The notes below the pieces were generated by a model. It worked only from the letters and a program-made list of their open reading frames with translations, made no database searches and was not told where the DNA came from. Shown in pieces: positions 1-64,000 of a stretch of DNA of 64,000 nucleotides. The DNA is taken from NCBI RefSeq assembly GCF_900155645.1, contig NZ_LT706985.1, positions 310,001 to 374,000 on the forward strand. Reading direction: 5' to 3'. Source of the DNA: Vaginimicrobium propionicum. Its GTDB lineage: Bacteria; Actinomycetota; Actinomycetes; Propionibacteriales; Propionibacteriaceae. The position numbers were made by a program, and so were the translations under genes. Each line of letters opens with the position of its first letter. The first letter of the stretch is position 1.

Positions 1-72
1 TTCCGTTGCGATGGAGAAAACTTGTTAGCGCCGCAAACCACATAGACGTGGAAAAACTGACTAAACAGTTCA
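1..72. other. Left-edge segment upstream of the BMP lipoprotein gene
   Basis: This is the sequence before the first recognisable gene. Frame 1 is open for 14 codons and stops with TAG at 43-45, so it could hold the last residues of an upstream coding sequence, but 14 codons are too few to identify anything. No clear promoter or terminator is visible. Whether the transporter operon starts here or continues from an upstream gene cannot be judged from this window. Confidence 0.3.
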
Positions 73-87
73 TTGAAAGGACACAGA

Positions 88-1074
88 ATGCGTAAGTTCG
101 TCAAGGCTATCTTGGTAGTCTCGCTCGCAGTATTTCTTGCCAGTTGTGGTTCAACTGGTTCTGGTGAAACCCCGGCTGATTCGAAAGAAGGCAGCACGGT
201 TTTAATCATGAACCAACCTGCCGGGAATCCATTTGCGGATTTAGTTTATGCCGGAATGGTCAAGGCGGCCGAAGAAAAAGGCATCAGTTCCCAGCAAGTG
301 CCGGGTGTTCAGGCCGGCGCCTATGAGCAGCAGCTGCGAAGTGCTGCTGAAGCAGGCAACAACCCTATTGCTGTCTTATGGGATGATTTAGGAAATGCTG
401 TTGCTCGTGTTGCCCCAGATTATCCTGATACAAAGTTTCTTGTCATTGATTCAGCAGTTGATCCGAAACTTCCGAATGTCCAGACTGTCTTGATCGACTC
501 CTCCCAATCTTCCTATCTGGCCGGGGTAGTTGCAGCGCACCTAACGGAATCCAAAAAAGTCGGTTTTGTTGGGGGGCAAGATATGGGAGTTGTAAATGAG
601 TGGGCCTGCGGTTTTAAGGCAGGTATTGAAAAAATTGATTCTTCTGTGTCTCTCACCGTCAATTACGCTGGGACTTTTACTGATCCTCAGAAAGGCAAGC
701 AAATCGCTAATGCGATGGCCGGGGATGGTATAGACGTTATTTTCCAAGCCGCAAACCAGACTGGATTGGGCGTAATAAATGGCGCTGCTGATCGTGGCAT
801 CAAAGCAATTGGGTCTGATTCTTGGCAAGGTGATGTCGCTTCAGGGTCTGTACCGTGGTCGGCACTTAAAGATGCGGGAGCAGCTACATATACATCCATC
901 CTCAAGGTTTTAGACGGCAAATTTGAGAGTGGTTTGTTCGTGTATGACTCAACTCAAGGGGCTCCCTTGTATGACTCTCGCGACTATGATGCTTTAGCTC
1001 CTGAGGTGAAAGCTGAGGTAGATAACATTGAATCTCAGCTTCGCGACGGTACCATTACTCTTTCTTGCCGGTAG
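88..1074 (+). CDS. BMP-family (PnrA/nucleoside-type) ABC transporter substrate-binding lipoprotein
   Basis: Extracellular ligand-binding lipoprotein of a basic-membrane-protein family ABC importer; characterised members bind purine nucleosides. The N-terminus has a basic start, a hydrophobic stretch and a lipobox (LASC), so the mature protein should be lipid-anchored at the Cys. Family landmarks are a FVGG block, a GF.AGIE-type segment, and a YAGTFTDPQKGKQIA segment followed by a DVIFQAAN-type segment. I chose the ATG at 88 because GAAAGG lies 7 bases upstream; an in-frame TTG at 73 is less likely. The next gene, the ATPase, follows after 15 bases, and two permeases, a kinase and a cupin are co-directional, so this heads an operon. 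A purine nucleoside is the family default ligand; the actual ligand is not determined. Confidence 0.9.
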   Translation: MRKFVKAILVVSLAVFLASCGSTGSGETPADSKEGSTVLIMNQPAGNPFADLVYAGMVKAAEEKGISSQQVPGVQAGAYEQQLRSAAEAGNNPIAVLWDDLGNAVARVAPDYPDTKFLVIDSAVDPKLPNVQTVLIDSSQSSYLAGVVAAHLTESKKVGFVGGQDMGVVNEWACGFKAGIEKIDSSVSLTVNYAGTFTDPQKGKQIANAMAGDGIDVIFQAANQTGLGVINGAADRGIKAIGSDSWQGDVASGSVPWSALKDAGAATYTSILKVLDGKFESGLFVYDSTQGAPLYDSRDYDALAPEVKAEVDNIESQLRDGTITLSCR

Positions 1075-1089
1075 GTAGGTGTGTGACAG

Positions 1090-2619
1090 GTGGACGAAAT
1101 CCGGCTTGAGAATATCTCGAAGCGGTTCGGATCGATCCAGGCGGTTGACGATGTCAGCGTCGTTATTTCACCGGGCACTGTGACAGCCGTGGTTGGTGAA
1201 AATGGCGCTGGCAAGTCAACTTTGGTGAAAATTCTTGCAGGCGTTGTGGAATTGGATTCGGGACATATATACCGAGGAGATCGCTCTCTAAGTATAACTA
1301 GCGCGAGGGTTGCTGCTCTACAAGGAATCGGAATGGTATTCCAGGAGATGGCGCTAGTTCCTGACTTGACGGTTTGGGAAAACGTGTGCCTTGGCTGGGA
1401 GACCACGAGTAGAGGAAAGCTTGCTCGAAAAGAGATTATTAATCGAGTGAAGTCAGTCTCGGAAGAATTTGGCTTGTCAATCCGACCTGACGTCAGAGTA
1501 AGAGATCTTCCTGTTAGTTTGCGTCAGCGAGTAGAGATATTGAAGGTTCTATATCGTGATGTTGACACAATTATTTTAGATGAGCCGACTGGAATTCTTA
1601 CGCCACAAGAAGCTGAGTCATTATTTGCTGCGATAGATACTCTTCGGGCTGCTGGTAAGGCTGTTGTTTTTATTTCACATAAGTTAAATGAAGTTCTGCG
1701 CTTAGCTGATGTGATCTATGTTATGCGTCGTGGAAAATTGGTTGCTAAAACCGAGCCAGGTGATTTAACTCCACGGGATTTAGCCAAGCTCATGCTCGGC
1801 GAGGAACTCCCCGTTATTGAAAAAGAAAAATCAAAGCTTGGAGCAACCGCCATTCGTCTTGACGATATTCATATCCGCAACAGTGAAGGAAATAAAATTC
1901 TGGGTCCTTTTAATTTAGATCTCAGGTTTGGTGAAGTTTTCGGTGTGGCAGGTGTTGCTGGTTCCGGGCAGGATGAGTTGGTTTCTGTTATCACTGGAAT
2001 GGAGAAACCAGATAGCGGAGAGATTAGCATCGCGGATAAATCCGGGGTGTTGATTCCCTATCCTTGGGCTAACGGTTCCACCCCCCGCAGGTTGAGGGAT
2101 TTAGGTTTAAGAAGTTCCCCCTCAGATCGGAATGAAGAAGCTACTGTCGCATCTAAACCTCTTTGGTTTTCTGCAGTGGGAGTCGATTATGACAAACCAG
2201 GTTTTTACAACCGCGGGTTTTTCGATGTTGAAGCTGCAAGAAAACACACGCGTAGTTTAATAGAACGAGGAAAAGTTAAGGCCGATGGTCCTGACGTTCT
2301 TCCTTCCTCTCTATCAGGAGGAAATTTGCAAAAATTTATCGTTGCTCGTGACCTCGGAGCTAGGCCACGCGTATCTGTTCTTGAGGAACCTACGCGCGGA
2401 ATAGATATCGGAAGCGCTGTCCGTATTCGTTCCCAAATTCGTCAAGCTGCTGAAGCGGGGGATTTGTGCGTATTGGTTTCCAGTGATTTGGACGAGATAT
2501 TTCAAGTCAGTGATCGTATCGCGGTCTTTTGCAATGGGCGACTTGTTGGAGTATACGAAGCCGATTCAGTCACTGTAGAAGATATCGGCGCTGCTATGAC
2601 AGGACTGGTTCAATCATGA
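1090..2619 (+). CDS. ABC transporter ATPase with two fused nucleotide-binding domains (nucleoside/BMP type)
   Basis: Cytoplasmic energy-coupling subunit, about 509 residues, with two fused ABC domains. The N-terminal domain has a canonical Walker A (GENGAGKST, near residue 40) and Walker B (TIILDEPTG), but its signature region reads LPVSLRQR rather than LSGG. The C-terminal domain has a degenerate Walker A (GVAGSGQDEL, no Lys) but an intact LSGGN signature and EEPTRGIDIG. This split of intact and degenerate elements is normal for the ribose/nucleoside class of double ATPases and is not a sign of decay. The start is GTG at 1090, and the last codon overlaps the permease ATG (ATGA), so the two are translationally coupled. 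It should pair with the permeases at 2616 and 3676. Confidence 0.93.
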   Translation: MDEIRLENISKRFGSIQAVDDVSVVISPGTVTAVVGENGAGKSTLVKILAGVVELDSGHIYRGDRSLSITSARVAALQGIGMVFQEMALVPDLTVWENVCLGWETTSRGKLARKEIINRVKSVSEEFGLSIRPDVRVRDLPVSLRQRVEILKVLYRDVDTIILDEPTGILTPQEAESLFAAIDTLRAAGKAVVFISHKLNEVLRLADVIYVMRRGKLVAKTEPGDLTPRDLAKLMLGEELPVIEKEKSKLGATAIRLDDIHIRNSEGNKILGPFNLDLRFGEVFGVAGVAGSGQDELVSVITGMEKPDSGEISIADKSGVLIPYPWANGSTPRRLRDLGLRSSPSDRNEEATVASKPLWFSAVGVDYDKPGFYNRGFFDVEAARKHTRSLIERGKVKADGPDVLPSSLSGGNLQKFIVARDLGARPRVSVLEEPTRGIDIGSAVRIRSQIRQAAEAGDLCVLVSSDLDEIFQVSDRIAVFCNGRLVGVYEADSVTVEDIGAAMTGLVQS

Positions 2620-3689
2620 AGTTAATAAGCCACCCCTGGTTGACAGTAACGGCTCGTTATCTTTTAGGTTTTATTGTTGGCTTAACAGTAACACTTCTGA
2701 TTGTCTTCGCTAATGGAGAAGACCCGTTACATTTTGTTTCTGTTGTGACTGACGCATCATTTGCAAGTGGGACTTCGGCCTTGAACTGGATACGGTGGAC
2801 AGCACCGATTTTGCTGTCAGCAGTCGCATACATTATTCCAGCGCGCGCGGGTATTTTCAATTGCGGGGTTGAAGGTGAAATAATCGTGGGTGCACTTTGC
2901 GCTGCAATTGTTGGAGCCGCGATCCCATTCGGAGGGCTCCCTGGCCTTGTTGTAACAGCTCTGGCTGGAGCGATTTTTGGTATGCTCTACGCTCTTATAC
3001 CCGCGCTTCTTTTTGTTTATTATCGGATTAGTGAGATCGTTACAACGCTTATGCTTAATTACATTGCAGTTTTGCTTTGTAATCTGACTGTTAGACAATT
3101 TTTTCTTGCCCACAATGCTGACGGAAGTGAAAGTATAACTGTCACAAGCACACCTGTAAGACGCGACATAATGTTCGGTCTATTTACGCCTGGTTCCTCC
3201 GCGAATTGGTCAATTGCTGTTGTCGCTGTCATAACAGTGATTGCCGGTGTCTGGATGCTAAAGACGAGGACGGGCTATGAATTAAGCGCCGTAGGAGAAA
3301 GCCCAGGGTATGCAAGGCAGATTGGTGTCGATTTCCAGAGCACCCAGTTACGTGCCTTTTTGCTCTCTGGATTAATAGCAGGGTTGGTTGGCTCTTTCGA
3401 AGTTCAAGGTGTGTTGTCTCAGTATATTGATGGCGCATTCACCAACATGGGTTGGAATGGTCTTCTCGCAGGCGTTATTGCAATGAACAACCCCATTGGC
3501 ACTGTGGCTGCCTCCCTATTTCTGGGATTGCTTGAAAACAGTAAACTTGCAGTTGCACAGTTTACAGGGGTTTCTCCCTACATGATCCAGTTCCTTGCGG
3601 CAACGCTAATCTTGGTTTTCGCTATTGATCCGGCTAGGAAATTGATCGCAGATTTAAAACGAAGGATTATTCGACATGCTCACCAGTGA
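2616..3689 (+). CDS. ABC transporter permease 1 (BMP/nucleoside type)
   Basis: Integral membrane permease of about 357 residues from the ATG at 2616, which overlaps the ATPase stop as ATGA; an in-frame ATG at 2529 lies inside the ATPase gene and is unlikely. The protein has about ten hydrophobic segments. It carries the family block around IPARAGIFNCGVEGEI and the later G.N..YARQIGV-type cytoplasmic segment (ESPGYARQIGVDF), as in branched-chain/ribose-class permeases. It partners the second permease, which starts 14 bases before this stop. It should form the membrane channel for the lipoprotein's ligand. Confidence 0.9.
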   Translation: MKLISHPWLTVTARYLLGFIVGLTVTLLIVFANGEDPLHFVSVVTDASFASGTSALNWIRWTAPILLSAVAYIIPARAGIFNCGVEGEIIVGALCAAIVGAAIPFGGLPGLVVTALAGAIFGMLYALIPALLFVYYRISEIVTTLMLNYIAVLLCNLTVRQFFLAHNADGSESITVTSTPVRRDIMFGLFTPGSSANWSIAVVAVITVIAGVWMLKTRTGYELSAVGESPGYARQIGVDFQSTQLRAFLLSGLIAGLVGSFEVQGVLSQYIDGAFTNMGWNGLLAGVIAMNNPIGTVAASLFLGLLENSKLAVAQFTGVSPYMIQFLAATLILVFAIDPARKLIADLKRRIIRHAHQ

Positions 3690-4557
3690 AACAATTTATT
3701 TTGTTTTGGTTGCTGGATTGCAGAGCGCAGTTCCGCTTGTTATAGCTGCCATAGGTGGCTCCTTTGCCAGCCAAGTTGGAGTTTTTAATCTTGGCCTGGA
3801 AGGAATGATGATAGCCGGTGCATTTGGGTCATTTGCGATTGCACATGCCACAGGGAGCGTCTGGCTTGGTCTTATTGGCGGGATATTAGCAGGCGTGTTG
3901 GTGGCCGCGATTTTTGCCATGAGTACGGTTTACTTTCACGCAGATGAAGTAGTAACTGGTTTTCTCATTAACCTTGCGATGCTGGCTCTTACTGCAGTCT
4001 TATTAACAGCATTCTTTTCAGCTTCAGGACAGTTGGTGTCAACTAACTTTACGAGTCTCCCGAAATTTGGACGTTTCGATATCATGATGGTGGTCGCATT
4101 TATTGTGGTGATCGTTGCACAGTGGGAAACTTATCACACGCGTTTCGGATTGCGTATGCGCGCCGTTGGCGGTAATGCAGATGCGGCAGAGGCAGTTGGT
4201 GTTCATCCTGACCGAACACGTCTTTATGCTCTTCTCGCCTGCGGTGCATTAGCGGGTATGGCGGGAGCGTATTTACCGCTCTCCGGATTGCATATGTTTA
4301 CGATAAATATGACGGCGGGAACCGGTTATATTGCAGTTGCTGCCGTACTTTTTGGAGTTGGACGACCTGGTTCTGTCTCTGTTGCTGCTCTACTGTTTGG
4401 TTTTATGGGGGCGGTAGCGGTGCCTTTACAGCGTTTAGATATGCCGTCTGAGTTCGCTTTGATTTTGCCCTACTTGGCGACCTTAATAGCGGTGTCGCTG
4501 AAAGGCATACTGGTATTTAAACGTAGCCATGGCGTGAATGAGCTGGTGAGCGTGTGA
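3676..4557 (+). CDS. ABC transporter permease 2 (BMP/nucleoside type)
   Basis: Second membrane subunit, 293 residues, starting at ATG 3676 inside the end of permease 1 (14-base overlap). It repeats the family block as SQVGVFNLGLEGMMIAGAFG and the cytoplasmic RAVGGNADAAEAVGV segment. About eight to nine hydrophobic helices are visible. Two different permeases plus a double ATPase and a BMP lipoprotein are the standard composition of nucleoside ABC importers. The stop overlaps the kinase start as GTGA, which ties the kinase to the same transcript. Confidence 0.92.
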   Translation: MLTSETIYFVLVAGLQSAVPLVIAAIGGSFASQVGVFNLGLEGMMIAGAFGSFAIAHATGSVWLGLIGGILAGVLVAAIFAMSTVYFHADEVVTGFLINLAMLALTAVLLTAFFSASGQLVSTNFTSLPKFGRFDIMMVVAFIVVIVAQWETYHTRFGLRMRAVGGNADAAEAVGVHPDRTRLYALLACGALAGMAGAYLPLSGLHMFTINMTAGTGYIAVAAVLFGVGRPGSVSVAALLFGFMGAVAVPLQRLDMPSEFALILPYLATLIAVSLKGILVFKRSHGVNELVSV

Positions 4558-5480
4558 TTAATTCGATTGTAGTTTGGCTTGAATTGCCGTGTGTCGATTA
4601 TACTTTTTTCACGAGCGCATCTCTTAGCCCCGGTGCAAAAATTCTTGTTGACCGAACAACAGTTTTAGGTGGCGGTGTAGGAGGAAATTACGCAGCCGCA
4701 CTCCGCCTACTTCAAGTAAATACTACGGCGGTTGGGCTCGGTACCTCCAACGTTATTGGGAAATTAGACTACCAAGATCTACGTCATCGCGGAGTGCGAG
4801 TGATTGAGATCCCGCCTGGATCTGGATCAATTGACCCTATTGTTTGTACGATAATTGTTCCTGAAAATACCGATCGAACAATTCTTATTAATTATCCAGA
4901 ATTGACTGAGCGGGATCGTGTTGCTTTGCGATTGGGGTTTAGAAAAGCCATATGTGAAGCGGGTGATCTGGAGAAGGTCGGGGTTTATCTAGGAGTGCTT
5001 CGCGCTGATCCAGCGGCATCGCTAGCGGAATTGAGCAAGCGTCCAAATTTAGTGGCCTGCACACTGGAAACGTCCGATTGGCCTATAGATGAGACAGTTT
5101 CGGCCTTAGCCTGGATGGATACAGTTTTTGTTGCTGAAGAAACTTATGAAAGTCATGAAGCCGAAATTGTTTCATGGCAGAAACAGTACGATTTTGACTT
5201 GATTGTGACGTTTGGTTCGAAAGGTTCCAGACTTGAACGAAGGGACGGCATAGTTGAAGCTTACGATGCTGCCTCCCTTTCATCCCAAGTTGTAGATACG
5301 TCCGGATCTGGAGATTGCTTTGCGGCGATCTATTGCGCGTATGCCTGGAGTGGATGCTCGTATTCACAAGCAATGAATGCCGCCGCAGAAGCGGCTGGCC
5401 AGCATGTCACGAAATACGGCGCTCGAGTTTCGCCGGATCTGAAAGTGCCCAAAATACCGGTTAAAGGCGAAACATTATGA
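4554..5480 (+). CDS. PfkB-family carbohydrate/nucleoside kinase
   Basis: Soluble ribokinase-like ATP-dependent kinase, 308 residues. Visible motifs are the N-terminal glycine-rich signature (VLGGGVGGNYAAALRLL) and the C-terminal DTSGSGD anion-hole/base motif (Asp248-Asp254, Asp254 the likely catalytic base). The VTFGSKGSRL strand precedes the lid/adenine region. PfkB enzymes phosphorylate sugars or nucleosides; the substrate is not readable from sequence. The GTG start overlaps the permease stop (GTGA) and the stop overlaps the next ATG (ATGA). It is therefore likely to phosphorylate what the upstream importer brings in, which would favour a nucleoside or a ribose-like sugar. That link is inference from position. 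Confidence 0.85.
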   Translation: MINSIVVWLELPCVDYTFFTSASLSPGAKILVDRTTVLGGGVGGNYAAALRLLQVNTTAVGLGTSNVIGKLDYQDLRHRGVRVIEIPPGSGSIDPIVCTIIVPENTDRTILINYPELTERDRVALRLGFRKAICEAGDLEKVGVYLGVLRADPAASLAELSKRPNLVACTLETSDWPIDETVSALAWMDTVFVAEETYESHEAEIVSWQKQYDFDLIVTFGSKGSRLERRDGIVEAYDAASLSSQVVDTSGSGDCFAAIYCAYAWSGCSYSQAMNAAAEAAGQHVTKYGARVSPDLKVPKIPVKGETL

Positions 5481-5965
5481 GAAGCATTTTAGCAAAATCA
5501 CTAGACTCCGCTTCTTTTGCTCCATTTGGAAGATATTGGTCAAAGTCGGAGGTTCGTTCAGGAAATGGTTATTCATTTTCAAGTACTCTTTTTCCAGAAT
5601 TTCGAGGAGGGGAAGATGAGGAACCCTCTTTAGGGGTAACTACCGGGGATGCATTGGATACCCCGTGTATCTCCATGGAACGGCATTTTCACACATCGGA
5701 GACTCTTTTCACCATCTGTGCGCCCGTAGTTCTGTGTGTAGCACCCTCAGGAGGAGATTCACCACGGGCAGAGTTAGTGCAGGCATTCTTGCTGGTGCCG
5801 GGGGAATTGGTGCGGCTCAACCGTGGAGTTTGGCATGATGCTTGTCGGGGTCTGACTGAGTCCGTAACATACGGTTGGTTAGCAGACTGCAGGGCGCCGC
5901 TGGATCCATGGGTTGAGGTCGTTGGAGGTCCTCTCAGAGTTGTTGTCAATCAAACAGCTCAATAA
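5477..5965 (+). CDS. Ureidoglycolate lyase (AllA)-like cupin protein
   Basis: Small soluble protein of 162 residues resembling the AllA/ureidoglycolate lyase family. It has FAPFG near the N-terminus, MERHFHTSE (matching the family MERHPLGSQ segment), VVLCVAP, and RLNRGVWHD, which matches the family RGTWHH active-site segment. AllA releases urea from ureidoglycolate in purine ring catabolism, and the family is a cupin fold. Here the second His after W-H is replaced by Asp, so the reaction may differ. It is the last gene of the importer operon, overlapping the kinase as ATGA. No other allantoin genes are in the window, so the family assignment is moderate and the substrate unknown. Confidence 0.65.
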   Translation: MRSILAKSLDSASFAPFGRYWSKSEVRSGNGYSFSSTLFPEFRGGEDEEPSLGVTTGDALDTPCISMERHFHTSETLFTICAPVVLCVAPSGGDSPRAELVQAFLLVPGELVRLNRGVWHDACRGLTESVTYGWLADCRAPLDPWVEVVGGPLRVVVNQTAQ

Positions 5966-6016
5966 TGCATTCGCATCGACGGATCCACTCATGTGTAGTG
6001 CCATAAAGAAAACGTT

Positions 6017-6041
6017 TAACTATTACCCTTGCTGATAGTTA
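6017..6041. terminator. Weak inverted repeat between convergent genes
   Basis: A 7-bp inverted repeat (TAACTAT/ATAGTTA, 11-base loop) lies between the convergent AllA-like and metallophosphoesterase genes. It is AT-rich and short, with no U-tract, so it is at best a weak terminator. The rest of 5966-6050 shows nothing else recognisable. Confidence 0.25.
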
Positions 6042-6050
6042 GTCCTGCGG

Positions 6051-7430
6051 TTAAATATCCAATTCTTCTGGGATAGCATTTGTTGGTCTCAAACCAGACA
6101 AGTCAACGTAACCTACGTGATTGCGATCTACAGTCTTGCCAAGGGTTAGGTGGGGGCCAAGTCCCATCATCTGCCAACGGCTGCGGTAAGTCCAAGCCAA
6201 TGCTTGAGGAGCAGAGGTGCGCCAAAAGTTCACCAAGTATCCACCCTCAAAAAGGTGCAGCATTGAATATCCTCCAGGGTAAGCAGCTACTGCAGCATTT
6301 TCTAGATAAGCGGTGTGCGCGCCCATGGTGTCAGGTTGGTTTCGGCGCATTCGATGCGTATGCCCAGAAAAATGTAAGAAAACCCCAGGACAGGATCTGT
6401 GCATCCGTTGCAGGCGAAGCCGGTCAGCGCGTCTGAGCATAAATGTTTGCCCGCCTGGCCAAGATTTCACTGCGTCTTGGGTGACCGGATGGTGCCCGAA
6501 TGAAAGAGTAGGTCTGTCGGGGTCTTTAGACAACACGTCATGGAGCTCGTCAAATTGGCTGTTGCTAATTCGTCCGCCGCCCGATTTATAAGTCGTATCT
6601 ATGCCCGTGATTCCAAGCCCGCTGCTGTGCTCCATGGTTTGTAGCTTTTGGTAGGGCAATATCTTTGACAAAGGGTCGTTACCTCTAGGCCAGTCATGGT
6701 TGCCACGTACCGCCAACCAATCCGTGCCTTGACGTCCATACGAGTCAGCGATTTGAATAAAGCGTTCGGTTTCTGGATCAGTGCCGTTATAGGTCAGGTC
6801 GCCAGCCAGTAGCAATAGCGGGTGCCCTCTCTCGTCCAGCTCGTCAAGCATGGCGCGAAACATTGTTTCCGGATAGTAGGCGTCGTTAGCTGCCGCCACA
6901 GATGTTGGTAGCCAAGGCCCTAGGTTTATGCCTTGGCGAGTCTCGCCAACGTGAATATCGTTAGCCAATACCAGCGAGGTTAGGTAGCGTCCCGGCGGGG
7001 GTACCAATGTGACGAAAGAGAAGGTGCGTTCTACGCTTCCGGCCTTGCGGGTCACATGCAGATTAGGGGAAGGTCCTATGCCTCCAGAACGCGCCGCAAA
7101 AAAATATCTTCGTCCAGGCTCAAGACCCTTAATGAATACTCGATGGAAAGCTACGGGCTTCGGGTCGTCGTGAACAAGTTTCAGATTGGTCTTTGACGTA
7201 CCAATCTTTAATTGGGTGCCGGTACCCACCGGAGCAGGAATCAATTTGCCTAACTTAGAACGTCGTCGAGTGATCCAAGTAATTACGGCGCTACTAGGGG
7301 TGATAGTGCTAACTTCCAGATCCGTTGCCACGAATGGGACAGATAAATCTAGCTCAAGCTGGGGGATAGGAGGCATATCCAAGCGCACTGTAGAGCGAAC
7401 TCTTGGATACTTGCCAGAAGGTGGAATCAC
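6051..7430 (-). CDS. Calcineurin-like metallophosphoesterase with N-terminal purple-acid-phosphatase-type domain
   Basis: Predicted phosphohydrolase of 459 residues. Residues ~35-140 look like the fibronectin-III-like N-terminal domain of purple acid phosphatases (VSTITPSSAVITW, then FIKGLEPGRRYFF). The catalytic domain has all metal-ligand motifs: D158-x-H160, GD (D210), GNHD (N243/H244), a His near 312-313, and GHTH (355-358). No signal peptide or membrane segment is visible although relatives are often secreted. The GTG start at 7430 is the most upstream start in this frame (a stop lies three codons before it); AGGG touches the GTG, which is poor spacing, so a start at the ATG near 7376 is possible. 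It is divergent from tgt with only 42 bases between. The substrate is unknown. Confidence 0.8.
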   Translation of the reverse strand: MIPPSGKYPRVRSTVRLDMPPIPQLELDLSVPFVATDLEVSTITPSSAVITWITRRRSKLGKLIPAPVGTGTQLKIGTSKTNLKLVHDDPKPVAFHRVFIKGLEPGRRYFFAARSGGIGPSPNLHVTRKAGSVERTFSFVTLVPPPGRYLTSLVLANDIHVGETRQGINLGPWLPTSVAAANDAYYPETMFRAMLDELDERGHPLLLLAGDLTYNGTDPETERFIQIADSYGRQGTDWLAVRGNHDWPRGNDPLSKILPYQKLQTMEHSSGLGITGIDTTYKSGGGRISNSQFDELHDVLSKDPDRPTLSFGHHPVTQDAVKSWPGGQTFMLRRADRLRLQRMHRSCPGVFLHFSGHTHRMRRNQPDTMGAHTAYLENAAVAAYPGGYSMLHLFEGGYLVNFWRTSAPQALAWTYRSRWQMMGLGPHLTLGKTVDRNHVGYVDLSGLRPTNAIPEELDI

Positions 7431-7436
7431 CCCTAA

Positions 7437-8711
<1,275 letters not shown>

Positions 8712-8734
8712 CGAGTTGCTGGCAGAATCATTAC

Positions 8735-9211
8735 ATGAGTGAGCACGATTTCGATGATGAAGGTACGGGGCTCGCTGAGTACGACCCCGGACAACTTTCC
8801 CAGGGCGACACACTGATCGACCGTGGCGTTGCCGACCCGCTGGACGAGGGAGTCGTCCCGCCTGACAAATGGTCGGTAGCTCAAGGCTACGGAAACACGC
8901 CAGAAGAGATTAGGCGCGGCGAAACGCTTGACATGCGGATCGCTCAAGAGCAACCAGAAGAAGACCCTAACCGGCTTCGCGGAGCTTGGAACCCTAATAA
9001 GGAGTCACGCCAAGTTGGCACCAAACGTGCTGGACGTCTAGTCGCCACTGACGAAGGATTTAGAGAGGATACCGACGCTGAATCAGTAGCACGAGATGTT
9101 GGCATCTCTGGCGGTGCAGCTAGCGCCGAGGAAGCTGCTATGCACATAATCAACGAGGCCGACTTAAAAGACCCTGGTGAGGACGAGCCGGACGAGAAAG
9201 ACGAGTCGTAA
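8735..9211 (+). CDS. DUF5709 family protein, acidic, actinobacterial
   Basis: Small, acidic, probably soluble protein of about 158 residues from the ATG at 8735. An in-frame GTG at 8708, which overlaps the tgt stop, would add nine residues and is less family-like. The order of conserved pieces fits DUF5709: a D.GV..PDKWS segment, a GETLDMRIAQEQPEEDP segment, then an AGRLVATDEG segment and a charged C-terminus. Function is unknown for the family. Its acidic, low-complexity ends (DDEG at the start, PGEDEPDEKDES at the end) suggest it is partly disordered. It may be co-transcribed with tgt. Confidence 0.75.
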   Translation: MSEHDFDDEGTGLAEYDPGQLSQGDTLIDRGVADPLDEGVVPPDKWSVAQGYGNTPEEIRRGETLDMRIAQEQPEEDPNRLRGAWNPNKESRQVGTKRAGRLVATDEGFREDTDAESVARDVGISGGAASAEEAAMHIINEADLKDPGEDEPDEKDES

Positions 9212-9229
9212 CTGTCTCGACTACAGTTA
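9209..9229. other. Short inverted repeat at the DUF5709 stop codon
   Basis: TAACTGT and ACAGTTA form a 7-bp inverted repeat with a 7-base loop. The left arm contains the stop codon of the DUF5709 gene, and phoH begins about 23 bases later. It could be a weak terminator or an operator. There is no U-tract, so the role is open. Confidence 0.25.
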
Positions 9230-9251
9230 GGGTCAAAACCTTGGAGGAACC

Positions 9252-10286
9252 CTGACTAAAGAAGAAATTTCGTCTGCACCACACAGCGTGGTGCGATTGC
9301 TGCATATTCCGCCAGCAGTAGACATGATTAACGTGCTGGGGCCAGCAGATACTTATCTGCGCAAGTTAGAGAGCTTGCTTAATGCAGATTTGCATGTACG
9401 TGGACTAGAGGTAACCGTGTCGGGCTCTCAGTCCGACGTGCAATTAGCCTGCGATGTGCTGACCCAAATGGTGACCATAGTAAGAACCGGCCAACGCTTG
9501 AGTGAAGAAACTATCGCCCGGATCGTCGCGATCGAAACTCAATCAGATTCCCTATCGGCGTGCCAAGTGCTGACGGCCAATATTTTGTCCACCCGTGGTA
9601 AAACAATTCGTCCTAAGACGCTGAATCAAATGCGTTATGTCGAAGCTATAGATACCCACACCTTGACATTTGGAATTGGGCCGGCAGGTACTGGAAAAAC
9701 ATATTTGGCCATGGCAAAAGCCGTTCAAGCACTACAAGATAAAGAAGTTAAGCGCATTATCTTGACCCGACCGGCTATAGAAGCTGGCGAACAACTCGGC
9801 TTTCTGCCAGGCAGTCTAACCGACAAGGTTGACCCATATATGCGTCCGCTATACGACGCTTTGCATGACATGCTCGATCCTGACCAGGTACCTAAATTAT
9901 TGGCGTCAGGAGTAATCGAAATTGCGCCGCTTGCTTATATGCGTGGGCGAACCTTAAATGACGCTTTCGTCGTTTTGGATGAGGCCCAAAACACGACTAT
10001 GGAACAAATGAAAATGTTCTTAACCAGGCTCGGGTTCAATTCAAAAATTGTGGTTACCGGCGATGTTACCCAAATAGATTTACCCGGCGGTGAGCCGAAA
10101 TCTGGGTTACGCAGAGTCGAAACAATCCTTTCTGGCATTAAAGATATAGCTTTTTGCCAATTAACTAACAGTGACGTCGTACGTCACAAACTGGTTGGTG
10201 AAATAGTTGCTGCCTATGATCGTTACGACAGAAACCATCCAAGACAGCGGTCAACAAATTATTCGAATCAGGCAGGCAGAAGATGA
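9252..10286 (+). CDS. PhoH-like ATPase, probable CTG start
   Basis: Cytoplasmic PhoH-family P-loop ATPase, about 344 residues. It has Walker A GPAGTGKT, Walker B FVVLDEAQN and the VTGDVTQIDLP segment. The family is linked to RNA metabolism and is commonly adjacent to ybeY, as here. The start is notable. The only good ribosome site is GGAGG at 9243-9247, four bases before an in-frame CTG at 9252; the first conventional start is GTG at 9288, which has no purine-rich leader. The frame is open from 9231 with no ATG, GTG or TTG before 9288. The stop overlaps the ybeY ATG (ATGA), so translation is coupled. If GTG 9288 is used the protein is 332 residues. Confidence 0.9.
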   Translation: MTKEEISSAPHSVVRLLHIPPAVDMINVLGPADTYLRKLESLLNADLHVRGLEVTVSGSQSDVQLACDVLTQMVTIVRTGQRLSEETIARIVAIETQSDSLSACQVLTANILSTRGKTIRPKTLNQMRYVEAIDTHTLTFGIGPAGTGKTYLAMAKAVQALQDKEVKRIILTRPAIEAGEQLGFLPGSLTDKVDPYMRPLYDALHDMLDPDQVPKLLASGVIEIAPLAYMRGRTLNDAFVVLDEAQNTTMEQMKMFLTRLGFNSKIVVTGDVTQIDLPGGEPKSGLRRVETILSGIKDIAFCQLTNSDVVRHKLVGEIVAAYDRYDRNHPRQRSTNYSNQAGRR

Positions 10287-10738
10287 TTGATATCGCGAAT
10301 GAATCGGGGGTAGATGTTGACGAGACCAGACTCGTTCAATTGGCTACTTTCGCACTTAACCTGTTGAGGATACATCCGCAAGCCGAGCTTTCCATTCTGC
10401 TAGTCAATGAGGAAGTCATGGCTGACTATCATCAACGATTCATGGGATTAACTGGCCCAACTGACGTTATGAGTTTTCCCATGGACGAATTGCGGGTGCC
10501 TGCGCAAGATGAACCAGCACCCAGAGGCTTGTTGGGAGATATCGTGATCTGCCCGCAATTTACCAGCGCCCAAGCTTCAACCAACGGTCGTGGGGAAAAA
10601 GAAGAAATTGACTACCTATTTGTTCACGGTTTACTTCATCTGCTAGGTCATGACCACGCGAATCCAGAAGAAAAAGCCGTCATGTTTGGCCTAAATGATC
10701 GCATTATCGCCGCCTGGCAGAAGGAATTAGCCAAGTGA
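10283..10738 (+). CDS. ybeY: Endoribonuclease YbeY (16S rRNA maturation)
   Basis: Metal-dependent endoribonuclease involved in 16S rRNA 3'-end maturation and ribosome quality control. The 151-residue protein has the diagnostic H-x3-H-x5-H zinc motif in HGLLHLLGHDH (His115, His119, His125), and the upstream TDVMSFPMDE segment. It sits in the conserved phoH-ybeY-corC-era order. Its ATG overlaps the phoH stop and its own stop overlaps the next GTG (GTGA), so the four genes probably form one translationally coupled operon. Confidence 0.96.
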   Translation: MIDIANESGVDVDETRLVQLATFALNLLRIHPQAELSILLVNEEVMADYHQRFMGLTGPTDVMSFPMDELRVPAQDEPAPRGLLGDIVICPQFTSAQASTNGRGEKEEIDYLFVHGLLHLLGHDHANPEEKAVMFGLNDRIIAAWQKELAK

Positions 10739-11994
10739 ATTTAACACAATGGGTTTGGCTGGCTCTCGCTCTTATTCTTGCTGCCATCACCTACTGGTTG
10801 ATGACTATTGAGACTGCCTTATCGACCATGACCTCAGCTCGCGTAGAGCAGATGCTGGAAGAAAAAAAATCTGGTGCTCAAGCACTAAAAGATATCGTTG
10901 ATGATCCAGCACCAACGGCTACCGGCGCAACAACTTTGCGCATTGTTTGCGAAGTCGGTGCCAGCGTTCTGGTGCTAGCTCTAATTTTCAGTTTGGTAGA
11001 CACTACTTGGGTGCGTCTTGGCGCATCAATACTGGTGTTATCAGTGCTATCTTTCACCTTGTGGTGGGCTGCCCCAAGAACAATCGGACGGCTGAACGAT
11101 GAAACTATTGCATTGCGTTGGGCGCGCCCAATCTCTATGATTTCGACGATTGTCTGGCCTTTCAGCCAGTTGATGATTTGGATAACGAATGCGCTAACTC
11201 CAGGCCCAGGTTGGGCGGACGGCCCGCTAAGCCCTGAGGCCGAAAAAATTGCGGTGGCCTCCGACGGGGAACGCGAGATGATTCGTTCAGTGTTTGAGCT
11301 TGGTGACACGCTAGTGCGCGAAGTTATGGTGCCGCGAACTGACATTGTTTTCCTGGAGGCGGAAAAAACCACTGCACAAGGTCTTTCATTAGCCTTGCGG
11401 AGCGGCTTTAGTCGTATCCCCGTGGTTGGTGAAGATATCGACGACATTGTTGGCATTCTGTTCGTTAAAGACGCCATGCAGCAGGTTTACGCCGGTAATG
11501 GCCAAGAGCCGGTCAAGAATGTTATGCGTCAGGCGAAATTTGTTCCAGACTCAAAACCGATTGACGAGCTACTTACTGATATGCAGTCAAAGAGAACTCA
11601 TCTAGTTGTTGTGATAGACGAATTCGGCGGCACATCGGGGCTGGCTACTATCGAGGATCTGGTTGAAGAGATAGTTGGCGAGATTACCGATGAATATGAC
11701 GCCGAGCCCTCGTTGGCTCAAGAGATTTCACCAGGTACTTGGCGGGTTTCGTCACGGATGCCGGTTGATGATGTCGGTGAATTGTTTGGGCTTAGGGTCG
11801 ATGATGAAGAGGTTGAGACTATCGGTGGCCTACTCGCTAAAGAGCTAAAGATGGTTCCTATCCCCGGTGCCCAAGTAGTTTGGAATGGGTTAGAGATTAC
11901 TGCTGAGCGCACTACCGCCCGACGTCACCAGATAGATACCGTAGTGGTGCGCCATATTGACCCCGATGAATTTGAAGAAGTTGAGGATGAATGA
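10735..11994 (+). CDS. CNNM/CorC-HlyC family transporter with CBS domains
   Basis: Membrane protein of 419 residues. The N-terminal part (~1-150) has hydrophobic segments of the CNNM/DUF21 domain. A CBS-domain pair follows (from ~VREVMVPRTDIVFLE through ~IEDLVEEIVGEI), then the CorC_HlyC C-terminal domain (ISPGTWRVSSRMPVDDVGELFG). Family members are implicated in Mg2+/Co2+ efflux or homeostasis; the old name is hemolysin C, for which there is no support here. It starts with GTG overlapping ybeY and its stop overlaps the era ATG. Confidence 0.9.
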   Translation: MNLTQWVWLALALILAAITYWLMTIETALSTMTSARVEQMLEEKKSGAQALKDIVDDPAPTATGATTLRIVCEVGASVLVLALIFSLVDTTWVRLGASILVLSVLSFTLWWAAPRTIGRLNDETIALRWARPISMISTIVWPFSQLMIWITNALTPGPGWADGPLSPEAEKIAVASDGEREMIRSVFELGDTLVREVMVPRTDIVFLEAEKTTAQGLSLALRSGFSRIPVVGEDIDDIVGILFVKDAMQQVYAGNGQEPVKNVMRQAKFVPDSKPIDELLTDMQSKRTHLVVVIDEFGGTSGLATIEDLVEEIVGEITDEYDAEPSLAQEISPGTWRVSSRMPVDDVGELFGLRVDDEEVETIGGLLAKELKMVPIPGAQVVWNGLEITAERTTARRHQIDTVVVRHIDPDEFEEVEDE

Positions 11995-12911
11995 CTGATT
12001 TTAAGTCTGGATTCGTTTGTTTCGTTGGCCGCCCCAATGCCGGAAAATCAACTTTGATTAACAAATTGGTTGGTCAAAAAGTAGCGATAACCTCATCAAA
12101 ACCGCAAACCACTAGGCACACTATTCGTGGGGTTGTTAATCGGGTAGGTGCCCAGATCGTAATAATTGATACCCCTGGCGTTTCAAAACCACGTTCCCTG
12201 CTACAAACTCGACTAAATGATCTGGTTTACGCCACTTGGTCGCAGGTCGACATTGTGTGCCTAGTGTTCCCGTCGAATGAGCACATTGGGCCTGGCGACG
12301 AGTACCTAGCTAATCAGCTGGCTAATTTGAAGCACCAGCAAAAAATCGTGGCGTTAGCTACCAAGACTGACCTTGTTAGTCCCCAGAGGCTGGCTAAACA
12401 TTTGCTAGAAATTTCAGATTTAGAGCAGCGACTAGAGATTCGATTCAGCCATATTGTTCCTTGTTCTGCGCTAGAAGGCGATCAACTCGACGATGTTGAA
12501 AATGTTTTGGTTTCACTATTGGAACCCGGCCCTAAGTTTTACCCTGACGATGACATCACTGATGAGGTAACGGAAACTTTGATTGCTGAGCTGATCCGCG
12601 AGGCAGCCCTAGAAGATTTACGCGAGGAATTGCCGCATTCCATAGCCGTCGAGGTTGACGAAATTTTGGAGCCTGAAGACGACTCTGATGATAAGGCCAG
12701 AATGGGTATTTTCGCGTCTATAGTGGTCGAACGCGATTCCCAAAAGGGCATCATTATCGGCAAAGGCGGTGCGCAGATTCGTCGGATTAGGTTGCGAGCC
12801 AGACGTCAAATACAGGCTTTACTAGGTACTAAGGTGCGCCTCGATTTGAAAGTAAAAGTGCTAAAAGATTGGCAGCGTAGCCCTAAATACCTGAAACGGT
12901 TAGGTTATTGA
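11991..12911 (+). CDS. era: GTPase Era
   Basis: GTP-dependent chaperone of 16S rRNA and 30S assembly, 306 residues. The GTPase domain has G1 GRPNAGKS (13-20), G3 DTPG and G4 TKTD. The C-terminal KH domain has IIGKGGAQIRRI, followed by the LDLKVKVLKDWQ segment typical of the Era C-terminus. It ends the phoH-ybeY-corC-era unit, overlapping corC as ATGA. The stop at 12911 is followed by the leuA leader region on the same strand. Confidence 0.97.
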   Translation: MTDFKSGFVCFVGRPNAGKSTLINKLVGQKVAITSSKPQTTRHTIRGVVNRVGAQIVIIDTPGVSKPRSLLQTRLNDLVYATWSQVDIVCLVFPSNEHIGPGDEYLANQLANLKHQQKIVALATKTDLVSPQRLAKHLLEISDLEQRLEIRFSHIVPCSALEGDQLDDVENVLVSLLEPGPKFYPDDDITDEVTETLIAELIREAALEDLREELPHSIAVEVDEILEPEDDSDDKARMGIFASIVVERDSQKGIIIGKGGAQIRRIRLRARRQIQALLGTKVRLDLKVKVLKDWQRSPKYLKRLGY

Positions 12912-12968
12912 TGTCCGACAGGTGAGCTTGGTTTAGGTTTTAGCTAAGTTCAGGGTTACCCTTATTTC

Positions 12969-13025
12969 GTGAGTCAACCAAGTGTCGTCCTAGTGCTCCT
13001 TGGTCGCCGCAACGAGACTTGCTAA
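12969..13025 (+). CDS. leuA leader peptide (18 residues, branched-chain-rich)
   Basis: A short reading frame, GTG to TAA, encodes MSQPSVVLVLLGRRNETC. Six of its residues (VVLVLL) are Val or Leu in an unbroken run, including Leu codons CTA, CTC and CTT. It lies 72 bases upstream of the leuA ATG. Such leader peptides let ribosome stalling at Leu codons report charged tRNA-Leu levels; leader-based control of leuA is known in actinobacteria. The RRNE codons form part of the left arm of the hairpin at 13007-13049, so translation and folding are physically linked. The ribosome site is weak (no clear AGGAG). Confidence 0.8.
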   Translation: MSQPSVVLVLLGRRNETC

Positions 13026-13067
13026 ATAAGCCAGTCCATCTCGTTGCGGAGTTTCTTCGTGTCTGGC
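13007..13067 (+). promoter_or_regulatory. leuA regulatory RNA: perfect hairpin with possible pseudoknot
   Basis: An 11-bp perfect inverted repeat (13007-13017 CCGCAACGAGA with 13039-13049 TCTCGTTGCGG) encloses a 21-base loop. The loop contains GCCAG (13030-13034), complementary to CTGGC at 13063-13067 just downstream, so an H-type pseudoknot can form. The left arm lies in the last codons of the leader peptide and the leader stop codon is in the loop. A ribosome stalled at the Leu codons would leave the stem free to form; one reaching the stop would cover it. AGTTTCTTCG follows the stem, so termination and ribosome-site control are both possible. The direction of control is inferred. Confidence 0.7.
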
Positions 13068-13097
13068 GTTTCAGCCAAAATAATCGAAAGAATAATT

Positions 13098-14846
13098 ATG
13101 TCTTCATATCCGAAACCGAATTTGATTGCTCATTCTTGTCCGTTGCAGCTTCCTTCTCCGATGCCAGTTGGTCGTTATCAACCTTTTAGACCACTGATTT
13201 TGCCTGATCGTACTTGGCCAGATAAGAAACTGGTCAAAGCGCCACGGTGGTTATCGACGGATTTACGAGACGGTAATCAGGCCTTGATTGATCCGATGAC
13301 GCCGGGACGTAAACGCGAAATGTTCGATCTTTTAGTCTCTATGGGATATAAGGAGATTGAGATTGGGTTCCCGTCGGCTTCACAAACAGAATACGATTTC
13401 GTCCGCTCGCTAATTGAAGAGGACGCTATCCCTGACGACGTGGTTATCTCGGTACTAACTCAGGCTCGTAAAGACTTGATTGAGCGTACTGCGCAATCTT
13501 TGGTTGGGGTCAAGCAGGCCACTATCCACATGTACAACGCTGTTGCTGACCTATTTCAGCGAGTAGTTTTCAAAAACACTAACGAAGAAACCAAGCAATT
13601 GGCTAAAGACGGTACCCGTTGGGTTATTGAGGCTGCTGAAAAATATTTGAAAGACAGCGAATTTGGCTATGAATATTCGCCTGAAATTTTTACTCAAGCC
13701 AATACCGATTTCGCTCTGGAAGTGTGTGAGGGAGTATTAGAGGTTTGGCAGCCCGAAGATGGACGCGAAATCATTTTGAACCTGCCAGCTACTGTCGAGA
13801 TGAGCACGCCAAATACTTATGCCGATCAGGTTGAGTATTTCTGCCGCAATATCTCTAACCGTGAAAATGTCTGTATTTCACTGCATCCTCACAACGACCG
13901 AGGGACTGCTGTTGCGGCCGCTGAGTTTGGGCAGATGGCTGGTGCAGACCGCGTTGAAGGTTGTCTATTCGGGCATGGCGAACGTACTGGAAACGTAGAT
14001 TTGGTAACTTTGGGGTTAAATCTTTATACCCAAGGTATTGACCCGAAAATTGATTTCTCTAATCTGGACGAGATTCGCCACACGGTTGAATATTGCACCG
14101 GTATGCCCGTCCATGACCGGCAGCCATATTCTGGTGACCTGGTTTACACTGCTTTCTCTGGATCCCATCAAGACGCCATCAAGAAAGGCTTGGAGGATTT
14201 GCAGCGTCAAGCCAGCAAGCAAGGCAAATCCATTCACGAAATCACTTGGCAAGCACCTTATTTGCCGATAGACCCCAACGATGTTGGTCGCAACTATGAA
14301 GCTGTCATAAGAGTAAATTCCCAGTCTGGCAAGGGCGGAATTGCTTACTTGATGAAGACAGATCATAAGCTGGATCTGCCGCGCCGGCTACAGATTGAGT
14401 TCAGTCGCGTAGTGCAAAAATATGCTGACGCTGGTAGCCAGGAAGTTACTAGCGCCCAGCTGTGGCAATATTTTGAGGCCGAATATTTGAGCGCGCAAGC
14501 TCCGTTACATGGGGTAGATTTCACGTTCACCAACGATCATGGTGTCTACAACATGACCTGTGAACTAACTGTCAATGATCAACTTAAGCGGGTTAAAGGT
14601 GCCGGCAATGGCCCGGTATCCGCATTCGCGAATGTCTTAGCCAATTTGGGATACCCGATTCATGTTATGGATTATGCGGAGCATGCAATGACCTCGGGTG
14701 GGGATTCTAAGGCTGCTGCCTACGTCGAATGCGAGGTTGGTAGCGGTGATAATGCCCAAATTCTGTGGGGTGTCGGAATTCACTCCGATATCACCACAGC
14801 TTCGCTACAAGCCTTAATCAGCGCCTGCAACAGAGCATTAAATTAA
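13098..14846 (+). CDS. leuA: 2-isopropylmalate synthase
   Basis: First committed step of leucine synthesis: condenses acetyl-CoA with 2-oxoisovalerate. About 582 residues, the long actinobacterial type. It has LSTDLRDGNQALIDPM (catalytic Arg/Asp region), SLHPHNDRGTAVAA and GCLFGHGERTGNVDL metal-site segments, plus a C-terminal leucine-binding regulatory domain. I chose ATG 13098 because GAAAG lies 7 bases upstream and the protein then starts MSSYPKPN; the upstream in-frame ATG at 13044 lies inside the regulatory RNA. Expression is probably controlled by the leader peptide and hairpin, and the enzyme by leucine feedback. It appears to be a single-gene unit, ending in a hairpin. Confidence 0.96.
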   Translation: MSSYPKPNLIAHSCPLQLPSPMPVGRYQPFRPLILPDRTWPDKKLVKAPRWLSTDLRDGNQALIDPMTPGRKREMFDLLVSMGYKEIEIGFPSASQTEYDFVRSLIEEDAIPDDVVISVLTQARKDLIERTAQSLVGVKQATIHMYNAVADLFQRVVFKNTNEETKQLAKDGTRWVIEAAEKYLKDSEFGYEYSPEIFTQANTDFALEVCEGVLEVWQPEDGREIILNLPATVEMSTPNTYADQVEYFCRNISNRENVCISLHPHNDRGTAVAAAEFGQMAGADRVEGCLFGHGERTGNVDLVTLGLNLYTQGIDPKIDFSNLDEIRHTVEYCTGMPVHDRQPYSGDLVYTAFSGSHQDAIKKGLEDLQRQASKQGKSIHEITWQAPYLPIDPNDVGRNYEAVIRVNSQSGKGGIAYLMKTDHKLDLPRRLQIEFSRVVQKYADAGSQEVTSAQLWQYFEAEYLSAQAPLHGVDFTFTNDHGVYNMTCELTVNDQLKRVKGAGNGPVSAFANVLANLGYPIHVMDYAEHAMTSGGDSKAAAYVECEVGSGDNAQILWGVGIHSDITTASLQALISACNRALN

Positions 14847-14854
14847 CTCTCTGA

Positions 14855-14891
14855 TCCACCCATATCCCACTAAGCTTGGGATATGGGTGGA
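14855..14891 (+). terminator. Long perfect hairpin after leuA
   Basis: A 15-bp perfect inverted repeat (14855-14869 and 14877-14891) has a 7-base loop CTAAGCT and starts 8 bases after the leuA stop. It is the natural terminator candidate for leuA, although no U-tract follows. The right arm contains the first ATG (14883) of the next gene's frame, so the same stem could also hide that start in a read-through transcript. Confidence 0.65.
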
Positions 14892-17189
14892 CAACAAAAG
14901 GTGGGCGTGGCAACGACGTCATTGCCAACAGATGATCAAGTAACGCAGTTAATCAAACATTTTGATAACTGGTTTTTCACTGGCGAGAAACGAGATCGTC
15001 AACTACTAGCTAACTTTGATCAACGGTTGTACCCCTATGAAAAACTCTTTTCACCGATAACCATAAATCGGTTGAAAATCAAAAATCGCCTTGTTATGGC
15101 TCCTATGGGCAATATCAATATGGCTGAAGAGACTGGTCGACCAAACCAACAAATGATCGACTACTTTATTCGTCGAGCTCGCGGTGGGGTCGGGTTACTA
15201 ACTACTGGGCTAATTCCTGTCTCCCATGGCATAGACCCAAGTGTTACTGAGAAAGACAAACTAAGCTATTTTCCGCGCCTTGATCGTTCACGAACGGTTA
15301 TGTCAGGCTGGCGCGCTCTTGCTCAAGGGGTTCATGCAGCTGGAGCACATATTTTTGTGCAGTTAACCGCTGGTTTAGGACGGGTCGGAAACCCGCAATG
15401 TTTAACCGAGCAATTCAAATTCCCGGTTTCAGCGTCTTTGAACCCGAACTTTTATATGCCGCAAATCCCTTGTTTACCGTTGAGTGATCGGGCATTGCGA
15501 AAAATAGTCAAAAATATGGGGCAAGCCGCAGCCGATGCGAAAGCTCTCGGTTTGGATGGGGTTTATTTACACGGACATGAAGGTTATCTAATCGAGCAGT
15601 TGGCTAACCGCGCATTTAACCGCAGAAAAATTGGTCGCTACGCTGACCCCTACCGATTCGGTTTAGATATTGTGCGCACTATCCGCAAACGGGTCGGGCC
15701 GAACTATCCGATTATGTATCGTGCTGACTTATCTTTGGCGCTAAACGAAACCTACGGCCAAACTGTGATGAGTGAAAATCCAGCTCTCGCTAAATTTACA
15801 AACGGCAGATTGCCTGATGAGACACTGGAATATTTGGCTCAGCTGGTGGCTAGTGGCGTCGACATCTTTGACGTCGATCTAGGTAGTTATGACAACTGGT
15901 GGTTACCGCATCCGCCAGGTTCGATGCCGGCAGGGTGTTTCCTTGATGTAGCGGAACGCGTGAAAGACTATTTTGAAGAAAACCACATTATTTCGAATGC
16001 TGGCGTAGAAGTTCCGGTAGTAGCAGTAGGCAAATTAGGTTATCCAGATTTAGCTGAGCAAGCACTACGCGAAAATCAAGCGGACATGATAATGCTCGGC
16101 CGTCCGCTATTGGCAGACCCTGATTGGCCGATAAAGGCTTATCAGGGGCGCGTTAGCGAAATACGTCCGTGTATCGGCTGCCAAGAGGGTTGTGTCAACG
16201 AATTTGTTGAAGGAGGCCATCCCCAGTGTGCCGTCAACCCGGTGACTGCTTTCGAATATCGGGGTATCGGCGAATTAGCGCCAGCCACACGTCCAAAAAA
16301 AGTTGCTGTTGTTGGTGGTGGGCCGGCTGGCATTGTTGCTGCCACCACGGCAGCTATTCGTGGACACCAAGTTGAACTATTCGAGGCTAGCGACAAATTG
16401 TGCGGACGATTACAGCCTGGTGGCCAAGCGCTAATTAAATACGAGATCAAGCTGTACCGGCAGTATTTGCAGCGTCAAATAAAGAATGCTTGCGAAAACT
16501 ATGACCTAAAAATATCGTTAAATACGCCGGTCAACAGTGATGACTTGAACGGTTATGACGCGATAATTGTAGCCACTGGCGGTACTGATGCCATGCCGAA
16601 GATTCCTGGCCTAGAAGCGGTAAAAACGGTGCAGGCTGCGTATTTGTTAGCTAATCCCGATCAGATAACTGAAAACGAAAGTTGCTTGATTATTGGCGGT
16701 GGCGCGGTCGGCTGCGAAACAGCTTTGTGGCTAGCAGGTGAATACGGCAAAAAAGTCAGCGTTCTAGAGATGGCACCCAACTTTATGTCTGGAGTTTGTA
16801 CCGCAAACCGAGGTCATCTAATTCACGCCATGCGTAGCGCTGGAGTGCGGCTATTCAATTGCGCTCAGGTAGTTAACGTAGATTCCCAAGGTGTGCACGC
16901 CAAGATCGCGTCTAAGAATGTGCCTAATCCATACAACACTTGGACGCCAGTGCTGCCGGTAAATGTGGAAAATCCGTTAGCCAAAGAACCGAGCGGACCT
17001 TATCTAGAACGAATCTTCAACGCTGATCAAGTGATTTTGGCACTCGGTGGCAAGCCAAATAATCAATTGGCTTTCGATTTGCGTGCTAAACGGAAAGCTC
17101 CAGAAATTCACGTCATTGGTGACGCATTTCGTCCTGGCCTAGTATTTCAAGCCGTGAAATCCGCCTATCAGATAGGGCGCACAATATAG
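14883..17189 (+). CDS. Old-yellow-enzyme/FAD oxidoreductase (2,4-dienoyl-CoA reductase or enoate reductase-like)
   Basis: Large flavoprotein, up to 768 residues. An N-terminal extension (~1-50) precedes the FMN-binding TIM barrel (starting LFSPITINRLKIKNRLVMAP). Next is a 4Fe-4S site (Cys430-x2-Cys433-x3-Cys437-x11-Cys449), then FAD- and NAD(P)H-binding domains (VAVVGGGPAGIVAA and CLIIGGGAVGCETALWLA). Relatives reduce C=C bonds of enoyl-CoAs, enoates or bile-acid intermediates; the substrate is open. The start is uncertain: ATG 14883 lies in the hairpin, while GTG 14901 and 14907 are alternatives. All three lack well-spaced ribosome sites. It ends 3 bases from convergent uppS. Confidence 0.85.
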   Translation: MGGQQKVGVATTSLPTDDQVTQLIKHFDNWFFTGEKRDRQLLANFDQRLYPYEKLFSPITINRLKIKNRLVMAPMGNINMAEETGRPNQQMIDYFIRRARGGVGLLTTGLIPVSHGIDPSVTEKDKLSYFPRLDRSRTVMSGWRALAQGVHAAGAHIFVQLTAGLGRVGNPQCLTEQFKFPVSASLNPNFYMPQIPCLPLSDRALRKIVKNMGQAAADAKALGLDGVYLHGHEGYLIEQLANRAFNRRKIGRYADPYRFGLDIVRTIRKRVGPNYPIMYRADLSLALNETYGQTVMSENPALAKFTNGRLPDETLEYLAQLVASGVDIFDVDLGSYDNWWLPHPPGSMPAGCFLDVAERVKDYFEENHIISNAGVEVPVVAVGKLGYPDLAEQALRENQADMIMLGRPLLADPDWPIKAYQGRVSEIRPCIGCQEGCVNEFVEGGHPQCAVNPVTAFEYRGIGELAPATRPKKVAVVGGGPAGIVAATTAAIRGHQVELFEASDKLCGRLQPGGQALIKYEIKLYRQYLQRQIKNACENYDLKISLNTPVNSDDLNGYDAIIVATGGTDAMPKIPGLEAVKTVQAAYLLANPDQITENESCLIIGGGAVGCETALWLAGEYGKKVSVLEMAPNFMSGVCTANRGHLIHAMRSAGVRLFNCAQVVNVDSQGVHAKIASKNVPNPYNTWTPVLPVNVENPLAKEPSGPYLERIFNADQVILALGGKPNNQLAFDLRAKRKAPEIHVIGDAFRPGLVFQAVKSAYQIGRTI

Positions 17190-17192
17190 CGG

Positions 17193-17972
17193 TTAGGCTT
17201 TAGCGCTCCCAAAACGACGATCACGGCTGGCATATTGTTCGACTGCCTCCCACAGGTCTCGACGATCCCAGTCGGGCCAGTATTTATCCATGAATACGTA
17301 TTCTGCATACGCAGATTGCCAGATCAGGAAATTTGAAGTGCGTTGTTCACCTGAACTACGAACAAACAGGTCAACGTCCGGGATTGCTGGCTCATCTAGG
17401 TAAGCTCGGAATGTCCGCTCGGTTATTCGGTCGGGGTTAATTTTCCCGTTTTTAACCTCAGTAGCTATGGAGCGTACCGCGTCTATAATCTCAGCTCTGC
17501 CACCGTAATTGACGCAGAACTGCATGGTTAGCACGTTATTATCGGCAGTTTGACGTTCGGCCTGAATGAGTTCCTCGATAACAGAAGCCCACAACCTGGG
17601 TCGCCGACCAGCCCAACGGACTCTTACTCCTAAAGCGTCTAGGTCGTCACGTCGGCGGTGAATAACGTCACGGTTGAAACCCATCAAGAAACTCACTTCG
17701 CGTGGGTCACGCTTCCAGTTTTCAGTAGAGAAGGCGTAGACAGATAGGTATTTGATGCCAATTTCAATGGCGCCTTCGATAACTTCAAAGAGCACTGCTT
17801 CGCCGGCTTCGTGTCCTTTAGTACGTTCAAGTCCGCGTTGTTTTGCCCATCTACCGTTGCCATCCATGACAATGGCAACGTGGTTAGGTACCAACGCTCT
17901 TGGAATCTTTGGTGGACGCGCTCCACTAGGATGTGGGGTTGGCTGGCGTTTGGCTGGTCGTTTGACGCTCAT
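17193..17972 (-). CDS. uppS: Isoprenyl transferase (undecaprenyl/decaprenyl diphosphate synthase)
   Basis: cis-Prenyltransferase that makes the polyprenyl carrier lipid for cell-wall synthesis, 259 residues. It has the diagnostic [17 protein letters not shown] (catalytic Asp and phosphate-binding Arg), [16 protein letters not shown] and [11 protein letters not shown] motifs near the C-terminus. Exact product chain length cannot be told from sequence. An N-terminal basic, Pro-rich segment of about 28 residues precedes the domain. It is divergent from recO, a common arrangement in actinobacteria. Confidence 0.96.
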
Positions 17973-18047
17973 AACTAAACGCTAGCCGATTCGCACCTCG
18001 CGCGCCGGTAACAGTATTACGCGCCTGCTCTTGGCATAATTAATTTA

Positions 18048-18797
18048 ATGGCTACTTACCGTGATCGCGCTCTTGTCTTACGCACCCACAAGTTAGGTGA
18101 GTCAGACCGGATTATTACGCTTTTGACCCGGAGTCATGGGAAAATTCGCGCGGTGGCGCGTGGGGTGCGTCGCACTTCATCGAAGTTTGGTGCCAGGTTA
18201 GAGCCGTTCAGTCATATTGACGGACAATTTGCTATCGGTCGTAGTCTCGACGTTGTCGCTCAATGTGACTCGGTTGAGGTTTTTGGCGCGAAATTAGCTA
18301 AAGATTACCAGGCCTATACCGCTGGGCAGGTGATGTTGGAGACTGCTGATCGGCTGGTATCGATTGAAAAAGAGCCAGCTTTGCAACAGTATCGTCTACT
18401 CGTTGGCGCGCTGTCTGCTCTGACCTTTGGCACTGCGGCTGGTTTACGACCACCAACCATGATTCTTGATTCTTTTCTATTGCGTTCACTTGCCATAGCC
18501 GGGTATGCACCGTCATTAACGGATTGTGCCAAATGTGGTCGCGTGGACGGTCAAAAATGGTTTTCACCGCATGACGGGGGAGCGGTTTGTTTGGATTGCC
18601 GATCACCGGGCGCTGTCAGTCCGAGTGAGGGGGCGTGGAATTTGTTGTCAGCGCTGCTAACCGGTGACTGGGTGGAAACCGCGAATGTGGAAGCCCATAT
18701 TCAGCGTGAAGTTTCTGGCATAGTTGCGGCATTCACTAATTGGCATTTAGATCGATCTTTACGCTCTTTGCCATTGGTCGATCGTCGAGTGCTTTAA
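18048..18797 (+). CDS. recO: DNA repair protein RecO
   Basis: Mediator that loads RecA and anneals ssDNA in the RecFOR pathway, 249 residues. The N-terminal OB fold reads YRDRALVLRTHKLGESDRII, and a four-cysteine zinc finger lies in CAKCGRVDGQKWF...CLDC (Cys-x2-Cys, then Cys-x2-Cys). The stop at 18797 is one base from the convergent zur gene, so the two 3' ends abut and transcripts may overlap. Confidence 0.95.
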   Translation: MATYRDRALVLRTHKLGESDRIITLLTRSHGKIRAVARGVRRTSSKFGARLEPFSHIDGQFAIGRSLDVVAQCDSVEVFGAKLAKDYQAYTAGQVMLETADRLVSIEKEPALQQYRLLVGALSALTFGTAAGLRPPTMILDSFLLRSLAIAGYAPSLTDCAKCGRVDGQKWFSPHDGGAVCLDCRSPGAVSPSEGAWNLLSALLTGDWVETANVEAHIQREVSGIVAAFTNWHLDRSLRSLPLVDRRVL

Positions 18798-18798
18798 T

Positions 18799-19197
18799 CT
18801 AAGAACACTGTGAGCACAGTCCCCACACTTCAACGAGGTGGTCAGGGTCGGAAAACCCATTTTCAGCAGCGATATTGGCTACCCAATCCTCTAAGCCTTC
18901 GGGAAAGATCTCCACTGTCTTCCCGCACTGCCTACAAATCAAATGATGATGATGTCCGCTAGAACAAACCCGATAGGCGCTTTCACCCTCCCCGGTGCGA
19001 ATCGAATCTAGCTGTCCTGCTTCTTCCATCGCCTGCAAAGCCCGATAAACCGTAGCTAACCCAACGGATTCACCCGCTGAGCGCAACTGGGCGTGGATCT
19101 GTTGAGCGGTAACAAATTCGCTATTTTCTTCAACAGCTGCAGCAATCAGCGCCCGTCTTTTGGTGGTTTTTGTTGGTGGTGTTTTTTTAATGTTCAT
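18799..19197 (-). CDS. zur: Fur-family zinc regulator (Zur)
   Basis: Zinc-sensing repressor of the Fur superfamily, about 132 residues from the ATG at 19197. The winged-helix region includes TAQQIHAQLRSAG and GLATVYRALQAM (recognition helix). Metal ligands are in GHHHHLICRQCG (His cluster and Cys-x2-Cys) and the C-terminal CSQC. The start overlaps the znuB stop by 11 bases, so an upstream start near 19260 inside znuB is unlikely. It is the last gene of znuA-znuC-znuB-zur, and the operator candidate over the znuA start would make the operon autoregulated. Zur rather than Fur is inferred from this context. Confidence 0.9.
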   Translation of the reverse strand: MNIKKTPPTKTTKRRALIAAAVEENSEFVTAQQIHAQLRSAGESVGLATVYRALQAMEEAGQLDSIRTGEGESAYRVCSSGHHHHLICRQCGKTVEIFPEGLEDWVANIAAENGFSDPDHLVEVWGLCSQCS

Positions 19198-20158
19198 CGA
19201 AGTGGTCTCCATGAGGGGCATGGCGGTGGCCATTGTGCAGATAATCGACATGATCACCATGCCACAATCCGGGATGATTATGTTCAGACTCCGGGTTTAA
19301 GTGTTCTTCAGCTCGTTGAAAAACTGGCTCATCGCTTGCTGTCACTGGCTTGCGACGTTTGCGCATCATAGCGCTAATCGGCAGCGAGATAATAAACAAA
19401 ATAATGGCTAAAACTACGATGGTGGCTCCAGAGGCGGAATCTAGGTAATAGGATCCGATCACCCCGCTTAGAGCAGCCACCAACCCAATTGCCATCGAGG
19501 TAAACAGTCCCTTTTTGAAGCCAAGAACTAAGTTGTCGGCGGTTGCCACAGGCACCACCATTAGGGCGCTGACGAGTAATAATCCCACTGTCCGCATCGA
19601 AACAGCTACAGTAGCTGCAGCCATGACAACGATTAAGATATTCAGCGCCTTGGTTGCTAGCCCTTGGGTTTTGGCGAAATCTTCGTCCGCGCATACTGCG
19701 AAAAGTTGATCAGACAATCCAAGTGATAGTGCCATAACAATCACAGAAAGTACCGCGACTGTAACCAAGTCAGAATTATCTACGGCTGTTAATGAGCCGA
19801 ATAGATATTGCGAAAGTGTGCCTGCTCCTTTGCCTGCAATACCTGCCATCAAGACGCCGAAAGCTAGTCCGCCGTAAAAAAGGATTGCTAGCCCGACGTC
19901 ACCCGAAGCGCGTCCAGACATTCGAAGTAGCTCAATTATTACTGCTCCAGCTACGCATAAAACTACGGCGATTGGGACGGGTGCTTGCGAAGTTAGTAGC
20001 GCTAAACCTACGCCAGCAATAGCCACGTGACCTAGGCCATCCCCTAATAGGCTCAACTTCTTTTGCACTATGTAGGTGCCAACTGCGGGAGCCATCAACC
20101 CGGTCAATGCTCCTGCAATTAGGGCGCGGATCATAAAATCGAGGGTAAAAATTCCCAT
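19187..20158 (-). CDS. znuB: Zinc ABC transporter permease with His-rich cytoplasmic tail
   Basis: Membrane channel of a ZnuABC zinc importer, 323 residues. About eight or nine hydrophobic helices match the ABC-3 family (LSLLGDGLGHVAIAGVGLAL, and TVGLLLVSALMVVPVATA). After the last helix a basic segment (MMRKRRKP) marks the cytoplasmic side, followed by a ~45-residue tail with 11 histidines ending HGDHFDEH. Family members usually end soon after the last helix, so the tail is an addition that may bind or buffer zinc. It starts right after znuC and overlaps zur by 11 bases. Confidence 0.93.
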   Translation of the reverse strand: MGIFTLDFMIRALIAGALTGLMAPAVGTYIVQKKLSLLGDGLGHVAIAGVGLALLTSQAPVPIAVVLCVAGAVIIELLRMSGRASGDVGLAILFYGGLAFGVLMAGIAGKGAGTLSQYLFGSLTAVDNSDLVTVAVLSVIVMALSLGLSDQLFAVCADEDFAKTQGLATKALNILIVVMAAATVAVSMRTVGLLLVSALMVVPVATADNLVLGFKKGLFTSMAIGLVAALSGVIGSYYLDSASGATIVVLAIILFIISLPISAMMRKRRKPVTASDEPVFQRAEEHLNPESEHNHPGLWHGDHVDYLHNGHRHAPHGDHFDEH

Positions 20159-20160
20159 GG

Positions 20161-20900
20161 CTACCCCCTGACCTCATTAAAAATAGTTCGCGTTTGATGC
20201 TGGTAGGTATCTATGCAGTTATCTGTCGGCGGGCCAGCCAGCAGTGGCCCATCATGGACGAGCCTGCCGAGTTGGAGTACAACGCAACGAGTGAGTAATT
20301 TTTCCATCGCGCCAAGCTCGTGCAGGACAGTCAAAATCGTCAACCCTTGCTTATTTAGTTCGCTTAGAAGTTTAGCCAGAGCTACCTGGGTGGCTACGTC
20401 TAAAGCGGCTAAGGGTTCATCGAGAATCAATAAGTCTGCTTGACTGGCAAGTGCTCGAGCGATTAATGCTCGTTGTTGTTGGCCACCCGATAACTGCGAA
20501 ATGGTTCGGTTTCCCATGCCTTCTAAACCGACGCGAGCCAGGGCTTGACGGGTTGCTAGTTTGTCCTGGCGAGATGGCGGTAGAAACCAATGGCGTTGGG
20601 ACAATCTTCCCAGCATGACAATTTCGTTTACGGTCGCATTTGGAATACTTAATCTGGCTCGTTGAGGGACGTAACCAATGCGCGACCAATTTCTAAAGTT
20701 AGCCAGCTGAGTGTCGAACAGCTCCACGCTGCCACCCTGGTGGGGGATCAACCCCAACAGGGTGCGAAGCAGTGTGGTTTTGCCAGACCCGTTTCCTCCT
20801 AATAGTGCAACCACTTCACCCCTATTGACGTTCATAGAGACGTTAAAAAGAATTTGGTGATCACCAAGCCAGGTGTCAACGGATTTAGCTTTAATAATTG

Positions 20901-20904
<4 letters not shown>
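20161..20904 (-). CDS. znuC: Zinc ABC transporter ATPase
   Basis: Cytoplasmic ATPase of the zinc importer, 247 residues. It has Walker A LLGGNGSGKTTL, signature LSGGQQQRALIARAL and Walker B LLILDEPLAALD. The H-loop lies in ILTVLHELGAM. Its ATG overlaps the znuA stop (ATGA) and the znuB ATG follows two bases after its stop, indicating tight coupling. Confidence 0.95.
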
Positions 20905-21862
<958 letters not shown>

Positions 21863-21863
<1 letters not shown>

Positions 21864-21877
21864 GATAATCATTCTCA
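21863..21877. promoter_or_regulatory. Candidate Zur operator overlapping the znuA start
   Basis: TGATAATCATTCTCA is a 15-bp dyad of the form TGA-n-AAT-n-ATT-n-TCA (6 of 7 arm positions symmetric), matching the AT-rich palindromes bound by Fur/Zur-type regulators. It overlaps the candidate start codons of znuA, whose operon ends in a Fur-family gene. Binding here would block transcription into znuA. The remaining 21878-22029 holds the divergent glyS leader; several short inverted repeats are present but no T-box motif. Confidence 0.65.
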
Positions 21878-22029
21878 ATCTCTGAAAGAATTGCTGTCAA
21901 ATCAGGATTGCCAGTTGAGGACAATTTTTCGATAGCCTAGGGCTTGGCAGGTCAACTAGACCTCCACTAGGTCGGTGCCACCCAGGTATCGACAAGCTTC
22001 CCGTCGGGGCCTAGGTAGATGAGGATTTA

Positions 22030-23415
22030 ATGGCTGAAAGCAAGCTCGACAAGGTAATTAACCTGTGCAAACGTCGCGGATTTGTGTATGCGTGCGGCGA
22101 AATCTATGGCGGCACGAGAGCCGCTTGGGATTATGGACCCCTCGGCGTCGAGTTGAAGGAAAACATCAGAAAAGCCTGGTGGCGCTATATGGTGACTAGT
22201 CGAGACAATGTCGTTGGCTTAGATTCTTCGGTAATTTTGCCACGCGAGGTGTGGGTTGCATCTGGCCACGTTGGGGTATTTACGGATCCGCTGATTGAGT
22301 GCCTTAGCTGTCATAAGCGTTGGCGCGCCGACCAAATTGTAGAAGAATATGCAGCTCGCAAGAATCTTGATGAGGACGAGGCTGCAATAGAGCAAGTGCC
22401 TTGCCCCAATTGTGGTACTCGCGGCCAGTATACGGCTCCTAGGGACTTCAACATGATGTTGAAAACCTATTTGGGGCCGGTAGAGGATGAATCAGGTCTA
22501 CATTATTTACGCCCGGAAACTGCACAAGGTATTTTCGTTAATTTCAAGAATGTGCTGAACTCTTCTCGCATGAAACCACCATTCGGGATAGCCCAAATTG
22601 GTAAGGCATTTCGCAATGAGATAACGCCAGGCAATTTCATTTTCCGAACCAGGGAATTTGAGCAAATGGAATTGGAATTCTTTGTTGAGCCCGGCACCGA
22701 TGAAGAATGGCACCAGTATTGGATTGATCAGCGCAAAGCCTGGTATCTAGATTTGGGTATTGACGAAGATAACCTCCGCTTTTATGAACACCCTAAGGAA
22801 AAACTTTCGCACTATTCCAAACGCACTGTAGATATCGAATACCGTTTTGGCTTCCAAAACTCTGATTTCGGTGAGCTTGAAGGCATAGCCAACCGTACAG
22901 ATTTCGATTTAGGTACTCACACTAAACATTCGGGTACTGCGATGGAATATTACGATCAAGCCAATAATCGTCACTACATTCCATATGTAATTGAGCCCTC
23001 CGCTGGCCTAACACGTTCGCTGATGGCATTTATGGTTGACGCCTATACTGAAGATGAAGCCCCGAACGCTAAGGGTGGCATTGATAAGCGCACCGTGTTG
23101 AAGCTGGATAACAGGCTGGCACCGGTCAAGGCTGCTGTATTGCCGCTAAGTCGTAACGAGAAACTCTCGCCCAAGGCAAGAGATTTAGCCGGTGAGCTAC
23201 GTAAGTTCTGGAATGTTGATTTCGATGATGCCCAAGCAATTGGTAAGCGTTATCGCCGTCAGGATGAGATCGGTACACCCTATTGCGTTACCGTCGATTT
23301 CGATACCCTGGACGACAATGCGGTTACTGTGCGCGAACGTGACTCCATGGCTCAGCAACGCATCGGTATAGATCAAGTTGTGAAATTCTTGGCCGACAAG
23401 CTGGTGGGCTGCTGA
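22030..23415 (+). CDS. glyS: Glycyl-tRNA synthetase (single-chain, class II)
   Basis: Charges tRNA-Gly with glycine. The 461-residue protein is the homodimeric type: [16 protein letters not shown] and [13 protein letters not shown] at the N-terminus. Class II motif 2 is in [31 protein letters not shown] and motif 3 in [13 protein letters not shown], and the C-terminal anticodon-binding domain begins [11 protein letters not shown] zinc-ribbon-like Cys set (CLSCHKRW...CPNCGTRG) lies in the insertion. GAGGA lies 4 bases before the ATG. The stop overlaps a probable CTG start of dusB (CTGA). Confidence 0.97.
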
Positions 23416-24587
23416 ATACCCCAAAGCCGGAAGAATGTAGTCAGGTCGCAGTTCAACCATTACGGTTACGCTCTCCAAACGGAGATGAGCTAGTAGTAGC
23501 CACCCCGGTGATTTTGGCGCCTATGGCTGGCGTCACGAATGTTGCCTATCGTCAGTTGTGTGCCGAACAAGGCGCTGGCGTTTGTGTATGTGAGATGGTA
23601 ACTGCACGCGGCCTGGAGATGGGCAACCAAAAAAGCGCTGAAATGATTTCTTTCGGTGCTGACGAAAAGGTGCGTTCTGTCCAAACTTATGGAGCGTCAG
23701 CATCAACGATTTATCGAGCAGTATCGATTCTTTGCGAAAGGTTCAAAGTCGATCATGTCGACCTAAACTTTGGCTGTCCAGTACCGAAAATTACCCGCAA
23801 GGGTGGAGGCGGTGTACTGCCATGGAAACTAGACGTCGTAAATGCTATTTTGACCGCTGCAGTGAAAGCTGGCGACCACTATGGGGTGCCCGTAACTGCC
23901 AAAACTAGAATCGGCATTGACGATAACCATCTCACCTATCTTGATTTCGGAAAAATCGCCCAAGACGTTGGCGTGGCAGCAGTTTGCCTACACGCCAGAA
24001 CTGTTGCTCAATCCTATGGCGGCAAAGCCAATTGGAAAGCAATCGGTGACCTGGTTGAAATATTAGACATTCCGGTTATTGGTAATGGCGATATTTGGGA
24101 ATGGCAAGACGGTCTGTCCATGATCAAAGAGACTGGTTGTGCGGGCGTGGAAGTGGGGCGCGGTTGCCTTGGTAGACCCTGGCTGTTTAGGGATTTAGCT
24201 GCTGCTTTTGCGGGCAATCCGGTAACGACTATGCCAAATTTAGGCCAGGTGGCTCGAATGATGCGCCGACATGCCGAACTGTTGGTCGCCGAAATGGGGC
24301 AGCGCGGTATTGCGGATTTTCGTAAACACCCAGCCTGGTATCTAAAAGGTTTTCCGATCGGTGGCGAGTTAAGACATGCTTTCTCAATGGTTTCTAGCCT
24401 GGATGAACTAGACGAATTGATAGCTAAACTTGACCCGAATCTGCCTTTTCCTGAAGGTGCTTTGGGCAAGCCACGCGGCCGTCAAGGTTCTAGTCGTAAG
24501 GTGGTCATGCCTGAAGGGTGGTTAGCTAGCCGCTATGGATTAGATCTTGATTTAACGCCTGCTGAAGACCACGCGGACGGTGGATAA
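23412..24587 (+). CDS. dusB: tRNA-dihydrouridine synthase, probable CTG start
   Basis: FMN-dependent reduction of uridines in tRNA D-loops, about 391 residues if it begins at CTG 23412. The core has [24 protein letters not shown] (with the following Lys-rich segment), [20 protein letters not shown] and PVIGNGDI. Translation of the frame before the first conventional start (GTG 23508) continues a family-like N-terminus ([19 protein letters not shown]). No ATG, GTG or TTG occurs in frame back to the stop at 23340. CTG 23412 overlaps the glyS stop as CTGA, paralleling the many ATGA/GTGA junctions here, and GGTGGG lies just upstream. CTG 23409 is an adjacent alternative. Confidence 0.9.
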
Positions 24588-24617
24588 TTTGTCACTGGCT
24601 AATGGCAGGGTAATAGT

Positions 24618-25733
24618 GTGAACGATTTACAACCGAATCCTAGAGCTTTAGCTTGGGCATCCACCATGAGCGGCCATGGTAAACGAGTAGTGACAGCACA
24701 CAGTGACACTGCATTAGGTGTCGGTCCGTTGATGGAAGTGACTCGAGAAGTTCGCGAGGATGCCCTAGCTGAGGAGCTGGCTGAAGGCGCGACGATGGTA
24801 CGTGGTGCAGGTAATCGCGCGATACCAGAAACTCCCGACCCGCATCGTACATGTTTTGAAAGAGACCGTGACCGTATCGTTCACTCAACTCCGTTTCGTC
24901 GACTAGCCGGAAAGACGCAGGCGGTAGTCTTCCCAACAGATCATCAACGCACTCGGCTGACGCATGCCCTGGAAGTAGCTCAAGTGGCCACTTCAGTGGC
25001 GCGTGGAGTGGGCGCTAATGTTGCTCTTGCAGACGCTATAGCTTTAGGTCACGACTGTGGCCACGGGCCTGGAGGCCACGCTTCCGAGGAGGCTTTCGAC
25101 ACCTTTTTACCGGATGGTTTTGATCACGGACCTTGGGGTGCAGATGTTGAATTAGTGCACTTAAATCTTTGTGAAGAGACCTTGGACGGTATCCGTAATC
25201 ACTCGTGGTCTCGTCCGGCACCGGCAACTATTGAAGGTGAAATTTGTTCTTGGGCTGACAGAATTGCTTACTGCTGTCATGACTTGGAGGACGCGATTCA
25301 CGCTGGTGTGGTTAAGGAAAGCGATTTGCCGCCAATTGTGACCGAGGTTCTCGGCACTACTCGTCGCGTCCAATTAGGGGTACTAATCAGGGCATTAATA
25401 AAAACTACTTGTCAAAGTGGGCAGGTGTCCATGGATGCCGATACTGCGGCCGGTTTGGCCGCGTTAAGAAGGTTTAACTATGAGCGCATCTACACCAGAC
25501 AGGAATCTTTAGAACAATCCTATGCAGTTATCCGCCTGTTGCGCTCTTTGGTTTCGTTCTATATCGACAATCCTTCAACTGTCCCCCAAGAGTTTAGGAA
25601 TATCCAAGAGCCAGTGTGGGGTGCTGTTTCTTATGCTGCTGGAATGACAGATAGATTCGCTTTTGACCAGGCTGAACGGCTGCTCGGCTGGGATAAAGCC
25701 TCGCTTCCTAAAGGGATCGGCTACGGAGCCTAG
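24618..25733 (+). CDS. dgt: dGTP triphosphohydrolase-like HD protein
   Basis: Deoxynucleotide triphosphohydrolase of the HD superfamily, which hydrolyses dGTP to deoxyguanosine and triphosphate; 371 residues. Visible are RDRIVHSTPFRRLAGKTQ, RTRLTHALEVAQVA (first His), GHDCGHGPGGHASE (HD pair) and WADRIAYCCHDLEDA (C-terminal metal Asp). The C-terminus is shorter than in E. coli Dgt, as in the common actinobacterial form. The first ~50 residues are poorly conserved, so the GTG start at 24618 is only probable. The last 26 bases overlap the convergent GT87-like gene. Confidence 0.88.
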   Translation: MNDLQPNPRALAWASTMSGHGKRVVTAHSDTALGVGPLMEVTREVREDALAEELAEGATMVRGAGNRAIPETPDPHRTCFERDRDRIVHSTPFRRLAGKTQAVVFPTDHQRTRLTHALEVAQVATSVARGVGANVALADAIALGHDCGHGPGGHASEEAFDTFLPDGFDHGPWGADVELVHLNLCEETLDGIRNHSWSRPAPATIEGEICSWADRIAYCCHDLEDAIHAGVVKESDLPPIVTEVLGTTRRVQLGVLIRALIKTTCQSGQVSMDADTAAGLAALRRFNYERIYTRQESLEQSYAVIRLLRSLVSFYIDNPSTVPQEFRNIQEPVWGAVSYAAGMTDRFAFDQAERLLGWDKASLPKGIGYGA

Positions 25734-26937
25734 TAGTTAGGGTAGCTTTGAACGCCAGTATCCACGCAATTACCGTCATAGACGCCACGATGGTATTCCT
25801 GATTAGCAATATCAAAGTGGAAAATAGATCTGGGTTTGGATTTAATAAACCCTGGTAATTTAAGGGATAAACCAATTGCGTCAGCAAAGCCGCTAATAAA
25901 CCCAAAATAGCTAGCCAGTTAGCGCCAACTTTTAGATGGTCTACCTCTAAGTTAGCCAATATAGCTAGTGGCCCAGCCAACCAAATAATATATTGCGGGC
26001 TGAAAGTCTTATTAGCGCAGATAACTGCCAACGTTATGGCTACCATCGACAAAGTTAGGCAGACGAGCAACCATTTAGTGTTTTCTAATTTATGATTTCG
26101 GCTAATTAGTAATGCAGCTAATACTGCCGTCAATATCATTGTTACTACTAAAGCAATATTGCTGACGGATAGCCAAATCTCTGTGCCCAGCCCTTTGATT
26201 TCCCAGGCGTTGTAATTCGATAATTCCACCCAGAGAATATCCGCTGACCCGAAAGCACGTTTACCCATTAAATAAGATGCTGGCAGCGACTCTATTTGTA
26301 AACCGCGATCAGATTGCCAGGTCAATGCTGAGATAGATCTATCCCAACCACTAACTAGTAGGGACGTTAATCCCAGGCCACCACCAACTATTAAGAAACC
26401 GAGGAATCGGTGGTGTGCTGTCTTGGTTCTACCCAGTAGGGGAGCCACTAGCATTGCTGGCCATAATTTCGTTGCAGCGCCAATAGCTATCGCTCCACCA
26501 GACCAAAAGTTCTTAGGTTTTTTCGATCCCACAAGCACTAGCGATAGAAGTACCGCTAATGCCGGAATCATGTCGATACGAAACCACAAAAGTGGTCCGC
26601 AAGCGTAGACGAATACCGTCCAGTAGAGAGCAGACAGCACACCAGAAAACCGCCAGAGCAAAAAGTTTGCTAGTACGTCTAGAAAAAAAATGACTATCAC
26701 GAAACTGAACATAAAAAGGTCAGGGTGGCTGCCGCTAATCGATGATAATCCCTCAAGAGACCAAGAAATAGGTGGTGGATATTCGATTAAATCAGCGTTT
26801 GGGTCTTGAATTTTGGCGAAATAATAACGCACATCAGCATCTACAAAACCAATGCGATATCGCCATAGCCAAGCCATGTGAACTCTTGACACCAACCAGA
26901 TAACTAGTAGATAGGCTGGCGCTAACTTTTTGTTCAC
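25708..26937 (-). CDS. GT87-like (DUF2029) polyprenol-linked mannosyltransferase-type membrane protein, copy 2
   Basis: Integral membrane protein of 409 residues with about ten hydrophobic segments. It fits the GT-C glycosyltransferase superfamily, DUF2029/GT87, whose known actinobacterial members transfer mannose from polyprenyl-phosphate-mannose in lipoglycan synthesis. Support: an early acidic YYFAKIQDPNADLIEYPPP loop and the paired motif NKTFSPQYIIWLAGPLA. It shares motifs with the preceding gene (WDRSISALTWQSDRGLQIES, versus WDRLISPLTWQSGRGLQVES there), so the two are tandem paralogues. Its GTG start overlaps the neighbour's stop as GTGA. Its donor and acceptor are unknown. Confidence 0.75.
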   Translation of the reverse strand: MNKKLAPAYLLVIWLVSRVHMAWLWRYRIGFVDADVRYYFAKIQDPNADLIEYPPPISWSLEGLSSISGSHPDLFMFSFVIVIFFLDVLANFLLWRFSGVLSALYWTVFVYACGPLLWFRIDMIPALAVLLSLVLVGSKKPKNFWSGGAIAIGAATKLWPAMLVAPLLGRTKTAHHRFLGFLIVGGGLGLTSLLVSGWDRSISALTWQSDRGLQIESLPASYLMGKRAFGSADILWVELSNYNAWEIKGLGTEIWLSVSNIALVVTMILTAVLAALLISRNHKLENTKWLLVCLTLSMVAITLAVICANKTFSPQYIIWLAGPLAILANLEVDHLKVGANWLAILGLLAALLTQLVYPLNYQGLLNPNPDLFSTLILLIRNTIVASMTVIAWILAFKATLTTRLRSRSL

Positions 26938-28340
26938 CGCACATCCTCAATATCTGGTTGAATGGCTGGCTCTAGGCCGTCTTTAGGATCTTTTCGGGTG
27001 CGTAACGCGCGAAATGCTTTCGGGCTGAGGAAGCTAGCGATCCAATTTAGTACATAACCTAAGAGCACTAAGACGAGGGCATTTCGACAAACAAGAATCA
27101 GTGTTATAGGCAAGCGTAAAACGCTGCGTATGCCGCCGTCTCGGACGAGGGGACCGTAACCAACCGGAAATATCAGCAAAGTTAATGCAGTCGCTACCAG
27201 CGTTATCACTGTGACTACCCATAGCCGACGACGGTCGAGAATATAGGATGGCGTGGAGGGGATGCGGACAGACAAAATTACGAAAGCTGAAGCCAATGGT
27301 CCGCCAAGCCAGAAAACGTATTGTGGGCTGAAAGTTTTATTCGTGGCAATCATTATCAAAATAACCGCTAGCGTTAACGCGAAAGATTCCATCAAATGCC
27401 CGTGTCCACGAATTAGCCAGGCGGCAAAAGCTGCCACTATCACCAGCAATCCAACTAGAAAGGCGATGGAGGCCACTTGCATCCAAAATTGGACGCCAGT
27501 TCCGTAGATTTCAAAGGCTTGAAAACGTGAAATGTTTACTGCGTAATCGCCGATACCAAATGCACGGCCAAGCATGGGAATGGAAGCCCAAACTGATTCG
27601 ACCTGTAACCCACGTCCAGATTGCCAAGTTAGCGGCGAGATTAGGCGATCCCACCCAGCCCAAATGAGAGATGCCAGTGCTAGCACAATGCCGGTAACGA
27701 AAAAAGCGATGGTTGTACGTAATTTTCTACGGATAGATCCCACACAAAGTGCTGGCCAAAGTAATGCTGGCCACAGTTTAACCGCCGCCCCTAGTGCTGC
27801 CAGTCCTCCAGCTAATTGTGGACGTCTACGAACCATGGCAAGCAACGCCCAGCCGGCGATAACTGAGGTTATTAAATCAAATCTTAAATATACGGTAGGT
27901 CCGCAAGCAGTGATGAAGATTACCCAAACAGCCACTGCATGTGGGGCGAGCCGGCCACCCATCCGCCATAAAGTTATTGCAAAAGCTGCGTCAATAGCCA
28001 CCATGGTTAGGCAGAAAGCTGCTACATATCCAGGTTGAGTGCCGAAGCCCATAAACCAGAAAATAGCTAATAGCCATACGACTGGGGTGGGATATTCCCG
28101 CAACACTAAGTCACGAGGCGCCGAGTGAAATAGCGCGTTTATGTTTTGGTAATAATAGATCACGTCGCCTTGGGTACCCGGCGAAATTAATGCCCAGTAA
28201 AGAAAGATTGCAAGCCTGGCAGCAAACCAAAAAAGCAACATGGTACGGGGGGAATGTAGGTCTAAACCATGTAAACGTTTAGTTGCCCAAATAGCTGAGC
28301 GCTTCAGCAGGCTCGTTTGGGCACTACCATTTTTGGACAC
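26934..28340 (-). CDS. GT87-like (DUF2029) mannosyltransferase-type membrane protein, copy 1
   Basis: Paralogue of the downstream gene, about 468 residues, with about ten membrane segments. It has an early loop ending LREYPTPVVW and the shared block NKTFSPQYVFWLGGPLA. I chose the GTG at 28340 because GGAGG lies four bases upstream; a TTG at 28364 would add eight residues. The C-terminal tail is charged (RKDPKDGLEPAIQPDIEDV) and cytoplasmic by charge. It lies just downstream of tRNA-Arg on the same strand. Role in lipomannan-like or wall glycan synthesis is inferred from the family only. Confidence 0.75.
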   Translation of the reverse strand: MSKNGSAQTSLLKRSAIWATKRLHGLDLHSPRTMLLFWFAARLAIFLYWALISPGTQGDVIYYYQNINALFHSAPRDLVLREYPTPVVWLLAIFWFMGFGTQPGYVAAFCLTMVAIDAAFAITLWRMGGRLAPHAVAVWVIFITACGPTVYLRFDLITSVIAGWALLAMVRRRPQLAGGLAALGAAVKLWPALLWPALCVGSIRRKLRTTIAFFVTGIVLALASLIWAGWDRLISPLTWQSGRGLQVESVWASIPMLGRAFGIGDYAVNISRFQAFEIYGTGVQFWMQVASIAFLVGLLVIVAAFAAWLIRGHGHLMESFALTLAVILIMIATNKTFSPQYVFWLGGPLASAFVILSVRIPSTPSYILDRRRLWVVTVITLVATALTLLIFPVGYGPLVRDGGIRSVLRLPITLILVCRNALVLVLLGYVLNWIASFLSPKAFRALRTRKDPKDGLEPAIQPDIEDVR

Positions 28341-28385
28341 CAGGCCTCCAACTACTTCGGCCAACCGAGACGAAAACGAAACGCG

Positions 28386-28457
28386 CGCCCCCGCGAGGAT
28401 TCGAACCTCGGCTCCCGCCTCCGGAGGACGGTGCTCTATCCCCTGAGCTACGAGGGC
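28386..28457 (-). tRNA. tRNA-Arg (anticodon CCG)
   Basis: The reverse complement folds into a standard cloverleaf of 72 bases. The acceptor stem GCCCTCG pairs with CGGGGGC (one T-G pair) and the D-stem is GCTC/GAGC. The anticodon stem CCGTC/GGCGG has loop CTCCGGA, giving anticodon CCG for CGG codons. The variable loop is 4 bases and the T-arm is CGAGG-TTCGAAT-CCTCG. The discriminator is G and the CCA tail is not encoded. Confidence 0.95.
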
Positions 28458-28523
28458 TTAACGACGAGTTAATATATCAGCTTTTGTCCAATACCTGGCC
28501 ACCGCTTTAATCGGTGAACCCTT

Positions 28524-29915
28524 TTGAGACAATCTTGCAATGTGGAGTCAAATAATAAATCCTTAGCCGCACCGGCCTGGTTGACGGTTCCTGGCGATCT
28601 TAATGCCCTTGACGAAAAGATATGGCCGAAAAATTGTTGCCGCGTTGGTGGGGTTATCCACTTGGGTGGGATAGGCCTTGACCAGGTTGCAAAGAAACTT
28701 TCTACGCCCATCTATTTACTAGATGAGGATGATTTTTTAACTCGAGCTAAGGCGTTTAGAGATGCCTTCAGCGGTTGGAAAGTTTGTTATGCCTCAAAAG
28801 CATTCTTATCTAAAACCGTCGCTCGTTGGGTTAAAGAGGTTGGGCTTTCACTTGATGTTTGTAGCGGTGGTGAGCTGGAGATAGCCCTAAAAGCTGGTTT
28901 CGATGCGGCAAATATTGGATTCCACGGAAATAACAAATCAGTGGCTGAGCTAACCCGCGCCTTAGAAGTGGGCGTTGGACGGATAATTGTAGACTCTAAT
29001 GATGAGATAGCAAGGTTAAAGAAACTTAGCGCTGAATTAAAAATCTCGGCAAATGTCCTGGTCAGGGTTACTCCTGGGGTTCATGCCAGCACTCACGAAT
29101 ACATCGCTACCGCTCACGAGGATCAAAAGTTTGGGTTCTCTATTGCATCAGGACAAGCAATGGAAGCACTGCTGGCATGTCATGAAGCGCGGGGCATAAA
29201 CCTACTTGGTATCCACTGCCACATTGGCTCACAGATTTTCGATACTGCCGGTTTTGAGGTTGCTGCTAAACGAACTTTGAAGTTGGCGCGAGACTTTTAT
29301 GACCTGACTGGAACATCTATAGCTGAACTCGACTTAGGTGGCGGTTTCGGCGTCGCTTATACCAGCCAGGATGCCCCACTTACTCCTACAGAATTAGCTC
29401 AGCGATTAAATCGCATAGTCGATGAGCAAACTGGTGAACTGCAAATTCCTAAACCCCAACTGTCTATAGAGCCCGGAAGATCTATTGTCGGTCCAGCTGG
29501 TCTGGCTCTCTACACTGTAGGCACAGTAAAACAAGTGCACGTCGATGGCGGTATTCGCTATTACATCAGTATCGACGGGGGAATGAGCGATAATATCCGG
29601 CCAGCCTTATATGGGGCGGACTACACCTGTGCACTAGCTAATCGTATTTCCACAGCTAAACCCGTATTATCAAGGGTCGTTGGTAAACATTGCGAGGGCG
29701 GGGATATCGTTGTTCATGATGTTTATCTACCAGCTGACGTTGCAGCGGGAGACTTGATCGCAGTACCAAACTGCGGGGCATATTCAAGAGCTATGGCCTC
29801 TAACTACAATCAAGTGCCTAGACCCGGTGTGGCGGCAGTCAAAGATGGCAAAATTCAAATGTTGATTCGTAGCGAGACAATAGCTGATTTGCTCTCGTTG
29901 GATGTCGGTGATTAA
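28524..29915 (+). CDS. lysA: Diaminopimelate decarboxylase
   Basis: PLP enzyme making lysine from meso-diaminopimelate, 463 residues. It has VCYASKAFLSK (PLP Lys), DVCSGGELEIAL, GFHGNNKS, LGIHCHIGSQI, DLGGGFGVAY, EPGRSIVGPAG and KHCEGGD (the family C-E-S/G-x-D dimer-interface motif). The TTG at 28524 has GGTGA 6 bases upstream; the GTG at 28542 is an alternative. It is followed 9 bases later by hom, forming a lysine/threonine-branch unit lysA-hom-thrH. Confidence 0.96.
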   Translation: MRQSCNVESNNKSLAAPAWLTVPGDLNALDEKIWPKNCCRVGGVIHLGGIGLDQVAKKLSTPIYLLDEDDFLTRAKAFRDAFSGWKVCYASKAFLSKTVARWVKEVGLSLDVCSGGELEIALKAGFDAANIGFHGNNKSVAELTRALEVGVGRIIVDSNDEIARLKKLSAELKISANVLVRVTPGVHASTHEYIATAHEDQKFGFSIASGQAMEALLACHEARGINLLGIHCHIGSQIFDTAGFEVAAKRTLKLARDFYDLTGTSIAELDLGGGFGVAYTSQDAPLTPTELAQRLNRIVDEQTGELQIPKPQLSIEPGRSIVGPAGLALYTVGTVKQVHVDGGIRYYISIDGGMSDNIRPALYGADYTCALANRISTAKPVLSRVVGKHCEGGDIVVHDVYLPADVAAGDLIAVPNCGAYSRAMASNYNQVPRPGVAAVKDGKIQMLIRSETIADLLSLDVGD

Positions 29916-29924
29916 AGGAAAGCA

Positions 29925-31226
29925 ATGACACAATCCGATCAGCCCCTGAAAGTAGCCCTAATAGGGGCCGGGACGGTAGGTAGCCAGGTAGCAAAAATCC
30001 TGTTAGAGCAATCAAAAGAATTTGCCCTAAGGGTAGGACGTCCGCTTGAGCTTGCCGGTGTGGGAGTACGCGATGGGTCTAAAGCACGCCCAGGTATTCC
30101 ATCCGAATTAATCACCACCGACACTCTCCAGTTAGTTTCACGGCCAGATATCGACATTGTTGTTGAGCTAATGGGTGGAGTAGAGCCTGCTAAAGACTTT
30201 GTACTATCCGCAATTCACGCCGGAAAATCCGTAGTTACCGGCAACAAGGCGCTGCTATCGCAATATGGTGATGAGATTTTTTCGGCCGCTGATGATGCAC
30301 AAGTCGATGTCTATTTTGAAGCGGCTGTTGCGGGTGCAATACCAATTGTTCGTCCGCTGCGTGAGTCTTTGGTGGGTGACTCTGTTAAAAAAGTTATGGG
30401 GATCGTCAACGGGACAACGAATTACATCCTCGACAAGATGACTACGCAGGGTGCTGATTATGACACTGCTTTGAAACGCGCTCAAGAATTGGGTTATGCA
30501 GAGGCTGACCCTAGTGCTGATGTAACAGGTGCAGATGCCGCAGCTAAAGCAGCCATCCTTGCCAGCTTGGCCTTTCGTTGCCCCGTATCAATAACTGACG
30601 TTTATTGTGAGGGCATAACTGAAGTTAGCCGAAGCGAGATTGCTGCCGCTAGGTCAGTTGATTGCACCGTCAAACTTATCGCTAGAGCAGAAATTGTCGA
30701 TGGTCGCATCCAAGTGTGCGTTCACCCGACGATGGTGGCTAACGATCACCCGTTGGCGGGGGTGTCTGGAGCTAATAACGCCATTTTTGTTGAGGCTGAG
30801 GCTGCCGGCCAGTTGATGTTTATGGGTCCAGGGGCAGGTGGACGCCCGACGGCTAGCGCTGTTGTCGGTGATTTGGTTACCGTGGCCAGGAATCGACTGT
30901 CTGAATATTCCACCCCGCTAAGAGCCGGCTATCGGTCACGCCCGATAGCCGATATTGGGGAGACTCGCACTCGTTATTTCTTATTGATGGACGTTCATGA
31001 TCGCCCAGGCGTGTTAGCTGAAGTGGGTGCCACTTTTGCCAAGCACGGCATATCGGTGCGCTCTCTTCAGCAATCGGCTGGTGATGGCTCCAGCGGACGG
31101 CATGCTGGACTTGGAGTTATGACCCACGAGGTGTTTGAAAAAGACATGATGACCTGTATTAATGAATTGCGTTCGTCTGCCAGTGTGGAAAACTCGATTC
31201 GATTCATGCGGGTGGAAGGGAATTAA
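29925..31226 (+). CDS. hom: Homoserine dehydrogenase with ACT domain
   Basis: NAD(P)H-dependent reduction of aspartate semialdehyde to homoserine, the branch point to threonine and methionine. The 433-residue protein has GAGTVGSQVAKIL (dinucleotide site) and the catalytic segment with GIVNGTTNYILDKM. A Lys-rich GYAEADPSADVTG segment follows, and a C-terminal ACT domain (LMDVHDRPGVLAEVGATFA) is typical for feedback control by threonine. AAAGGAAAGCA precedes the ATG. The next gene starts one base after its stop. Confidence 0.96.
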   Translation: MTQSDQPLKVALIGAGTVGSQVAKILLEQSKEFALRVGRPLELAGVGVRDGSKARPGIPSELITTDTLQLVSRPDIDIVVELMGGVEPAKDFVLSAIHAGKSVVTGNKALLSQYGDEIFSAADDAQVDVYFEAAVAGAIPIVRPLRESLVGDSVKKVMGIVNGTTNYILDKMTTQGADYDTALKRAQELGYAEADPSADVTGADAAAKAAILASLAFRCPVSITDVYCEGITEVSRSEIAAARSVDCTVKLIARAEIVDGRIQVCVHPTMVANDHPLAGVSGANNAIFVEAEAAGQLMFMGPGAGGRPTASAVVGDLVTVARNRLSEYSTPLRAGYRSRPIADIGETRTRYFLLMDVHDRPGVLAEVGATFAKHGISVRSLQQSAGDGSSGRHAGLGVMTHEVFEKDMMTCINELRSSASVENSIRFMRVEGN

Positions 31227-31227
31227 C

Positions 31228-31827
31228 ATGCAGGTCGCTTGTCTTGATCTAGAGGGTGTGTTGGTTCCAGAAATCTGGATAAATGTTGCCGAGGCTACCG
31301 GCATAAAAGAGCTTGAGTTAACTACTAGAGATATCAGCGACTATGACGAGCTAATGCGTTACCGGCTACGTATTTTGGACGAAAAACAGTTGAAGTTAGC
31401 CGATATTACTTCGGTCATTTCCACTCTTAATCCGCTGCCGGGAGCAAGAGAGTTTCTTGATTGGCTACGAGAGCATTTTCAGGTAATTATCTTGTCGGAT
31501 ACCTTCTACCAATTTGCCCGCCCGTTGATGGAAAAGTTGGGGCAGCCGACCTTGTTCTGCCACGATTTAGAGATTGATGACCAGGGACGTATCTGCGACT
31601 ATCGGTTAAGAATGGCAGATCAGAAACGCCAAGCTGTGGCAGCCTTACAGCGATTGAACTTTAAGTGTGTGGCAACCGGAGATTCATATAACGACACGTC
31701 TATGTTGGCGCAAGCAGACACTGGGATTCTTTTTAATCCGCCAGCTAAGGTTGCCGATGAATTTCCGCAATTTCCCCTGGCTCGAGACCATGACGAGTTA
31801 AGAGCGTTATTCGCCAACGTTTTGTAG
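31228..31827 (+). CDS. thrH: Phosphoserine phosphatase/homoserine phosphotransferase (ThrH-like HAD protein)
   Basis: HAD-superfamily phosphatase of about 199 residues. It matches the ThrH type of Pseudomonas closely: ACLDLEGVLVPEIWI (Asp7 nucleophile, with Glu9 in place of the usual second Asp) and TTRDISDYDELM. It also has LSDTFYQF and GDSYNDTSML (metal-binding Asp). ThrH dephosphorylates phosphoserine and can transfer the phosphate to homoserine. The ATG at 31228 has GGAAGGG 7 bases upstream and begins one base after the hom stop. That placement suggests it supplies phosphohomoserine for threonine synthesis, or serine. No thrB or thrC lies in the window. Confidence 0.88.
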   Translation: MQVACLDLEGVLVPEIWINVAEATGIKELELTTRDISDYDELMRYRLRILDEKQLKLADITSVISTLNPLPGAREFLDWLREHFQVIILSDTFYQFARPLMEKLGQPTLFCHDLEIDDQGRICDYRLRMADQKRQAVAALQRLNFKCVATGDSYNDTSMLAQADTGILFNPPAKVADEFPQFPLARDHDELRALFANVL

Positions 31828-32016
31828 CGACACCCCGTTAAGTATTAGCGCTCAATTGGCAGTTCGGCTATAGTGAAGAAACGCCGAAACGGTTATGCAA
31901 TTCGGTAAACCGTGCGCTAACAAATCTTAAAGTGGCACGGATCCACAGCTAATAATTATGGCTACCTCAGCTTGGGTTATGCATTATTTGACGCATATCA
32001 CCCGAAAGGATTCCTG
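31828..32016 (+). promoter_or_regulatory. Long rho leader with candidate -10 element
   Basis: This 189-base gap precedes rho. TATAGT at 31869-31874 is a fair -10 hexamer, with only a poor -35 (TTAGCG) 18 bases upstream. Downstream, CCGAA...TTCGG and ACGGTT...AACCGT can form short nested stems. The resulting leader of ~135 bases would suit rho autoregulation, which is known in other bacteria, but nothing here proves it. Confidence 0.35.
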
Positions 32017-33714
32017 GTGAGCGAAAATACCAATGCGACTACAACCGGCATCGACGGTTTGAATGTCGCCGAGCTTAAACGCATGGCTTCTGCCTTAGGC
32101 ATTAAGGGTGCGGCGAAGTTACGTAAAGCAGAACTGATTGCAGCTATAACCGCCAACTCGTCGCATTCACTTCAAGGTGAATCGGCTGCGAAGAAGGCTG
32201 AAGAACCTTCTAAGGATCAATCGGTATCACAATCAACTACTGACCAATCACAGCCAGCTCCAAAGCTGTCTAGACGTCAACGAGCAGCAGTCAAGGCTAG
32301 CCAGAACGCCAAGCCAGCAGATGAAAGCTCGGCTTCTACCACAGCTGAGGTCGGAGCTAGGATGGCTGCGCTATCGCAGGATCCGCAGGTTCAAGAACGG
32401 CTACGTCAGCGTGAAGCCAAGCGTGTCGAGTCTGGCGTTACCGATGTAAATGGACAGCGACCGCCGGCGGTTAGCTCACAAAATGGCCAGGAAAATTCTT
32501 CGCGCAGATCCCGTCATCGCCGCCAGCGTGATCGTGGTTCAAGACGCTCGCGCGACTCAGTGGACGAGACAATCCGCGAGGACGATGTTTTAATCGAAAC
32601 TAAAGGCATTTTAGACGTGCTCGACAGTTATGCCTTCGTGCGCACCCAAGGATATCTAGCCAGTCCGCAGGACGCTTACGTTTCTATGTCAATGGTACGT
32701 AAGTATGGCCTACGCAAGGGCGATGTCGTTTCTGGTGCTGTTAGGCAACAGCGCGAAGGAGAGCGTAGAGAAAAATTCTCTCCGCTGGTTCGGATAGATA
32801 CTATTAACGGACAAGACCCAGAAGTAGCTAAAACTCGTCCTGACTTCAATAAGCTCACTCCGCTTTACCCGCAAGAGCGGTTGCGGATGGAGACTACTCC
32901 AACTGAAATGACGGGTCGGATTATTGATCTGGTCTCCCCAATTGGTAAGGGGCAGCGTGGACTGATAGTTAGCCCTCCGAAAGCCGGCAAAACGATGGCC
33001 ATGCAGGCAATCGCTAATGCCATAACTACAAACAACCCAGAAGTTCACTTAATGGTGGTCTTGGTTGACGAGCGTCCAGAAGAAGTTACCGATTTCCAGC
33101 GCACCACATCGGGCGAAGTGATTGCCTCGACCTTCGATAGGCCAGCATCTGATCATACTGCTATTGCTGAGTTGGCAATTGAACGAGCCAAGCGCATCGT
33201 TGAAATGGGTCGAGATGTGGTTATTCTGTTGGACGGAATTACCCGCCTTGGGCGAGCTTATAACCTTGCTGCTCCGGCATCTGGACGAATCCTTTCGGGC
33301 GGCGTCGACTCGGCTGCGTTATATCCGCCGAAGAAATTCTTTGGTGCGGCGCGCAATATCGAAAATGGTGGCTCGCTAACTATTTTGGCAACTGCGCTAG
33401 TTGAGACCGGATCCAAGATGGATGAGGTTATCTTCGAAGAGTTCAAAGGTACTGGAAATATGGAGCTTAGACTTTCCAGACAGCTGGCTGATAAGCGCAT
33501 TTTCCCAGCCATAAATGTCGAATCTTCCGGTACTCGCCGTGAAGAGCTCTTGTCGGCTCGCCACGAGCTAGACATCATTTGGAAGTTGCGTAGAGTACTA
33601 GCAGGGGCAGATGATCAGCAGGCTTTAGAGACTTTGTTGAAGAGAATGCGCAAAACTCGCTCTAATGCAGAGTTTTTGGTGCTCATCTCTAAGACGACGC
33701 CAGGATCTGACTAG
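32017..33714 (+). CDS. rho: Transcription termination factor Rho
   Basis: RNA-dependent ATPase/helicase that ends transcription, about 565 residues. The Rho_N domain is at ~14-45 (LNVAELKRMASALG), then a long Ser/Gln/Arg-rich, probably disordered insertion (~50-185) as in other actinobacterial Rho. A cold-shock RNA-binding domain follows (GILDVLDSYAFVRT). The ATPase has SPPKAGKT (Walker A) and LVDERPEEVTDF. I chose GTG 32017, with AAAGGA 6 bases upstream; an in-frame TTG at 31972 is less likely. Confidence 0.97.
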   Translation: MSENTNATTTGIDGLNVAELKRMASALGIKGAAKLRKAELIAAITANSSHSLQGESAAKKAEEPSKDQSVSQSTTDQSQPAPKLSRRQRAAVKASQNAKPADESSASTTAEVGARMAALSQDPQVQERLRQREAKRVESGVTDVNGQRPPAVSSQNGQENSSRRSRHRRQRDRGSRRSRDSVDETIREDDVLIETKGILDVLDSYAFVRTQGYLASPQDAYVSMSMVRKYGLRKGDVVSGAVRQQREGERREKFSPLVRIDTINGQDPEVAKTRPDFNKLTPLYPQERLRMETTPTEMTGRIIDLVSPIGKGQRGLIVSPPKAGKTMAMQAIANAITTNNPEVHLMVVLVDERPEEVTDFQRTTSGEVIASTFDRPASDHTAIAELAIERAKRIVEMGRDVVILLDGITRLGRAYNLAAPASGRILSGGVDSAALYPPKKFFGAARNIENGGSLTILATALVETGSKMDEVIFEEFKGTGNMELRLSRQLADKRIFPAINVESSGTRREELLSARHELDIIWKLRRVLAGADDQQALETLLKRMRKTRSNAEFLVLISKTTPGSD

Positions 33715-33816
33715 CAAGATTTTATGTTGACGGCTCAATGAGCTAATATCATCCCTCGGTTCCGGTTCACGTCCTGGCCGATTGGGCGACCCGGCGACCA
33801 AAGACAGGAGAAACTA

Positions 33817-34032
33817 ATGAAGCAGGGAATACACCCCGAATATCACACCGTTAAGGTGGTGTGCACTTGCGGGAATTCTTTCGAGACCCGCTCCACATTC
33901 TCGGGTAACACTATGAGCGCTGACGTTTGCGCGGCATGTCACCCCTTCTACACCGGTAAGCAGAAGATTCTAGATACCGGTGGTCGTGTTGCTCGCTTCG
34001 AGCGTCGCTACGGCAAGAAGCGCACCAAGTAA
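33817..34032 (+). CDS. rpmE: 50S ribosomal protein L31 (zinc-binding type)
   Basis: Large-subunit ribosomal protein, 71 residues. It keeps the four cysteines of the zinc-binding (C+) form: CTC near the N-terminus and CAAC before HPFYTGKQK. The zinc-free form usually under Zur control is the other paralogue. AGGAGA lies 5 bases before the ATG. It is followed by a strong terminator hairpin, so it is likely expressed apart from prfA. The gap 33715-33816 has TTGACG and TAATAT but only 11 bases apart, so I do not call a promoter there. Confidence 0.97.
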
Positions 34033-34042
34033 CTTCATCGAT

Positions 34043-34078
34043 CAGGCGCCGAAACTTTTCTCGGCGCCTGTTTATTAT
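34043..34078 (+). terminator. Intrinsic terminator after rpmE
   Basis: A 10-bp GC-rich stem (CAGGCGCCGA with TCGGCGCCTG) has an 8-base loop and is followed directly by TTTATTAT. This is the best textbook terminator in the window. It separates rpmE from the prfA-to-atp run. Confidence 0.88.
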
Positions 34079-34104
34079 CGGCGGTATCAGATTTAGGGGC
34101 AGTC

Positions 34105-35175
34105 ATGTTTGAACAGGCGCAACCATTGCGTGACGAATACCGCCAAATCACGGCAAAAATGTCTGATCCGCAAGTGATGGCTGATCAGTCCAAGTCCAGG
34201 CGCATTGGACGTCGCTTTGCTCAGCTAGGCCCGATTATTAAGGCGCTAGATGACAATGACAAACTGAGTGCCGACCTTGAGGCAGCTAAAGAATTGGCGG
34301 CTGATGATCCAGATTTCCAGGCTGAAGCCGAGAAAATCCAGCAGGCGTTAAACGAAAACGTCGACAAGTTGACTACGCTTTTGGCTCCCAGAGATCCAAA
34401 TGATGCCAACGACGCAATTTTAGAAATCAAGTCTGGTGAAGGTGGCGAAGAATCTGCACTATTCGCCGGTGATTTACTGAATATGTATCTGCGCTACGGC
34501 GAAGAACGCGGTTGGAAAGTCGAGACTCTCGAATCAGAACAAACTGATTTAGGGGGCTACAAATCGGTCACCTTAGCTTTTCGTAGCAGTGGAAACGACC
34601 CTGAAAATGCTCCTTATGGAGTTCTCAAATTCGAAGGTGGCGTTCACCGAGTCCAACGAGTGCCGATAACTGAATCTCAAGGACGCATACACACTTCTGC
34701 AGCCGGCGTGTTAGTCATGCCAGATGTGGAGCCAGATGAGGTTGAGATCGATGAAGGAGATCTACGCATCGACGTCTACCGTTCATCAGGGAAAGGCGGA
34801 CAAGGGGTCAACACTACTGATTCTGCTGTGCGTATCACTCACTTGCCAACTGGCATTGTGGTGACTTGCCAGGATGAGCGTTCCCAACTGCAGAATCGTG
34901 AGTCCGCGATGCGTATTTTGCGAGCCAGAATGGTGGCTCAACAAGAATTGGAGGCCGCCCAGCAAGCAGCAGACGCGCGCAAATCTCAAGTTCGCACGGT
35001 AGATAGGTCAGAACGTATTCGTACCTATAATTTTCCCGAAAATAGAATTACTGATCACCGAATCGGCTTTAAGGCGCACAATCTCGATCAAGTCTTGAAC
35101 GGTGAGTTGGGGCCAGTAATCGAGGCTCTTCAAGCTGCTGATCTGGCTGAGCGTCTTGAACATGTTGGGAAATGA
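34105..35175 (+). CDS. prfA: Peptide chain release factor 1
   Basis: Recognises UAA/UAG stop codons and triggers peptide release, 356 residues. The catalytic GGQ loop is in [17 protein letters not shown], and the RF1 type is supported by the co-located prmC methyltransferase that modifies this glutamine. The codon-recognition region carries a P.T-like tripeptide in [11 protein letters not shown]. It heads a run of about 11.7 kb in which genes overlap or are separated by at most ~28 bases. Its stop overlaps the prmC ATG. Confidence 0.97.
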
Positions 35176-36035
35176 AAACCGTTGACAAATCGACTGTAAG
35201 TTCGCTGATCGCATGGGCAAACAGGGAACTTAGCGCCGCTGGAGTGGAATCTGGTTCGGTAGAAGCTAGACAGCTATTTCGCTACGCCAGTGGGCTGACA
35301 AACACTCAAATGTTGAGCGTAAATTATGTTTCTGATGAGGTTGCGAAACACTTCAAAGAGTTAATCGCCAGTAGGGCAGACGGTATTCCTACTCAGCATC
35401 TGATCGGCAAAGTTGGGTTCAGGTATGTAGAAGTAGATGTTGGTCCTGGAGTTTTTATTCCGCGCCCAGAAACTGAATTAGTCGCTGGATTTGCTATTTC
35501 AGTTTGTCGTAACATCAAAAACCCAAGGGTGATTGAGCTGTGCGCCGGTAGTGGAGCTATTTCAAAAGCTATCGCTAATGAGGTCTGCCAAGTTGATCTG
35601 ACAGCTGTTGAGATTAGCGATCCTGCTTTAGCGTATTTACGTGGAAATCTTCGTGAGACTAATGCCAAAATTATCGCTGGCGATTTTAATCAGCTGCTAA
35701 ATCACTACAATGGTTTAGCTAACAGCTTTGACGTAGTGGTAGCAAATCCGCCCTATATTCCCGATAGTGCTGACCTTAGCGAAATAGTCAAGAAAGACCC
35801 AGCGATTGCTTTATTTGGTGGTAGTGATGGGTTGGATATCATCCGACAGTTAGTGCCCGTGGCACGCGAATTACTGAAACCGGGTGGTTGGCTCGTGGTT
35901 GAACATGACGACACGCACCGAAATCTGATAACCGAATTTGTGGAAAATGTCGGCGGCTTCTGCAAGATTTTGGATCATGATGATCTCAACGGCAGGCCAA
36001 GATTTCTTACAGCGTGTCGGATCGGGGAGCGATAA
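35172..36035 (+). CDS. prmC: Release factor glutamine N5-methyltransferase
   Basis: SAM-dependent methyltransferase that methylates the GGQ glutamine of release factors, 287 residues. Visible are [26 protein letters not shown] (family substrate-binding segment), [16 protein letters not shown] (SAM site) and VVANPPYIP (catalytic NPPY). The ATG overlaps the prfA stop (ATGA). The stop shares a base with the tsaC start (TAATG). Confidence 0.96.
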
Positions 36036-36688
36036 TGCTAATTAATTTGATGAAATGCAAGGAAGAGGCATTGCAGAGAGCCAAAGCGGCTGTACAAGAT
36101 GGACTTTGCATTGTCTTGCCAACTGATACGGTTTATGGCATCGGTGCGGACGCTTTTTCGGCCTCAGCCGTCCAGACTCTGCTGAACGCTAAACATCGTA
36201 GTCGTGATATGCCACCGCCAGTTCTGATCGCTGACGCAGATACCTTGCCGGCTATGGTGGATTCAGTTCCTGAGGCAGCACAGTCGCTGATAGATCATTT
36301 TTGGCCAGGTGCTCTAACCGTCATCTTGCCAGTCGCGTCGAAATTGCGCCTGGATTTAGGACGCACTCACGGCACTATTGCAGTGCGCGTGCCCGACCAC
36401 GATGATGCGCGAGAACTGCTTAGGATGACTGGTCCAATGGCTGTTTCTAGCGCGAATATCTCTGGACAAGATTCGGCAACAAACGTCGAGGATGCACAAC
36501 GTCAGTTGGGGGATTCGGTTGCGGTTTACCTAGATGGTGGCTCGACTCCTGGTCCTGTTCCTTCAACAATCGTCAATTTCACCACAGATCCGGAAGGTAA
36601 ACTTATTCGTTTAGGGGCGATCAGCGTAGAGCAATTGCGTCGTTGGGCTCCAAAATTAGATGCTAGCCAACTAGACTTCGTTGACTGA
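36035..36688 (+). CDS. tsaC: Threonylcarbamoyl-AMP synthase (Sua5/YrdC/TsaC family)
   Basis: Makes threonylcarbamoyl-AMP for t6A37 tRNA modification, about 217 residues, single YrdC domain without the Sua5 extension. It has LPTDTVYGIGADAF, LLNAKHRSRDMP (K-x-R ATP contact), WPGALTVIL and MAVSSANISG. I chose the ATG at 36035, preceded by GGGGAG with 5-base spacing; the in-frame ATG at 36014 lies inside prmC. The TGATG junction leads into the next gene. Confidence 0.94.
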   Translation: MLINLMKCKEEALQRAKAAVQDGLCIVLPTDTVYGIGADAFSASAVQTLLNAKHRSRDMPPPVLIADADTLPAMVDSVPEAAQSLIDHFWPGALTVILPVASKLRLDLGRTHGTIAVRVPDHDDARELLRMTGPMAVSSANISGQDSATNVEDAQRQLGDSVAVYLDGGSTPGPVPSTIVNFTTDPEGKLIRLGAISVEQLRRWAPKLDASQLDFVD

Positions 36689-37809
36689 TGCGTGAATATC
36701 TGCTTGTGATGCTGGCAAGCGCGGCAGCAACTTACCTGCTGTGTGGGTTAGCTAGAAGAATCGCCTTGAAAACTGGCGTTATGGCTAGTGTGCGCGCTCG
36801 CGACGTTCACACCCACCCAACCCCCTATCTTGGCGGAGCTGCGATGCTAGGGGGAATAGCTGTTGGGGTGTTGGTGGCCTCAAGGACACCATTCTTGTCC
36901 GCTCGCGAGGTAGTTACCCAAGATTCTTTGGGTATTTTGGTCTCCTGTACGGTTATCGCCCTCGTCGGGTTGATTGATGACTTAATTGAGTTACCGGCAG
37001 TAGCAAAAACTGCCGGTCAAATGTTGGCTGCTGGAGTGGCGGCATTGTTTGGAGTCAGACTCTACTGGATCTCTTTACCTGGTCGAATCATCGCTCTCGA
37101 CCCAGTGACGTCAATGCTAGTCACTTTAATTTTCATCTTCGTATGCGTTAACGCCATCAATTTTGTTGATGGCTTAGATGGTTTGGCTGCTGGGGTAGTG
37201 GGAATTGGAGCCGCGGCTCTATTCAGCTACACCTACGTGCTAGCTAGACTGCAACATTGGGTGTTAGCCACTACCTCGTCGCTGATCTCGGTGACGATAG
37301 TGGGGGCATGTTTGGGGTTTTTGCCACACAACTTTCATCGCGCCAAGATTTTCATGGGTGATACCGGATCTATGGTTCTTGGTTTAGCTCTGTGTAGCTC
37401 TTCACTTTCATTAACTGGCCAAATTGATTCGTCAGCGCTAAGCGCTGCAAGTGGGGTGCTACCAAATTGGTTGCCGCTGCTACTGCCATTTGCGATCATG
37501 GCAATTCCGATGGCAGACATGGTTATGGCCTATATCAGGCGCACTAATCGTGGACATTGGTGGTATGAAGCTGATAAGCAGCATCTCCACCATCGTTTAG
37601 TCAGGATGTCTCGCTCCCAGGTCAAGGCGGTGCTTATTTTGTATTCGTGGACCGCGTTAATTGCTTTTGGGATTGTTGTAGCGGGGTTGACGCAAAGCCT
37701 GATAATTCTGGTAATCGTGCTAGTGCTGTGGGCTTTAGCGGCAGTGGCGACGGCTCTATTGCTGCGTCATCTGAGACGTACCATGCCGTTGCCAGCTGGC
37801 CTAATATAA
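36688..37809 (+). CDS. wecA: Undecaprenyl-phosphate N-acetylglucosamine-1-phosphate transferase (WecA/MraY family)
   Basis: Polytopic membrane enzyme that starts wall-glycan assembly on the lipid carrier, 373 residues and about eleven helices. Family motifs are THPTPYLGGAAMLGG, GLIDDLIELP (Asp-rich), NAINFVDGLDGLAAG, KIFMGDTGSM and the HLHHRLV loop. The order prfA-prmC-tsaC-wecA-atp is well known in actinobacteria. The exact sugar cannot be told from sequence. Its ATG overlaps the tsaC stop. Confidence 0.93.
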   Translation: MREYLLVMLASAAATYLLCGLARRIALKTGVMASVRARDVHTHPTPYLGGAAMLGGIAVGVLVASRTPFLSAREVVTQDSLGILVSCTVIALVGLIDDLIELPAVAKTAGQMLAAGVAALFGVRLYWISLPGRIIALDPVTSMLVTLIFIFVCVNAINFVDGLDGLAAGVVGIGAAALFSYTYVLARLQHWVLATTSSLISVTIVGACLGFLPHNFHRAKIFMGDTGSMVLGLALCSSSLSLTGQIDSSALSAASGVLPNWLPLLLPFAIMAIPMADMVMAYIRRTNRGHWWYEADKQHLHHRLVRMSRSQVKAVLILYSWTALIAFGIVVAGLTQSLIILVIVLVLWALAAVATALLLRHLRRTMPLPAGLI

Positions 37810-37813
37810 ACAT

Positions 37814-38239
37814 ATGAATTGGCTAAAGAACATGTCGCTTCTAGCACTGTTTACTGCGTTGGGGGCTGGACTAGTAGCTTGTATAGTCGGTTTTATTATG
37901 GCCAATGCCGCTGGCTTTTTAGCTTGTTTATTTGCGGCTGGGACAGTAATTTCATTCTTCGTTTCTGGGCAGTTACTGCAAGGGTACGCGATGAGACTAG
38001 AAAATCTCGGCCTAGGCATGACGATCATTCTTTGTGGGATGGCAATTCGCGTCTCATTATTAGGGCTTATCTTCTGGGCATTAGCTCATTGGTCAGCTTT
38101 AGGCCATATGTGGTTAGTCGTTGGTGCACTAGTGGTATTGGTCGGGTGGCTTGCCGGCCTGTTAATTGGTCATTCGCGGGCTCGAATACCGGCCTACGAC
38201 ACCCCTTATACTCCATGTTCTGCAGACTCTAAACGATGA
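37814..38239 (+). CDS. AtpI-like membrane protein of the ATP synthase operon
   Basis: Small membrane protein of 141 residues with four hydrophobic segments (e.g. LALFTALGAGLVACIVGFIM, then MTIILCGMAIRVSLLGLIFW). It resembles the AtpI group that assists c-ring assembly or Mg2+/Ca2+ handling. It lies four bases after wecA and overlaps atpZ as ATGA. A second open frame over the same region (37819-38232) has none of this hydrophobic pattern. No clear ribosome site precedes the ATG, so it may depend on coupling. Confidence 0.75.
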   Translation: MNWLKNMSLLALFTALGAGLVACIVGFIMANAAGFLACLFAAGTVISFFVSGQLLQGYAMRLENLGLGMTIILCGMAIRVSLLGLIFWALAHWSALGHMWLVVGALVVLVGWLAGLLIGHSRARIPAYDTPYTPCSADSKR

Positions 38240-38490
38240 CAAAACGCGAGGAGCCGGACGAAGTGGCCGACAAGGAAGAATCTAAGCTAAAGTTTGACTT
38301 TAGCCAATCAAATACCGATACGGGAATGAAGATATTTTCGTATCTGTTAGCGGGCATAGTCTGCTACGGTGGGATAGGTTGGTTGTTAGACAAGGCATTC
38401 GGCACTAGCTGGTTGGTTATGGTTGGCATAGTGTTCGGAATGACTGCTAGCTTGTACGTGATTATCAGGAAGTTCGGGAGCGGCTCGTGA
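38236..38490 (+). CDS. AtpZ/AtpI-family small membrane protein
   Basis: Protein of 84 residues. A charged N-terminus (~1-28) is followed by two helices (FSYLLAGIVCYGGIGWLLD and LVMVGIVFGMTASLYVI). The GW.LD.AFGTSWLV..G segment is typical of AtpZ. It is presumed to help F1Fo assembly. Both neighbours overlap it (ATGA before, GTGA after), so it is part of the atp operon. Confidence 0.82.
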   Translation: MTKREEPDEVADKEESKLKFDFSQSNTDTGMKIFSYLLAGIVCYGGIGWLLDKAFGTSWLVMVGIVFGMTASLYVIIRKFGSGS

Positions 38491-39278
38491 GCATTCCGTT
38501 GCAGGTGATATTGCCGGCTAACGGCGAATTTAAGACTCCTGGTGCTGAGGACTTCCAATTTCCGGGTCTGCTCGGTACCGACTGGCTAAACAAGCCGATG
38601 CTTCAGCTGATTATTGCTGCTTTGTTGGTTTGTCTTTTCTGGTATTTCGGATCACGAAAATTAAGGGTTGTGCCCTCAAAAGGTCAACTACTGATGGAGT
38701 CTGTCTATAACTTCATTCGTGACGGAGTTGGACGAGACGTTCTCGGACCTGGGTTTAGGCCTTATATCGGGCTATTGGTCGGGATTTTCACCTTCGTTCT
38801 GATAAATAACTGGTTCGGTGAATTCTTCCTATTCATGTTCCCGACTTTTTCTAATATTGGCTATGTCTGGGGCATGGTGGCGTTCATTTTCCTGGTGTAC
38901 GTCGGTTCTGGATTCAAGCAGCATGGCATTGGGTACCTTAAGAAAGCACTAATCCCTGAAGGTGTGCCCTGGGTGCTGTGGATAATCATCGTCCCGATTG
39001 AATTTATCTCTAATTTCATTACTCGCCCGCTAACTTTGGCGGTTCGACTTTTTGCGAATATGTTCGCCGGTCACCTAGCCATTATGGTTTTCGTTCTCGG
39101 CGGAACTTTCTTGCTCACCTATGCAGACAATGTCGTCTTTAACGCAGCTGGTGTGCTCTCTTTGATTTTCAGTTTCGCGATGTTATGCCTGGAGCTATTC
39201 ATTGGCTTCCTACAGGCCTATATCTTCACGATTCTGACAGCCCAATACATATCGTCTTCGATCAGTGAAACTCACTAG
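38487..39278 (+). CDS. atpB: F1Fo ATP synthase subunit a
   Basis: Membrane proton-channel subunit, 263 residues. The essential Arg is in TLAVRLFANMFAGH. Several helices follow (e.g. HLAIMVFVLGGTFLL, and LELFIGFLQAYIFTILTAQYI). GTG start overlapping atpZ. It opens the core atp order B-E-F-H-A-G-D-C. Confidence 0.96.
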   Translation: MSIPLQVILPANGEFKTPGAEDFQFPGLLGTDWLNKPMLQLIIAALLVCLFWYFGSRKLRVVPSKGQLLMESVYNFIRDGVGRDVLGPGFRPYIGLLVGIFTFVLINNWFGEFFLFMFPTFSNIGYVWGMVAFIFLVYVGSGFKQHGIGYLKKALIPEGVPWVLWIIIVPIEFISNFITRPLTLAVRLFANMFAGHLAIMVFVLGGTFLLTYADNVVFNAAGVLSLIFSFAMLCLELFIGFLQAYIFTILTAQYISSSISETH

Positions 39279-39303
39279 TTCGTAACCCGAAAGGAACAAG
39301 TAA

Positions 39304-39525
39304 ATGACCCCAATGGAGTTGGTAGGCTCGATCAACGTCCTAGGATACGCGCTCGCGACTCTGGGCCCGGCTATCGGCGTTGCCTGGATTTTCGCGTCAG
39401 TCATCAACGGAACTGCCCGTCAGCCTGAGGCTCGTGGCGCCATGATGAGCACTGCGTATATCGGTTTCGCAGTGGTTGAGGCGCTGGCCATTCTCGGCTT
39501 CGTGCTGGCCTTTATCGCTGGTTAA
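39304..39525 (+). CDS. atpE: F1Fo ATP synthase subunit c
   Basis: c-ring subunit, 73 residues, two helices. The ion-binding Glu is in GFAVVEALAILG. The first helix (ALATLGPAIGVAWIFA) lacks the Gln typical of Na+-binding c subunits, so the ring is predicted to be proton-specific. The polar loop RQPEARG contacts gamma/epsilon. A strong AAAGGAA ribosome site precedes the ATG, as expected for the high copy number of this subunit. Confidence 0.97.
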   Translation: MTPMELVGSINVLGYALATLGPAIGVAWIFASVINGTARQPEARGAMMSTAYIGFAVVEALAILGFVLAFIAG

Positions 39526-39536
39526 AGCAGGTCTTG

Positions 39537-40070
39537 ATGACCGGGTTTGGATTGATTCCCCTAGAGGGAACATTTGGCCCACTGGCTCCTGAGCATTGGT
39601 CGGAGGTGGTGGTTGGGTTCGTGCTGGCCGTTTTGATTGCCTTTGGTGTTCAAAAGTTCGTGGTGCCTAAGTTCGAGACGATGTATGCCGAGCGATCGAA
39701 TGAGATCGAGGGCGGTATTCGTCGATCTGAGCAGGCGCAACTAGAAGCTAAAGCATCTAAAGCTGAGTATCAGGCGCTCTTGGATCGAGCGCGCGGGGAT
39801 TCAGTTGCGGCTCGCGAGAAAGCTAAAGAGCAAGCGGCAGCAATAGTCGCTGAAGCTAGGGATCAGGCTCAGCATGAGGCTGAACGCATGATTGCGCAAG
39901 CCAGGGCACAGATCGAATCTGAACGTGCTGAGGCTTTTAGCCAGTTGCAGAAAGAAGTTGGCGGCTTGGCAACCACCTTGGCTGGGCGAATCATCGGCGA
40001 AGAGCTTTCAAATTCTGAGGCTGCCAGCCGTACCGTGGATCGTTTCCTAACCGAGTTGGAGTCGAAATGA
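39537..40070 (+). CDS. atpF: F1Fo ATP synthase subunit b
   Basis: Peripheral-stalk subunit, about 177 residues. A single membrane helix (~VVVGFVLAVLIAFGVQKFVV) is followed by a long charged, Ala-rich coiled coil (EAKASKAEYQALLDRARGDS and onward). I prefer ATG 39537 over the TTG at 39534. Its stop overlaps atpH (ATGA). b and delta are separate genes here, unlike the fused form of mycobacteria. Confidence 0.95.
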   Translation: MTGFGLIPLEGTFGPLAPEHWSEVVVGFVLAVLIAFGVQKFVVPKFETMYAERSNEIEGGIRRSEQAQLEAKASKAEYQALLDRARGDSVAAREKAKEQAAAIVAEARDQAQHEAERMIAQARAQIESERAEAFSQLQKEVGGLATTLAGRIIGEELSNSEAASRTVDRFLTELESK

Positions 40071-40855
40071 CCAGCACGGTAGTGACGCTAGATAGTCGAC
40101 TAAGCCAGTCAAAAGCGGTCTCAGGCGCGACTCGGATGGTAGCCGAGGAGTTATTCGCGGTTACCGATGAGCTTGCGGCCAAGCCTAAATTGCGCAGGCT
40201 TTTGTCGGGATTGACGCTCACTACCGAGCAGCGAGTGAATCTCGTGCGTGAATTGTTTGGTAAGCAGCTATCGACGCAAACAGTGGATATTCTTGTGGCC
40301 GCAGTGGAATTGGATTGGGATAGCCCACTGGATTTTGCTAGAGCGCTTGAGAGTCAAGGTCTCGACATTATTTTGGATGTCGCTGAAAATACCGAGCTTG
40401 TGCTTGAGCAGTTATTTGCGTTTGGACGTTACACCAATAGAAACCAAGATTTACGCTCGACTTTAAGCGATGAAGCTATTCCGATTGCTGATCGCCGTCA
40501 GTTAGTAGAAGAAGCTCTTAGCGGATGCTTGCCGACAACCATTTTATTGGCTCAGCGGGCAGTAGGCAGAGCGAATAACTACGAGCATGCTGTGGGTATG
40601 TACATCGAGGAAGTGGCTCTAAAACGGGGTCGCAAAGTTGCTCGTGTGACAGTTGCCCAACCGCTTAGCCCAAGCCAGCGTGACAGGTTAGAAAAAGCAT
40701 TGAGCAAAATTTACTCATCAGAAATTGATTTGGTGATCGACATCGATGCCTCGGTGTTAGGCGGGGCACGAATTGATGTTGGATACGAGGCAATAGACGC
40801 AACGATTTCGGGTCGTCTTGATGGCTTGCGTCGGACGCTGAACGAAGAAAAATGA
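40067..40855 (+). CDS. atpH: F1Fo ATP synthase subunit delta (long form)
   Basis: Stalk subunit linking F1 to b, 262 residues. The C-terminal part has the conserved strand (VTVAQPLSPSQRDRLEKALS, then DASVLGGARIDVG). It is about 85 residues longer than the E. coli protein, as is usual in actinobacteria. It overlaps atpF and is followed by a 27-base gap before atpA. Confidence 0.95.
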   Translation: MTSTVVTLDSRLSQSKAVSGATRMVAEELFAVTDELAAKPKLRRLLSGLTLTTEQRVNLVRELFGKQLSTQTVDILVAAVELDWDSPLDFARALESQGLDIILDVAENTELVLEQLFAFGRYTNRNQDLRSTLSDEAIPIADRRQLVEEALSGCLPTTILLAQRAVGRANNYEHAVGMYIEEVALKRGRKVARVTVAQPLSPSQRDRLEKALSKIYSSEIDLVIDIDASVLGGARIDVGYEAIDATISGRLDGLRRTLNEEK

Positions 40856-40882
40856 ATTAGATAGGCATATGGAGCATTACTC

Positions 40883-42520
40883 ATGGCTGAATTGACCATT
40901 CGTCCCGAACAGATTCGGGATGCTCTCGATAAATTCGTAACGAGCTATACGCCCGCAACGAGCACCCGCAACGAGGTGGGTACCGTCATAAGTTCTGGCG
41001 ACGGTATCGCACGAGTAGAAGGCCTGCCAGGGACTATGGCCAATGAGCTCTTACGCTTTGAAAATGGCCGCTTAGGAATCGCGCTAAACCTAGACGCCCG
41101 CGAGATCGGTGTTGTTGTTTTGGGCGAGTCTGAGGGTATCGACGAAGGTTCCGAAGTACGCGGTACCGGAGAGGTACTATCCGTCCCAGTCGGTGATGGC
41201 TATCTCGGTCGGGTGGTTAACGCCATGGGTGAGCCATTGGATGGCTTAGGCGGAATTTCTGATGTTGATGGACGACGCGCGTTAGAGTTGCAGGCTGCTG
41301 GCGTCATGGATCGTCAAGAGGTTCGCGAACCGTTGATGACCGGCTTAAAAGCTGTGGACTCAATGACCCCAATCGGTCGCGGGCAGCGGCAGTTGATCAT
41401 TGGCGACCGCAAGACTGGTAAGACGGCGCTGGCTATCGACACCATTATTAACCAGCGTGATAATTGGCAAAGTGGTGACCCGAAGCGCCAGGTGCGTTGT
41501 GTTTATGTGGCTGTTGGTCAGAAGAACACTACAGTAGCGGAGGTGCGTTCTCAGTTGGAGAAGGCCGGCGCTATGGAGTACACGGTTATCGTTAATGCGC
41601 CAGCCTCTGATCCGGCAGGCTATAAGTACATTGCCCCTTATGCTGGTTCAGCTATTGGACAGCATTGGATGTATCAAGGTCGTCACGTACTAATCGTTTT
41701 TGATGACCTAACTAAGCAAGCCGAGGCATACCGAGCGATGTCCTTGCTATTGCGTCGTCCACCGGGGCGTGAGGCTTATCCTGGTGATGTTTTCTACCTG
41801 CACTCAAGGCTATTGGAGCGTTGCGCCAAACTTTCTGACCGGTTGGGCGGTGGCTCAATGACAGGGTTGCCCATCGTCGAAACAAAGGCTAACGATGTGT
41901 CGGCATACATTCCGACCAACGTCATTTCAATTACAGACGGCCAGATTTTCTTGCAGTCCGATTTGTTCAACGCTAACCAGCGACCAGCTATTGATGTCGG
42001 CGTATCGGTTTCCAGGGTCGGCGGTTCGGCTCAAACTAAGGCGATGCGCAAAGTTTCTGGCACGTTAAAGATTTCTTTGGCTCAGTACCGAGATATGGAA
42101 GCATTTGCGATGTTTGCTTCTGACCTGGACGAAGCGTCTAAACGTCAGCTACAGCGTGGCGCCAGATTGACTGAGCTATTGCGTCAAGGCCAGTTCGCTC
42201 CAGTTTCTATGGCTAAACAAGTGGTTTCAATTTGGGCTGGTACCAATGGCGAATTAGACGAAGTTCCTGTTGACGAAGTGTTGCGCTTCGAGGACTTGTT
42301 GTGGACTGAGTTGAAAGAGAACACCAAGATTCTTGAGACTATCTCTGAAACCGGCGAGTTGAGCGATGAGACTGAAGCTGAACTGGCTAAGGCTGTTAAC
42401 AACTTCAAGATGAATTACCGCACTAAGGATGGTAGCCCGTTAATTGTTGAAGAAGAAGAGGACGAGGCAGCCGACCGCATTGAACAGCATGTGTTAACCA
42501 AGCAAAAGAGGCGGCATTAA
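40883..42520 (+). CDS. atpA: F1Fo ATP synthase subunit alpha
   Basis: Non-catalytic nucleotide-binding subunit, 545 residues. It has Walker A GDRKTGKT, the [13 protein letters not shown] segment and the C-terminal [13 protein letters not shown] segment, and ends with an acidic/basic tail ([14 protein letters not shown]) that extends past the usual alpha terminus, as in other actinobacteria. Confidence 0.97.
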
Positions 42521-42522
42521 TT

Positions 42523-43470
42523 ATGGTGGCTTCTCTACGCGAATTGCGGCAACGTCGAGACTCCGTAGCCACGACGATGAAAATCACCAAAGCTATGGAG
42601 ATGATTGCCGCATCACGAGTCACCAAAGCCCAGAATAAAGCATTGGGTTCTCAGCCTTTCACCTTGGAATTAAGGCGAGCGGTCTCTACAGTCGCGGCTT
42701 TCAGTAATACTGATCATCCCTTGAACCGCGAGCATAAAGAGCGGCTGCGTTCAGCGGTTCTAGTGATCAGTTCCGATAGGGGATTGGCAGGAGGCTATCC
42801 AGCCTCTGTCACGCGAGCGGCGCAGCAGTTACTAACTAAGCTTGATGAAGCTGGGGTAAAAGCTGATATTTATGCTTGCGGTAAGCGGGCTAGAGAATTC
42901 TTTGAATTCAGAGAAATTGAGTTAGCCGGTTCTTGGGAAGGCTTCAGCGAGGCTCCACGTTTTGAGCATGCAAAAGAAATTGGCGACACCTTGATGGAGC
43001 GCTTCTTGACCAAACAAGAAGATGGTGGCGTAGGCGAAGTGCATGTCGTCTTTACCGAGTTCCTCTCATTAGTTTCGCAGCGCGCCAGGATCGTAAGATT
43101 GTTGCCATTGCTATTGGTTGATGCTGAACAAGGCGCCACACTTGGCGAGGATACGGTTAGCGAATTCGAATTAAATAAAACGCCTTCCGGTATCGTTCCA
43201 GAATACAGCTTTGAGCCAAATCCAGAATCGGTGCTCGATGATCTGCTGCCCATGTATATTGTCGACACAATAAAATTTATGCTCCGCGAATCTGCTGCTT
43301 CAGAGCTTGCTGCTCGTCAGCAAGCAATGCATTCAGCAACAGATAACGCGCAGAAACTTATTCAGGATCTCACTCGTCAAGCTAATCAAGCTAGGCAAGC
43401 TGAGATCACCCAGGAAATTACCGAAATCGTCAGTGGCGCAGGCGCCTTGGCTGACGGACAGGAGAACTGA
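42523..43470 (+). CDS. atpG: F1Fo ATP synthase subunit gamma
   Basis: Central rotor shaft, 315 residues. The N-terminal helix begins ASLRELRQRRDSVATTMKIT and continues KAMEMIAASRV. The C-terminal helix contains SAASELAARQQAMHSATDNA, the conserved rotor-catch region. It starts two bases after atpA. Slightly longer than the E. coli protein, with an acidic insertion (EFELNKTPSGIVPEYSF). Confidence 0.96.
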   Translation: MVASLRELRQRRDSVATTMKITKAMEMIAASRVTKAQNKALGSQPFTLELRRAVSTVAAFSNTDHPLNREHKERLRSAVLVISSDRGLAGGYPASVTRAAQQLLTKLDEAGVKADIYACGKRAREFFEFREIELAGSWEGFSEAPRFEHAKEIGDTLMERFLTKQEDGGVGEVHVVFTEFLSLVSQRARIVRLLPLLLVDAEQGATLGEDTVSEFELNKTPSGIVPEYSFEPNPESVLDDLLPMYIVDTIKFMLRESAASELAARQQAMHSATDNAQKLIQDLTRQANQARQAEITQEITEIVSGAGALADGQEN

Positions 43471-44919
<1,449 letters not shown>

Positions 44920-44921
44920 TC

Positions 44922-45338
44922 ATGGCGGCCTCATTGTCCGTGAGAGCAGTGGCTAACGACTCTCTGGTTTGGGAAGGCGAAGCCAAATCTGTTGTCGTGC
45001 GCACCACTGAAGGAGATATGGGCGTTAGAGCTGGCCATATGCCGATAATGGCTAGGCTGGTTCCCCACGCTGCTGAGATTCTGACACCAGATGGTGACCG
45101 TCTCATCTTGGCGATCTCTGGTGGGCTAGTTTCTGTCTTTGAGAATCATGTCTCCATACTTAGCGCCTACGGTGAGTTAGCTGAAGACATCTCGGTTGAA
45201 GAAGCTGAATCTGGCATCGCCATGTATCATGATGCAGTCTCTGAGGGCACCGCGGACGAGCGAACCCAACGTGAATACCGTCGATTCCTGTCGCAGCGTC
45301 GAGCTGCAGCTAAATACTCTCAGCTGAAACGCAAGTGA
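44922..45338 (+). CDS. atpC: F1Fo ATP synthase subunit epsilon
   Basis: Rotor subunit and regulator of ATP hydrolysis, 138 residues. The N-terminal beta-sandwich has TTEGDMGVRAGHMPIMARL. The C-terminal part is helical and charged (QREYRRFLSQRRAAAKY). It overlaps the DUF2550 gene as GTGA. Confidence 0.95.
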   Translation: MAASLSVRAVANDSLVWEGEAKSVVVRTTEGDMGVRAGHMPIMARLVPHAAEILTPDGDRLILAISGGLVSVFENHVSILSAYGELAEDISVEEAESGIAMYHDAVSEGTADERTQREYRRFLSQRRAAAKYSQLKRK

Positions 45339-45769
45339 ACTGGCTAATTCTGGTAGCGATCATCGTGTCGGTGATCGTGGTGGTTTCGCTTATTCTCGTG
45401 TGGCTAAGAAGATTGATCTTAACCATCGGAGATGCCGTTTTTGACGCTTCAGTGCGTCAACTTCAAAATCCACCCGGTGCTTGGCGACGCGGATGTGCGA
45501 AATACAGTGAGGACTGTCTGGAATGGTTCCCGCTATGGGGCATAAAAGTTGGACCAAAACTTCGACTGGTGCGTTCAGGTCTTGAACTCCAAGACTGGCA
45601 GCGCACCAAGGGTGAAGTAGGGGATATTTTAGAGCCTTGTATCATCCAGGTGCGCTCCCGCAAGTCAAATGCGGGTATATGGCAATTAGCCCTATCCGAG
45701 GCATCAGCTATGGGTTTTATTAGTTGGATAGAAGCAGCGCCGCCAGGGCGTTATGACCATTATTTGTAA
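45335..45769 (+). CDS. DUF2550 family membrane-anchored protein
   Basis: Protein of 144 residues with one N-terminal helix (LILVAIIVSVIVVVSLILVW) and a cytoplasmic-type globular part. Conserved pieces include GAWRRGCAKYSEDCLEWFPL and RTKGEVGDILEPCIIQVRS. DUF2550 proteins regularly follow atpC in actinobacteria; function is unknown. It starts with GTG overlapping atpC, so it belongs to the atp transcript. Confidence 0.88.
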   Translation: MNWLILVAIIVSVIVVVSLILVWLRRLILTIGDAVFDASVRQLQNPPGAWRRGCAKYSEDCLEWFPLWGIKVGPKLRLVRSGLELQDWQRTKGEVGDILEPCIIQVRSRKSNAGIWQLALSEASAMGFISWIEAAPPGRYDHYL

Positions 45770-45777
45770 GGAAAAAT

Positions 45778-46821
45778 ATGCGCGGTGAATATAAAGTTCC
45801 ACAAGGAAAGTTAGTGGCCGTTGACGTAGATGTCATTGACTCTCGCCTAGCGAATACCAAGATTTCTGGCGATTTTTTCTTAGAGCCTGCCGAAGCTTTG
45901 GAAGACATAAATGCTTCGATCAATGGAATGCCAGAAGACTCTTCAGTTAAAGAATTAGCTCAGGCTATTGAGGCAAACCTAACGGCAACAATGATTGGTT
46001 TTTCTCCTGAAGCCGTCGGCATTGCTATACGTCGGGCATTGGGTAAAGCTATCGGTTGGCAAGATTTAACTTTCGATGTTATTCCACCAGTGGTATTGCC
46101 CCCGGCAATGCACGTTGCCTTAGACGAAGTCATTGCTGAAGAAGTATCTAATGGTACCCGTAACCCAACTTTAAGATTTTGGGACTGGGATCGTGGAGCA
46201 GTAGTTATCGGTTCTTTCCAGAGTTACCGCAACGAAATCGACGATGAAAACGCCAAGAAATACGGTATCCAAGTGATAAGACGTATAACCGGCGGTGGAG
46301 CGATGTTCATGGAGCCAGGTAACTGCGTAACCTATTCCCTAGTTGTACCCGGTTCCTTAGTCGAAGGACTAAGCTTTGAGCGTTCCTACGCTTTCCTCGA
46401 TGATTGGGCTTTGGGTGCACTTCAAGAGGTGGGAGTAAATGCTACTTATGTGCCCTTAAATGATATTTCTTCCGATAAAGGCAAAATTGGCGGAGCTGCA
46501 CAACGTCGTTTTACGGATGGCACAGTTTTGCACCATGTGACTTCTGCTTATGACATTGATGTCGACAAAATGCTGAAGGTTCTTCGTATCGGGCGCGAAA
46601 AATTATCTGATAAAGGCACCAAGAGTGCTAATAAACGGGTAGATCCAATGCGTTCACAAACTGGCATGACACGCGCAGCAATCCTTGACTCTTTCAGAAA
46701 TTATTTTAAGAATCGATATAAGTGTGTTGATTCTACTTATCGTGAAGAAGAATTGGCGAAAGCTCGAGAACTGCTGCGCACCAAATTTGAAAACGATGAG
46801 TGGACTAAACGCGTTCCCTAA
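45778..46821 (+). CDS. Lipoate-protein ligase with fused N-terminal accessory domain (LplB-LplA fusion)
   Basis: Predicted ligase attaching lipoate (or octanoate) to carrier proteins, 347 residues. Residues ~1-90 resemble the small accessory domain (LplB-like), which in other organisms is a separate protein or sits at the C-terminus of LplA. Residues ~100-270 form the catalytic domain: LRFWDWDRGAVVIGSFQ, RRITGGGAMFMEPGN (168-182) and KGKIGGAAQRR (catalytic Lys236). In the RRITGGG segment the His usual in this family (GGGAVFHD type) is replaced, giving FMEPGN. It starts 8 bases after DUF2550. The lipoylated target is not in the window. Confidence 0.85.
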   Translation: MRGEYKVPQGKLVAVDVDVIDSRLANTKISGDFFLEPAEALEDINASINGMPEDSSVKELAQAIEANLTATMIGFSPEAVGIAIRRALGKAIGWQDLTFDVIPPVVLPPAMHVALDEVIAEEVSNGTRNPTLRFWDWDRGAVVIGSFQSYRNEIDDENAKKYGIQVIRRITGGGAMFMEPGNCVTYSLVVPGSLVEGLSFERSYAFLDDWALGALQEVGVNATYVPLNDISSDKGKIGGAAQRRFTDGTVLHHVTSAYDIDVDKMLKVLRIGREKLSDKGTKSANKRVDPMRSQTGMTRAAILDSFRNYFKNRYKCVDSTYREEELAKARELLRTKFENDEWTKRVP

Positions 46822-46835
46822 AAGAAAGTAACACT

Positions 46836-48152
46836 GTGGCCAAACTTCCCCGCCACTTAAGCGCATTGCGTCGAAGTGTCGCTTTGGCGACCCTAGTTTC
46901 GGCTTTCATAGCTGGATCGACACTGCCAGCTTACGGCGATCAATTAGATGATGAATTTTCCGCTCTGCAAGACCAAATTTCTGCATCTGATTCCAAAGTC
47001 GCAGACTTAAAGATTCAGCTAGCCGAAGCTAATAGTCGCTTGGAAAAGGCTCAAAGTGAATTAGCTGACGCTAAAAATAGGCTCGATTCTGCATTAGCGA
47101 CTCAGTCAAAGTCTCAAGAAGCTGCGGATAGTGCGCAAGTAGCTTGGAATGTTGCTGATGCGAAATTGCGTCAAGCAGAAGCTGACGTTAAAACTGCGCA
47201 AGACAATGTCGACACTCAAAAATCTTTGGTTGGTGAAGCTGCTAGACGAGAATTGCAGCAGAATTCAACTTTGACCGGAATCGCTATTTTATTTAGCAAT
47301 AATGGCAGCGCTTCTTTTAGTAATCGCGCGCAGTGGGCTAGTAACGTTTCCTCGTCTACCCAACGTCAGTTGGATGCGTACCAGAGTGCTCTCGAGGCAT
47401 GTGAACAGGCTCGGAAAATCCAGCAGGCCACCTTCGACGAAGCCGAGAGTGCGCGCGATGATGCCCTGACAGCATTAGAGACGGCAAAACAAGCCGCCAG
47501 CGAGGCCGAAACAGCTGCTAATCAGGTGGCTCAGCTAGTCGTAAGGACTCAAGCTGCTAGCGATGATGCTAATAATCTGCTGGCTCAAGCTGTGGCTGAT
47601 AACAAGAGCTTAACTGAAAAACAGGCAGAGGTTTCTCGTAAAATTGACCAGCGCAATGCTCGATTAGCGGCCGAAGCTGAAGCCGCTGCATCTTTGGCTA
47701 GTCAAGCACGCGCGTTGGCCACCAGTTCATGGGTTACCACTAATATTGCACCTGGTCAGCTGCCGCCCCTTAGCGTGAACGCTGCACTGGCTAACGCTCA
47801 GGCTTCTGCTGGCTCGAGTGCCTGGGAAGGGTTATGCCTAGGTGGGGTAGCCAACTGGTATGGCTATGCGACGTCCGGATTCGGCTCAGCTATTCAAGCT
47901 GCCCGTAATATTCAGGCTGCCGGTCAAATGCACTACGATTCTGACATTCCGGTGGGTGCGATGGTCTTTTATGATGGTGCGCCGGCGGGTAATCCTTACG
48001 GTCACGTCGCTCTTTATGCCGGTAATGGCATGATATGGACGAATGGCGTTGGTGGGGTAGTTGGGCTGGCATCCATTGACTACCCGGTTTCTGCTTGGGG
48101 AGAGCCGCTAATTGGCTGGTCGTCAGTTTGGCTGCCTTATGCAGTTGGTTAA
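46836..48152 (+). CDS. Secreted coiled-coil peptidoglycan hydrolase-like protein
   Basis: Exported protein of 438 residues. The signal peptide is RRSVALATLVSAFIAGS with likely cleavage after AYG. A long Ala/Gln/Glu-rich coiled coil (~38-300) precedes a C-terminal cysteine-peptidase/CHAP-like domain: WEGLCLGGVANWYG (candidate Cys) and NPYGHVALYAGNG (candidate His). This layout is that of actinobacterial cell-separation hydrolases. I chose GTG 46836 with GAAAG about 8 bases upstream. The catalytic class (NlpC/P60 versus CHAP) is not settled. Confidence 0.8.
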   Translation: MAKLPRHLSALRRSVALATLVSAFIAGSTLPAYGDQLDDEFSALQDQISASDSKVADLKIQLAEANSRLEKAQSELADAKNRLDSALATQSKSQEAADSAQVAWNVADAKLRQAEADVKTAQDNVDTQKSLVGEAARRELQQNSTLTGIAILFSNNGSASFSNRAQWASNVSSSTQRQLDAYQSALEACEQARKIQQATFDEAESARDDALTALETAKQAASEAETAANQVAQLVVRTQAASDDANNLLAQAVADNKSLTEKQAEVSRKIDQRNARLAAEAEAAASLASQARALATSSWVTTNIAPGQLPPLSVNAALANAQASAGSSAWEGLCLGGVANWYGYATSGFGSAIQAARNIQAAGQMHYDSDIPVGAMVFYDGAPAGNPYGHVALYAGNGMIWTNGVGGVVGLASIDYPVSAWGEPLIGWSSVWLPYAVG

Positions 48153-48159
48153 TGTTTAA

Positions 48160-48798
48160 TTAATTCTTCGTTTTCGGATTACGTTCGCCACCAGGAATCC
48201 ATAGCACTTCTGTGGCCGACTCGTTGGCAGCTACTCTACGAGCCAAGATAAAGAATAAATCTGACAATCTGTTCAGATACTTTATGGCTAGACAGTTAAC
48301 CCCTCCGCTAGGTTTTTTGGAACCATCTTCGAGTCCATAAGTTTCAGCTGCTCGCCAAGCTGCCCGCTCTGCTCGTCTGACTGCAGTACGGCAAACGTGC
48401 ATTTGTGCTGCTGTCAAACCTCCGCCAGGCAAAATAAAAGAACGCAGATTATCTAAGTCAGCATTGAAGATGTCGCACCAATGTTCAAGTCTGTCGATAG
48501 AGGGTTGAATTAAGCGCAATGGTTCCCACTTCGGGTTCTCTACTACTGGGTTAGATAAATCGGCTCCCACATCAAACAGCTCATTTTGGATGATAGTCAA
48601 AGCGCTCCTAATATCATCACTGAGTCCAGGTACCAGCTCGGCAGGATAGTTAACCAATACGCCGATTGCGCAATTGGCTTCATCGACTTGGCCGTAGGCT
48701 TCAACTCTGGGATCTGTCTTAGCGGCGAGTTCGTTATTCGACAATCTAGTGGTGCCAGCGTCGCCAGTACGAGTGTAAATCTTGGTTAGGTTGACCAT
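48160..48798 (-). CDS. Cob(I)alamin adenosyltransferase, PduO type
   Basis: Converts cob(I)alamin and ATP to adenosylcobalamin, 212 residues. It begins KIYTRTGDAGTTRLSN (ATP-binding), and has VEAYGQVDEANCAIG and RTAVRRAERAAW (family signature), plus YLNRLSDLFFILAR at the C-terminus. A cobalamin-dependent enzyme is therefore expected elsewhere; the epimerase at 52170-52607 points to methylmalonyl-CoA mutase. It may share a transcript with the two genes upstream on the minus strand. Confidence 0.94.
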   Translation of the reverse strand: MVNLTKIYTRTGDAGTTRLSNNELAAKTDPRVEAYGQVDEANCAIGVLVNYPAELVPGLSDDIRSALTIIQNELFDVGADLSNPVVENPKWEPLRLIQPSIDRLEHWCDIFNADLDNLRSFILPGGGLTAAQMHVCRTAVRRAERAAWRAAETYGLEDGSKKPSGGVNCLAIKYLNRLSDLFFILARRVAANESATEVLWIPGGERNPKTKN

Positions 48799-48850
48799 GA
48801 AGCAATGCTAACTGCCCAGAACACTTAGCCGGTGTCTTATCCGAAAGTGT

Positions 48851-49651
48851 CTACCTCCATACGGGACGTTTCAGTAGTCTGCGCATGGCGTAAGTGACAT
48901 TTTCTGGAGCTTCAGCATGTACCCAGTGACCAGCCTTTACAACGACCTCAAAACCCACATAGGGGAAGAGCCGATGAATCTTTGGTAGATCTCGGCGAGT
49001 AATATAATTGGATTTTCCAGCTGCGATGAACTCTGCCGGCCCTAGGTAACGATCAGTTTCTAAAACCGGCCATTGGTTCAGATTATCGAGCTGATCATGG
49101 AGTAAAGCTAAATTGGGCAGCCATCGCCAACCAATAGCTGATTTCGGGTCGCGATGAAGATTTTGTAATAAAAACTGGCGGATATAGGCGTCTGGAATAG
49201 TCTTCGCTAAAGCATCATCAGCCTCTTGACGCGTGTGTAGCTTCCTCAAATCTATGGACATCATTTGTTCCATATATCCTCGATAAAGCTGGACATGCAT
49301 CTTCTCGCCGGGCGCCATATCTAGTATTCCTAGGCGAGCAATCAACTCTGGGTGAGCTAGGGCAGTTAGCATCGCCACTCTTCCACCCAAAGAATGTCCG
49401 ACCAAATTGATTGGTTTTTCTCCAGCGCCTAGTTCAATTAGTTTTTCAGTTACCAGGGCGACATAATTATCGTAGTGAACAGCGTTGGACCAGTCTGATC
49501 GTCCGTGATCTGGTAAATCGACCAGAGTAGTAGTTGCCATATCTGAGATGTTCTTGGCAATATTGGCAAAGTTCTTTCCTTGGCCTAACAATCCGTGCAA
49601 AAACACCAGACGCTGTAAGCCCGAGCCGATATTTCGCGAAAACAAGGTCAT
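48851..49651 (-). CDS. Alpha/beta hydrolase
   Basis: Soluble hydrolase of about 266 residues from the ATG at 49651. It has the oxyanion-loop HGLLGQGKNF, the nucleophile elbow GHSLGGRV (Ser), and a late GHWVHAEAPE (catalytic His). It resembles the YbfF esterase group; the substrate is unknown. The start overlaps the small gene upstream as ATGA; an in-frame upstream extension to 49786 would read through that gene and is rejected. Confidence 0.82.
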   Translation of the reverse strand: MTLFSRNIGSGLQRLVFLHGLLGQGKNFANIAKNISDMATTTLVDLPDHGRSDWSNAVHYDNYVALVTEKLIELGAGEKPINLVGHSLGGRVAMLTALAHPELIARLGILDMAPGEKMHVQLYRGYMEQMMSIDLRKLHTRQEADDALAKTIPDAYIRQFLLQNLHRDPKSAIGWRWLPNLALLHDQLDNLNQWPVLETDRYLGPAEFIAAGKSNYITRRDLPKIHRLFPYVGFEVVVKAGHWVHAEAPENVTYAMRRLLKRPVWR

Positions 49652-49923
49652 GGTCGTCTTTCCCAGCAAGCTCGGTGCCAATGCCTGCGATAATCTAACC
49701 CTGATGAGGCACCAATTGGCGGGGTATAAGGCCAAGCAACAACGTGGGCTGCACCAGCAGGTATCTGACGGTTGCAACCAGGACAAAGGTAGTTTTTCTC
49801 ACTGCGGCCATCACGAATCCAACGCATTACCCATTTGCCATCAACTTTTGTTGTTGAGGTCTGTTCCGACGTTATCGCTAACTCTCTGAAAGGGCGTTGA
49901 TATTTATTTCGTCGGCGTGCCAT
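49648..49923 (-). CDS. Small Cys/His protein, conserved in actinobacteria
   Basis: Protein of about 91 residues from ATG 49923 (MARRRNKYQRPF). A basic N-terminus is followed by a metal-binding-type segment: YLCPGCNRQI (Cys-x2-Cys), AHVVAWPYTP and RRHWHRACW (His/Cys). The Cys-x2-Cys with a distant His and Cys suggests zinc. It is translationally coupled to the hydrolase. Function unknown. Confidence 0.75.
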   Translation of the reverse strand: MARRRNKYQRPFRELAITSEQTSTTKVDGKWVMRWIRDGRSEKNYLCPGCNRQIPAGAAHVVAWPYTPPIGASSGLDYRRHWHRACWERRP

Positions 49924-49997
49924 AAGACTTAGCCTAGTAGAGTCACGCATCGGCAGCGTAGTGGAGCCAATTTTGTTTTCGGGCTAGCGTTAGATCC

Positions 49998-50687
49998 GTG
50001 CGTTTGGTTATTGCTGATTGCCAGGTAGATTATGCCGGCAGGCTTAGCTCTCATTTGCCTATGGCTAAACGGTTAATAATTTTCAAAGCTGATGGGTCGG
50101 TTTCTATTCATGCTGATGATCGAGCATACAAACCACTAAATTGGATGAATCCGCCGTGCCGATTAGTGATTGCTGATCCTGAGCCTGACGTTGCTGAAGC
50201 GATTAAAGAAATATGGCAAGTGCGAGCAGATTCTGGCGACACGCTAAAAATCAGTGTTGGAGAGATTTATTTAGATGTGAGCTCTAATTTTGGCCCGGAT
50301 CCTGGATTGCAGAAGGATGGCGTCGAAGCTCACTTACAAGAACTATTGGCCGATCAGCCACAAACTTTCGGGTCAGGGTGGACGACGGTAAAGCGTGAAT
50401 ATATGACAGCTATCGGTCCAGTCGATCTATTGTGCCGTGACGCTGAGGGTTTCTATGTCGCCGTCGAAGTCAAACGACGCGGTGAGATTGCTGGGGTAGA
50501 GCAGCTTACTAGGTATTTGGAATTGTTGAACCGAGACCCATTGCTCGGGTCTGTGCGTGGAGTCTTTGCCGCTCAATTGATAAAGCCGCAGGCAAAAACA
50601 TTAGCTGCAGATCGCGGTATTGAATGCGTGACTGTTGATTATGATGCGCTCAGAGGTTTGGACGATCAGGAAAATCGACTGTTCTAG
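49998..50687 (+). CDS. nucS: Mismatch-specific endonuclease NucS (EndoMS)
   Basis: DNA mismatch repair nuclease of actinobacteria and archaea, 229 residues. The N-terminal domain binds DNA and the C-terminal nuclease has GPVDLLCRD (catalytic Asp) and VAVEVKRRG (E-x-K). The C-terminus DQENRLF resembles a sliding-clamp-binding motif. It replaces MutS/MutL in most actinobacteria. It starts with GTG and is divergent from the small Cys/His gene. Confidence 0.95.
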
Positions 50688-50729
50688 CTACCAACTAAAG
50701 GCGTTTACCCCTAAAACTGTTCGTGAAGT

Positions 50730-52088
50730 TTAGGTGGCAGCCTCGGTATCCTCGTCATCAAGCTGAAGCACTTTTGTTTCTTCTTGGCCTAAAACGACGG
50801 TTTCTTCCGGCTTACCCTCGGCCAGCCACTGCGCGTCCTCATCCATGGCTTTAGGCAGCTCTAGTTCGTCAAAGGGATCTTCGTCTGGAAAATCGGTCGC
50901 CGATTCTAAACCAAGCGCTTGTAAGGCCTCTAACTGGCCGATAATAGATTTCTTGCGCGTTATTAATACGCTGACTTCGCGGCTAAGTTGCTCTTTTCGC
51001 CAGTTGAATTGCTGTTCTAGACGCTCGCGCATCAGCGCCGACTGGCGATGGGCTTGAGCTAAATTCGTTTCAGCATCTGCTGCCGCCCGTGATCTAGTAT
51101 TTTCGGCATCTGCAATAGCTTCGGAGCGTATTTTTGCTGCCGCTTCAGTTTGTTTGACCAAATTAGCGTTGGCCTCTTCGGCTTGGTTTCGGGTTTGTGT
51201 AAGTAATTTGCTGACCTCTGCGTGAACTTTCTCAGCCTCGTCGTTGGCTTCGCTAAGCCGGCGCTCAGCCTGCTCATTTGCCTTGGCTAAAATAGCCTGA
51301 GCTTCTTGGCTAGCTTGGCTGCGTCTATTTTCCGAGTCAGTGTCGGCTAGCGCCAAAATAGTGTCAGCCGCACTACGAGCTTGTTCTAAACATCTTTTGG
51401 CATGTGCATCAGCGTCTTGCGCTATTTGGGTGGCGCTGGCATGGGCATCAGCTTTAATTTGGTCAGCAGTTTGTTGAGCTTGGATCGAAAGTTGACGGGC
51501 TGCTGCCTCACATTCTTGTTTTTTAAGCTCTGCATTGTGCGTGGCTTCACTCGTTATCGCCTCGGCCTGCGAGCGGGCGGCACCTAATAAATGTGCGGCT
51601 TCTTTCTGGGCGGACTCGCGGGCTGCTTTGATATCAGCGTCCAGTTTTTCACGTAGCGTGCGTAAGTTTTCGTTGGTTGCAACCCGGATGTCATCGGCTT
51701 CGGTTTGAGCATTTGCCCGCATGTCAGCAGCTGCCCGGTTACCTTCTTCGCGAATACGCTCAGCTTCTAGGCCAGCCTTAGAGATGAGATCTTCTGCCTG
51801 GGATTCTGCGGCGCGCAGAATAGCTGTTGCGTGCGCCCCAAGCCTGGAAAAGTCAGTGTCGCCTTTCGCTGCCTGGGTGATAGCTATTTCGCGGCGAAGG
51901 TGGCGTGTCAACTGTCTAAGAGTGGATACCCGTTGTTCTAGGTCGCGAACGTAGCGATCTACAGCGCTGCGATCATAGCCGAGCATCGCATGGGGGAAGG
52001 AACCGACCGCGCTAGCGCGATCATCAAAAAGATTGAGACCGGTGTTTTCGGTCTCTTCGTAATTATCGTTTGCCTGCTCATTGGCCAT
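50730..52088 (-). CDS. DivIVA-like coiled-coil protein
   Basis: Cytoplasmic protein of 452 residues. After a short N-terminus it has a DivIVA-like segment (SFPHAMLGYDRSAVDRYVRD) and then a very long Ala/Glu/Gln/Arg coiled coil to ~residue 390, with repeated QA.A-type heptads, and an acidic tail. Such proteins organise polar growth or the cytoskeleton in actinobacteria. It is a paralogue type rather than a certain Wag31. The gene is separated from mce by a strong hairpin. Confidence 0.78.
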   Translation of the reverse strand: MANEQANDNYEETENTGLNLFDDRASAVGSFPHAMLGYDRSAVDRYVRDLEQRVSTLRQLTRHLRREIAITQAAKGDTDFSRLGAHATAILRAAESQAEDLISKAGLEAERIREEGNRAAADMRANAQTEADDIRVATNENLRTLREKLDADIKAARESAQKEAAHLLGAARSQAEAITSEATHNAELKKQECEAAARQLSIQAQQTADQIKADAHASATQIAQDADAHAKRCLEQARSAADTILALADTDSENRRSQASQEAQAILAKANEQAERRLSEANDEAEKVHAEVSKLLTQTRNQAEEANANLVKQTEAAAKIRSEAIADAENTRSRAAADAETNLAQAHRQSALMRERLEQQFNWRKEQLSREVSVLITRKKSIIGQLEALQALGLESATDFPDEDPFDELELPKAMDEDAQWLAEGKPEETVVLGQEETKVLQLDDEDTEAAT

Positions 52089-52117
52089 GACGAACAGTAT
52101 AAGGGCAATAGAGACGA

Positions 52118-52156
52118 AAACCGGATAGCCGAGGGTCTGTCTCGGCTATCCGGTTT
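52118..52156 (-). terminator. Strong hairpin terminator after the epimerase gene
   Basis: A 16-bp perfect stem (52118-52133 with 52141-52156) has a 7-base loop and starts 14 bases beyond the epimerase stop. On the minus strand the stem is followed by TTTTCGTCTC, giving a short U-rich tail, so it most likely ends the pgm-mce transcript before the DivIVA-like gene. Confidence 0.85.
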
Positions 52157-52169
52157 ATAAATAATGTGT

Positions 52170-52607
52170 TTAGTGAGCCTCGCCTGGCTGAACGATCTCG
52201 ATCAGTACACCCTTACCCGACTTCGGGTGGATGAAGTTGATCTTGGAACCGCCAGTGCCGATACGCGGCTCGTCATAAATAAGACGCATCCCGCGCTCAC
52301 GCAGCACCTTCGAGACTGCCTCAATGTCATTGCAACGCCACGCCATGTGGTGTAAACCTGGACGATTCTTCTCAAGCCACTTGGCTGTCGAAGCGTCGTC
52401 ACGGGTGGGGGAGATGACTTGAATTTGAGTCATGTGCTCGGTAAGTGTCTTCGAGGGGGCGAGCATGATTTCCAAGATGCCCTGGTCGTCATTAGTCTCG
52501 CGGTGTAGTTCGAAATACCCGAGGGTATCGACATAGAATTTCGCCGCTTCGTCAGCATCGGGGCAGACGTAAGCAATGTGGTCAATACAGGTAAACATTT
52601 CGTCCAT
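52170..52607 (-). CDS. mce: Methylmalonyl-CoA epimerase
   Basis: Interconverts (R)- and (S)-methylmalonyl-CoA, 145 residues, two VOC modules. Metal ligands are apparent: His in CIDHIAYV, Gln in TQIQVISP, His in GLHHMAW and Glu in VLIEIVQ. It implies a propionate/succinate route through a B12-dependent mutase; the PduO gene at 48160 fits. It lies 39 bases downstream of pgm on the same strand and is followed by a strong terminator. Confidence 0.93.
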   Translation of the reverse strand: MDEMFTCIDHIAYVCPDADEAAKFYVDTLGYFELHRETNDDQGILEIMLAPSKTLTEHMTQIQVISPTRDDASTAKWLEKNRPGLHHMAWRCNDIEAVSKVLRERGMRLIYDEPRIGTGGSKINFIHPKSGKGVLIEIVQPGEAH

Positions 52608-52646
52608 AAGCTAATCTTTCCACTTTTTGTTGAAAAAGCCGATTTT

Positions 52647-54281
52647 TTAAGCGTTGAGTGCGTCAGAAACCACCTGTTTAGCAGCTTTTTGAATCTTTTC
52701 TAGATGCTCGGGCCCCTGATAGCTTTCAGCGTAAATTTTGTACTTATTCTCTGTTCCCGAAGGACGAGCCGCGAACCAACCATCATCGGTAGTGACCTTG
52801 ATACCACCGATAGCAGCATTATTGCCCGGAGCATTAGTGTAAACGTGGGTAATATCCCCACCAGCCAATGTCTTAGCTGTTACGTCCTCAGGCGAGAGCG
52901 CTTTTAGCCTGGCTTTCTGTTCCCTAGAGGCGTCATTATCGATCCTGGCATACGAGTATTCGCCGAATTCTTCAGCCAATTCTCGGTAGCGCTGTGATGG
53001 GGTCTTTCCAGTCTTGGCAGTAATCTCGGAAGCCAAAAGATCCAAAATAATGCCGTCTTTATCGGTGGTCCAAGTAGAGCCATTCTTTTCCAGGAATGAA
53101 GCGCCAGCTGATTCTTCGCCACCGAATCCCATTTCGCCCGAAATTAGGCCTGGCACGAACCACTTGAAACCGACTGGAACCTCAACCAGCGTGCGACCCA
53201 ACTTTTTAGCAACATTGTCAATCATCGAAGAGGACACCAGTGTCTTTCCGATCTTGGTGTCTTTTGGCCAGCCATCACGGTGGCTAAATAGGTATTCAAT
53301 AGCAACGGCTAAGTAGTGGTTCGGGTTCATCAAGCCAGCATCTGGAGTGACAATGCCGTGGCGATCGGCGTCTGCATCGTTACCAGTGGCAATGTCATAC
53401 TTTTCGCGGTTTGCCACTAAGGAGGCCATAGCGTCGGGAGAAGAACAATCCATACGAATCTTGCCGTCGGTATCTAGTGTCATGAAATACCAAGTCGGGT
53501 CGATTACCTTGTTGACTACCGTCATCGAGGGAATCAAATTTTCCGCGATATATTCCCAGTACTGTACCGAGGCTCCGCCTAGTGGATCAGCGCCGATGCG
53601 AAGTCCAGAGGCTCTAATCGCTTCCATGTCAATGACTAGGGACAACTCATTGCAGTATGGGGTTCGGTAATCAAATCGGTTTACCTGCTTGGCTGCCTCC
53701 TCGTAGGAAATACGCTTGATCTTGCGGAAATTAGGCACTAATTCGTTGGCTCGGTTAGCTATCCAGCCGGTAGCGTCAGTATCTGCCGGGCCACCATTAG
53801 GTGGGTTGTACTTGAAACCGCCATCGCGTGGGGGGTTATGCGACGGGGTAACAACGATACCGTCAGCTAGTGGGCCACCCTTGTGTTCGCGGTTGTAACG
53901 GATGATTGCCCTAGACAACGCTGGTGTGGGTGTGAACTCGTCGTCTCGTTCAGCGAACACTTGGATACCAGCGCCAACTAAAACCTCGATGGCGGTTCTC
54001 CAGGCGGGCAGGGAGAGACCGTGAGTGTCTTTAGCTATAAACAGTGGGCCAGTAATATTTTGTGAAGCGCGGTATTCGATGATCGCCTGGGTAATGGCCG
54101 CAATATGTGCTTCATTAAAGGCGGAATCGAATGCCGAGCCGCGGTGCCCAGAAGTGCCGAAAGATACGGCTTGGTCTGGGTTAGAGACGTCAGGCACTAG
54201 GTCGTAGTAAGCGGCTACGAGAGCGCCAGCATCAATTAGGTCACTTTTATCTGCCGGTTTTCCGGCGCGTGGATCTGCCAT
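52647..54281 (-). CDS. pgm: Phosphoglucomutase (alpha-D-glucose phosphate-specific)
   Basis: Interconverts glucose 1- and 6-phosphate, 544 residues. The phosphoserine loop is VTPSHNPPRDGGFKYNPPNG, the metal loop GNDADADRHG and the sugar-binding segment GEESAGAS. It feeds glycogen synthesis and takes up the product of GlgP. It is divergent from the TPR gene and is close to the glg cluster at 55334. Confidence 0.95.
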   Translation of the reverse strand: MADPRAGKPADKSDLIDAGALVAAYYDLVPDVSNPDQAVSFGTSGHRGSAFDSAFNEAHIAAITQAIIEYRASQNITGPLFIAKDTHGLSLPAWRTAIEVLVGAGIQVFAERDDEFTPTPALSRAIIRYNREHKGGPLADGIVVTPSHNPPRDGGFKYNPPNGGPADTDATGWIANRANELVPNFRKIKRISYEEAAKQVNRFDYRTPYCNELSLVIDMEAIRASGLRIGADPLGGASVQYWEYIAENLIPSMTVVNKVIDPTWYFMTLDTDGKIRMDCSSPDAMASLVANREKYDIATGNDADADRHGIVTPDAGLMNPNHYLAVAIEYLFSHRDGWPKDTKIGKTLVSSSMIDNVAKKLGRTLVEVPVGFKWFVPGLISGEMGFGGEESAGASFLEKNGSTWTTDKDGIILDLLASEITAKTGKTPSQRYRELAEEFGEYSYARIDNDASREQKARLKALSPEDVTAKTLAGGDITHVYTNAPGNNAAIGGIKVTTDDGWFAARPSGTENKYKIYAESYQGPEHLEKIQKAAKQVVSDALNA

Positions 54282-54345
54282 GACCCTATCTTGCCCCTAG
54301 AAACAATGTTTCGCTTGCGGTTGCCTTAATTGATTAGGTGACACA

Positions 54346-55248
54346 ATGGGTTATATGAGCAATTTTTCGCGTCACGGTGCTGTTGATCTATCGAAACTTA
54401 CGGCTAATGCCGAAGCTGCTAACCCTACAGCGACATATGTCATGGATTTAAGTGAACAAGATTTTGAAGCCACTGTCGCCAAATCTATGCGATACCCGGT
54501 CGTATTGGTGTTGCATTCTGGACGTGATACTCCTGGAAAAGCTGTAGTCGAGACGTTAACAGAATTGGCGAACGCTGCCGGTGGTAAGTGGCTACTAGCC
54601 AAGATAGATATTGATGAGCAACCGCGTATTGGACAGGCCCTAGGCGTGCAGGCTGTGCCAACGGTGATTGCCTTATTGGCTGGTCAGGCGGCACCGTTAT
54701 TCCAGGGCACTCGTGATAAGGCTGAGATATCCGCTTTAATGAGTCAAATAGAACAAGTTGCTGTGGCTAACGGATTGACTGGGCGTGCTGAGCCAGTTAC
54801 CAATTTGAGTAGCGAAACTGAAGATTCACCTCAAAGCGTTGATCCGCGTTTTATCCCAGCCGATGAGGCTATGGAAAAAGGTGACTTTGCGGCTGCGGTG
54901 GCTGAATTCGATAAATTGCTGGCTGAAAACCCGGCAGATAGCCAGGCTAAGGCTGGACGCGCCCAAGCCGCATTACTAGATCGAACGGCAAATGTTGCCA
55001 AAGATTGCTTAGCCAAGGCTGACGCGCAGCCCGAAGATATCGACTTAGCTTTGGTAGCTGCAGATGTGGAAGTTGTTACTGGCCAGGCTGGAAAGGCGTT
55101 TGATCGCCTATTGGCTTTAATACGCACCAATTTCGGGGAGAATCGCGAAAAACTTAGGTTGCGTTTATTAGAGCTTTTCGAGACTTTGCCGAATAACGAC
55201 CCTCAGGTTAAACGCGCTCGCCGCGAATTAAGTTTGGCGTTGTTCTAG
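54346..55248 (+). CDS. Thioredoxin-like TPR protein (CnoX/YbbN-like)
   Basis: Cytoplasmic protein of about 300 residues. The N-terminal thioredoxin fold (LVLHSGRDTPGKAVVE, then KIDIDEQPRIGQALGVQAVP) lacks the redox CxxC. The C-terminal half (~165-300) holds TPR-type helices (KGDFAAAVAEFDKLLAENPA). Proteins of this type act as holdase co-chaperones. The ATG at 54346 has GGTGA 4 bases upstream; ATG 54355 is an alternative. No transmembrane segment is seen. Confidence 0.8.
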   Translation: MGYMSNFSRHGAVDLSKLTANAEAANPTATYVMDLSEQDFEATVAKSMRYPVVLVLHSGRDTPGKAVVETLTELANAAGGKWLLAKIDIDEQPRIGQALGVQAVPTVIALLAGQAAPLFQGTRDKAEISALMSQIEQVAVANGLTGRAEPVTNLSSETEDSPQSVDPRFIPADEAMEKGDFAAAVAEFDKLLAENPADSQAKAGRAQAALLDRTANVAKDCLAKADAQPEDIDLALVAADVEVVTGQAGKAFDRLLALIRTNFGENREKLRLRLLELFETLPNNDPQVKRARRELSLALF

Positions 55249-55278
55249 GCACTTTAGACACCTAGTTGGCATAAACGT

Positions 55279-55315
55279 TTTAGTGCGGCTCACCGCAATG
55301 GCGAGCCGCACTAAA
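55279..55315. terminator. Bidirectional terminator between convergent genes
   Basis: A 13-bp perfect inverted repeat (55279-55291 with 55303-55315) has an 11-base loop. It lies between the convergent TPR gene and glgB, and its TTTA/TAAA ends give short U-rich tails on both strands. It probably ends transcription from both sides. Confidence 0.8.
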
Positions 55316-55333
55316 TGTCTTGGTTGGTGCTAA

Positions 55334-57235
55334 TTATTTTTTAGGTTCGTAAACCAAGAAAACTGCTCCTAATGGTGGCACCGTGATGTTGGTGTGCGCC
55401 CACTCTTCAGCGTTTTCTCCGGCGATGGCTTCAACCGGCTCAGTATTGAGGTATTGGTTTAGACCATCAAATTCGCCAGCGTCAGTATTCAGGATCTCAC
55501 GCCAAGTGCCTGCCTCAGGCAACCAGATGGGGTAGCCAACGTAAGGGCTTGGGGAGAAATTCACGATACAAGCGATACGTTGGCCTTCTGAGCTGTTACG
55601 CACGTAGCTAAATACGTTGTGTTGGGTATCATCTGAATTAATCCAAGTGAACCCTTCTGGCTCGCAGTCCAGCTCGTAGAGGGCAGGGTTCTCGGCTTGA
55701 AGGTGATTTAACCGACGAATTAGCTGACGGTTACCGTTGTGACCCCACAGACCGTCCACCCACCATTCCAGGCTGGTTTGTTCATTCCATTCTGAGCGTT
55801 GAGCGAATTCCTGTCCCATAAATAGCAGTTGCTTTCCAGGGAAAGACCACATGTAGGCGTAGAAAGCCTTTAGCGTGGCAAATTTCTGCCAGTCATCGTT
55901 GGGGATTTTATTTAGCATCGAGCCTTTGCCATGCACGACTTCGTCGTGGCTAATCGGCAAAACAAAATTCTCGGTGTACTGGTATACCATCGCGAAGGTC
56001 AGGTCATTGTGGTGCCACTGCCGATAAATCGGATCGCGACCTAGATAACGCAGGGTGTCATTCATCCACCCCATATTCCACTTGAAACCGAACCCTAGGC
56101 CGCCCCAATCGACTGGTTTAGAAACCCCTCCAAAAGAGGTGGACTCTTCGGCGATCATTACTACGCCTGGTTCTCGTTCATAAAGGTGGCTGTTAACGTA
56201 GCGCAAGAAATCGATAGCTTCTAGGTTTTCGCGTCCGCCGTATTTGTTTGGTACCCATTGCCCTTCTTCTCTCGAGTAATCGAGATAGAGCATGGAGGCC
56301 ACCGCGTCGACGCGTAACGCGTCAATGTGGAATTGTTGAATCCAGTAGAGGGCATTAGAAATTAGGAAAGATTTGACTTCGTTGCGTCCGTAGTTAAATA
56401 CGTACGTGCCCCAATCGAGCTGCTCGCCTTGACGTGGATCAGCATGCTCATATAAGGCGGTGCCATCAAAACGTCCCAAAGCCCAATCGTCCTTAGGGAA
56501 GTGTCCTGGTACCCAGTCAAGGATTACCCCAATACCTTCAGAGTGAAGTTTTTCGATCAGATAACGCAAGTCATCTGGGTTGCCCATTCTGGAGTCTGGA
56601 GCGAAATAGCCGGTCACCTGATATCCCCAACTTGGGGTGAATGGGTGGGACATGATTGGCATTAATTCAACATGCGAAAAACCTTGCCACTTGACGTATT
56701 CGGTGAGTTGGTCGGCGGCTTCGCGATAGTTTAGCCCCTTACGCCAGCTACCCAAGTGAACTTCGTAAATGGACATTTGTTCGCGGTAAACGTTGGTATT
56801 AGCCCGACGTTCTAGCCACTTGGCTTCACTATCAGCCCACTCGTAATTGGATTCCCAAACGATAGACGCATTTCCTGGGGGAGTCTGGGCAAAGCGCGCA
56901 TAAGGATCTACTTTTTCCTGCCAGGTGCCATCTTGATGTTGAATCTTGTACTTGTAAAGGGTGCCTTCAAGTACATTTTCTTTCCATAATCCCCAAACTC
57001 CAGAGCCAGGGATTAGTTCCATGTCGTCGCCTTGCCACCAGTTGAAATCACCGATGACCTGGACACGGCGGGCATTAGGTGCCCACACCGCAAATCTGGT
57101 GCCGCGCAATGATCCGCGTTCATCGTCTTGAACAGTTACGACATGCGATCCGAGTCTGCGCCAGGCCTCGGTATCGCCACCGGTATGGAAACCTTCTAGA
57201 TCTTCCCCGGTTAAATTGCCGAATTTATCGTGCAT
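55334..57235 (-). CDS. glgB: 1,4-alpha-glucan branching enzyme
   Basis: GH13 enzyme that adds alpha-1,6 branches to alpha-glucan, 633 residues. A CBM48-like domain lies at ~45-150 (FAVWAPNARRVQVIGDFNWW). The catalytic triad is apparent: nucleophile in IDALRVDAVASM, Glu in VVMIAEEST and Asp in LPISHDEVVHG. It is shorter than E. coli GlgB because the extra N-terminal module is missing. It follows glgE after 14 bases on the minus strand, the usual GlgE-pathway pairing. Confidence 0.96.
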   Translation of the reverse strand: MHDKFGNLTGEDLEGFHTGGDTEAWRRLGSHVVTVQDDERGSLRGTRFAVWAPNARRVQVIGDFNWWQGDDMELIPGSGVWGLWKENVLEGTLYKYKIQHQDGTWQEKVDPYARFAQTPPGNASIVWESNYEWADSEAKWLERRANTNVYREQMSIYEVHLGSWRKGLNYREAADQLTEYVKWQGFSHVELMPIMSHPFTPSWGYQVTGYFAPDSRMGNPDDLRYLIEKLHSEGIGVILDWVPGHFPKDDWALGRFDGTALYEHADPRQGEQLDWGTYVFNYGRNEVKSFLISNALYWIQQFHIDALRVDAVASMLYLDYSREEGQWVPNKYGGRENLEAIDFLRYVNSHLYEREPGVVMIAEESTSFGGVSKPVDWGGLGFGFKWNMGWMNDTLRYLGRDPIYRQWHHNDLTFAMVYQYTENFVLPISHDEVVHGKGSMLNKIPNDDWQKFATLKAFYAYMWSFPGKQLLFMGQEFAQRSEWNEQTSLEWWVDGLWGHNGNRQLIRRLNHLQAENPALYELDCEPEGFTWINSDDTQHNVFSYVRNSSEGQRIACIVNFSPSPYVGYPIWLPEAGTWREILNTDAGEFDGLNQYLNTEPVEAIAGENAEEWAHTNITVPPLGAVFLVYEPKK

Positions 57236-57249
57236 GATAATTGCCTTTC

Positions 57250-59238
57250 TTAGTGACCCGCACGCTGTACAGACAGAATGTGAGCCGGATGTGCCGGGTC
57301 AAGTGCCACATAGTTATTGCGACCCCAAACAAATTTTCGGCCAGTCAATTCGTCGAAGACACCCATCAATTCGTCATCTGCCAAATCAATAGCGCGTTCA
57401 TTAATTATTACTTCGCCAGCGACTGCCTCATGTGGGTTGAGGCTGCAAACTACGATAACTTGGTCTTCGCCGTCAGTCTTTACATACGCCAAAATATCGT
57501 CACTGGTGGTTTCCAGAACTGATACCTGACGCAATTGCTGCAAAGCTGGGTGATTGCGTCGAATCTTGTTAAGGTCACGCATCAGCTCGTTAAGGTTTGG
57601 CTCCTTGTTGTAGTCTCTTGGCCTAAATTCATATTTCTCGGAGCGATCATAGACCTCCATGTCCGGGCGCGGCGCCTCATGTTCGAAGAATTCAAAGCCT
57701 GAATAAATACCCCAAGATGGAGTCATCGTAGAGGCTAAAATCATTCGAATAGCAAAGGCTGCCGGCGCTCCAGAACGCACCTGGAATGGATTGATATCTG
57801 GAGTATTCACAAAGAAATTAGGACGCATATAGTCGGCAGTCTCGGTGGCAACCTCCATCAAGTAGCTGGCTAATTCCTTCTTGGTTGAGCGCCAAGTGAA
57901 ATATGTGTAGGACTGCTGGAAACCGACCTTTCCAAGGTTACCCATTACGACCGGACGTGAGAATGCCTCAGCTAGGAAAACAACCTCAGGATTAGTACGT
58001 CGAATATCTTTCAGTAAGCGTTCCCAGAATTGCAGCGGCTTAGTATGCGGATTATCCACTCTGAAAATAGTGATGCCATGATCTATCCAGAAATGAACTA
58101 GACGCAATACCTCGTTGTAGATGCCTTCAGGATCGTTATCGAAATTAATTGGGTAGATATCCTGATATTTTTTCGGCGGATTTTCTGCATAGGCGATAGT
58201 GCCGTCTGGGCGGATAGTGAACCACTCGGGGTGGTCTTTCACCCATGGATGATCCGGAGAAGCTTGCAGAGCAAAATCGAGGGCAACTTCTAATCCAAGT
58301 GACTTAGCCTTAGCCATGAACTTGTCAAAGTCCGCCATGGTGCCCAATTCTGGATTGACGGTGTCATGACCGCCTGCTGGGCTACCGATAGCCCAAGGTG
58401 AGCCAGGATCGTCAGGGTGGGCTTCAGTGGAGTTATTAGGCCCTTTCTTAAAAGCCTCTCCGATAGGGTGAATTGGCGTTATATAGGCAACATCGAAGCC
58501 TAAATCAGCGATTCTTTCTAACTGGTCGTAGCAATCCGCGAAGGTTCCAGAATGCCAAAGCCCATCCTCGTCCTGCCAAGCTCCTTGAGAGCGAGGGAAG
58601 AATTCGTACCATGAGCCATAGAGAGCTCGCTGGCGCTCTACAAAAATACGGTAGGTATCGTCGGGTGTGAGGAATTTGCGGACGGAATATTTCGTCATTG
58701 CCTCATCAAGCTTTACGGTGTTGACCAGATCGGCTAACTCTTGTGGGTCAACATCATCGCGCAAGCCATCGATGGCTTGGCGAATTGTTAAAGCACTAGC
58801 TTCATCGCCCGCCTTTGCAGCGGCTTCCGCTGCCGGTTTCAGCAGCAACTGTCCTTCCATGCAGACCAGCGAAACATCTTGGCCGAGCGGCAACTTAACC
58901 TCAGCATTGTGGTGCCATGTGTGCCATTCGTCGGCGAAACCTTCGACGCGGAAAGTCCATTCACCTAATTCATCTGGACGAAACCAGGCACGAAAGATAT
59001 CTAGCCCTTGAGGCCAGATTTGTTTCATGTCTATGCGGCTAGTTTTGCCGGAAGGTGAAGTTAACACAACATGGGCACCGACCTTGTCGTGTCCTTCTCT
59101 GATTACGCGGGCGGTAATTGGGATATTCTCGCCAAGGGTCGCTTTAGATGGGTAGGCCCCGTTTTCAATCACGGGCTCCACCTGGCCGACTGGGATTCTT
59201 CCGAAACCGACGGGGGAGCCGAATTGTTGTTTACTCAC
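57250..59238 (-). CDS. glgE: Alpha-1,4-glucan:maltose-1-phosphate maltosyltransferase
   Basis: GH13_3 enzyme that extends alpha-glucan from maltose 1-phosphate, about 662 residues from the GTG at 59238. Key residues: nucleophile Asp in GITIFRVDNPHTKP, acid Glu in FLAEAFSRP, and Asp in NTPDINPF. N-terminal family start (FGRIPVGQVEPVIENGAYPS) begins soon after GTG 59238. AGGAAG immediately abuts that GTG, so spacing is poor; ATG 59295 and ATG 59322 would lengthen the protein by 19-28 unconserved residues. TreS and Mak, which make maltose 1-phosphate, are not in the window. Confidence 0.93.
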   Translation of the reverse strand: MSKQQFGSPVGFGRIPVGQVEPVIENGAYPSKATLGENIPITARVIREGHDKVGAHVVLTSPSGKTSRIDMKQIWPQGLDIFRAWFRPDELGEWTFRVEGFADEWHTWHHNAEVKLPLGQDVSLVCMEGQLLLKPAAEAAAKAGDEASALTIRQAIDGLRDDVDPQELADLVNTVKLDEAMTKYSVRKFLTPDDTYRIFVERQRALYGSWYEFFPRSQGAWQDEDGLWHSGTFADCYDQLERIADLGFDVAYITPIHPIGEAFKKGPNNSTEAHPDDPGSPWAIGSPAGGHDTVNPELGTMADFDKFMAKAKSLGLEVALDFALQASPDHPWVKDHPEWFTIRPDGTIAYAENPPKKYQDIYPINFDNDPEGIYNEVLRLVHFWIDHGITIFRVDNPHTKPLQFWERLLKDIRRTNPEVVFLAEAFSRPVVMGNLGKVGFQQSYTYFTWRSTKKELASYLMEVATETADYMRPNFFVNTPDINPFQVRSGAPAAFAIRMILASTMTPSWGIYSGFEFFEHEAPRPDMEVYDRSEKYEFRPRDYNKEPNLNELMRDLNKIRRNHPALQQLRQVSVLETTSDDILAYVKTDGEDQVIVVCSLNPHEAVAGEVIINERAIDLADDELMGVFDELTGRKFVWGRNNYVALDPAHPAHILSVQRAGH

Positions 59239-59302
59239 CTTCCTAACCGTATCGGCATTTGGGCACCTACGTGCGGGTTGCCAATCAACTTCCATCGAAT
59301 AT

Positions 59303-59317
59303 CTTTGCTTGGCAAAG
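59303..59317. promoter_or_regulatory. Palindrome in the glgE-glgP divergent region
   Basis: CTTTGC-TTG-GCAAAG is a perfect 6+6 inverted repeat with a 3-base spacer, and a third GCAAAG half-site lies at 59323-59328. It sits in the only intergenic region between the divergent glgE and glgP genes, so it is a candidate operator for a sugar-responsive repressor such as a LacI-type protein. No regulator is encoded nearby, so the identity is unknown. Confidence 0.4.
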
Positions 59318-59367
59318 TGCATGCAAAGCAGTTCTTGGTATGGGTAAGTCTCCGATAAGCTGTTCGG

Positions 59368-61914
59368 GTGCGTGCTATTAGACGTTTCATAGTTCAGCCG
59401 GTTTTCCCGGAACCGTTGCGTGAGTTGCCTAAACTTGCAAAGAATCTTCGTTGGGTGTGGCATCAAGAGACTAAAGATCTCTTCCGCGCCATCGACCCTG
59501 ATCTATGGTCAGATTGTCGAGGCAACCCCTTAAAATTGCTATCCCAGGTGTCATCCGAAAGACTTAGTCTGCTCTCGAATGACCGGCGATTTTTACGCAA
59601 CTTGGAACGGGTTAGTGCTGATCTCGAAGACTATATGACAGCTGATTCTTGGTATCAGGGTTTTGCTGCCAATCACCCCCAGGCTCCGAAATCGATCGCT
59701 TATTTTTCTGCAGAATTCGGCATTGACAAGGTATTGCCACAATATTCCGGCGGGCTTGGGATTCTAGCTGGGGATCACTTAAAGTCCGCTTCCGATACTG
59801 GTACGCCGATTATCGGTGTGGGTTTGCTCTATCAGCATGGTTATTTTGTACAGTCTCTAAATGCCCAAGGTTGGCAACAAGAGCGCTATCCGGTCTTGGA
59901 TCCAAACGAGTTACCAGTCACGTTATTAGAGCACGACGGTAAGCCTGCTGCCTTCACAATTCGTATTGGTGGCCGTGATGTTAAAACCCAAATATGGACG
60001 GCTCAAGTTGGTCGTGTTCCGTTGTTGCTGATGGATACCAACGTAGAAGGCAATGCTAGCCAAGATCGGTTGATTACCGACAAGCTATACGGTGGCGGTT
60101 CTGATCATCGTCTCGAACAAGAGGTACTACTAGGTATCGGCGGGGTACGTGCATTGCGCATTTATTGCGAGTTGACGGCAACCCCTGATCCGCAGGTCTA
60201 TCACGCCAATGAAGGCCATGCCGGTTTTCTTGGTCTGGAGCGCATTCGCGAATATATGAGTCAAGACGGTGAGGATTTCGATACGGCATTAGAGAAAACT
60301 AGAGCTGGCACGGTGTTTACTACCCACACTCCAGTACCTGCTGGTATCGATAGATTCACAGTCGATCAGGTTCGCAACCAATTCACGGATTTTGCTCCCC
60401 TAGAGGTAAACCAGATCATCGCTTTAGGGATAGAAGACTACGCTGGTGGAGACCCTTCCCGCTTCAATATGGCCGCTATGGGGTTGAGATTAAGTCAACG
60501 CGCAAACGGGGTTTCTGAACTACATGGTCAGGTTAGCCGAGAAATGTTTGCTGCACTTTGGCCTGGCTTTGATACCTCTGAGGTGCCTATCACCTCGGTT
60601 ACTAACGGTGTACACCAAGCCACTTGGATTCATCCCGAATTATTGGAATTGCTTGAGTCGCCAGCTGGCAATTCGTCCTCTGTTGTGGACGGTTACGACT
60701 GGAATGCTCTAGAGCACGTTGAAGATAACACCTTGTGGACTCTGAAACGTCAAATGCGTGGCGAGATGATTGCCATGGCCAGGCAGCGTTTGACTGCTAG
60801 CTGTAAAGCGCGCAAGCAAAACGCAGATTGGGTTGCTACCGCCTTAAATCCGCATACTCTAACTATTGGTTTCGCGCGTCGGGCTGCCTCCTATAAGAGG
60901 TTGACTTTGATGCTTAACCAGCCTGAACGATTGAAGAAATTACTGACTGATCCTCAACGCCCGGTTCAGATAGTGATTGCTGGCAAGGCTCATCCTGCTG
61001 ATGATGGTGGCAAAGGTCTGATTCAGCAGATGGTGCATTTCAGCGAGCAAGAAGACGTTAAAGGATGTATCGTATTTCTTCCTGACTACGATATTTCCTT
61101 GTCTCGCCCGCTGTTTCCTGGTTGCGATGTGTGGCTAAATAATCCGTTACGTCCCCTAGAGGCGTGTGGCACATCAGGTATGAAAGCTGCCCTTAATATG
61201 GCCATGAACCTATCTGTTCGTGACGGTTGGTGGGATGAATGGTTCGATGATGCTTGGGGCTGGCAGATTCCTTCTGCTGAGGGGATTGCCGATCCTCTAG
61301 AGCGGGACCAAATCGAAGCAGACGCTATCTACGACATTATTGAGCGTGAAATAGTGCCAGCTTTTTATGAGCGTGACGCTAACGGCATTCCGCAGCGTTG
61401 GGTTACTATGATGCGCTCAGCAATCTCGGGGCTAGGCCCCAAAGTGCTTGCCACCCGGATGGTACGTGATTATGTAACCAAACTGTACACGCCAGCCGCT
61501 ATCGCTTCAGCCAAGCTTGAAGGCAATAGCAATGCTGCCCAATTAGCATCCTGGAAACTTCGGGTGCGTAATTTATGGTCGAATGTTCGCGTAGAGCGGG
61601 TAGAAGCTAATGTTGCTCAAAGCGTTGAGGTTGGTTGTGTCAGTGAATTCACCGGTTTTGTTAACTTAGGTGGCCTGTCTCCCGAAGACGTTGAGGTTGA
61701 ACTGGTCGCCGGCCCAGTCAACGATGACGATGAATTGGAAGACGTCCACATCGTAAAGATGAGTCTGGCTGAAAGCCCAAGCAATAGCTCGCACGTATTT
61801 AAGGCTCAAATCACTTCGCATAGTGCTGGAGTATTCGGATTTACTGTACGAGTGGTGCCATGGCATCCGCTGCTGGCTTCGCGCGCAGAGATGGGCTTAT
61901 CTTCTCTGGCTTGA
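59368..61914 (+). CDS. glgP: Alpha-glucan (glycogen/maltodextrin) phosphorylase
   Basis: Releases glucose 1-phosphate from alpha-glucan using phosphate and PLP, 848 residues. The N-terminal ~100 residues are the DUF3417 domain (PELRELPKLAKNLRWVW-type, here PEPLRELPKLAKNLRWVW). Catalytic parts include AYFSAEFGID, HANEGHAGFL and the PLP Lys in GTSGMKAALNMAMN. GTG start at 59368 without an obvious ribosome site. Its glucose 1-phosphate would go to the pgm product. The C-terminus has a beta-rich appended segment (EVGCVSEFTGFVNLGGLS). Confidence 0.95.
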   Translation: MRAIRRFIVQPVFPEPLRELPKLAKNLRWVWHQETKDLFRAIDPDLWSDCRGNPLKLLSQVSSERLSLLSNDRRFLRNLERVSADLEDYMTADSWYQGFAANHPQAPKSIAYFSAEFGIDKVLPQYSGGLGILAGDHLKSASDTGTPIIGVGLLYQHGYFVQSLNAQGWQQERYPVLDPNELPVTLLEHDGKPAAFTIRIGGRDVKTQIWTAQVGRVPLLLMDTNVEGNASQDRLITDKLYGGGSDHRLEQEVLLGIGGVRALRIYCELTATPDPQVYHANEGHAGFLGLERIREYMSQDGEDFDTALEKTRAGTVFTTHTPVPAGIDRFTVDQVRNQFTDFAPLEVNQIIALGIEDYAGGDPSRFNMAAMGLRLSQRANGVSELHGQVSREMFAALWPGFDTSEVPITSVTNGVHQATWIHPELLELLESPAGNSSSVVDGYDWNALEHVEDNTLWTLKRQMRGEMIAMARQRLTASCKARKQNADWVATALNPHTLTIGFARRAASYKRLTLMLNQPERLKKLLTDPQRPVQIVIAGKAHPADDGGKGLIQQMVHFSEQEDVKGCIVFLPDYDISLSRPLFPGCDVWLNNPLRPLEACGTSGMKAALNMAMNLSVRDGWWDEWFDDAWGWQIPSAEGIADPLERDQIEADAIYDIIEREIVPAFYERDANGIPQRWVTMMRSAISGLGPKVLATRMVRDYVTKLYTPAAIASAKLEGNSNAAQLASWKLRVRNLWSNVRVERVEANVAQSVEVGCVSEFTGFVNLGGLSPEDVEVELVAGPVNDDDELEDVHIVKMSLAESPSNSSHVFKAQITSHSAGVFGFTVRVVPWHPLLASRAEMGLSSLA

Positions 61915-61926
61915 TGAGAGAGCATT

Positions 61927-61962
61927 GCTAGGGTTTCTAGAGAATCTTCTAGAAACCCTAGC
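61927..61962. terminator. Perfect 15-bp hairpin between glgP and glgX
   Basis: GCTAGGGTTTCTAGA (61927-61941) and its exact complement (61948-61962) flank a 6-base loop. It lies between the convergent glgP and glgX genes and can serve as a terminator in both directions, though U-tracts are short. Confidence 0.75.
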
Positions 61963-61981
61963 CCTATTGGGCTGTCTAGGG

Positions 61982-64000
61982 TTAGGTACTGACCGTAACA
62001 TTCATGTAGACGACGCTGCGTCCTGGCATGGTGAATGATTCGCCAGGGGTGAAACTGGTCTTTTCGAATTCATCATTTTCGCCAGTGTGGGCTCGGATCT
62101 CGAAGTGTTGTCCCCAGTTTTTTGGTGGCAAGGTCACGTTGATTGGTTCAGCACCTGCATAGAACCAGATCAATAACGCGTGAGAGGCGTCTGACAAATA
62201 CATCCCTAGTAGTTGTCGGGCAGGATCGTGCCAATCAGATTGGTTTAATTCTCCGTCGCGACCATTCATCCACGACAACCGAATTCTGTCGAGTTCATCC
62301 CCATCAGCATTTGTTACCGGCTCGTAAGGAACAAATTCTTCCTCACGAAGAAGCGGACTTTCTTGGCGCAAAAGCGTTAGCTTAGCCATTAATTCGGTGA
62401 CATCTTGCCATTGGCTAGCTTCTTCCCAGCTCAGCCAACTGATGGGAGTGTCTTGGCAGTAGGCATTGTTATTGCCCTGCTGGGTGCGGCCGATCTCGTC
62501 GCCGGCAGTAACCATCGGTACGCCCTTACTTAGTATCAAGGTCGCTAACATATTGCGTACCTGGCGGTGGCGAAGTCTATTTATCTCAACATCATCAGTT
62601 TCGCCCTCTACGCCACAATTCCAAGAGCGGTTGTCGTTGGAGCCATCACGGTTGAATTCCCCATTTAGTTCATTATGTTTCTCGTTATAGGTAACCAAGT
62701 CACGCAGGGTGAAACCGTCGTGGGCAGTGACGAAATTTATTGAACTAGAAGACTTACGAGTTGTGGTATTAAAAATGTCTGCTGAACCAGCCAGTCTGGT
62801 AGCTAATTCCTGAACTCCTCGGACGTGCCCGCGCCAATAATCACGAATAAAGCCGCGATAGCGGTCATTCCATTCACTCCACTTAGGTCCCCAATTACCG
62901 ACCTGGTAGCCGAACGGCCCGACATCCCATGGCTCAGCGATCAGCTTAATATCTTTGAAAGTTGGGTCGGTTTCTAGAATCTTCTTGAATTCATGGTTGT
63001 GATCTACGCGGTGATTAGCGTCCCGAATTAGCTCAGTGGCTAGATCAAAACGGAACCCATCAACCCCCATTTCGCAAACCCAGTAACGCAATGACTCGAT
63101 AACCAGTCCAAGCACATCTGCGTGTGAGGTGTCGAATGAATTGCCGCAGCCGGTAACGTCATAGTCGTTGCGTAAGTCCTGGCTCAAGCGGTAATAGCCA
63201 GCGTGATCAATGCCGCGATAGGACAAGGTCGGTCCTTCATGACCGCCTTCACCAGTGTGGTTATAGACCACGTCAAGAATGACCTCAATGTCTGCTTCGT
63301 GCAGTTTGGTTACCATCTTTTTGAATTCGGTAACTTGCTGACCGACCGTTCCGACTGAGCAATACGCAGCGTGTGGGGCGAAAAAACCTAAGGTGTTATA
63401 GCCCCAATAGTTATGCAGCCCTCGTCTTATTAAGAGTGGCTCAGATACGAAATGCTGTACCGGCATCAGTTCGACGGCTGTCACTCCGATGCTCTTCAAA
63501 TAATCAATTACCGCTGGATAGGCTAAACCAGCGTAGGTGCCGCGCAAATGTTCGGGGACATCGGGATGTTGTCGAGTGAAGCCTCTAACGTGTAATTCGT
63601 AGATGAGTGAGTCACTCATTGAGCGACGCCGTGCAATGGGTTTTGGTGGGGCAGTGGGTTCAACTACTACTGACAATGGAACTGCCCCGGCTGAATCATG
63701 GAAATCTGGCAGATAGTTAGACTCTGCCGTGTGATCTAGGATTGAGCCAGAGTAATCTACTCCAGCAGTAATCGCCTTAGCTCTAGGATCCACCAAAAGC
63801 TTCGCCGGATTAGCGCGTAATCCTTTATCAGGCGCCCACTGCCCATGGACACGAAAACCGTATCGTTGAGTTGCGCGAATACCTGGAACGAAGACTTGCC
63901 ATACCCCTAGCTTGGGCACCATTTCGATATTGTGCTGGGTTTCGTCTTGGTTAAATAGGGCGAGTTCTACACGGGTGGCTCTCGGAGCCCACAGTCCGAA
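61982..64000 (-). CDS. glgX: Glycogen debranching enzyme GlgX (N-terminus beyond the right edge)
   Basis: GH13 enzyme that removes alpha-1,6 branches left by phosphorylase. At least 672 residues are visible. The frame is open to the last base (64000), the terminal codons reading FGLWAPRATRVELALFNQD, so the gene is cut by the window edge. The ATG at 63922 is internal. Catalytic parts are VDGFRFDLATEL (nucleophile), KLIAEPWDVG (acid) and VTAHDGFTLRD. The CBM48-like N-terminus is represented by the cut segment. It is convergent with glgP. Confidence 0.95.
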   Translation of the reverse strand, partial: FGLWAPRATRVELALFNQDETQHNIEMVPKLGVWQVFVPGIRATQRYGFRVHGQWAPDKGLRANPAKLLVDPRAKAITAGVDYSGSILDHTAESNYLPDFHDSAGAVPLSVVVEPTAPPKPIARRRSMSDSLIYELHVRGFTRQHPDVPEHLRGTYAGLAYPAVIDYLKSIGVTAVELMPVQHFVSEPLLIRRGLHNYWGYNTLGFFAPHAAYCSVGTVGQQVTEFKKMVTKLHEADIEVILDVVYNHTGEGGHEGPTLSYRGIDHAGYYRLSQDLRNDYDVTGCGNSFDTSHADVLGLVIESLRYWVCEMGVDGFRFDLATELIRDANHRVDHNHEFKKILETDPTFKDIKLIAEPWDVGPFGYQVGNWGPKWSEWNDRYRGFIRDYWRGHVRGVQELATRLAGSADIFNTTTRKSSSSINFVTAHDGFTLRDLVTYNEKHNELNGEFNRDGSNDNRSWNCGVEGETDDVEINRLRHRQVRNMLATLILSKGVPMVTAGDEIGRTQQGNNNAYCQDTPISWLSWEEASQWQDVTELMAKLTLLRQESPLLREEEFVPYEPVTNADGDELDRIRLSWMNGRDGELNQSDWHDPARQLLGMYLSDASHALLIWFYAGAEPINVTLPPKNWGQHFEIRAHTGENDEFEKTSFTPGESFTMPGRSVVYMNVTVST

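Follow-up and report, generated by a model that had tools for sequence, protein, structure and literature searches.

Upstream of leuA in Vaginimicrobium propionicum lies a homolog of the LEU element of actinobacterial leuA genes, which we regard, with a probability of about 0.6, as a leucine-responsive leader sensed by the translating ribosome. Codon sensing by the translating ribosome is the reading favored by the sequence comparisons: the predicted leader ORF, its stop codon in the loop of a hairpin, the rare control codon, the stem, and the putative pseudoknot are all supported by comparison with relatives, which together build a strong sequence-based case that leucine codons would be sensed in this way. 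The output route to leuA is less certain than the sensing, and here control of the translation start is favored; we infer that stalling is the signal, which way the regulation runs, and that the output is translational rather than transcriptional.

According to the proposed mechanism, a ribosome would translate the short leader ORF on an mRNA that probably starts at or near the start codon. A shortage of charged leucyl-tRNA would make the ribosome stall on the leucine codons just upstream of the hairpin, so the hairpin and the pseudoknot could form and leuA would be translated. With ample leucine, the ribosome would reach the stop codon in the hairpin loop and cover the 5′ arm together with the pseudoknot strand of the loop, and for this reason both structures would be broken. 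Most relatives would then have two strands available for pairing with the leuA Shine–Dalgarno region (SD), namely the released 3′ arm and the leucine codons left behind by the ribosome, and this pairing could block the translation start; in the copy studied here, such blocking pairs are absent.

Organization of the Leader Region

All coordinates are counted within the window, which is the whole stretch of 64,000 nucleotides analyzed, and the leuA start is taken as the ATG at 13098 (Table 1). The ORF upstream of the leader ends at 12911, so that the intergenic region comprises positions 12912–13097.

Table 1. Features of the leuA leader region (positions within the window).
Feature	Position	Strand	Remarks
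Putative −10 box TACCCT	12957–12962	+	Predicted for the window; 6 nt upstream of the leader GTG
Leader ORF, 18 codons + TAA, VSQPSVVLVLLGRRNETC	12969–13025	+	GTG start at 12969
Control codons CTA GTG CTC CTT (Leu-Val-Leu-Leu)	12990–13001	+	Last codon CTT at 12999–13001
Hairpin 5′ arm CCGCAACGAGA, 11 bp	13007–13017	+	Inside the leader ORF; stem covariation
Leader stop codon TAA	13023–13025	+	Within the hairpin loop
Pseudoknot strand 1, GCCAG	13030–13034	+	In the loop, 4 nt past the stop codon
Hairpin 3′ arm TCTCGTTGCGG	13039–13049	+	Perfect 11-bp complement of 13007–13017
Strand paired with the leuA SD region	13051–13059	+	In the minimum-free-energy fold
Pseudoknot strand 2, CTGGC	13063–13067	+	Complements GCCAG
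Weak leuA SD region CGAAAGAAT	13085–13093	+	
leuA, 2-isopropylmalate synthase	13098–14846	+	TIGR00970, 826.5 bits versus cut-off 697.4

The original prediction had proposed a GTG-started frame of 18 codons in front of leuA with a VVLVLL run, the last codons of which form one arm of a perfect 11-bp hairpin, and all of this is found: the downstream gene is leuA according to TIGR00970, the run is present as a broken leucine run, and a hairpin of 11 perfect base pairs turns up in 0.08% (0.0008) of 5000 dinucleotide shuffles of the intergenic region. The five-base complementarity between the loop and a downstream strand, also predicted, exists as well; among 5000 shuffles of this region, 27.5% (0.28 by chance) contain a match of at least 5 nt between the loop and the downstream sequence, so the pseudoknot match is not significant from the window sequence alone, and it is the relatives that support a covarying pseudoknot. 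The RNA fold of positions 12969–13100 has a z of −3.54, with none of 200 shuffles being equally stable.

A sigma-70 scan of positions 12880–13140 gave 0 promoters, and no family of Rfam release 15 over the element reaches its gathering score. In the same region (12880–13140) there are 0 terminator-like sites, that is, the intrinsic terminator of a classical transcription attenuator is not found there, and attenuation by an intrinsic terminator was rejected on this ground.

Elsewhere in the window, perfect inverted repeats of at least 11 bp with short loops are present at 14855 (just past leuA), 52118, 55279, and 61927, and an L31-Actinobacteria ribosomal protein leader (RF03158, 51.5 bits) is located at 33756–33799 on the + strand.

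Distribution among Relatives

A leuA protein search gave matches in 144 of the 147 genomes sampled from the family, and 90 upstream regions were read. The element was found in 85 of these by a scan for the stem only and in 87 by the model R1, which was built from 65 of the family leaders and added the short-loop leaders L056 and L062; the three regions with no R1 match upstream of leuA are L019, L067, and L068. Beyond the family, R1 has matches in 145 of the 147 genomes of an order sample and in 233 of the 246 genomes of a class sample, and the phylum sample has matches in 13 of 149 genomes, 12 of those 13 belonging to the class. A second R1 match in the genome of the window (E = 1.65) was dropped, there being no hairpin-bearing leader in the sequence read at that place.

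According to the accessible text of the 2005 paper on the LEU element, P. acnes does not have it (PMC1262725). The contrary expectation, that relatives of P. acnes would carry the element, had a mixed outcome in the Cutibacterium records, all of them from relatives of C. acnes. The named species Cutibacterium porci, avidum, and modestum carry it. The element is missing from locus L067 of genome G042 (Cutibacterium genus group), where leuA comes close behind the preceding ORF, and this fits the 2005 statement. The ORF preceding leuA in this genome is presumably era-like.

From the class set, 25 loci were excluded by hand (failed scans, leuB or leuC copies, unclear starts), together with exact duplicates and with leaders starting at a distance above 95 nt; from the family, only L010 was excluded. 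The 105 “other class” leaders include L276, which precedes leuC and not leuA, and L221, which belongs to the family of the window. The sets comprise 190 leaders (85 + 105) for the control-codon counts, 189 for the swap tests, 188 for the masked folds, and 189 for the counts of starts and TANNNT.

Covariation of the Stem and the Pseudoknot

Covariation across relatives, whose absence the original prediction had named beforehand as refuting, was found for both the stem and the pseudoknot. For every one of the ten stem pairs in the model, pairing is retained in 129–131 of 131 cluster representatives. Pairs 5, 6, and 9 undergo exchanges between A-T, G-C, and G-T and remain paired in 131, 131, and 129 representatives versus 99, 115, and 115, respectively, in shuffles, and six of the ten pairs are hardly variable class-wide. 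The residues encoded by the 5′ arm vary (S/G/D/N; E/G) and the stem pairs are kept, which indicates that base pairing and not the peptide is conserved; a conserved peptide sequence in the arm was rejected for the same reason.

The pseudoknot pairing score in the 85 family relatives is 16.0 for own strands versus 13.3 for swapped strands, and none of 4000 permutations reaches the own value. When each of the 25 genera contributed a single leader, the largest p in 20 draws of 1000 permutations was 0.001, and a swap test across 131 class-wide clusters gives z = 11.7. In a MAFFT alignment, six of seven pseudoknot pairs change on both sides; 69% of the cells pair at fixed columns, a figure that we put down to a shifting register. 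When strands were exchanged between nearest neighbors only, the stem kept its signal at p = 0.002; that of the pseudoknot fell to p = 0.065 (41 better, 35 worse, 55 tied), and this drop means that the large z values are in part due to shared ancestry. The first stop codon of the leader frame falls in the hairpin loop, 0–12 nt past the 5′ arm, in 130 of the 131 representatives, the other frames having 4 of 131 each; among the family leaders found by the stem alone, the stop codon is in the loop in 84 of 85.

These comparisons also bear on the reading of the element as a chance intergenic hairpin, or as a conserved small protein in which selection on the coding sequence gives the appearance of structure. 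The chance rate of the five-base pseudoknot match in the window alone speaks for it, and it is contradicted by the class-wide conservation, by stem covariation accompanied by changed amino acids, and by the covariation of the pseudoknot, so that we hold it to be extremely improbable.

Minimal forms of the element (L054, L056, and L062; genus group g26) have a very short loop in which the stop codon comes right behind the 5′ arm and a pseudoknot would hardly fit, which suggests that the pseudoknot may be dispensable there.

Leader Start and Control Codons

The motif TANNNT lies 6–7 nt upstream of 142 of the 389 in-frame starts versus 1 of the 232 out-of-frame starts (189 leaders), and an in-frame start with TANNNT 6–8 nt upstream is present in 152 of 189 leaders. 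From this spacing, the leader is predicted to be leaderless, and a leaderless start is likewise predicted for the leader of the window from its sequence.

At least three Leu codons are found among the eight codons preceding the arm in 80 of the 85 family leaders. The last control Leu codon is CTT in 76 of the 85 family leaders, which were collected by the stem alone, and in 93 of the 105 others (169/190 in all), the Leu counts of the class set being biased by a model with Leu columns and by a scan demanding at least one Leu codon. As background, CTT accounts for 4.4% of 8124 Leu codons (400 kb, 20 family genomes). The first two Leu control codons are mostly CTC or CTG, and a general pyrimidine preference thus cannot account for CTT; a structural role for the U of CTT may be another cause of its conservation. 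In the window, CTT is kept as the last control codon, yet it is not a rare codon there (13.8%; the window has 49% GC), and Val occupies one of the usual Leu positions.

Copies Preceding leuB, leuC, and Other Genes

At least two R1 matches at E ≤ 0.01 were counted by hand in 65 of the 246 class genomes, some of them spurious, and no frequencies are claimed for the extra copies since they were mostly studied in genomes picked for having them. Hairpin copies with Val/Ile/Leu codons before leuB are seen at L230, L240, L310, L312, L313, L317, L319, L323, L331, and other loci. For leaders of this type, the downstream ORF is leuB in 10 of 10 tested; for LLL leaders in one family (L234, L236, L239, and L276), it is leuC in 3 of 3 tested (TIGR00170), with this second element immediately in front of the gene, the fourth locus, L276, containing only the start of leuC. 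Two tested ORFs behind extra copies are second leuA genes, and the remaining ones are named by the N-terminus alone, weak, or spurious-looking.

In 16 leuB-type leaders (ten with confirmed leuB), CTT makes up 56% of 25 Leu codons, GTA 62.5% of 24 Val codons, and ATT 44% of 16 Ile codons; in the ten leuB genes themselves, the corresponding values are 2.7%, 2.9%, and 1.9%. Thus, the leuB copies use rare Val/Ile/Leu codons, which means that the sensed codons follow the gene and the hairpin stays constant. We tentatively suggest, as an idea with something less than an even chance, that the hairpin–pseudoknot with its stop codon in the loop might serve throughout Actinomycetia as a portable output cassette, which is combined with one set of control codons or another (Leu at leuA and leuC; Val/Ile/Leu, often as rare codons, before leuB, where a small ORF comes next), and that at leuA it might act as a three-state switch. 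With no ribosome on the leader, the Leu codons would hide the SD; with a ribosome waiting at the stop codon, the 3′ arm would hide it; the SD would be open only with a ribosome stalled on the leucine codons.

The same data bear on a different proposal, in which the hairpin–pseudoknot is a protein-binding site or a metabolite-binding RNA and the leader codons are immaterial. The near-invariance of six of the ten stem pairs across the class could reflect recognition by such a regulator. In addition, the accessible text of the 2005 paper, which cites mutagenesis in S. coelicolor where leuA leader mutations had some effect, inconsistent with classical attenuation, reports elsewhere that mutations of the Leu codons do not influence regulation (PMC1262725). 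However, CTT as the last control codon (169/190) and the stop codon in the loop (130/131) are features of codon sensing, the identity of the codons changes with the gene, from Leu at leuA and leuC to rare Val/Ile/Leu at leuB, and the minimal forms L054, L056, and L062 keep the stem and the stop codon with a tiny loop and little pseudoknot room. A bound regulator is therefore quite unlikely, and codon sensing by the translating ribosome is preferred.

All 16 leuB loci carry, downstream of the element, a conserved small ORF whose end resembles MDRRDNGGETGH or SLDLRDGGGERPDDN and which was located by a motif-guided scan at offsets of 6–310 nt; the six tested reach no Pfam cut-off, and the four tested against NCBIfam have no match. 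In ten tested copies, leuB starts 141–450 nt past the element (ORF starts being assigned mechanically), a distance at which switching leuB directly through its SD would not be straightforward.

Some element-like leaders (L325, L328, and L335; e.g., MSWQKLLVTRRSGV and VARRLVLVVPRRSGV) precede short proteins that look like the allosteric domain of LeuA on its own, with PF08502 scores of 13.9, 26.3, and 23.8 bits, respectively (cut-off 24.9).

Pairing with the leuA SD and the Proposed Output Step

When leuA SDs were swapped between species, the 3′ arm with the adjoining loop end gave z = 9.2 and the Leu run, which corresponds to the base stem of 2005, z = 6.0; two control strands in the same test gave −2.5 and −2.5. 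One of these controls is the post:SD strand, which corresponds to 13051–13059, and its value shows that the pairing of this strand with the SD in the window is not general in relatives. Nearest-neighbor swaps gave p = 0.0004 for the Leu run and p = 0.079 for the 3′ arm with the loop end, and the 3′ arm alone gave no signal with the SD in this test (8 better, 17 worse, 106 tied; p = 0.38).

In masked-ribosome folding, the openness of the SD is 0.39 with a stalled ribosome, 0.33 with a ribosome at the stop codon, and 0.33 for the free leader, the stalled state being higher in 121 of 188 leaders, a slight change of the sign that the model predicts. Of the stalled-minus-stop difference of 0.061, 0.035 persists when foreign SDs are swapped in, which counts against the SD model. 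The values for the window (0.27 free, 0.37 stalled, 0.40 at the stop codon) also go against the model, as do those for L018 (0.38, 0.30, and 0.40, respectively). Compared with pooled gene starts, which are a poor control because they were chosen by best SD, the energy of the 3′-arm:SD pairing is not unusual (median percentile 0.35). The sequence AGCGAGGA is found in 25 of 85 leuA SDs versus 0 of 159, a contrast subject to the same gene-start caveat and to shared ancestry.

In the window itself, the SD pairs with the Leu codons at −2.2 kcal/mol (family mean −11.3) and with the 3′ arm at −1.9 kcal/mol, and the Leu-codon:SD base stem of the LEU element is not found in this copy. With both pairings nearly absent, the output step is a proposal for the class as a whole and is weakest for this copy. 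Accordingly, of the “complete leucine sensor” originally predicted, the leucine sensor is supported by the comparisons and the completeness is not, since the Leu-codon/SD stem is missing here.

Another possibility for the output, which seems to us rather doubtful, is that the ribosome senses the leucine codons and its position governs whether leuA transcription ends early by a Rho-dependent, non-intrinsic route, instead of governing access to the SD. It would agree with the window copy having no SD-blocking pairs, with the lack of a terminator-like site in the window region, and with the distance of 141–450 nt to leuB in ten tested copies. Moreover, a typical terminator is reported as missing for the S. 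lividans leuA leader (PMC8079986, accessible text), and Rho is raised for cys leaders in the accessible text of the 2005 paper (PMC1262725). If access to the SD were irrelevant, however, the species-specific match between the SD and two other strands, the Leu run and the region of the 3′ arm, would not be expected, and control of the translation start remains the favored route.

Comparison with Known Systems

In classical ribosome-mediated attenuators, such as trpL and leuL of enterobacteria, the leader peptide likewise contains control codons, and the possible pairings exclude one another. Unlike them, the element described here has no scored terminator hairpin with a T-run, and its stop codon lies in a pseudoknotted loop.

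The closest known system is the LEU element of actinobacterial leuA described by Seliverstov, Putzer, Gelfand, and Lyubetsky in 2005 (PMC1262725). As far as the accessible text of that paper goes, it describes the leader, the pseudoknot, and the Leu-codon:SD stem, which it counts as part of the element, and also an alternative hairpin built on that stem; the mechanism is left open, sensing of leucine codons is deemed unlikely, and a binding protein is favored, with helicases of the ML1624 type suggested and a small molecule thought unlikely (PMC1262725). The element in the window shares with this description the position upstream of an actinobacterial leuA, the leader ORF with Leu codons, and the pseudoknot, the last being likened by description, and it differs in having no Leu-codon:SD base stem; on account of this missing pairing, we file it as a variant of the LEU element. 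In contrast to the binding protein proposed in 2005, the comparative data presented here favor codon sensing.

In S. lividans, RNA-seq reports a leaderless LeuL1 MRFGLLLLSCRGEGL before leuA, with no typical terminator, listed as an attenuator (PMC8079986). LeuL1 shares the LLL..CRGE layout with many of the leaders analyzed here, whereas its description, in the accessible text, mentions neither a stop codon in the loop, nor a pseudoknot, nor a rare control codon; of the eight leader peptides named in that text, none is at leuB or leuC (PMC8079986). A literature search, partial in depth and with subscription journals mostly outside it, gave no account of the leuB and leuC copies or of the CTT rule. 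The ilvB leader of Corynebacterium diphtheriae, with the peptide MNIIRLVVITTRRLP, is likewise a leaderless branched-chain leader, likened here by the leader peptide alone (PMC5784534, accessible text). leuA leaders of Corynebacterium and Streptomyces appear in the accessible parts of RNA-seq papers.

Owing to the stop-in-loop rule, the nearly fixed CTT, and a choice of control codons that differs among leuA, leuC, and leuB, codon sensing can be put to a direct test across the class, which includes major producers of antibiotics and amino acids. In its plan, the element is a known regulatory type, in agreement with the original prediction that the class was probably not new (LEU element, PMC1262725), and it is a variant of that type by its missing SD base stem.
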